This document shows positions 1 to 35,807 of a DNA stretch of 35,807 bases, piece by piece. This DNA is from Solirubrobacteraceae bacterium (GTDB taxonomy: Bacteria; Actinomycetota; Thermoleophilia; Solirubrobacterales; Solirubrobacteraceae). A model generated the notes under the pieces. The model did not search any database. It was not told the origin of the DNA and saw nothing but the letters and a program-made list of their open reading frames with translations. Location of the stretch: positions 1 through 35,807 of the forward strand of contig JADGPK010000023.1 of the NCBI GenBank assembly GCA_017882445.1, given 5' to 3'. Each line of letters opens with the position of its first letter. Position 1 is the stretch's first letter. Both the position numbers and the translations under genes were made by a program.

Positions 1-165
1 CCACAGCGGCCTGCGCGTCGTGATCGAGCGGGCCATCGCCGAGCGGTTGCCGTCGGGCGCTATGACCGCCAAACGGATCCCCTCGATCCCTGCCAGCACG
101 CGGCGCATCGCCTGCAGGCCCTCGGCCTCGATCCCATCGTCGTTTGTCAGCAGAACGTTCAGCAT
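1..165 (-). CDS. surE: 5'/3'-nucleotidase SurE (partial, N-terminal 55 residues)
   Basis: SurE is a metal-dependent phosphatase that removes phosphate from nucleoside monophosphates. The visible N-terminus reads MLNVLLTNDDGIEAEGLQ and continues with IAPDGNRSAMARSIT. These are the family's metal-binding NDDG motif and the conserved APDxNRS segment. The frame is open to base 1, so the C-terminal three quarters lie outside the window. The ATG at 163-165 is preceded by GGAGAG six to seven bases upstream, which supports this start. It is divergent from the secreted-protein gene at 235, with 69 bp between them. The family call rests on two diagnostic motifs in the right order and spacing. Confidence 0.93.
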   Translation of the reverse strand, partial: MLNVLLTNDDGIEAEGLQAMRRVLAGIEGIRLAVIAPDGNRSAMARSITTRRPLW

Positions 166-222
166 GTCGTTCTCTCCAGCATAGGGGCCCGATAGGTGTC
201 AGTTGGTCCCCGCCCGTGAAGA

Positions 223-228
223 TATGCT
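223..228 (+). promoter_or_regulatory. Possible -10 box for a leaderless mRNA
   Basis: TATGCT (TAnnnT type) ends six bases before the GTG at 235, and no Shine-Dalgarno sequence is visible there. This spacing is typical of leaderless actinobacterial transcripts. No convincing -35 was found at 16-18 bp (a TTGGTC at 203-208 is only 14 bp away), so the call is weak. Confidence 0.3.
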
Positions 229-234
229 GCGCGG

Positions 235-2016
235 GTGACCGTGGCGGCGTCCCTGTTGCGCGACGCAATCCAGCGGCGAGGGCACCCGCGGAGTCTCGCT
301 CGGGGCATCCCGCTCGCCGCCTCAGCCGCGCTCACGGCCATAGCTGCACTCGCGACGGCGCCGGGCGCGCAGGCGACGCCTGTCGACAGGGCTTCGACAC
401 GCACCTATCTGCAGGCGCTCTACACGCTCGAGGTCGCGTTCATCCACGGCGCACCGCAGTCCAGGGTGTCTGTCGACGCGCTCGCCGGTCGGATCGGCGG
501 CGAATGCGCGGGCGTCCTCGCGGGCGCTCCCCAGCAAGATGCGTTCATCGGCCTTTCGCATTCGCCCGCCCGCCCGCTGCTCTCTCCGAAGGCCAGCGGC
601 GAAGCGCAGCGCAGCGCCCGCCAGCTGGCAGTGCTCGAAGGCGAGCTGTTCGCGAACGTGCTCGCCGCCCAAGATCAGCCTGACCAGCAGGCAATCGTGA
701 CGTTCGCACACACGATCACCCAGCTGACGTGGAGCAAGCGGAGGATCTCACAGCTGGTACGCGACAACACTGCGCTGTTTGTATCGCTGCTCGAGCCGAG
801 CGCGCCGAGCGTGTGCGCCGACATGCGCGCCTGGGCTGCAAGCGGCTACCACACGCTGTTAAGCGCCAGCAGGCTCTACGAAGCCGAAGAGCAAGGCCGC
901 CAGTTGCGACTGCGCGCCACCGGTTCTCTCGATACGTTGCTGAAGCCCTATGTGGACAGGGCCGACATCCGTCGTACGAAGGCTCTTGCACTGCGGGAGA
1001 TCAGCGCATTCTCCGAGGGAGTGCAGGCACTGGACAACCTGCGCGGCACACTGGGCTTGAAGGTCGAATCCCCACCGCCCACACAACCGGGAACGGTCGT
1101 CAGCCGAGGACGGACGCGGGCGGGCGAGCGGTACACGGTGAGCGTCGGTCCACCTACGGGCGAAAACGGACCAGGCTGCGTCCACGAACTGTCGGTCGAA
1201 TTCGGCACCAGTTCGAACGTCACCTGCATCTCTCACGGCCACGACCCGGTCAGCTTCTCCGTGGGATGCGAAGAAGGACTGCTGAGGATCGAAGTGGCCG
1301 TCCCGCTCAAGACGCGACGTGTGCGTCTACGGCTCAGCGACGGCACGTCGGTGACCTCGCGCGCCGTGTTCATCCCTGCTCGGCTGGGCGGGCCGCTCCG
1401 TCTCTACGTCCAGGCGCTTCGCGGCCCGTCGCCGATTCCCGTGTCGCTGACCGAGCTCGACGGACGAGACCGCTCGCTCGGCGTGGTCGAGCTGCACGCG
1501 CCGCGGCACTGCGTCCAGCAAGTTGCGTTGGTGCCACGGTTCGTCACACGGACGATCGTCCACGGCGTCACGTCCGCCGGGACCCGGTTCGCGATCGAAG
1601 GCACAAACGCCCCCGTTCCCGGTCACGACGAGTTCAAACTCAGGATCAACACGGGCCAGCTGACGCTTGGCGAACCCCGGCCGGGCGAAGCGAGCAACGG
1701 GGCTCGCCCCTCGATCTTCGCCGGCCTGCAGTTCAGCGCAGGCTGCCTGCCGCGCCAGTACGTGATCGTCTACGGCCTGCTGAAGACGAAGGGGGCATCT
1801 GTGCTCGTGCGGACGGACACCGGCCTCGTGCGACTGGCGAAGGTCGAGATCCCGGCCGCCCTGCACACATCGGGTGTGCTCGTGTACGGCGCGTTCACAA
1901 CGTTCCCGAGCGAAGTGGTCGTCGTAAGCGCGGCCGGGAGGGTCCTCGTGCGCGAAGATCTGAGCCGCCGCGCGACCGAGGAAACCCAGTTCTGCGAAGG
2001 CTACGCCGAACCCTGA
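235..2016 (+). CDS. Secreted protein of unknown function, 593 aa
   Basis: I do not recognise the family. A GTG start gives an N-terminus with several arginines, then a hydrophobic stretch (about residues 25-43) ending in a likely signal peptidase I site after AQA (near residue 47). The mature part has two halves. Residues about 50-270 look alpha-helical and Gln/Leu/Ala-rich. Residues about 280-590 are rich in alternating Val/Thr/Arg, suggesting beta-sandwich repeats. Eight cysteines lie in the exported part, compatible with disulphides. No catalytic motif, LPxTG anchor or C-terminal membrane segment is seen. Codon use matches the neighbourhood, so it is a real gene. It ends nine bases from the convergent truA stop and has no functional link to the ribosomal genes. 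There is no good in-frame ATG alternative; the GTG two codons in is possible. Confidence 0.8.
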   Translation: MTVAASLLRDAIQRRGHPRSLARGIPLAASAALTAIAALATAPGAQATPVDRASTRTYLQALYTLEVAFIHGAPQSRVSVDALAGRIGGECAGVLAGAPQQDAFIGLSHSPARPLLSPKASGEAQRSARQLAVLEGELFANVLAAQDQPDQQAIVTFAHTITQLTWSKRRISQLVRDNTALFVSLLEPSAPSVCADMRAWAASGYHTLLSASRLYEAEEQGRQLRLRATGSLDTLLKPYVDRADIRRTKALALREISAFSEGVQALDNLRGTLGLKVESPPPTQPGTVVSRGRTRAGERYTVSVGPPTGENGPGCVHELSVEFGTSSNVTCISHGHDPVSFSVGCEEGLLRIEVAVPLKTRRVRLRLSDGTSVTSRAVFIPARLGGPLRLYVQALRGPSPIPVSLTELDGRDRSLGVVELHAPRHCVQQVALVPRFVTRTIVHGVTSAGTRFAIEGTNAPVPGHDEFKLRINTGQLTLGEPRPGEASNGARPSIFAGLQFSAGCLPRQYVIVYGLLKTKGASVLVRTDTGLVRLAKVEIPAALHTSGVLVYGAFTTFPSEVVVVSAAGRVLVREDLSRRATEETQFCEGYAEP

Positions 2017-2025
2017 CCGGCGCCG

Positions 2026-2769
2026 TCAATCACCGAGGTAGGACACCCGCACCAGCGCCAGCCCATGCGCCGGCGCGGTGCGACCGGCCGCCGAGCGGGG
2101 GCTGCCGTCGAGCAGCTCCTTGAACGCCTCGACGCCCATCAGCCCGGCGGCGACGTCGAGCATCGTGCCGACGAGCGCGCGGTTCATGTGGCGCAGGAAC
2201 GTGTCGGCCTCGATCCAGAACTCGAGCAGCTCACCGTCGCCGAGCCATTCCGCGCGGGCGACGTCGCGCACGAAGCGCGAGTGCCCTGTCTCGGTCGGCG
2301 TGAACGCCGTGAAGTCGTGTCTGCCGAGAAGCGTCCGCGCGCACTCCTCGAGCGCAGCCCGCTCGAGCCTGCCCGGCCACCAGAAGACGCGCCGGCGCTC
2401 GAACGCGCTGCGGGTGCGTCGGGCGAGAACCCGGTAGCAGTAGGTCCTGCTCGTGGCGTCGCGTCGCGCGTCGAAGCCCGCGGGCGCCGGCTCGCAGGAC
2501 AGCACGGACAGGTCGTCGGGAAGCAGCCCGTTCAGTCGCAGCGGATCGACGGCCTCGTGGGCGTAGCTTGCGACCTGGCCCCAGGCGTGCACGCCCCGAT
2601 CGGTGCGCCCCGCGACGACGAGCTTGAGCGGCTCCCCTGCGCTGTCTGACTCACCCAGGACGGTGCGCAGCGCGCGCTCGAGCTCCTCCTGCACGGTCCG
2701 CTCGTCAGGCTGGCGCGCCCAGCCGGAGAAGTCGGTGCCGTCGTACTCGATCGTGAGCTTGCTGACCAT
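2026..2769 (-). CDS. truA: tRNA pseudouridine(38-40) synthase TruA, 247 aa
   Basis: TruA isomerises uridines 38-40 in the anticodon arm of many tRNAs. The start IEYDGTDFSGWARQ and the catalytic segment AGRTDRGVHAWGQ are diagnostic, with Asp57 as the nucleophile. Downstream, RFVRDV and FLRHMNRALVGTMLDVA match the C-terminal family motifs. Length is normal (245-270). It is the last gene of the alpha-operon block, 32 bp after rplQ, a common actinobacterial position. Its stop is nine bases from the stop of the convergent secreted-protein gene, leaving no room for separate terminators. Confidence 0.97.
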   Translation of the reverse strand: MVSKLTIEYDGTDFSGWARQPDERTVQEELERALRTVLGESDSAGEPLKLVVAGRTDRGVHAWGQVASYAHEAVDPLRLNGLLPDDLSVLSCEPAPAGFDARRDATSRTYCYRVLARRTRSAFERRRVFWWPGRLERAALEECARTLLGRHDFTAFTPTETGHSRFVRDVARAEWLGDGELLEFWIEADTFLRHMNRALVGTMLDVAAGLMGVEAFKELLDGSPRSAAGRTAPAHGLALVRVSYLGD

Positions 2770-2801
2770 CCCTGCGCGGCGGCGCCGCGACCCCGCACCC
2801 T

Positions 2802-3155
2802 CTAGACGAGCTCGATGAAGACCATCTCGGTCGAGTCGCTGCGACGCGGACCGAGTTTCAGGATGCGCGTGTAGCCACCGGGCCGCTCGGCGTAGCGGGG
2901 AGCGACCTCGACGAACAGCTTGTGCACCGCGAACTTGTCCTGCGAGAGCGTCGAGAGCGCCTGGCGGCGCGCGTGCAGGTCTCCGCGCTTGGCGAGCGTG
3001 ATCAGTTTCTCGATCTCGGGCTTGACCGCCTTGGCCTTGGCCTCCGTCGTCTTGATCCGCTCATGCTCGATGAGCTCCTTGCTCAGGTTCATGAGCAGCG
3101 ACTTGCGGTGCGCCGAGTCACGGCTGAGCTTGTGGCGTGTCTTCTTGTGGCGCAT
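2802..3155 (-). CDS. rplQ: 50S ribosomal protein L17
   Basis: L17 sits at the bottom of the 50S subunit near the exit tunnel. The N-terminus [20 protein letters not shown], followed by [19 protein letters not shown], is the family signature. The C-terminus ends in [23 protein letters not shown]. At 117 aa it is the compact form, without the long acidic tail of many actinobacterial L17 proteins. That is worth noting because other proteins in this cluster have large tails. It lies 35 bp after rpoA and has no obvious Shine-Dalgarno sequence. Confidence 0.98.
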
Positions 3156-3190
3156 GGTCGCTTTTAGTCTAGTCGGCGCGAGCGAGCGCC

Positions 3191-4165
3191 CTAGTCCTGC
3201 CGGAGATTCAGGCCGCGGGCGTACAGCGTTTCGATGACCTCGTCGATCGACTTTTTGCCGAAGTTCGGGATCGCGTTCAACTCCGCCTCGGACTTGGAGA
3301 TCAGGTCGCCCACCGTCTGGATGCCCGCGCGCTTGAGGCAGTTGTACGACCGCACGCCCAGCTCCAGCTCCTCGATCAGGATGCCGAACTCCTCGCCCTG
3401 CAGGGCCGCCTGCGGGCCGCTGCCCACGGCGAGGCCGTGAGCGTCGAGCTGTCCACCGGGGACCGCCCGCAGCTCCTGGATGCGATCGGCGTCCGTGAAG
3501 ATCGCCAGCTGGCTGATCAGAAGCTCCGCAGCCTCGCGCAGCGCTGCCTGGGGGTCGATCGAGCCGTCGGTCTCGATGTCCAGGGTGAGCTTGTCGAAGT
3601 CCGTCTTCTGTCCCACACGTGCCTGCTCGACCGCGTAGGCCACGCGGCGCACGGGAGAGAAGATGGAGTCGATCGGGATCACGCCGATCGGCTGGTCGGC
3701 GGACTTGTTCTCCTCGGCCGGCCGGTAGCCACGCCCGCGCCCGATCGTCATGTACAGCTCCAGCTTGGTTTTCTTCTCGAGCGTCGCGATGTGCAGGTCG
3801 GGGTTGAGGATCTCGACGCCCGCGGGCAGGTCGATGTCCTTCGCCGTGATCTCGCCCGGTCCCGTGACCACCAGCGGCGCCTCGACCTCGCTGGCGTCCG
3901 AGTGCATGCGGCAGACCACGCCCTTGAGGTTGAGCACGATGTCGGTGACGTCCTCCTTGACGCCCTGAATCGTTGAGAACTCGTGTGCGACGCCCTCGAT
4001 ACGCACGCTCGTGACGGCTGCGCCGGCGAGGGAGGAGAGCAATACGCGCCGCAGCGAGTTGCCGAACGTGTAGCCGAAACCGCGATCGAGCGGCTCGATC
4101 GTGAACGTGCCACGGTTTTGCTCCACCGACTCACTTGTGATCCGGGGGATTTGGAAGTCGAGCAT
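3191..4165 (-). CDS. rpoA: DNA-directed RNA polymerase subunit alpha, 324 aa
   Basis: The alpha subunit dimerises to nucleate RNA polymerase assembly, and its C-terminal domain contacts UP elements and activators. The N-terminal domain shows [32 protein letters not shown] (in part), the subunit-assembly core. The C-terminal domain (about residues 250-324) has [16 protein letters not shown] and the helix-hairpin-helix region ending [12 protein letters not shown]. The start MLDFQIPRI at 4165 is chosen because it aligns with the family and has AGGACT just upstream. An ATG ten codons further upstream would add residues unlike the family. It lies between rpsD (101 bp) and rplQ (25 bp). Confidence 0.98.
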
Positions 4166-4266
4166 GAGAGTCCTAACGTCGTTTTGGTGTCGCACCGGCG
4201 TCGGTCATGACGCCGGCTCTGAAGGGCCGCCACCCGCCATGGGCCGCGGCACAGGCAAATTTCCTA

Positions 4267-4887
4267 CTACTTCGAGTACAGCTCGACGATGAGCTGCTCC
4301 TGCACCGGCGCGGCGACCTCGCGTCGCTCCGGCTTGCGCAGCACCTTGGCCGAGAGCGACTCGTGATCGGCCTGGAGCCACGGGGGAATCTGTCCGGTGA
4401 GCTCAGTTGCGTCTCTGACAACCTGTGTGGCGGGTGTCTCCGCCTTGATCGTGATCACGTCACCGGGGCGTACCTGGTAGCTGGGGATGTTCACGCGCCG
4501 GCCGTTGACCGTCCAGTGGCCATGCAGAATCAGCTGGCGCGACTGACGGCGCGATGCGGCGAACCCGAGCCGCACGAGGACGTTGTCCAGGCGGCACTCC
4601 AGCAGCGCGAGCAGGTTCTCGCCGGTGATCCCCGCCTGGCGCGAGGCCTTGACGTAGTAGCCGTGGAACTGCTTCTCGAGCACTCCGTAGTAGCGGCGCG
4701 CCTTCTGCTTCTCCCGCAGCTGCACGCGGTACTCGCTCTGTTTCATGCGCCCGCGGCCGTGCTCGCCCGGCGGGTATGAGCGGCGCTCGACGCCGCACTT
4801 GTCCGTCAGGCAGCGCTCGCCCTTGAGGAACAGCTTCTGCCCCTCACGGCGGCACTGCTTGCACTGGGGTCCCGTGTCTCTGGCCAT
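4267..4887 (-). CDS. rpsD: 30S ribosomal protein S4, zinc-binding form
   Basis: S4 is a primary 16S rRNA binder that nucleates the 30S body and, with S3 and S5, lines the mRNA entry. The N-terminus has four cysteines in the order C9-x2-C12-x13-C26-x4-C31 (CKQC, then RCLTDKC), the zinc-binding C+ form. The S4 RNA-binding domain follows (about residues 96-160: LECRLDNVLVRLGFAASRRQ, then the VNGRRVNIPSYQVRPGD region). Length 206 is normal. GGAGGG lies nine bases before the ATG. rpsK ends four bases upstream. In E. coli S4 represses the alpha operon; no such leader structure was assigned here. Confidence 0.98.
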   Translation of the reverse strand: MARDTGPQCKQCRREGQKLFLKGERCLTDKCGVERRSYPPGEHGRGRMKQSEYRVQLREKQKARRYYGVLEKQFHGYYVKASRQAGITGENLLALLECRLDNVLVRLGFAASRRQSRQLILHGHWTVNGRRVNIPSYQVRPGDVITIKAETPATQVVRDATELTGQIPPWLQADHESLSAKVLRKPERREVAAPVQEQLIVELYSK

Positions 4888-4891
4888 CGCT

Positions 4892-5287
4892 TTAGACCCT
4901 CCGCCGCTTGCGGGGGCGGCAGCCGTTGTGGGCCTGCGGGGTGACGTCCTTGACGCCCGTCACCTCCAGGCCGGCCGCCTGCAAGGAGCGGATCGCGGTC
5001 TCGCGACCCGAACCGGGGCCCTTGACATAGACCTCGACCTTCTGGAGCCCCTGCTCGAGCCCCTTGCGCGCCGCCGCGTCTGCGGTCACCTGGGCTGCGA
5101 ACGGCGTGGACTTGCGCGAGCCCTTGAAGCCCGCGCCGCCGGCGGACTCCCAGGCGATCACGTTGCCCTGGGTGTCGGTGAGCGAGACGATCGTGTTGTT
5201 GAAGGAAGTCTTGATGTGCGCCTGGCCGACCGGAATGTTCTTTTTCGGCTTGCGCCGGCCGCGGGCACGTTTTGGAGCTGGGGGCAT
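4892..5287 (-). CDS. rpsK: 30S ribosomal protein S11
   Basis: S11 forms part of the 30S platform next to the E site. The sequence from [20 protein letters not shown] through [21 protein letters not shown] to [20 protein letters not shown] and the final [13 protein letters not shown] is canonical. The N-terminal 17 residues are basic and proline-rich, as in other S11 proteins. The ATG shares its A with the rpsM stop (TAATG), which implies translational coupling. Length 131 is typical. Confidence 0.98.
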
Positions 5288-5670
5288 TACTTCTTACCGG
5301 CTTTCTTCTTGCCCGCCACCTGCATGCGCTTGGGCCCCTTGCGCGTGCGGGCGTTGGTCTTGGTCTTCTGTCCCCGCACCGGCAGGCCACGGCGGTGGCG
5401 CAGGCCGCGATAGCAGCCGATCTCCTGCAGCCGCTTGATGTCCTGCGAGCGCTCGCGCCGAAGATCGCCCTCGACGGTCAGACCGTCGTCGATCACGTCG
5501 CGAAGCTTGGCCACCTCTTCCTCGGTGAGGTCGCGGATGTAGGTGTCGGGACTCACGCCGACCTGGCTGAGAACTTTGTTGGACGTCGAGCGTCCGATTC
5601 CGTAGATGTAGGTCAGCCCTATCTCCGAACGCTTGTTCAGAGGCAGGTTGACTCCCGCGATGCGCGCCAC
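5287..5670 (-). CDS. rpsM: 30S ribosomal protein S13
   Basis: S13 is in the 30S head and bridges to L5 of the 50S; its basic tail touches the P-site tRNA. The start [21 protein letters not shown], the [17 protein letters not shown] segment, and [20 protein letters not shown] are diagnostic. The last 20 residues are lysine/arginine-rich and end in KKAGKK. The start codon is GTG (5668-5670), eight bases after the rpmJ stop. Its contact partner L5 carries a long acidic tail in this genome (see rplE). Confidence 0.98.
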
Positions 5671-5678
5671 CTAGCCAA

Positions 5679-5792
5679 TCACCCCTGGCGCTGCTTGTGG
5701 CGCTTGTTCTGGCAGATGACCAGCACCACTCCGTGGCGGCGGATGATCTTGCACTTCTCGCACATCGGCTTGACCGACGGTCTTACCTTCAT
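5679..5792 (-). CDS. rpmJ: 50S ribosomal protein L36, zinc form, 37 aa
   Basis: L36 is a 37-residue zinc-ribbon protein that packs against 23S rRNA. The sequence begins [20 protein letters not shown] and ends [11 protein letters not shown]. The C11-x2-C14-x12-C27-x4-H32 ligand set is complete, so this is the C+ form. A good Shine-Dalgarno (AAAGGGA) sits just upstream of the ATG. It is the first gene after a 227-bp gap, so a promoter for the alpha block may lie upstream. In most related bacteria infA would directly precede it; here it does not. Confidence 0.97.
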
Positions 5793-6019
5793 GATCCCTT
5801 TCGGCGGCTGTGGTTCCGGCGACGCGGCTCTGGCTGCCGTTGCGGCCGCCGCTACCGTGTCGTGGAGATGCCGTTGGGCAGGCAGAGAAGCCTCGCCCTC
5901 GGGCAGGACTCGTGATGGTAGCAAGTTCGCACTCACCGGGCCCGCCCAAGTGGAGCGGCCCGGAAGGACGATCGGCACCCGACCGCCCGCTGGGACGGGC
6001 GGCCCCCCGCAAACAGGCC
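5793..6019 (-). other. map-rpmJ gap without infA
   Basis: These 227 bp separate map from rpmJ. None of the six frames encodes an IF-1 sequence (no DVIEVEGTV-like or LPNAMFRVEL-like stretch), although infA usually sits here. The stretch holds a GC-rich hairpin next to map (5983-6002) and a good ribosome binding site for rpmJ. TACCAT on the minus strand could serve as a -10 box, but no matching -35 was found. Confidence 0.7.
5983..6002 (-). terminator. GC hairpin downstream of map (no U-tract)
   Basis: CCGCCCG and CGGGCGG form a perfect 7-bp stem with a 6-base loop, about 18 bases past the map stop. No run of T follows on the minus strand, so it is either a weak or factor-dependent terminator or a processing/stability hairpin at the end of the spc transcript. 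Confidence 0.45.
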
Positions 6020-6826
6020 TCAGCCCGCGCTTGCCACGCCCTCGATGAGCGGCGCCGTGGCGCGTGCGTCGGGGGCCAGATGCCATGGCGTGAGCACCTG
6101 CGGCCCCGCGGCGGTGATCGCGACCGTGAACTCGAAATGCGCTGCCGGAGAGCCGTCCTGGGAGAAGATCGCCCAGCCATCGGAGCCCATGCGGACCGCG
6201 GAACGCCCTGCGGTGGTCATCGGCTCGATGGCGAGGACCATGCCCTCCTCGAGCAGCGGGCCCTTGCCCGGCTTTCCATAGTTGGGCACCTGGGGATCCT
6301 CGTGCATGCTGCGCCCGACGCCGTGACCGACGAGCGAGCGTACGACCGACAGCCCGGCGCCCTCGGCCAGCCGCTGGATCGCGCTGGAGACATCGCCGAT
6401 GCGGTTGCCCACGCGACACTCGGCCACACCGGCATGCAACGACTCCTCGGTGGCGCTGAGGAGGTTGCTCGCCTCCTTGCTCACGTCCCGCACCGGAAAG
6501 GTGCGCGCCGCGTCCGCGACCCAGCCGTCGAGTGTCACTCCCACGTCTATGGAGATGATGTCGCCGCTCTTCAGGCGATAGGGCCCGGGGATCCCGTGCA
6601 CGATCATCGCGTTCGGCGATGCGCAGATCGAGCCCGGGAACCCGCGGTAGCCCTTGAAGGTGGGCTCGCCGCCGCGCGAGCGGATGAAGCGCTCGGCGAG
6701 CTTGTCCAACTCCCCCGTGCTGATGCCCTGGCGGACGTTGCTCGCCATCAGATCCAGCGTAGCCGCGAGGATCGCGCCCGCCCGCGCCATCTTCTCGATC
6801 TCCTCGGGGGACTTCCTGATGATCAC
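6020..6826 (-). CDS. map: Type I methionine aminopeptidase, 268 aa
   Basis: Map removes the initiator methionine from nascent proteins at the ribosome. All five metal ligands of the pita-bread fold are present: Asp94 (SIDVGV), Asp105 (ADAART), His168 ([12 protein letters not shown]), Glu201 (AIEPM) and Glu232 (HFEFTV). His77 ([10 protein letters not shown]) is the substrate-site histidine. The residue after the last Glu is Phe where His is common (FEHT), a mild variation. The start is GTG at 6824-6826, 22 bp after adk. There is no zinc-finger N-terminal extension, so this is the short (type Ia) form. Confidence 0.97.
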
Positions 6827-6848
6827 CCCGGGAGCTTAGCTTGCGCCG

Positions 6849-7526
6849 CTAGAGGTTCTCCTCGAGGCGCAGCGTGGCCACGGTCGCACGGATGTGCGCG
6901 TGAACCTCGTCGGGGTCGCGCGTCCCGTCGAAGCGGCGCAGCACCCCCGCCCCGTCGTAGTAGGCGATCAGCGGCTCGGTCTGGGCGTGGTAGACCTCCA
7001 GCCGGGTGCGGATCGTCTCCTCCTTGTCGTCGTCGCGCTGGATGAGACGCACGCCGTCCTGGTCGCAGACGCCCTCGTGCTTGGGCGGGTCGAAGTCGAC
7101 GTGGTAGATGTGGGTCGGGTTCTTCACGCACACGCGCCTGCCGGCCATGCGGCGCACGACCTCGTCGTCGGGGACCTCGATCAGCAGCGCCGCCGTCAGG
7201 TGGCGCTCGAGACCGCTGAGCGCCTCGCCGAGCGCGTCGGCCTGCTGACGGTTGCGCGGGAAGCCGTCGAGCAGGAAGCCGTCGCGGGCGTCGCCGCCGG
7301 CGACGCGCTCGACGATCATGCCCACGATCACCTCGTCCGGGACGAGCTTGCCCGCGTCCATGAAGCTCTTCGCCTCGCGGCCCAACTCGGTCCCTTCGGC
7401 CACCTGCGCGCGCAGGATGTCGCCGGTGGCGATGTGGGGCAGCGAGAAGTCCTCGCGCAGGCGGTCGGCCTGGGTGCCCTTCCCGGCGCCGGGCGGGCCC
7501 AGCAGGATGAGGTTCAGCTCGGACAA
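6849..7526 (-). CDS. adk: Adenylate kinase, long-LID form with altered zinc site
   Basis: Adenylate kinase interconverts ATP+AMP and 2 ADP. The P-loop GPPGAGKGT is at residues 10-18, the AMP-binding segment ATGDILR at about 33-39, and DGFPRN at 87-92. The long LID domain (about 130-168) normally holds a four-ligand zinc site. Here the positions read C133, N136, C154 and D157 (CVKN and CDQD), so one canonical cysteine is Asn and the last is Asp. Metal binding is therefore doubtful. The start is TTG at 7524-7526; family alignment of the N-terminal strand supports it. GGAG lies only two bases upstream of the TTG, which is suboptimal. The secY-adk gap is 99 bp. Confidence 0.96.
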   Translation of the reverse strand: MSELNLILLGPPGAGKGTQADRLREDFSLPHIATGDILRAQVAEGTELGREAKSFMDAGKLVPDEVIVGMIVERVAGGDARDGFLLDGFPRNRQQADALGEALSGLERHLTAALLIEVPDDEVVRRMAGRRVCVKNPTHIYHVDFDPPKHEGVCDQDGVRLIQRDDDKEETIRTRLEVYHAQTEPLIAYYDGAGVLRRFDGTRDPDEVHAHIRATVATLRLEENL

Positions 7527-7625
7527 GACTCCGGGCAGACTATCCGCTCAGGCGGGGCTCTTGCCAGTGGCGCACGCCTGCGCCCACCACCGAGGCGGAC
7601 GGACGGGCGGCCCGACCGGTCAGAG

Positions 7626-8897
7626 CTACTTCAGGAATCCCTCATAGCTTCGCATCATCAGCTGCGCCTCGAGCTGCTTCATCGTTTCGAGCGCCACGCC
7701 GATCACGATCAGGATGGAGGTGCCGCCGAAGAAGAAGTTCTGGTGCGTCTGCGCAATCAGGATCGCCGGCAGTGCCGCCACCGCCGCGAGGAACAGCGCG
7801 CCGGGAAACGTCAGTCGTGCGAGGATCCGGTCGAGGAATTCGGCCGTCGGGCGACCTGGCCGGACACCCGGGATGAACCCGCCGTACTTCTTCAGGTTGT
7901 CCGCCTGGTCGACCGGATTGAACGTGACCGCGGTGTAGAAGTAGGTGAACACGATGATGAACAGCGACTCGCCGACCACGTAGTGCCAGCCGTTGGGCGA
8001 GAAGAAGTCCGAGATCTGCTGGCCCCAATGGGTTTTGACGAGCTGTCCCACGGTGGGCGGAAAGGCCATGATGCTCGCGGCGAAGATCACAGGGATCACC
8101 CCCGCCATGTTCACGCGCAGCGGCAGGTAGGTCTGCCCTCCCTCGGACATGCGCCGTCCGATCACGCGCTTGGCGTACTGCACCGGGATGCGCCGCTGGC
8201 CTTCCTGCACGAACACGATCCCAGCCACCACGGCGAGTACGAGGAAGGGCATCATCACCTTGAAGACCTGGTCCTGGGTCGTCCACCAGGCCTGGATGCC
8301 GCCGGGCAGACGCGCGACGATCGAGGCGAAGATCAGCAGCGAGATGCCGTTGCCGATACCCCGCTGGGTGATCAGCTCGCCGATCCACATCAGCAGAATG
8401 CACCCGGTCGTCAGGCAGATCACGATCAGGAAGATGTGCGGAGCGTCGAAGTGCGTGACCACCGATTCGCCGGCTTTGGCCTGCAGCGTGTGGAACAGGA
8501 AGACGTATCCGATCGACTGGGCGAACGCCAGCCCGACGGTCAGGTAGCGGGTGTACTGGGTGATGCGCGCCTGCCCGACCTCGCCTTCCTTGGAGAGCTT
8601 CTCCAGCGACGGCACCGCCACCTGCAGCAGTTGCAGGATGATCGAGGAGGTGATGTAGGGCATGATCCCCAGCGCGAAGATCGCGATCCGCGAGAGGCCT
8701 CCACCGGAGAAGAGGTTGAGAAGCCCGAGGATGTTCGAGCCGCCGAACTGCTTCTGGATGTTGTTGACCGCCGTGAGGTTGACGCCGGGCACCGGTATGT
8801 GCGAGCCCAGGCGGTATATGAGCAGCAAGCCCGCCGTGAAGGCGATCTTCTTGCGGATGTCAGCGACCTGGAAGGCGCTCAGGATGGTGGAGAGCAT
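7626..8897 (-). CDS. secY: Preprotein translocase channel subunit SecY, 423 aa
   Basis: SecY is the membrane channel of the Sec translocon. The sequence shows about ten hydrophobic segments and family motifs: IAFTAGLLLIYRLGSHIPVPG near the start (TM1), LGIMPYITSSIILQLL (TM2b/3 region), GQARITQYTRYLTVGLAFAQ, and the cytosolic loops TYLPLRVNMAGVIPVIFA and KKYGGFIPGVRPGRPTAEFL, which contact the ribosome and SecA. The ATG directly follows the rplO stop, with GAGGGC inside the end of rplO as ribosome binding site, so translation is coupled. Length is typical of actinobacterial SecY. Confidence 0.98.
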   Translation of the reverse strand: MLSTILSAFQVADIRKKIAFTAGLLLIYRLGSHIPVPGVNLTAVNNIQKQFGGSNILGLLNLFSGGGLSRIAIFALGIMPYITSSIILQLLQVAVPSLEKLSKEGEVGQARITQYTRYLTVGLAFAQSIGYVFLFHTLQAKAGESVVTHFDAPHIFLIVICLTTGCILLMWIGELITQRGIGNGISLLIFASIVARLPGGIQAWWTTQDQVFKVMMPFLVLAVVAGIVFVQEGQRRIPVQYAKRVIGRRMSEGGQTYLPLRVNMAGVIPVIFAASIMAFPPTVGQLVKTHWGQQISDFFSPNGWHYVVGESLFIIVFTYFYTAVTFNPVDQADNLKKYGGFIPGVRPGRPTAEFLDRILARLTFPGALFLAAVAALPAILIAQTHQNFFFGGTSILIVIGVALETMKQLEAQLMMRSYEGFLK

Positions 8898-9404
8898 CTA
8901 GCCCTCGACGATGCTGCAGGTGCCGCCGGCCGCCTCGATGCGCTCACGCGCACCGGCGCTGAACCCATGGGCGTGCACCGTGAGCGCCTTGGTGAGCTCA
9001 CCCTTGGCGAGCACCTTCACGGGTATGTCCTTGCGGGTCGCCAGACCGTTGGCCTTCATCAGCTCGATCGTGACCTCGGTGCCGGCGTCGAAGCGACTCT
9101 CCAGCGAGGCGATGTTCACCGGCTGGGTGTGCGTGCGGAAGGGCTCGAACGGCATCGACTTCTTCATGTGCGGCCCGCGCAGCTTTCGCATGCGCATGTG
9201 GATCGGCATCTGCCCGCCCTCGAATGCAGCCCTGCTCTTGGAGCCCGAGCGTGAGCCCGCGCCCTTCTGCCCACGGCCGGCGGTCTTGCCCGTGCCGGAG
9301 CCTTCGCCGCGCCCAACGCGCTTGCGCGGACGGCGGCTGCCGGGAGACGGCGCGAGGCTGTGCAGCCCGACGCGCTCCTCCTTCTCCTTGGTCTTGGGGC
9401 TCAC
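8898..9404 (-). CDS. rplO: 50S ribosomal protein L15
   Basis: L15 is a 23S rRNA-binding protein late in 50S assembly. The long basic, glycine-rich N-terminal arm is clear (SRRPRKRVGRGEGSGTGKTA, then GRGQKGAGSRSGSKSRAAFEGG), followed by QMPIHMRMRKLRG and the C-terminal globular domain. A 17-residue Lys/Glu-rich leader precedes the usual start and is slightly longer than normal. The start is GTG, overlapping the rpmD stop (GTGA), with an excellent GAGGAGGG five bases upstream. Length 168. Confidence 0.97.
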   Translation of the reverse strand: MSPKTKEKEERVGLHSLAPSPGSRRPRKRVGRGEGSGTGKTAGRGQKGAGSRSGSKSRAAFEGGQMPIHMRMRKLRGPHMKKSMPFEPFRTHTQPVNIASLESRFDAGTEVTIELMKANGLATRKDIPVKVLAKGELTKALTVHAHGFSAGARERIEAAGGTCSIVEG

Positions 9405-9583
9405 TTGCCCTCCTCGACCTCGACCAGGTGGCGCACGGCGTGCAGCATGCCGCGAGCCTGATCTGAATCCTTGACCTCGACAGTGTGGCCGATGCGGCGC
9501 AGTCCGAGCGAGCGCAGGGTGTCGAGCTGTTTGTGGTTTGCGCCGTTGCTCGAGCGGCGCTGGGTGACGCTCAGCGCGCCCAT
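9401..9583 (-). CDS. rpmD: 50S ribosomal protein L30
   Basis: L30 is a small single-domain 23S-binding protein. LSVTQRRSSNGANHKQLDTL followed by LGLRRIGHTVEVKD and a C-terminal helix (HAVRHLVEVEE) fits the bacterial L30 fold. At 60 aa it has the usual length. Its ATG shares a base with the rpsE stop (TGATG), and its stop overlaps the rplO GTG. Both overlaps suggest tight coupling within the spc operon. Confidence 0.96.
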   Translation of the reverse strand: MGALSVTQRRSSNGANHKQLDTLRSLGLRRIGHTVEVKDSDQARGMLHAVRHLVEVEEGK

Positions 9584-10197
9584 CAGGCCGACGCCTCCTC
9601 GGCCGCCACGGCTGCCGGCGCTGTCTCTGTGCCCGTCTGCACCGCGGGTACCTCTGGGGCGCCGTTCACCGGCGCGCCGCCGAGACCGAGAACCTGGCTG
9701 ATCGTCAGGCCGCGCAGCGTGGCCATCTCCGCAGGCGTGCGCAGGCCGCGCAGGCCCGCCACCGTGGCCTTGACGAGATTGATCGGGTTCTGCGTGCCAA
9801 GGCTCTTGGAGAGGATGTCGTGGATGCCCGCGAGCTCGAGCACCGCGCGCACGCCTCCGCCGGCGATGACCCCTGTACCGGGCGAGGCGGGCTTGAGCAG
9901 CACACGCCCAGCACCGAAGATCCCGGTCGTCTGGTGGGTGATCGTGCTGCCGTGCTTGGGCACGCGGAAGAGATCCTTCTTCGCCCGCTCCACACCCTTC
10001 TGGATCGCCAGCGGCACCTCGTTGGCCTTGCCGTAGCCGACGCCCACGACTTCCCGTTCGTCGCCGACTACGACCAGGGCGGTGAAGGAGAAGCGCCGGC
10101 CGCCCTTGACGACCTTGGCGACGCGGTTGATCTCGACCACGCGCTCCTGGAGATCCAGGCCGGCTGGGTTGACTGAGCGATCTATGGGTATGGACAT
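9583..10197 (-). CDS. rpsE: 30S ribosomal protein S5 with short C-terminal tail
   Basis: S5 sits at the mRNA entry with S3 and S4 and takes part in fidelity and mRNA unwinding. The S5 N-domain ([20 protein letters not shown], then [21 protein letters not shown]) and C-domain ([43 protein letters not shown]) are canonical. After about residue 172 a 32-residue Ala/Pro/Val/Glu tail follows, rare in other S5 proteins. The 42-bp gap after rplR holds a 5-bp hairpin (10227-10238) and a pyrimidine-rich stretch right before the ATG, so there is no Shine-Dalgarno sequence. Confidence 0.97.
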
Positions 10198-10239
10198 GGT
10201 CAGGAGGGAGAGGGTAGCGGTAGCTGGTGCCTCGGCACG

Positions 10240-10593
10240 CTAGACGGTGATATCCGCCTCGCGGATGGCTTCGGCGAAGGCGCGGACGTGGCCGTGGTAG
10301 CGGTAGCCACCTCGATCGAACACGGCCTCTGAGACTCCCGCCGCCTTGGCGCGCTCGGCGAGCAGCTCACCGGCGCGTTTGGTGCGCTCGGCTTTGCCGA
10401 GCGAGCGCAGCTCCGGCTCATACCAGTTGACGGCCGCGAGTGTGCACGCGCTGACATCGTCGATCAGCTGCGCCGAGAGCCCGCGGTTGGAGCGGAACAC
10501 CGAGATGCGCGGGCGGGCCGCAGTGCCGGAGATCTTCGCCCGCACCCTGCGACGCCGCTTGAGCCGGCGGTTCTCCTTGGTGATGACGCTCAT
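10240..10593 (-). CDS. rplR: 50S ribosomal protein L18
   Basis: L18 binds 5S rRNA in the central protuberance with L5. The basic start (KENRRLKRRRRVRAKISGTA) followed by RPRISVFRSNRGLSAQLIDD and the final FDRGGYRYHGHVRAFAEAIRE is the family signature. Length 117 is normal. A textbook AGGAGGT (10601-10607) lies seven bases before the ATG, one of the strongest ribosome binding sites in the window. It starts 25 bp after rplF. Confidence 0.98.
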   Translation of the reverse strand: MSVITKENRRLKRRRRVRAKISGTAARPRISVFRSNRGLSAQLIDDVSACTLAAVNWYEPELRSLGKAERTKRAGELLAERAKAAGVSEAVFDRGGYRYHGHVRAFAEAIREADITV

Positions 10594-10618
10594 GACGCGA
10601 ACCTCCTGGATGGGGTGC

Positions 10619-11152
10619 TCATGCGCGCTTGCCGACCTTTCTCTGCACGTGCTCGCCCTCGTAGCGGATGCCCTTGCCCTTGTAGGGCTCGGGCGGGCGC
10701 TGCTTGCGGATGATCGCCGCCGTCTCGCCCACGAGCTGCTTGGAGATGCCCTTCACGACCACGCGCGTCGGCTGCGGGACCTCGAATTCGATGCCGTCCG
10801 GCGCTGGGATGGGAACGGGGTGGGAGTACCCCACGGCCAGCTCCAGGTTCTTGCCCTTCAGCTGCGCGCGATAGCCGACGCCCTGGATCTCCAGACGCTT
10901 CTCGTATCCCGCGGTGACGCCCTGGACCATGTTGGCCACGAGCGAGCGTGTCAGGCCGTGCAGCGCACGGTGTTCGCCGCGATCGGTCGGACGCGTGACC
11001 ACCAGCTGGTCACCCTCTTGGGTGACCAGGATATCCCTGTGAACGCGCTCTGCGAGTTCGCCTTTGGGGCCGTTCACGCGGACCTGCTCCGGCTCGATCG
11101 AGACGGTCACGCCGGCGGGCACAGGGATGGGCTGTCTACCTATTCTCGACAT
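10619..11152 (-). CDS. rplF: 50S ribosomal protein L6
   Basis: L6 lies near the factor-binding site of the 50S. Both duplicated L6 domains are visible. [20 protein letters not shown] begins the first, and [21 protein letters not shown] the second. The C-terminal signature [20 protein letters not shown] with a short basic tail completes it. Length 177 is normal. It begins nine bases after the rpsH stop with only a weak GAAG upstream. Confidence 0.98.
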
Positions 11153-11161
11153 CTTCAGAGC

Positions 11162-11569
11162 TCACCAGACCTGCGCCAGGACCTCGCCGCCGATGCCGGC
11201 AGCGCGTGCGTCGTGGCCGGTCATCACGCCGCGTGAAGTCGAGATGATCGACGTTCCCATGCCACCGAGCACCTTGGGTATGTGCGTGGCGTCGACGTAG
11301 GTGCGTCGCCCCGGGCGCGAGACGCGCCGCAACCCCGAGATCGCCGAGCGGCGGTCCTCGGTGTACTTCAGGCGGATCTGGATCAGCTGTCCGGCGCTCC
11401 CCACGGCGGCGTCGATGACCGACCACGAGTCGATGTAGCCCTGCTCGTCCAGGATGCGCGCCAGCTCGCCCTTGAGCTTGGACGCGGGAAGCTCAACGGT
11501 CTCGTGCGACGCGTGGATCGCGTTGCGCACTCGCGTGAGGAAGTCGGCTATGGGATCGGTCATTGACAT
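11162..11569 (-). CDS. rpsH: 30S ribosomal protein S8
   Basis: S8 is a primary 16S binder of the central domain, and in E. coli it represses the spc operon. The sequence MTDPIADFLTRVRNAIHASH, the RPGRRTYV segment and the C-terminal GTSIISTSRGVMTGHDAR (aligned with STSKGVMTxxEAR) are canonical. Two in-frame ATGs lie two codons apart (11569 and 11563); M3 aligns better with other S8 proteins. No Shine-Dalgarno is seen: the preceding 90 bases are A/C-rich in the mRNA. It is separated from rpsZ by an unusual 132-bp gap with a large palindrome. Confidence 0.97.
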   Translation of the reverse strand: MSMTDPIADFLTRVRNAIHASHETVELPASKLKGELARILDEQGYIDSWSVIDAAVGSAGQLIQIRLKYTEDRRSAISGLRRVSRPGRRTYVDATHIPKVLGGMGTSIISTSRGVMTGHDARAAGIGGEVLAQVW

Positions 11570-11662
11570 TGTGTATGTGGGGCTTTCGCGGCCGGTTCTG
11601 TAGGAAGTTCTGGTTGGACGGTGGTGGTGCGTGCGTTGGGGGGTGATTGCCCTTTTGGTGAC

Positions 11663-11686
11663 TCTGTATGACCATGGTCATACAGA
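11663..11686. repeat. Perfect 24-bp palindrome between rpsZ and rpsH
   Basis: Twelve bases, TCTGTATGACCA, are followed immediately by their exact reverse complement. In RNA this gives a 10-bp stem with a 4-base CAUG loop, 16 bases after the rpsZ stop. There is no T-run on either side, so it does not look like an intrinsic terminator. It could be an RNA processing or translational control element, or a protein-binding DNA operator. Confidence 0.85.
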
Positions 11687-11701
11687 TCTACTCGAGAGCT
11701 C

Positions 11702-11887
11702 TTACCAGGACGACTTGGTCATCCCTGGGATGTGACCATTGTGGGCGAGCTCGCGAAGGCAGATGCGGCACACCCCGAACTTCTTGTACACCGCGCGCGG
11801 GCGTCCGCAGCGGGTGCAGCGAGTATAGGCACGTGTCTTGAACTTGGGAGTCCGCGCCTGCTTGACGCGCTGCGAGGTCTTGGCCAT
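11702..11887 (-). CDS. rpsZ: 30S ribosomal protein S14, zinc-binding type (rpsZ/rpsN)
   Basis: S14 belongs to the 30S head. At 61 aa this is the short C+ form: C24-x2-C27-x12-C40-x2-C43 (CTRCG, CRICL) gives a full zinc site. [10 protein letters not shown] and [18 protein letters not shown] are family landmarks. Zinc-limited actinobacteria often keep a second, cysteine-free S14 elsewhere; it is not in this window. The ATG shares a base with the rplE stop (TGATG). Confidence 0.98.
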
Positions 11888-12813
11888 CAGTCGGTGCTCT
11901 CCTTCTCGGTGGTCTGCGCGTCCTGGTCTATTTCCGCGGCTTCCGCCGGCTCCGCTTGGGTCTCGCTCGCTTCGGACTGCGGGCCCTGCGCCTCGGTTTC
12001 CTCGGCCGCCGGCTCGGCCTCTGGCTCGGTCTCCGCGGCCGGCCCGGCCTCGACCTCGGCCTCTGGCTCCGGCCCTGGCTCCGGAGCGGCCTCGGCGGCG
12101 GCCTCGGGTGCAGGCGCGGCGGCGGGCTCCGCCTCGGCCTGCGCCGCCGCGGTCGCAGCTGCGGCCTCGGCCTCGGCCTGCTCGTGAGCGCTTTCGGCTG
12201 CAGCATCCGCCTCGGGGTCGTACCCCTTCGGGCGCCGTTCCGCGGAGAAGGGCAGCCCAAAAGCTGCGAGCAGCGCGTAGGCCTCGATGTCGGTCGAGGC
12301 GCTCGTGGTGATCGTTATGTCCAGACCGCGTACCTGATCGATCGCGTCGTAGTCGACCTCCGGAAAGATGATCTGCTCCTTGACGCCCATCGAGTAGTTG
12401 CCGCGGCCGTCAAACGAACGGGGGTTCAGCCCGCGGAAGTCGCGGATGCGGGGGATCGCGATCGAGACGAGGCGGTCGAGGAACTCATAGGCGCGGTCGG
12501 AGCGCAGCGTGACCGCCACGCCCACCGGCATGCCCTCACGCAGTTTGAACGCCGCGATCGACTTGCGCGCGCGGCGAACGCTCGGCTGCTGGCCGGCGAT
12601 CATCGCCAGCTGATCGGTGGCCGCCTTCAGCATTTTGGAGTCCTGCTTGGCGAGACCCACCCCCATGTTCACGGTGATCTTCTCGAGCTTCGGCGCCTGC
12701 ATCACAGAGGAGTAGCCGAAGCGCGAGATCAGCGCCGGGCGGATCTCCTCCAGATAGCGCGTCTTCAGACGTGCCGTGGGTGCGGTGTCGGTGGTGGTTG
12801 CCATCGTGATCAA
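11887..12813 (-). CDS. rplE: 50S ribosomal protein L5 with 113-residue acidic C-terminal tail
   Basis: L5 binds 5S rRNA in the central protuberance and forms the inter-subunit bridge to S13. The L5 core spans residues 14 to about 195: [52 protein letters not shown], and [20 protein letters not shown]. After [11 protein letters not shown] the chain runs on for 113 residues, almost entirely Ala, Glu and Pro, with a strong negative charge and predicted disorder. Normal L5 is about 180 aa; this one is 308. The reading frame through the tail is uninterrupted, and the stop overlaps the rpsZ start, so the tail is encoded and not a frameshift artefact. The first ATG (12813) overlaps the rplX stop; Met4 is an alternative. 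Confidence 0.95.
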
Positions 12814-13172
12814 TCCAGCCTTGTGCCCGTGCTCTTGGCGACGCGGAAGCGCTGTGAGCCCTCGCGCTCGATCCCCACGCGCGTCGGCTGTCCCTTGGCG
12901 TCCAGGAGCATCACGTTGGACACGTGGATCGGGCCCTCGCGTTCGATCACGCCGCCCATCGCCGCTTCGCTCTGGGCGCCCGCGACCTGGTGGGGGCGGG
13001 TGTGGCGCTTGATCATGTTCAGGCCCTCGACGAACAGCCGCTCTTTGTCGGGGACGACCCGCAGTACGCGGCCGGTCTTGCCGCGATCCTTGCCCGAGAT
13101 CACCTTGACGTTGTCGCCAGAGCGGATCTTGAGCGTGCGGCGCTTGCGGGAAGCGGTGGCGCGAGCCATCAC
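12810..13172 (-). CDS. rplX: 50S ribosomal protein L24
   Basis: L24 initiates 50S assembly and lies near the tunnel exit. The KOW motif [20 protein letters not shown] is clear, followed by [40 protein letters not shown] and [11 protein letters not shown]. Length 120 is in the actinobacterial range, with about 14 extra basic residues at the start ([15 protein letters not shown]). Four-base ATGA overlaps with rplN upstream and rplE downstream show coupling. Confidence 0.98.
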
Positions 13173-13537
13173 AGCACCTCCGGCGCGAGCGAGACGATCT
13201 TCATGAAGTTGCGCTCACGCAGTTCGCGCGCGACCGGACCGAACACACGCGTTCCACGCGGATTGTTCTGGTCGTCGATGATCACCGCCGCGTTCTCGTC
13301 GAACGCGATGTAGGTGCCATCGTCGCGGCCGATCGCCTTCTTGGTGCGGACGATCACAGCCGTCACCACCTCGCCCTTTTTCACCGCACCCTGGGGGTTT
13401 GCCTGCTTGACGGTCGCGGTGATCACGTCGCCGACGAACGCGTAGCGGCGCTTGGAGCCGCCCTTCACGCGGATGCAGAGGATTTCGCGGGCGCCCGAGT
13501 TGTCGGCCACGCGCAGACGTGTCTCGTTCTGGATCAT
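13169..13537 (-). CDS. rplN: 50S ribosomal protein L14
   Basis: L14 lies at the subunit interface. The sequence [56 protein letters not shown], and the end [20 protein letters not shown] is essentially textbook. Length 122 is the standard size, with no extension, in contrast to the adjacent rpsQ. The ATG overlaps the rpsQ stop (ATGA). Confidence 0.99.
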
Positions 13538-14310
13538 CGCGCCCGCTCCAGCACGTCGACGAGCGTCCAGCGCTTCGTGCGTGACAGCGGCCGGCTCTCG
13601 ATCACGCGGACCACATCGCCCTCGTTCGCATCGTTGTTCTCGTCGTGCGCGTGCAGGGTGCTCGAGCTCCGCACGATCTTCTCGTAACGGCGGTGGCGGC
13701 GCGCGACGTCGATCCGCACGGTGATCGTCTTCTCGGCCTTGTCCGAGACCACGACGCCCTGGCGTTCGCGCCGGCGTCCCTCGACGGGAGCGTGCACGGG
13801 TGCCAGCGGCTCCGGCGCCGGCGCCGTCGCGCGGCGCTCGGCCGCCTTCGCGCGTTCCTGCAGCCGCCGCGCGCGGCGGCTGATCGCCTTCTTGCGGCGC
13901 TCCACCACGCGTTCGGCGTGGCGCTCCTCCGCTGACCGCGACGGACGCACCTCGCCGGAGTGCGCTGACCGGGCGGCGCGCCTGCGCTGCTTCGGCGGAA
14001 GCTGTACGACGGGCTCGCTCGCGACGGGCTCGGTCGCAGGAGCGCCGGCGTCCTCGCCGGCCTCAGCCGTCGGCTCGGCCCCAGCGGCAGGCGCGTCGGC
14101 GCCCTGTGCCTCAGGGGCGGCCGGCTCGGTCACCTCAGCCTCGGGAGCGGGGGCCTCGGGCGCCTCAGCCTCGGGAGCGGGGGCCTCGGGCGCCTCAGCC
14201 TCGGGAGCGGGGGCCTCGGGCGCCTCAGCCTCGGGAGCGGGGGTCTCGGGCGCCTGCTCGGTCTCCTCGGGGGGAGTGTCCTGTGTCTCGTTGTCTGGTT
14301 GGTCAGCCAT
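13534..14310 (-). CDS. rpsQ: 30S ribosomal protein S17 with 177-residue N-terminal extension
   Basis: S17 is a primary 16S binder in the 30S body. The S17 core is only the last 80 residues ([20 protein letters not shown], then [20 protein letters not shown] and [20 protein letters not shown]). Ahead of it are two distinct blocks. Residues 1-100 are acidic and rich in Pro, Ala and Glu, with an [10 protein letters not shown] motif repeated in tandem. Residues 107-161 are strongly basic and probably helical ([32 protein letters not shown]). The frame is continuous from an ATG 28 bp after the rpmC stop. An internal start giving a normal-size S17 would need a non-ATG codon near residue 178; no ATG codon lies between residue 1 and the core. 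Known S17 proteins are 80-110 aa. Confidence 0.9.
14131..14250. repeat. Four tandem 30-bp repeats inside rpsQ
   Basis: The unit beginning CGCCTCAGCCTCGGGAGCGG (plus strand) repeats every 30 bp at 14131, 14161, 14191 and 14221. The first copy differs at one base and the last at one base. The length is a multiple of three, so each copy encodes ten residues of the acidic [10 protein letters not shown] segment. Nearly identical DNA copies point to recent expansion by slippage or unequal recombination. Confidence 0.95.
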
Positions 14311-14338
14311 TAGGTCCGTTCATCCTCGTCTGTGAGTC

Positions 14339-14551
14339 TCAGTTGTCCTGCGCGCGCGCCGCGGCGAGCTCGCGTTCGCGGGTGATGGTCAACGCCCGGG
14401 CGAGATCGCGCCTGGCGCGACCCAGACCCGCCGTATCGTCAAGTTCGCCGGTCGCGTTCGAAAAGCGCAGCCCGAACACCTCTTTGCCCAGCTCGGCCAC
14501 CCGCTTGGTCAGCTCGCTGTCGTCCAGGTCGCGTAGTTCGCTCGCTTTCAT
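14339..14551 (-). CDS. rpmC: 50S ribosomal protein L29
   Basis: L29 is a small two-helix protein at the tunnel exit and part of the docking site for trigger factor and SRP. MKASELRDLDDSELTKRVAE, KEVFGLRFSNATGELDDTAG and RRDLARALTITRERELA are family-typical. The ATG at 14549-14551 is chosen because it starts at the MKAxELR motif; TGAGG lies nine bases upstream. A longer open frame upstream overlaps rplP and rpsC in another frame and is not coding. Length 70. It starts 11 bp after the rplP stop. Confidence 0.97.
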   Translation of the reverse strand: MKASELRDLDDSELTKRVAELGKEVFGLRFSNATGELDDTAGLGRARRDLARALTITRERELAAARAQDN

Positions 14552-14562
14552 CGTGAGCAGCC

Positions 14563-14973
14563 TCAGTCCTCGCGCAACACGAACTTGGATTTCAGCGGGA
14601 GCTTGTGCGCGGCAAGCCGAATCGCTTCGCGGGCGAGCGGCTCGGACACGCCGGCCAGCTCGAACATCACCCGTCCGGGCTTGACCACGGCGACCCAGCC
14701 TTCGGGCGAGCCCTTGCCGGAGCCCATGCGGGTCTCGGCCGGCTTCTTGGTCACCGGCTTGTCGGGAAAGACGTTGATCCACACCTTGCCGCCACGCTTG
14801 ATCTTGCGCGTCATCGCCACACGTGCGGCCTCGATCTGGCGGTTGGTCAGCCAGCCGCACTCGAGCGCCTTCAGGCCATACTCGCCGAACTGCACATGCA
14901 GCTGGCCGCGCGAGGTGCCACGACGGCGTCCGCGGTGCTGCTTGCGGTGCTTGACGCGCTTGGGGGACAGCAT
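14563..14973 (-). CDS. rplP: 50S ribosomal protein L16
   Basis: L16 lies near the A-site tRNA elbow and is required for late 50S assembly. [80 protein letters not shown] and KLPLKSKFV are all canonical. Length 136 is normal. The ATG shares a base with the rpsC stop (TGATG), so its translation is coupled to that of the Gly-rich tail of S3. Confidence 0.99.
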
Positions 14974-15905
14974 CAGCGTCCACCTCCGCCGCCCGCGCCG
15001 CCGCCGCCCGGACGGGGACCACGTCCGCCGCCACCGGGCCCGCGAGCGCCGCCGCGGCCACCGCCACCTGGACCACCAGGACCACCAGGACCGCCGGGGC
15101 CGCGTCCACGTCCACCGCCACCGGGACCGCCGCCGCCCGGACCGCCGCCGCCTCTGCCGCTTGCGCCGGCGCGCCCCCGACCTCGTCCGTCGCGACCGTC
15201 GCGACCACCGCGACCGTCACGGTCGGAGCTCGGCGGAGGGGGCGCGGTCATGTCGGTCAGGTCAGCGCCCGTGTAGCCCTCGGGCATGATTTCGCCCTTG
15301 TTGACCCAGCACTTCACGCCGATGCGTCCGAAGGTGGTGCGCGCCTCATAGAAGCCGTAGTCGATGTCCGCGCGCATCGTGTGCAGCGGCACGCGCCCGT
15401 CGGAGTAGCTTTCGGTGCGGGCCATCTCGGCGCCGCCGAGGCGCCCGGCTACCTGAACCTTGACGCCCTTGGCGCCAGAGCGCATGGCGCTGGTCAGCGC
15501 GCGCTTCATCGCGCGGCGGAAGGCCACGCGGTTCTGGAGCTGCTCGGCGATCGACTGTGCCACGAGCTTGGCGTCCAGCTCGGGGCGCTTGATCTCGAGG
15601 ATGTTGACCTTGATCTGCTTCTTGGTCATGCGGTGCAGGTCGCGTCGTAGCGCGTCCACTTCGGTCCCGGACTTGCCGATCACGATGCCCGGTCGGGCAG
15701 TGTGGATGTTGACCTCGAGCTCGTTGGCGTCCTTGCGGATCGTGATGTCCGAAAGGCCCGCGTGGGCGAGCTTCTTGATGATGTGCTCACGCACACGCAC
15801 GTCCTCGGCGAGATATTCCGCGAAGTTCTTCTCGTTGAACCAGTTGGACTTCCAGTCGTGGATGTAACCCACGCGCATGGCCTCTGGATGAACCTTTTGT
15901 CCCAT
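14973..15905 (-). CDS. rpsC: 30S ribosomal protein S3 with Gly/Arg-rich C-terminal tail
   Basis: S3 lies at the mRNA entry of the 30S head and, with S4 and S5, forms the ribosomal helicase. The core (residues 1 to about 217) starts [20 protein letters not shown] and has the KH-domain loop [20 protein letters not shown] and the C-domain [20 protein letters not shown]. From residue about 222 to 310 the chain is almost only Gly, Arg, Pro, Asp and Ala (for example [15 protein letters not shown], then runs of GGPGG), resembling RGG-box RNA-binding tails. Normal S3 is 210-240 aa. The frame is uninterrupted up to the rplP overlap. Such a tail could touch incoming mRNA; that is inference. Confidence 0.96.
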
Positions 15906-15916
15906 TTCTCAGTCTC

Positions 15917-16666
15917 TCAGCCGTGTCTCTTGGTTGTCCCGGGCTCGGGCCGCGGGGTTAGCGTGATCGTCAGGTGGCTCGTGCGCTTGCGGATCGGGGT
16001 CGCGCGTCCCATCGCGCGCGGCCGGAAGCGCTTGATCGTCGGCCCTTCGTCGGCGTAGGCCTCCCGGACGATCAGATCATCTTCGAGCAACTCGTGGTTG
16101 CTCTCGGCGTTGGCCACCGCGGACTCGAGCAGCTTGCTCCAGTCGCGCGCCACCTCACGAGGGGTGAAAGCGAGGATAGCGCGTGCCTCCTGCACCGACT
16201 TGCCGCGCAGGTGCCCACAGACCATCCGCGCCTTGCGAGCCGAGGTGCGCACGTAGCGGGCGTGCGCACGTACGACCCTGCGACGCGGCGCTTTCGCTGC
16301 GGCTTTGGACGCTTTGCGCGAGGAGGCGCCACGCTCGGCCTGCTTGTCGGCGGCCTTCTCGCCGACCGGCTTCTTGGCCGACGCCGCTTTCCTGGCTGAC
16401 GCCGCTTTCTTGGGCGCGGCCGGCTTATCGGCGGACGCCGTCTCGGCGGTCGCTTTCGCAGCCGCCGCTTTCTTGGCGGGCGCTTTCTTGGCCGTGGCGG
16501 CCTTCTCGCCGCCGGCCTTCGCCGCCGTGGGCTGCTGCGCGGTCGCCTCGGCGTCGGCGACTCTTGGAGCGCGCGCTGGTTTGGCGGTCGCTTTGCCCGC
16601 GGCAGGCGTCTGCGGCGTTGCGTCCGCGGCGCCCTCCGGCGGATCGGCGGGGGTCTCGGCGCTCAT
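15917..16666 (-). CDS. rplV: 50S ribosomal protein L22 with 130-residue Lys/Ala-rich N-terminal extension
   Basis: L22 lines the peptide exit tunnel and shows on the solvent side near its mouth. The core (residues about 131-249) has [55 protein letters not shown] and the tunnel-loop region [20 protein letters not shown]. Residues 1-130 are Ala, Lys, Pro, Thr and Glu with KKAxAKKA-like patterns that recall histone-H1-type tails. Typical L22 is 110-130 aa; this is 249. The start [10 protein letters not shown] at 16666 forms an ATGA overlap with the rpsS stop, which fixes it firmly. A longer upstream frame is only the shadow of rpsS. Confidence 0.94.
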
Positions 16667-16935
16667 CGGACCTTTCCTGAACCGGCGTGGCCGCGGAAGG
16701 TGCGTGTGGGTGCGAACTCGCCGAGCTTGTGACCGACCATCGACTCGCTGATGAAGACCGGCACGTGCTTTTTGCCGTCGTGGACAGCGATCGTGTGGCC
16801 GACCATCTCGGGGAAGATCGTCGATGCGCGCGACCACGTCCTGAGCATTTTTTTGGTGTTCTGAGCGTTCAACGCTTCGATGCGGGTCATCAGGCGCTCT
16901 TCGACCCATGGGCCCTTCTTGCTGGAGCGACTCAT
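16663..16935 (-). CDS. rpsS: 30S ribosomal protein S19
   Basis: S19 binds 16S rRNA in the head with S13. [40 protein letters not shown] and [20 protein letters not shown], then [14 protein letters not shown], are canonical. Length 90 is normal. Four-base ATGA overlaps on both sides (with rplB upstream and rplV downstream) show coupled translation. Confidence 0.99.
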
Positions 16936-17777
16936 CGCTGCTTGCCCTTCCCGCGGCGCCGGCCGCGCACGATGTAGCGGTCAGAGGTCTTGTTCTGCTT
17001 GCGCGTGCGATATCCGAGCGTGGGCACGCCCCACGGGGTGACCGGGTGACGACCTGCGGTCGTCGAGCCCTCGCCTCCTCCGTGGGGGTGGTCCACGGGG
17101 TTCATCGCGACGCCGCGCGTCTGCGGGCGCACGCCCATGTGGCGCTTGCGCCCCGCCTTGCCGACCTTCACGTTCTGGTGCTCGGCGTTGCCGATCGTGC
17201 CGACGGTCGCACGGCACTCCGCGCGCACCAACCGCATCTCCCCGGAGGGCAGGCGCAGGGTGGCCATCTCGCCGTCCTTGGCCATCAACTGAGCCGAGGC
17301 GCCCGCCGAGCGAGCCATCTGGCCGCCACGGCCGGGCTGCAGCTCGACGTTGTGCACGACCGTGCCGACGGGCATCCGGGCGAGCTCCATGCAGTTGCCC
17401 ACCGCTATGTCGGCGTTCTCACCGGAGGCGACGGTCATGCCGACCACGAGCCTCTGAGGCGCGAGGATGTAGCGCTTCTCGCCGTCCACATAGTGCAGCA
17501 GCGCGATGTATGCGGAACGGTTGGGGTCGTACTCGATCGCTGCGACCCTGGCGTCGACGCCATCCTTGCGGCGCTTGAAGTCCACCCGCCGGTAGGCGCG
17601 CTTGGCCCCGCCGCCGCGATGGCGCGCGGTCTTGCGCCCGAGCGCGTTGCGACCGCCGCTCTTCTTCAGCCCTTCGATCAGCGTCTTCTCGGGCTTCGTC
17701 TTGGTGACCTCGGCGAAATCCGGGTAGGAGACGAACCGCATACCGGGACTCGTGGGCTTGGGCTTGCGAATGGCCAT
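16932..17777 (-). CDS. rplB: 50S ribosomal protein L2
   Basis: L2 is needed for subunit association and peptidyl transfer. The start [20 protein letters not shown] at 17777 fits the family; an open frame extending further upstream runs over rplW and is not coding. [20 protein letters not shown], the OB-fold and SH3-like region, and the strictly conserved [13 protein letters not shown] loop with its functionally important histidine are present. The basic end RRRGKGKQR is usual. Length 281 is typical. It begins 11 bp after rplW. Confidence 0.99.
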
Positions 17778-17788
17778 CGTCTGTGCCC

Positions 17789-18088
17789 TTATCCCTCGAG
17801 GGCCTGTAGGCCCTGGAAGATCGGAATGCTCTCGCCCGCGCGCACCTGCACGATGGCCTTCTTCCACGTGCGCGTCCGCCCGCGCGAGTTGCCCCGGCGC
17901 TTGGGCTTGGACTTCACGCTCAGCGTCCTGACCTCCACCACGTGGACCTCGAACAGCGCCTCCACCGCCTGGCGGATCTGCGTCTTGTGCGCGTCGGGGT
18001 GAACGCGGAACGTGTACCTGTCGGCCGCCGAGAGCACGTAGCTCTTCTCGGACACCACCGGGCGAATGATCACGTGCGTGTGCTCCAT
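17789..18088 (-). CDS. rplW: 50S ribosomal protein L23
   Basis: L23 is at the exit tunnel and is the main docking site for trigger factor and SRP. The start [20 protein letters not shown] at 18088 shares one base with the rplD stop (TGATG). [20 protein letters not shown] and [20 protein letters not shown], then [20 protein letters not shown], match the family. Length 99 is normal. A longer open frame reaching upstream to 18550 overlaps rplD and is rejected. Confidence 0.98.
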
Positions 18089-18747
18089 CAGGCCTTCGCC
18101 TCCCCGCCGGCGCGCGGCGGGCCGGTCCTGGCGGCAAGCGCGTCGAGAGCGCCCGCTGAGACGAGGAGCGACGCCGCGCCGAGCAGGTCGGTCACGCCGA
18201 CGTTCTCGGCGGTGAGGACCGCCACCCGTGCGAGGTTGCGGAAGGACAGCGCCGCCGAGGACTCCTCGGCCATGAGCACCACGAGCGTGCCACGAGGCTG
18301 GCCCCAGGCTTCGAGCAGATCGAGCGCCTGGCGCGTCTTGGGCGCCTGGAAGGCACCCGCGTCGAGGATCGCTATCGAGCCGCGCTGGGCGTGCAGCGAG
18401 AGGGCGCTGCGCAGCGCTGCGCGCTGCTCCTTGCGATTGACCTTGAAGGTGTAGGAGCGTGGGTGCGGCCCGAAGGCGGTGCCACCGCCGGTCCAGATGG
18501 GAGAGCGACTGGAGCCGGCACGCGCCCGGCCGGTGCCCTTCTGCCGCCACGGCTTGGCGCCACCGCCGGAGACCATTCCGCGGGTCTTGGTGGCCGCGGT
18601 TCCGCGCCGGCGCGCGGCCTGCTCGGCGCGCACGCTCTGGTGCACCAGCGGTCCGACGAAGCGAGCTCCGAACGCGGCGTCGTCGAGCTTGACCTTCTTC
18701 GGCGACGACCCGGTCGTGCTCGCTCCGAGCACGGGGGCGTCAGGCAT
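18088..18747 (-). CDS. rplD: 50S ribosomal protein L4
   Basis: L4 reaches into the exit tunnel opposite L22 and, in E. coli, autoregulates the S10 operon. The tunnel loop is seen in [20 protein letters not shown] followed by [20 protein letters not shown] and [20 protein letters not shown]. The C-terminal Rossmann-like part follows ([20 protein letters not shown]). Length 219 is typical. The start ATG lies eight bases inside the end of rplC. Confidence 0.98.
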
Positions 18748-19357
18748 CGGTACGCACCTCCACGATGCTCCCGGAGGGGCCCGGAACCGAGCCGCGCACC
18801 ATCAGCAGGTTCTCCTTGGTGTCAACGTGGACGATCTCGAGACCCTTCTGGGTCACGCGCTTGTTCCCCATCTGCCCCGGTCCGCGGATCCCTTTGAACA
18901 CACGCGAGGGCGTCGCCGACGCGCCGATCGAACCGGGAGCTCGGACGTTGTGCGAGCCGTGCGACTTCGGGCCGCTGGCGAATTTGTGGCGCTTGACCGT
19001 CCCCTGAAAGCCCTTGCCCTTCGACGTCCCGGATATCTTCACGCGGGCTCCGACCTCGAACGACTCCACCGTGACCATCTCGCCGAGCTGTAACTCGCCG
19101 GCCTCGTCACGGAACTCCGCGAGCGTGCGCATCGGAGGCGCGTCCGCCTTCTTGAGGTGGCCGAGCTCGGGCTTTGAGAGGTGCTTCTCCTTGGTCAGGC
19201 CGAACGCCAGCTGGACCGCCTCGTAGCCGTCGCGTTCGGGCGTGCGTATCGCGGTCACCGGGCACGGTCCGGCCTCCAGCACGGTTACGCGCGCGACGCT
19301 ACCGTCCTGTTGGAAGACCTGGGTCATGCCTAGCTTCTTGGCGAGAATGGCGGACAT
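18740..19357 (-). CDS. rplC: 50S ribosomal protein L3
   Basis: L3 nucleates 50S assembly and its loop nears the peptidyl transferase centre. LAKKLGMTQVFQQDGSVARV, VTVLEAGPCPVTAIRTPERD, then GTSKGKGFQGTVKRHKFASG and the PGSIGASATPSRVFKGIRGP loop with MGNKRVT are diagnostic. Length 205 is typical. It starts two bases after rpsJ and has no separate ribosome binding site, so it is probably read by coupled ribosomes. Confidence 0.99.
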   Translation of the reverse strand: MSAILAKKLGMTQVFQQDGSVARVTVLEAGPCPVTAIRTPERDGYEAVQLAFGLTKEKHLSKPELGHLKKADAPPMRTLAEFRDEAGELQLGEMVTVESFEVGARVKISGTSKGKGFQGTVKRHKFASGPKSHGSHNVRAPGSIGASATPSRVFKGIRGPGQMGNKRVTQKGLEIVHVDTKENLLMVRGSVPGPSGSIVEVRTDA

Positions 19358-19359
19358 GT

Positions 19360-19686
19360 TCAGGTGGCGAGCCGGATCTCGATGTCGACACCCGCCGGGA
19401 GGTGATCCAGGCGCTGCAACGAGTCGACCGTCTTGGGCGTCGGCTGATGAATGTCGATGAGACGCTTGTGCGTGCGGATCTCGAAGTGCTCGCGCGAATC
19501 CTTGTCCTTGAACGGGGAGCGGATCACGCAGTAGACGTTCTTCTCGGTGGGCAGCGGCACAGGGCCCGAGACGCTCGCCCCGGTGCGGGTGGCGGTCTCG
19601 ACTATCTCCTTGGCCGCCGACTCGATGGCAGACGTGTCGTATGCCTTGAGGCGGATGCGGATCTTGTTTTGGTTGGCGGCTGCCAT
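19360..19686 (-). CDS. rpsJ: 30S ribosomal protein S10
   Basis: S10 is in the 30S head and also serves as NusE in transcription antitermination. [40 protein letters not shown] and [20 protein letters not shown] are canonical. Length 108 is slightly longer than E. coli (103). It is the first gene of the S10 block after a 252-bp gap from tuf. GAGAG lies upstream of the ATG. Confidence 0.99.
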
Positions 19687-19771
19687 GGAAGCTCTCTAGT
19701 GATCTCGTTGTCTGTCTTTGGTGTTGTCTTGGCGCTTCGTGCTGCTAGTTGCGTCGCTGCCTATCCTGTCG

Positions 19772-19789
19772 GGCGGGAGGTCTCCCGCC
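19772..19789. repeat. GC-rich palindrome in the rpsJ leader
   Basis: GGCGGGAG and CTCCCGCC flank two bases (18 bp in all), folding in RNA as a 7-bp stem with a 4-base loop about 85 bases upstream of the rpsJ ATG. A second inverted repeat, CGCCGC with GCGGCG (19847-19867), lies nearer tuf. No T-runs follow. They could form a tuf 3'-end and/or an S10 leader structure like those through which L4 acts in other bacteria, but similarity to the E. coli leader is not visible. I found no convincing promoter in the gap. Confidence 0.6.
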
Positions 19790-19938
19790 TGCTCCACCCG
19801 AACGGCGAGAGAAAGGCGGACCCCTCTTTCAGGGAACCCGCACCGTCGCCGCCACACCTGCGCGGCGGGGCTGTGTTAGTCGTATCGGACTGCCAATGTG
19901 CGCGTCGCCCTACAGCGCTACGGATGGGCGCGCGGGTG

Positions 19939-21123
19939 CTACTCGATAATCTCCGTGACCACGCCCGAACCGACCGTCCGGCCACCCTCTCGGATCGCGA
20001 AACGCAGGCCCTGGTCCATGGCGATCGGCTGGATCAGTTCGATCTCCATCTGGACGTTGTCGCCTGGCATGACCATCTCGACGCCGTCGGGGAGCTTGGC
20101 CACCCCGGTGACATCGGTGGTACGGAAGTAGAACTGCGGCCTGTAGCCGGTGAAGAACGGGGTGTGGCGTCCACCCTCCTCCTTCTTCAACACGTACACC
20201 TCGGCCTTGTACTTGGTGTGCGGGGTGATTGAGCCCGGCTTGCACAGCACCTGGCCGCGCTCGATCTCCTCGCGCTTGGTGCCACGCAGCAGGCAGCCGA
20301 CGTTGTCGCCCGCCTGGCCCTGGTCGAGGATCTTGCGGAACATCTCCACGCCCGTCACCACCGTGCTGGTGGTCGCGTGGACGCCAACGATCTCGACCGT
20401 GTCGCCGGTGTTGACGATGCCCTGCTCGACGCGGCCGGTGGCCACGGTTCCGCGGCCGGTGATCGAGAAGACGTCCTCGATCGGCATCAGGAATGGCTTG
20501 TCGAGCTCGCGCACGGGCTCGGGGATGTAGGTGTCCAGGGCTGCAGCCAGCTCGAGGATCTTGGCCTTGTACGTCTCGTCGCCTTCCAGCGCCTTCAGCG
20601 CCGAGCCGACGATGAACGGGATGTCGTCGCCGGGGAAGTCGTATTCGCTGAGGAGCTCGCGCACCTCGACCTCGACCAGCTCCAGCAGCTCCTCGTCGTC
20701 GACCATGTCCGCCTTGTTCAGGAAGACCACGATGTAGGGCACGCCGACCTGGCGGGCGAGCAGGATGTGCTCGCGCGTCTGGGGCATGGGCCCGTCGGCT
20801 GCGGAGACCACGAGGATCGCCCCGTCCATCTGGGCGGCGCCGGTGATCATGTTCTTGACGTAGTCCGCGTGACCGGGACAGTCCACGTGCGCGTAGTGAC
20901 GGTTCTCGGTCTGGTACTCGACGTGGGAGGTGGCGATCGTGATTCCGCGTTCCTTCTCCTCGGGCGCGTTGTCGATCTCCTCGAAGCTGCGGGCTTCGGC
21001 GCCCCCGTGCTCAGCCAGCACCGTGGTGATGGCAGCGGTCAGCGTCGTCTTGCCATGATCGATGTGACCGATGGTCCCGACGTTGACGTGCGGCTTGTCG
21101 CGCTCGAACTTCTCCTTCGCCAC
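19939..21123 (-). CDS. tuf: Elongation factor Tu, 394 aa
   Basis: EF-Tu delivers aminoacyl-tRNA to the ribosomal A site with GTP. The P-loop GHIDHGKT is at residues 19-26, then [12 protein letters not shown] (switch I), [20 protein letters not shown] (G3/switch II) and [10 protein letters not shown] (G4, NKAD variant). Domains 2 and 3 follow, ending [11 protein letters not shown]. Length is normal. The start codon is GTG (21121-21123), with AGGAG ten bases upstream. It lies 156 bp after fusA, a wider gap than in compact str operons, so a separate promoter is possible although I did not find a clear one. Confidence 0.99.
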
Positions 21124-21207
21124 TTTTTGCTCGCTCCTGTATCGACTTGTATGTCCGCCCCTGTGGAGGCGAACCTCAGAAATCTATCTAACTGCGGCTT
21201 TCCTTGA

Positions 21208-21228
21208 CTGCTGCCTGCTGCCTGCTGC
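21208..21228. repeat. Three tandem 7-bp repeats upstream of tuf
   Basis: CTGCTGC occurs three times in a row with no change. It lies in the fusA-tuf spacer about 85 bp before the tuf start. Such short repeats are prone to slippage and could vary among strains. No function is evident. Confidence 0.7.
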
Positions 21229-21279
21229 CATGCGCCCCGTGCTGCGGGCTGTTTGACCCGAGGCCCATCAGCTGTGCGC

Positions 21280-23382
<2,103 letters not shown>

Positions 23383-23422
23383 CTGTCAGCATCGGGGTTC
23401 GTGGCTGGAGGGCTCTGCGGGC

Positions 23423-23446
23423 AAAAAAATGGGCCCCTCGGGCCCA
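23423..23446 (-). terminator. Strong intrinsic terminator between marR and fusA
   Basis: On the minus strand TGGGCCC and GGGCCCA form a perfect 7-bp stem around a 3-base loop, followed at once by seven T residues (23423-23429). This is the clearest intrinsic terminator in the window. It lies 141 bp past the marR stop and only 40 bp before the fusA ATG. Confidence 0.88.
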
Positions 23447-23568
23447 CGCGCGCATCTGGTCTTGTTTGGACCGGTCCGCGTCGTTGTCAGCTCGAGGTCT
23501 CCATCTTTGATCGCGACTCCGCGGGGGAGGCATGTTCGTACGCCGCGTCCACCCGCGACGCGAACCCG

Positions 23569-23577
23569 ACTATAGCA
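23569..23577 (-). promoter_or_regulatory. Candidate extended -10 promoter for fusA
   Basis: The minus strand reads TGC then TATAGT, an extended -10 matching TATAAT at five of six positions, 13 bp past the marR stop. The -35 position (17 bp upstream) is GTCAGG, which is poor. If used, it gives a fusA leader of about 180 nt containing the terminator at 23423-23446, implying regulated read-through. Confidence 0.4.
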
Positions 23578-23586
23578 GAGGAATTC

Positions 23587-24105
23587 TCACTCCTGACGGG
23601 CCTGCACGCCCGATTCCGAGCCTGTCGGAGACGCCGACGCGGACGCCTCGCAGGCCTGCTGCGGCGGCCCGTCGTCGAACATCGCGCCGAGGCGCTCGAG
23701 CACGCGGGTGGCCGCGCGCAGGTCGCTCTCGGGAAGACCCTCGAGCGCCCCGTCCCAGTGCTCCTTCCAGGCCTCGCGCTTGGCTCGGATCTGCTTGCGC
23801 CCGGCGGGTGTCAGCCGCGAGACGACGACGCGCCGATCGGTCTCCGAGCGGACCCGTTCGACGTGACCGCAGACCGCCAGGTGGTCGAGCATCTGCGTGA
23901 CCGTCCCGGGCGACAGGCGCGCCGCAGCGGCGAGCTCCCCCGCGGGCAGCGCGCCGCGCTCGTCGAGCTCGATCAGCAGCTCGAACTGGGCGTGGCTGAG
24001 CTCCGAGCCGCCAAGGTGGGTGTCGCGCCCGCGCAGCCGGTTGAGGGTGCGGAACAGGCGACGAAAGACCTGGCCGAGCTCGAGTGCCTGATCCTCTCGA
24101 CTCAT
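23587..24105 (-). CDS. MarR-family transcriptional regulator, 172 aa
   Basis: MarR proteins are dimeric winged-helix repressors released by small ligands, often regulating an adjacent exporter. The winged helix is seen in LSHAQFELLIELDERGALPA, the recognition helix SPGTVTQMLDHL and the wing with the signature SETDRRVVVSRLT, followed by PAGRKQIRAKREAW and a dimerisation helix. The last 25 residues are a Ser/Ala/Gln-rich tail. The start MSREDQ at 24105 is chosen because TGAGGT sits 6-7 bases upstream and overlaps the stop of the MFS gene, and because the 29 residues that an earlier start would add are arginine-rich shadow sequence. It is in one operon with the exporter and probably represses it via the palindromes at 25600-25626. 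Confidence 0.92.
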   Translation of the reverse strand: MSREDQALELGQVFRRLFRTLNRLRGRDTHLGGSELSHAQFELLIELDERGALPAGELAAAARLSPGTVTQMLDHLAVCGHVERVRSETDRRVVVSRLTPAGRKQIRAKREAWKEHWDGALEGLPESDLRAATRVLERLGAMFDDGPPQQACEASASASPTGSESGVQARQE

Positions 24106-24115
24106 CAGTGAGACC

Positions 24116-25600
24116 TCAGGCGCCGAGCGGCGCGATGCCCTTCTCGGCGCTCGCCGCGGCCGCCTCGGGGCGCGCCCGCGGATTCTCGGCACGCAGCAGC
24201 ACCAGGCAGGGGATCAACGAGAGCACCGCGATCCCCAGCGACCACCAGTAGGCGTCGTCGAACGCGTTCGAGAGCTTGGCCAGCGAGGGGGCGTGTCCGC
24301 TGGCGCGCTGCAGCACCACCGCGAGCACGGCAGTGCCGATCGCGCCGCCGATTCGCTGCAGCACGTTCAGCTGGGGTGTCGCGTCGGAGAGCTGCTCGGG
24401 ACGCAGCGAGGCGAAGGCCGCGGTCATCGCGGGCATGAACGCGAAGCCGATGCCGATCCCGCGCAGGACGAGGACCAGGGAGATCGAGACGATCGAGGTG
24501 TGCGTACCGATCAATGCGAGCGGCACGGTGCCGAGGCACAGTATCGAGACGCCCGCGAGCGCCACGCGACCGCCGCCGAAGCGTTGGGTGAGCCGACCGC
24601 TGAGAGGCATCACGAGCAGCATCCCCAAGCCCTGTGGCCCGGTCAACAGGCCGGTGGCGATCACGCTCTCGTGGCGCACCTCCTGGTAGTAGAGCGGCAC
24701 CAGGATCATCGCCCCGAAGAGAGCGGCGCCGAGGCCGAAGGTCGTCAGCGAGGCGGCGCCGAACACGCGGTTGGCATACAGCCGGACATCCAGCAGCGGG
24801 TGCTCGACGCGCAGCGCGTGCCAGCAGAAGGCGCCGCCGAGCGCCACGCCGGCGAGCGTCGGCCAGACGACGACCGGCGCCGTCAGGTCGCTGTTGCTCC
24901 CGAGCTGGGAGAGGCCGTAGACGAGCGCGCTCGAGGCGGTCGAGAGCAGGGCGAGGCCGACCACGTCGAGGCGTCCGGCATGGCCGGACTCGGTGTGGGG
25001 GATCGTCCGCCAGGCCGCCATGAAGGCGATCAGACCGACGGGGAGGTTGACGAGGAAGATCCAGGACCAGTGGAGGTTCTGCAGGATCGCCCCGCCCACC
25101 ACCGGCCCGAGGATCGGCGCGAGCATCGCGGGCATCGAGACGATCGCCATCACCCGGCCCATCCGCTTCGGACCGGCCACCTGGGCCATGATCAGCTGGC
25201 CCACCGGCATGATCATCCCGCCCCCCACGCCCTGCAGGACGCGGAAGAGGACGAGCGTCGTGGTCGTGCTCGCCACCGCGCACAGCCCCGAGCCGACCGT
25301 GAACAGCACGAGCGAGGTCATGTACACGCGCCTGGCCCCGAAGCGCCGGGCCGCCCACCCGGTCACCGGGATCACCGCCGCCAGCGCGAGCAGATAACCG
25401 GTCACCACCCATTGGATCTGGGCGATCGTGCTGTGCAGGTCGTGTCCAAGCGTGCGCAGCGCCACGTTGACGATGGTCGTGTCGAGAATCGACATCACCA
25501 TCCCGAGGATCACCACGCCGGCGATCCTCCAGACATGCGGCTCGATCCTGTCTGAGGCGGCCGGGCTGTGCATCGGTTGAGTTCTCGAGGCCAGAGACAT
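24116..25600 (-). CDS. DHA2-type MFS drug exporter (EmrB/QacA family), 494 aa
   Basis: This is a proton-coupled multidrug exporter of the 14-TM drug:H+ antiporter 2 group. Motif D1 (SILDTTIVNVALRTL) is in TM1, motif A-like GWAARRFGARRVYM lies between TM2 and TM3, RVLQGVGGGMIMP is TM4 motif B, and APILGPVVGGAIL in TM5 is antiporter motif C followed by WSWIFLVNLPVG. About 14 hydrophobic segments are seen. The first ATG (25600) overlaps the promoter-proximal palindrome and would give a nearly leaderless mRNA. Met10 at 25573 is a likely alternative, with GAGAA about eight bases upstream, and aligns better with relatives. The substrate cannot be deduced. Confidence 0.94.
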   Translation of the reverse strand: MSLASRTQPMHSPAASDRIEPHVWRIAGVVILGMVMSILDTTIVNVALRTLGHDLHSTIAQIQWVVTGYLLALAAVIPVTGWAARRFGARRVYMTSLVLFTVGSGLCAVASTTTTLVLFRVLQGVGGGMIMPVGQLIMAQVAGPKRMGRVMAIVSMPAMLAPILGPVVGGAILQNLHWSWIFLVNLPVGLIAFMAAWRTIPHTESGHAGRLDVVGLALLSTASSALVYGLSQLGSNSDLTAPVVVWPTLAGVALGGAFCWHALRVEHPLLDVRLYANRVFGAASLTTFGLGAALFGAMILVPLYYQEVRHESVIATGLLTGPQGLGMLLVMPLSGRLTQRFGGGRVALAGVSILCLGTVPLALIGTHTSIVSISLVLVLRGIGIGFAFMPAMTAAFASLRPEQLSDATPQLNVLQRIGGAIGTAVLAVVLQRASGHAPSLAKLSNAFDDAYWWSLGIAVLSLIPCLVLLRAENPRARPEAAAASAEKGIAPLGA

Positions 25601-25626
25601 TCGGTACCGAAAGTTTAGGTACCGAA
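25600..25626. promoter_or_regulatory. Tandem MarR-type operator palindromes
   Basis: TTCGGTACCGAA (25600-25611) is a perfect 12-bp palindrome. TTAGGTACCGAA (25615-25626) is the same site with one change, 15 bp on. One copy overlaps the predicted transcription start and the other the spacer/-10 region of the exporter promoter, ideal for repression by the co-encoded MarR protein. Binding by that protein is inference from position and symmetry. Confidence 0.75.
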
Positions 25627-25640
25627 GCTTCTTTCTTCAA
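25612..25640 (-). promoter_or_regulatory. Promoter of the MFS-marR operon
   Basis: On the minus strand TTGAAG (25635-25640), a 17-bp spacer and TAAACT (25612-25617) form a good sigma-70-type promoter. The expected start of transcription lies about five bases before the first ATG of the exporter. Confidence 0.7.
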
Positions 25641-26054
25641 CCCCCTTCTTCGCGGCGCTGATCCCGCAGGTGGGCACTAGCGCGGCAGCCATAGAGGGTT
25701 TCGTGAGCCCAGGGTCGGCCGAGCTCATCGGCCAGCGAAGCTAGTCTCGCGTCAGTAGCTGCCGAAGACGAACCAAAGCCCCGCGAACCTGCCGATGGCG
25801 ACGTATCGCCGCCTCACGGGCCAATCGCCGCGCGTGACGAGACCTGCTGGACTCTCGACCAAGCGGCCCGGAAACCCAGGCATTGCGTTCCGGCCAGAGA
25901 TTGCGATTCAGGCCCACCCAATCTCAATCCTACTGAGAGTGTGCGCCTCAAAGGTGCATGCACCGCTCGGCGAACGCGCGCATGCGCGGGTTCGACTCGA
26001 CACTCACTCAGTAAGCGGTTCGAGGACGCCGGCTAGTACCGGTCATCGGATCGC
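25641..26054. other. 414-bp non-coding stretch between rpsG and the exporter promoter
   Basis: No frame here encodes a recognisable protein; the small open frame on the plus strand (25795-26067) has no family features, no ribosome binding site and runs into rpsG antisense. The stretch is lower in coding character than its surroundings and holds a set of inverted repeats at 25932-26012. No intrinsic terminator with a T-run was found for rpsL-rpsG. Confidence 0.65.
25932..26012. repeat. Cloverleaf-like inverted-repeat cluster downstream of rpsG
   Basis: ACTGAGAGTG (25932-25941) pairs imperfectly with CACTCACTCAGT (26001-26012). Inside this outer arm lie two perfect 12-bp palindromes, GGTGCATGCACC (25953-25964) and CGCGCATGCGCG (25977-25988), both centred on GCATGC-like cores. 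Folded as RNA, this gives an outer stem with two hairpins. It lacks tRNA hallmarks. Confidence 0.6.
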
Positions 26055-26525
26055 TTACCAGCGGTAGTGCGCGAAGGCCTTGTTGGCCTGGGCCATGCGG
26101 TAGATGTCGTCCTTGCGCTTGTACGCCCCACCCTGCTGGGACTGCGCGTCCATCAGCTCGTTGGCCAGCCGCTGGGCCATGGTCTTCTCACGCCTCTGCC
26201 TGGCGAACTCCACCAGCCAGCGAACCGCCAGCGTGCGTGCGCGCAGCGAGGGCACCTCGACGGGCACCTGGTAGGTGGCGCCACCGACGCGCCGCGAGCG
26301 AACCTCGAGCGACGGCGTGAGCGCCTTGATCGAGGCTTCGAGCACCTCGACGGGGTTCTTGTCGCTGCGCTCGCCGATCAGTGCGAGGGCGTCGTAGACG
26401 ATCCGCTCGGCGGTCGACTTCTTGCCGTCGAGCATCACCTTGTTGATCACCTGCTGAACAAGTTTCGAGCGGTGTATGGCATCCGCCTCGATGGGGCGGA
26501 TCTGGGCGGCTGCGCGGCGGGGCAT
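26055..26525 (-). CDS. rpsG: 30S ribosomal protein S7
   Basis: S7 nucleates the 30S head and contacts the E-site t[23 protein letters not shown], then [40 protein letters not shown] and [37 protein letters not shown] are canonical. Length 156 is standard. It starts three bases after rpsL. Transcription is expected to end or weaken in the 414-bp stretch that follows, rather than continuing to fusA as in a standard str operon. Confidence 0.99.
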
Positions 26526-26528
26526 GAG

Positions 26529-26924
26529 CTACTTTTTCTTCACGCCGTACTGCGAGCGCGCCTTCTTGCGATCGCTCACGCCGGCCGCATCGAGCGTGCC
26601 GCGGACGACCTTGTAGCGTACGCCCGGGAGATCCTTGACCCGACCGCCGCGGACGAGCACCACCGAGTGCTCCTGCAGGTTGTGCCCCTCGCCGGGGATG
26701 TACGCGGTGACCTCGATGGATCCGGAGATCCGCACACGCGCGACCTTCCGCAGCGCGGAGTTAGGCTTCTTTGGGGTGGTCGTGTACACACGTGTGCACA
26801 CTCCGCGTCGCTGTGGGGCCGCGACCTTCTTCTTGCGCCCCTTGCCGGACTTCAGGCCTGGGGTCGCGAGCTTCTTCTTGGGCGTCACGCGACCCTTGCG
26901 CACGAGTTGGGAGGTGGTGGGCAT
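26529..26924 (-). CDS. rpsL: 30S ribosomal protein S12
   Basis: S12 sits at the decoding centre and controls accuracy. The universally conserved [13 protein letters not shown] (residues 48-60) and [12 protein letters not shown] (93-104) loops are intact. The lysines whose change gives streptomycin resistance in other bacteria are unchanged (Lys53 and Lys97 here), and Asp98, the residue methylthiolated by RimO, is present. An insertion of basic residues (about 20-38) matches the longer Gram-positive form. Length 131. It starts 21 bp after the DMT transporter stop, with no Shine-Dalgarno. TAGCAT nine bases before the ATG could be a -10 box for a near-leaderless transcript. Confidence 0.99.
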
Positions 26925-26945
26925 CGGGCGCAGATGCTAGCAGCG

Positions 26946-27854
26946 CTAGGCGCTCTGGGCCACGCCGACCGCGCGCACGGGCGCGGGCATGAGTGCGGAG
27001 GCGACCACGACGAGCACGAATGCGAGTGCCTGGAGCACCACTCCCAGCGTGCTCCCGGCCATCGGATCGCCGAAGACGACGATCCCGCCGGCGATCCCGG
27101 CGATGTTCGCGGCGGTGCCTGTGACGGCGATGACAGGGACGGCTTCGCCGTCCTGGAGTCCGCGGGCGGATGCGTAGAAGGCGACGATCGAGGCGAGCGC
27201 GGCAACCATCAGCCAGGGGCTCAGCAGGAGGCCGAGCACGCCGTGCGCCGCCGTGATGCCGGTGAGCGCCTTGATGGCCGTGTCAGAGACCCCGAACAGG
27301 ATCCCCGACGCGGCGCCGAGCATGACGCCGTGGTGCTCGACCGGTCCTCCCATGCGCGGCCCCATCAGCAGCAGGCCGCCGAGTCCGAACAGGCCGGCCT
27401 CGAAGGAGATCATCGCCACGTCGGAGAAGTGCGAGTGCGAGCCGTGCATGGCGGGCAGCGTCACGCCGAGCAGAACCAGCCCGGCGGCGGTGAGCACCAG
27501 GCCGACCCACTGGCGTCGACCGACGCTGAAGCCGAACAGCCGCTCGGCCATCACCGCGATGAACACGACGCCCGCAGCGAGCGAGACCTGGACCACCGAC
27601 ATCGGCGCCAGCGTGAGCGCCGCCACGTGCAGCCCCCAGCTGGCCGTCGCGATGAGCATGCCCAGGGCGAACCACTTGGAGGAGTACAGCCTCCTGGCCG
27701 AACGCAGCGGATGGAGCACCTGCACCTTGGGCACCGAGTTGGCGCCCTTGTACTTGTAGAAGAAGCCGAGGTTCGCAACGAACGCGCACGCAAGGGCCAG
27801 CAGTATGCCTAGGTCTAGAGTCATAGTTGAGATGTCTGCGACGGGCTGATCCAT
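26946..27854 (-). CDS. DMT-superfamily (NIPA/EamA-like) membrane transporter, 302 aa
   Basis: The protein has about nine hydrophobic segments with small-residue-rich helices, short loops and an overall two-half layout typical of the drug/metabolite transporter superfamily. ASWGLHVAALTLAPMSVVQV and the following LAAGVVFIAVMAERLFGFSV resemble the NIPA/EamA helix 3-4 region. RRQWVGLVLTAAGLVLLGVT is the usual next helix. The substrate is unknown. Met11 (27824) is an alternative start, placing the first helix nearer the N-terminus. It is divergent from the HAD gene (84 bp) and ends only 21 bp before rpsL, so it may be co-transcribed with rpsL-rpsG, an unusual partner. Confidence 0.85.
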   Translation of the reverse strand: MDQPVADISTMTLDLGILLALACAFVANLGFFYKYKGANSVPKVQVLHPLRSARRLYSSKWFALGMLIATASWGLHVAALTLAPMSVVQVSLAAGVVFIAVMAERLFGFSVGRRQWVGLVLTAAGLVLLGVTLPAMHGSHSHFSDVAMISFEAGLFGLGGLLLMGPRMGGPVEHHGVMLGAASGILFGVSDTAIKALTGITAAHGVLGLLLSPWLMVAALASIVAFYASARGLQDGEAVPVIAVTGTAANIAGIAGGIVVFGDPMAGSTLGVVLQALAFVLVVVASALMPAPVRAVGVAQSA

Positions 27855-27938
27855 CGACTACGGTCGCGTGCTGCTTTACTGCGCGTCAGCGACGTAGGCG
27901 AATCAACCGTCCTCAGCAGAGTACTGGCGCCAACCTCT

Positions 27939-28538
27939 ATGCAAGCTAAAGAGCGCAGCTTAATGGTGCGGGGTGGCGCCCCAGAGGGGCTCGGCGAAGA
28001 TCCCCCGCCAGCGGCCACGGGCTCCAGACCGCTGCTGATGGTCGACATCGACGGCGTCATCTCGCTGTTCGGAGCTCGCGTCGGGCAGCGCGCCGCGAGA
28101 CGGTCGCTCGAGGGTTCCTTCCATTCGGTAGACGGCATGCCGCACTTCCTTTCGTCCACAGCGGCCGCTCACCTGCTTGCCCTGGCGCCGCTGTTCGACC
28201 TGGTGTGGGCGAGCGGTTGGGAGGAGCGAGCCAACGAACATCTCCCCCACCTGCTGGGATTGCCCGCAGCGCTGCCGTTTCTGCGCTTTGCTCGCTCCCC
28301 GGGACGCTCAAACGCACACTGGAAGCTCGACGCGATCGACACGTATGCGGGCGGACGACCGCTTGCATGGATCGACGACGCGTTCAACTCCGCCTGCCAT
28401 GCCTGGGCAGGGGAACGGAGCGCGGCGACGCTGCTGGTCCAGACCGAGTCCGAGCTTGGGCTCACGTCGCTGGAGGCGCGGGAGCTCGCGAGGTGGGCGC
28501 GGGACCGACCGCAGATCGGCCGGCAGGCGGAGCGCTGA
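27939..28538 (+). CDS. HAD-like hydrolase-domain protein, about 190-199 aa
   Basis: LLMVDIDGVISLFG carries the HAD motif I (Asp36-x-Asp38), VWASGW the motif II-type Ser92, a Lys at 129 (NAHWKLDAID) a candidate motif III lysine, and LAWIDDAF the motif IV aspartates (146-147). This set and spacing resemble the small HAD domain found in 'Swiss army knife' RNA-repair proteins and stand-alone relatives; a phosphatase activity is plausible but unproved. The start is uncertain. ATG at 27939 or at 27963 would both work, and neither has a strong ribosome binding site. It is the only plus-strand gene inside the translation cluster, converging on rpoC. Confidence 0.75.
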   Translation: MQAKERSLMVRGGAPEGLGEDPPPAATGSRPLLMVDIDGVISLFGARVGQRAARRSLEGSFHSVDGMPHFLSSTAAAHLLALAPLFDLVWASGWEERANEHLPHLLGLPAALPFLRFARSPGRSNAHWKLDAIDTYAGGRPLAWIDDAFNSACHAWAGERSAATLLVQTESELGLTSLEARELARWARDRPQIGRQAER

Positions 28539-28629
28539 CGGGCATCGCGACGCTCGGCCGGCGCGCCGTCGTAGCGATGCCAGGCCGCTGCTGAGCGGCC
28601 AGCGGTGTGTGGCTCCCCTTCTCAGAGAG

Positions 28630-28655
28630 TGGTGTATCGCAGCGGTGATACACCA
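28630..28655. terminator. Symmetric hairpin between HAD gene and rpoC
   Basis: TGGTGTATC and GATACACCA form a perfect 9-bp stem around an 8-base loop, about 90 bp past the HAD gene stop. It reads as a hairpin from both strands between convergent genes, so it may end transcripts from either side, but no T-run is present. Confidence 0.5.
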
Positions 28656-28674
28656 GCTGCGAACAGGCAATGAA

Positions 28675-28704
28675 CCCCCGGAGCGGCTCGCACCGCCCCG
28701 AGGG
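28675..28704 (-). terminator. Likely rpoC terminator hairpin
   Basis: On the minus strand CCCTCGGGGCGG pairs with CCGCTCCGGGGG over 12 pairs (two G-U) around a 6-base loop, about 36 bases after the rpoC stop. Only a short, weak T-containing stretch follows (TTCATT). Because the two wobble pairs become mismatches on the plus strand, it is best suited to end rpoBC transcripts. Confidence 0.6.
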
Positions 28705-28739
28705 CCATCACCTACGTACCTACCTGCCTACGATCCAAG

Positions 28740-35807
<7,068 letters not shown>

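What the first reader, a model, noticed from the sequence alone, without database searches (positions are those of the whole stretch)
9583..16666. Cluster of ribosomal proteins with long, charge-segregated disordered arms
Within 7 kb, L22, S3, S17, L5 and S5 all carry extra low-complexity segments that together add about 540 residues. L22 is Lys-rich, S3 Arg/Gly-rich, S17 acidic then basic, L5 acidic. Their frames are intact and their ends are fixed by overlapping start/stop codons. Interleaved normal-length proteins (L14, L24, L16, S19, L29, L6, L18) show that this is not annotation drift. Opposite charges raise the possibility that the arms attract each other between subunits or ribosomes, or bind RNA. 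I infer a lineage-specific ribosome remodelling; the role is unknown.
Basis: partly seen in the sequence, partly recalled or inferred. Interest (0 to 1): 0.78.

Follow-up and report, generated by a model that had tools for sequence, protein, structure and literature searches.

The report
Ribosomal proteins with long charged arms
In this bacterium and its order several ribosomal proteins carry long extra arms, many of them acidic and some built on conserved helices or short motifs, so its ribosome probably wears a charged fringe that better-studied bacterial ribosomes show in shorter form.

Summary
In detail: L22, S3, S17, L5 and S5 carry 129, 80, 176, 117 and 32 extra residues (534). They are not errors: arms of 40+ residues sit on the same ends across the order (S17 in 70 of 70 genomes, L22 51 of 65, S3 45 of 67, L5 39 of 69, S5 38 of 69) and show protein-level constraint (pooled dN/dS 0.11-0.33). 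Two things change. The cluster limits are arbitrary: S2, S9, L10 and L19 in the same genome also have acidic arms of 103-178 residues; eleven arms sum to 1165 residues, net charge -146. And the arms are not only disorder: S17 has a conserved basic helix, relatives' L5 a conserved helix that this genus lacks, S9 a PGA[D/H]LE motif. Opposite-charge attraction is not supported: L22 arms are basic in 22 of 51, and charges do not compensate on the tree. Most likely: anchoring straps plus an acidic fringe; the function is inferred. Shorter extensions on the same proteins are known from Mycobacterium and Cutibacterium, so this is an extreme variant of a known kind.

The parts
15917..16666 (-). rplV, ribosomal protein L22, 249 aa; Pfam PF00237 at residues 134-236
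16280..16666 (-). L22 N-terminal arm, 129 aa, Ala/Lys-rich, net +15; ATG overlaps the S19 stop
14973..15905 (-). rpsC, ribosomal protein S3, 310 aa
14973..15215 (-). S3 C-terminal arm, 80 aa, Gly/Arg-rich, net +12 (plus stop)
13534..14310 (-). rpsQ, ribosomal protein S17, 258 aa
14011..14310 (-). S17 distal arm, residues 1-100, acidic (-28), predicted disordered (ten-residue block pLDDT 44-59)
13783..14010 (-). S17 proximal arm, residues 101-176, basic (+13), with predicted helices 106-116 and 127-162 (block pLDDT up to 98) and an order-wide motif
14125..14255 (-). 30-bp tandem repeat, 4.4 copies, encoding [10 protein letters not shown] units in the S17 acidic arm
11887..12804 (-). rplE, ribosomal protein L5, 305 aa
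11887..12240 (-). L5 C-terminal arm, 117 aa, Glu/Ala/Pro-rich, net -30 (plus stop); the ALEQLKEENPEAY module of relatives is absent
9583..10197 (-). rpsE, ribosomal protein S5, 204 aa
9583..9681 (-). S5 C-terminal arm, 32 aa, net -4 (plus stop)

Best explanation
These are real terminal arms of otherwise ordinary ribosomal proteins, part of an order-wide remodelling of the ribosome that in this genome involves about ten proteins. The plan I read in them is core, then an anchoring segment, then a long disordered tail that is acidic in most arms. The anchor is a basic helix in S17, a conserved helix in relatives' L5, a charged helix-like repeat in S2, and a basic proximal stretch in L22. I propose that the anchors lie on rRNA or neighbouring proteins as straps, as shorter extensions of the same proteins do in Cutibacterium and Mycobacterium ribosomes, while the acidic tails reach into solvent. 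There they would shield the basic anchors during assembly and keep ribosomes and subunits from sticking to RNA and to each other. Shown here: the arms, their reading frames, the conserved S17 layout, the non-random acidity of L5 and S5 arms, conserved motifs, and predicted helices. Inferred: that the arms are in the mature ribosome, their placement, solvent exposure and the shielding role.
For: Same ends armed across the order; SecY and RpoA, coded between them, have 1 of 69 and 0 of 55. dN/dS of arms 0.11-0.33 pooled over 16 close pairs, cores 0.06-0.14. Net charge not a by-product of the DNA: L5 and S5 arms of 40+ aa are more acidic than their own shuffled DNA in 39 of 39 and 38 of 38 genomes, S17 67 of 70, while shuffled DNA and other frames read basic on average; L5 and S5 arms of 40+ aa are negative in 39 of 39 and 38 of 38. 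S17 arm: 25-50 aa from the core positive in 68 of 68, beyond 75 aa negative in 97% and never positive. AlphaFold2: S17 residues 127-162 a confident helix, 1-100 below 60; L5 of a relative (L134): helix 199-232, then low confidence. S9 arms negative in 29 of 29, S2 arms in 30 of 30. Eleven own arms sum to 1165 aa and -146. Placement by analogy: C. acnes uS17 N-extension in the major groove of h9, uL22 N-extension anchoring H2/H24/H46/H19, uL5 C-extension traced between H84 and H38 (PMC10085706: section 17 read, other passages seen).
Against: No structure, proteomics or mutant of this lineage was available. S3 and L22 arms do not fit an acidic fringe: S3 arms are basic in 42 of 45, L22 arms take either sign, and S3 arms are below their shuffled-DNA charge in only 28 of 45, L22 in 40 of 51. 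L22 and S3 arms show no motif above shuffled controls and S5 only 21 against 20, so they may be loosely constrained filler. Single S5 arm pairs reach dN/dS 1.30, and one had no finite dS. Lengths change fast (L5 arm 117 in the window, 187 in a genus mate, 18-43 in three others), and 30 of 69 order genomes have an L5 arm under 40 aa, so of the five only S17's is constant. The L5 anchor helix is missing in this genus. Amino-acid alignment of repetitive arms tends to lower dN and raise dS. In C. acnes the uL22 C-extension was visible, not disordered, so far parts are not always free.
Confidence: 0.5

Rival explanations
1. Specific docking: the conserved motifs (S9 PGA[D/H]LE, L5 ALEQLKEENPEAY, S17 basic helix, S2 charged helix) bind order-specific partners such as initiation, hibernation or assembly factors, and the low-complexity stretches are tethers.
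For: PGxxLE in 21 of 28 S9 arms against a shuffled maximum of 14-15; RxxxRxxKA in 51 of 70 S17 arms against 25-26; L5 module nearly identical in 24 of 69 order genomes. In C. acnes S9 sits above the mRNA exit and S3, S4 and S5 surround the mRNA entrance.
Against: No partner was looked for. Motif scans used related genomes, so shared ancestry inflates counts; the L5 module is found in only 3 of 35 genomes of the window's family.
Confidence: 0.25
2. Nearly neutral growth: arms lengthen by slippage in GC-rich DNA and are tolerated because they point into solvent.
For: Tandem repeats in S17, S3, L5 and L22 arms and in the S2 arm; fast length change; higher dN/dS than cores, up to 1.30 in single S5 pairs; outside the class GC and five-arm length correlate (rho 0.53); no clear motif in L22, S3 and S5 arms.
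Against: dN/dS well under 1 in nearly gap-free pairs (L109-L110 L22 arm 0.05); acidity of L5, S5 and S17 arms opposite to what the DNA composition gives; conserved blocks in S17, S9 and L5; the 12 other named loci with GC >= 0.65 have five-arm totals of at most 107.
Confidence: 0.15
3. Opposite charges: basic L22/S3 arms and acidic L5/S17/S5 arms attract each other between subunits or ribosomes.
For: Raw anticorrelation of L22 and L5 arm charge, rho -0.49 in 62 genomes; tree-corrected r -0.23 with p 0.026 in 92 class genomes, before correction for 36 pairs.
Against: Tree-corrected p 0.07 in the order; no compensation of total charge on the tree (ratio 1.18); L22 arm basic in only 22 of 51; acidic residues far outnumber basic ones once S2, S9, L10 and L19 are counted.
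Confidence: 0.07
4. Artefact: wrong starts, frameshifts or assembly errors.
For: Genome is a 234-contig draft; the S17 5' end is not fixed by overlap.
Against: S17 arms of 64-195 aa in eight single-contig genomes (L086, L091, L097, L101, L108, L115, L118, L137), with L22 arms of 83 aa or more in seven of them; coding-type substitution pattern in arms (codon positions 0.148, 0.142, 0.382).
Confidence: 0.03

Closest known systems
Ribosomal protein extensions of Mycobacterium smegmatis (PMC3286452; passages with Table 1 seen)
   Same: S2, S3, S5, S9, S17, L4 and L22 extended; extra density seen on the 30S and around the tunnel exit
   Different: There S17 +14, L22 +43, S3 +42, S9 +20, S2 +36, with S16 +74, L17 +72 and L25 +121; here S17 +176, L22 +129, S9 +178, S2 +175, L5 +117, and S16 and L17 not extended; L25 not examined
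Cutibacterium acnes 70S extensions (PMC10085706; section 17 read, other passages seen)
   Same: uS5, uS9, uS17, uL22, uL4 and uL5 extended; near parts of uS17, uL22 and uL5 on rRNA; most of the uS9 extension and the uL4 one disordered
   Different: Shorter where a length is given in what I saw (uS9 46, uL22 C 43, uL5 31), except uL4 (+100; here N 9, C 11); no acidic-tail set reported in what I read
Disordered extensions of core ribosomal proteins used in 50S assembly (PMC2672003; passages)
   Same: Disordered until bound; the L20 extension makes a coil-to-helix change in a conserved basic cluster, which the S17 helix may resemble
   Different: Those penetrate the subunit core and are basic; most arms here are acidic and terminal
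Acidic tails of histone and ribosomal protein chaperones (recalled, not tested)
   Same: Acidic disordered tails shielding basic partners
   Different: Here the tails are part of the ribosomal proteins themselves

Membership tests
Universal ribosomal proteins uL22, uS3, uS17, uL5, uS5 | Conserved core over the Pfam cut-off | tested here: met
   PF00237, PF00189/PF07650, PF00366, PF00281/PF00673, PF00333/PF03719 all over cut-off
Universal ribosomal proteins uL22, uS3, uS17, uL5, uS5 | Place in the S10-spc gene order | tested here: met
Lineage-specific extensions of actinobacterial ribosomal proteins | Extension on the same protein and the same end as in M. smegmatis or C. acnes | tested here: met
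   S17 N, S3 C, S9 N, S2 C, L5 C and S5 against passages; the papers give L22 at both ends, here mainly N (129; C 10)
Lineage-specific extensions of actinobacterial ribosomal proteins | Sequence homology of the extensions themselves | tested here: inconclusive
   Of S17 and L22 searched, M. tuberculosis S17 aligns weakly well beyond the core (query 132-258 to chain 11-135); low complexity. S3, L5 and S5 not searched
Lineage-specific extensions of actinobacterial ribosomal proteins | Near part seen on rRNA, far part disordered, in a ribosome structure | not testable with these tools
   Only predictions: S17 helix and disordered tail, L5 helix in a relative
Acidic tail acting as built-in chaperone (works like) | Acidic, disordered, next to a basic segment | tested here: met
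   S17: distal acidic, proximal basic in 68 arms; predicted disorder. L5 and S5 arms are acidic without a basic segment
Acidic tail acting as built-in chaperone (works like) | Prevents aggregation or off-target RNA binding | not tested
   needs experiment

The most novel reading that the evidence does not exclude
A bacterial order has rebuilt its ribosome surface into a polyanionic fringe (in this genome about 1165 arm residues, net -146, on 42 ribosomal proteins examined). It carries conserved docking sites (S17 basic helix, S9 PGA[D/H]LE, L5 ALEQLKEENPEAY in relatives) for partners not yet known. It would be a bacterial counterpart of eukaryotic ribosomal protein tails that controls assembly, ribosome spacing or factor recruitment.
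Probability: 0.25. Interest if true: 0.75.

Novelty: new variant of a known kind. Interest (0 to 1): 0.5.

Why it matters
Bacterial ribosomes are usually taken as minimal. A bacterial order whose ribosomal proteins gained long, mostly acidic arms (over a thousand residues in this genome), with conserved motifs hidden in fast-changing tails, would give a natural experiment on what ribosome surface tails do, and names three short sequences that can be tested directly. It also matters for annotation: N-terminal arms of S17, L22 and S9 are easily cut off by start-site prediction. My paper searches found shorter extensions in other actinobacteria but no account of these arms in this class. Searches naming Thermoleophilia or Solirubrobacter with ribosomal proteins and extensions gave: 258 papers holding two of three terms, 15 listed, none of the 15 mentioning Thermoleophilia, no paper, four papers, none on the subject by title and start of abstract (passages of one seen). 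The paper on Thermoleophilia markers gave, in the two passages I saw, a one-residue S10 insertion as the ribosomal protein marker. That the class is Thermoleophilia rests on recall of where Solirubrobacterales belong.

Tried and rejected
Charge compensation between arms was tested with tree-corrected contrasts and rejected as a general rule. GC content as the whole cause was rejected. Frameshift, start and assembly artefacts were judged unlikely. The L5 module of relatives was sought elsewhere in the own genome: no match at E <= 1; the answer itself warns that an empty answer without a control shows nothing, and none was run. Motif scans of the L22 and S3 arms gave nothing above shuffled controls, S5 21 against a control maximum of 20 (three shuffles per set). 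PDB sequence searches with S17 and L22 brought alignments of the cores, apart from the weak M. tuberculosis S17 extension and, at lower rank, some organellar chains. Weak points of the counts: the 100 regions were chosen by me from the positions printed (183 of 199 genomes with a match, list cut; 109 of 121), favouring contigs that hold the operon; counts then drop genomes with a missing gene or cut contig (for all five arms 62 of 71 order genomes). The start rule (first ATG/GTG after the upstream stop) is uncertain where no upstream gene is known, so S10 N extensions in 8 of 64 are not trusted. L113 has an ill-aligned L22 core start and L098 an unread stretch in S3; both were kept. The close pairs were picked by eye from the tree, arms under 15 aligned codons skipped. 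S9 and S2 arms were read in the best-scoring loci only (31 of each, one of them the own genome). The L10 arm start was set by eye. The tree is FastTree, printed without support values.
Full report
WHAT IS THERE. The window is a whole 35,807-base contig of a 3.27-Mb draft genome (contig length also). It carries the S10-spc-alpha ribosomal protein genes on the - strand. Measured against profiles built from E. coli K-12 (locus) and class orthologues, the extra residues are: L22 N 129, S3 C 80, S17 N 176, L5 C 117, S5 C 32, total 534. Pfam recognises each core and lists nothing in the arms. The other ribosomal proteins of the cluster have extensions of at most 11 residues.

WHOSE IT IS. The closest named relative by S3 is a Solirubrobacterales draft genome (L002, 84% identity). 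Its contig length, 258,914, is that of G071 contig 3 (L089), which the genome tool places in the window's own family. In a tree of 109 taxa the window groups with its genus mates inside that family, and family f5 contains a named Miltoncostaeales genome.

HOW WIDESPREAD. I fetched 100 operon regions of the class. With the window, 71 genomes are of the own order. There, arms of 40 aa or more occur on S17 N in 70 of 70, L22 N in 51 of 65, S3 C in 45 of 67, L5 C in 39 of 69 and S5 C in 38 of 69 readable genes. Other ends in the cluster: S10 N 8 of 64 (start uncertain), L4 C 5 of 66, L15 N 3 of 69, S13 N 2 of 62, single cases in L3, S11 (both ends) and S4, none in the rest; SecY and RpoA 1 of 69 and 0 of 55. 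In the other families of the class f7 shares long S17 and S3 arms, f8 has almost none, and other ends are used: L4 N in f6 and f9, L22 C in f7, f10 and f11, long L4 C in three of seven f5 genomes. The five-arm total has a median of 385.5 in 62 order genomes, 129.5 in 30 other class genomes and 37 in 59 other named genomes, whose maximum is 107. The last set was chosen by similarity to S3, so it is a comparison and not a census. It also shows that long arms on other ends occur elsewhere: L009, labelled Propionibacteriaceae, has 416 residues over 13 ends, with L22 C 102, L4 C 122 and L17 C 71.

NOT ONLY THIS CLUSTER. Seventeen further E. coli ribosomal proteins, used as one query, were all found in the own genome. 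S2 has a C-terminal arm of 175 aa (-26), S9 an N-terminal arm of 178 (-44) whose ATG overlaps the L13 stop, L10 a C-terminal arm of about 111 (-29), L19 103 (-22), S6 28 (-7), L21 36 (+4), and S18 about 17 and 16. L11, L1, S7, S12, L13, S16, L9, L27, L20 and S15 have none or only a few residues. Eleven arms sum to 1165 residues and net -146, while the five in the finding sum to -22. S9 and S2 arms recur in the order: 29 S9 arms with the start limited by L13 have a median of 139 aa and -36, none positive, range 19-198 aa; 30 S2 arms have a median of 103 aa and are all negative (31 loci read for each, the best-scoring of 60 and 59 matching genomes of 61).

ARE THEY PROTEIN? In 16 close pairs pooled dN/dS of arms is 0.33 (L22), 0.11 (S3), 0.28 (S17), 0.23 (L5) and 0.30 (S5), cores 0.06-0.14; codon positions differ at 0.148, 0.142 and 0.382 in arms. 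Single pairs vary, S5 arms up to 1.30. Alignment of repeats biases this downward, but nearly gap-free pairs agree (L109-L110 L22 arm, 90 codons, 2 gaps, 0.05). The L5 and S5 arms are more acidic than their own shuffled DNA in 39 of 39 and 38 of 38 genomes and S17 in 67 of 70, although shuffled DNA and other frames read basic on average; for L22 it is 40 of 51 and for S3 28 of 45. I read this as selection on charge in the acidic arms at least.

NOT ONLY DISORDER. The S17 arm has a constant layout: 25-50 aa from the core it is positive in 68 of 68 arms of 60 aa or more, beyond 75 aa negative in 97% and never positive. The basic part carries a motif (RxxxRxxKA in 51 of 70, shuffled maximum 26; consensus). 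AlphaFold2 with 69 sequences gives the window's S17 a helix at 127-162 with block pLDDT up to 98, while residues 1-100 stay below 60. In 24 of 69 order genomes the L5 arm holds a nearly identical segment ending ALEQLKEENPEAY (f2 13 of 19, f3 8 of 12, f1 3 of 35, f4 0 of 3). In one such protein (L134) it is predicted as a confident helix, 199-232, followed by low-confidence acidic tail. The five genomes of the window's genus lack it; the window has a plain acidic tail instead. S9 arms share PGxxLE in 21 of 28 (shuffled maximum 14-15). L22 and S3 arms show no motif above control, S5 21 against 20.

CHARGES. L22 arms of 40+ aa run from -30 to +25 in the order; 22 of 51 are positive. S3 arms are positive in 42 of 45, L5 and S5 arms in 0 of 39 and 0 of 38. 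L22 charge is anticorrelated with L5 charge in raw data (rho -0.49), but tree-corrected r is -0.23 (p 0.07; p 0.026 in the class, without correction for 36 pairs). S17 and L5 charges go together (r 0.25, p 0.048). Summed charge shows no compensation on the tree (ratio 1.18 against 1.0), though its raw spread is a little below that of independent arms (21.7 against 24.2). I therefore do not keep the attraction idea, but a weak L22-L5 link is not excluded.

HOW IT PROBABLY WORKS. Cryo-EM of Cutibacterium acnes, as described in the section and passages I read (PMC10085706), shows extensions of uS17 on h9, of uL22 (N) on H2/H24/H46/H19 and of uL5 between H84 and H38, with 39 residues of uS9 and the uL4 extension disordered; the uL22 C-extension was visible. 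M. smegmatis has a similar list (PMC3286452 Table 1). By that analogy the near parts of the arms here should be straps on rRNA or neighbouring proteins. The distal acidic tails, longer than the lengths I saw given for those species, should project into solvent. Their non-random acidity suggests shielding of the basic straps during assembly and repulsion between ribosomes or from RNA. This last step is inference (0.5). The chief rival is that the conserved motifs dock order-specific factors (0.25).

NOVELTY. Extensions on these proteins are known in kind. The size, the acidic set and the conserved motifs inside fast-changing arms are what appears new, within the limits of my ten counted paper searches (27 and 76 held no paper; one search failed).

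Noticed in passing
window 11663-11686: Perfect 24-bp palindrome TCTGTATGACCATGGTCATACAGA in a 132-nt gap between S14 and S8; 75 of 92 class regions have a 0-19 nt gap there, and a genus mate (L082) keeps a degenerate copy. The inner 20 bp occurs at 7 places in the genome with up to 3 mismatches, 0 in the reversed control. It looks like an operator of a dimeric regulator; the regulator was not identified.
   Followed up: partly
L214 (own genome, contig 17), S9 N-terminal arm: The S9 acidic arm holds a near-duplicate 26-residue unit, HAVPTxEAxxIAGSxEDAALEAAQEA, twice, besides the order-wide PGA[D/H]LE motif.
   Followed up: partly
L209 (own genome, contig 212), S2 C-terminal arm: S2 ends in a charged helix-like repeat (EEQAKREAEEQAKKEVEEQ) and then three copies of EQTPDAPEPAASEAP; a charged repeat of this kind begins most of the 11 relatives' arms printed.
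   Followed up: partly
L155 and L159-L161 (other orders of the class): In other orders of the class L4 takes very long arms: 183 aa, net -56, at the C end in L155, and 158-177 aa at the N end in the three f6 genomes.
   Followed up: no
L009 (locus labelled Propionibacteriaceae): An actinobacterial draft outside the class with 416 arm residues over 13 ends, on L22 C, L4 C and L17 C rather than on S17 and L5.
   Followed up: no
L005 record title: A public draft labelled Bifidobacterium breve groups with Miltoncostaeales in the tree, so its label looks wrong; L024 bears the same label and was not placed.
   Followed up: no
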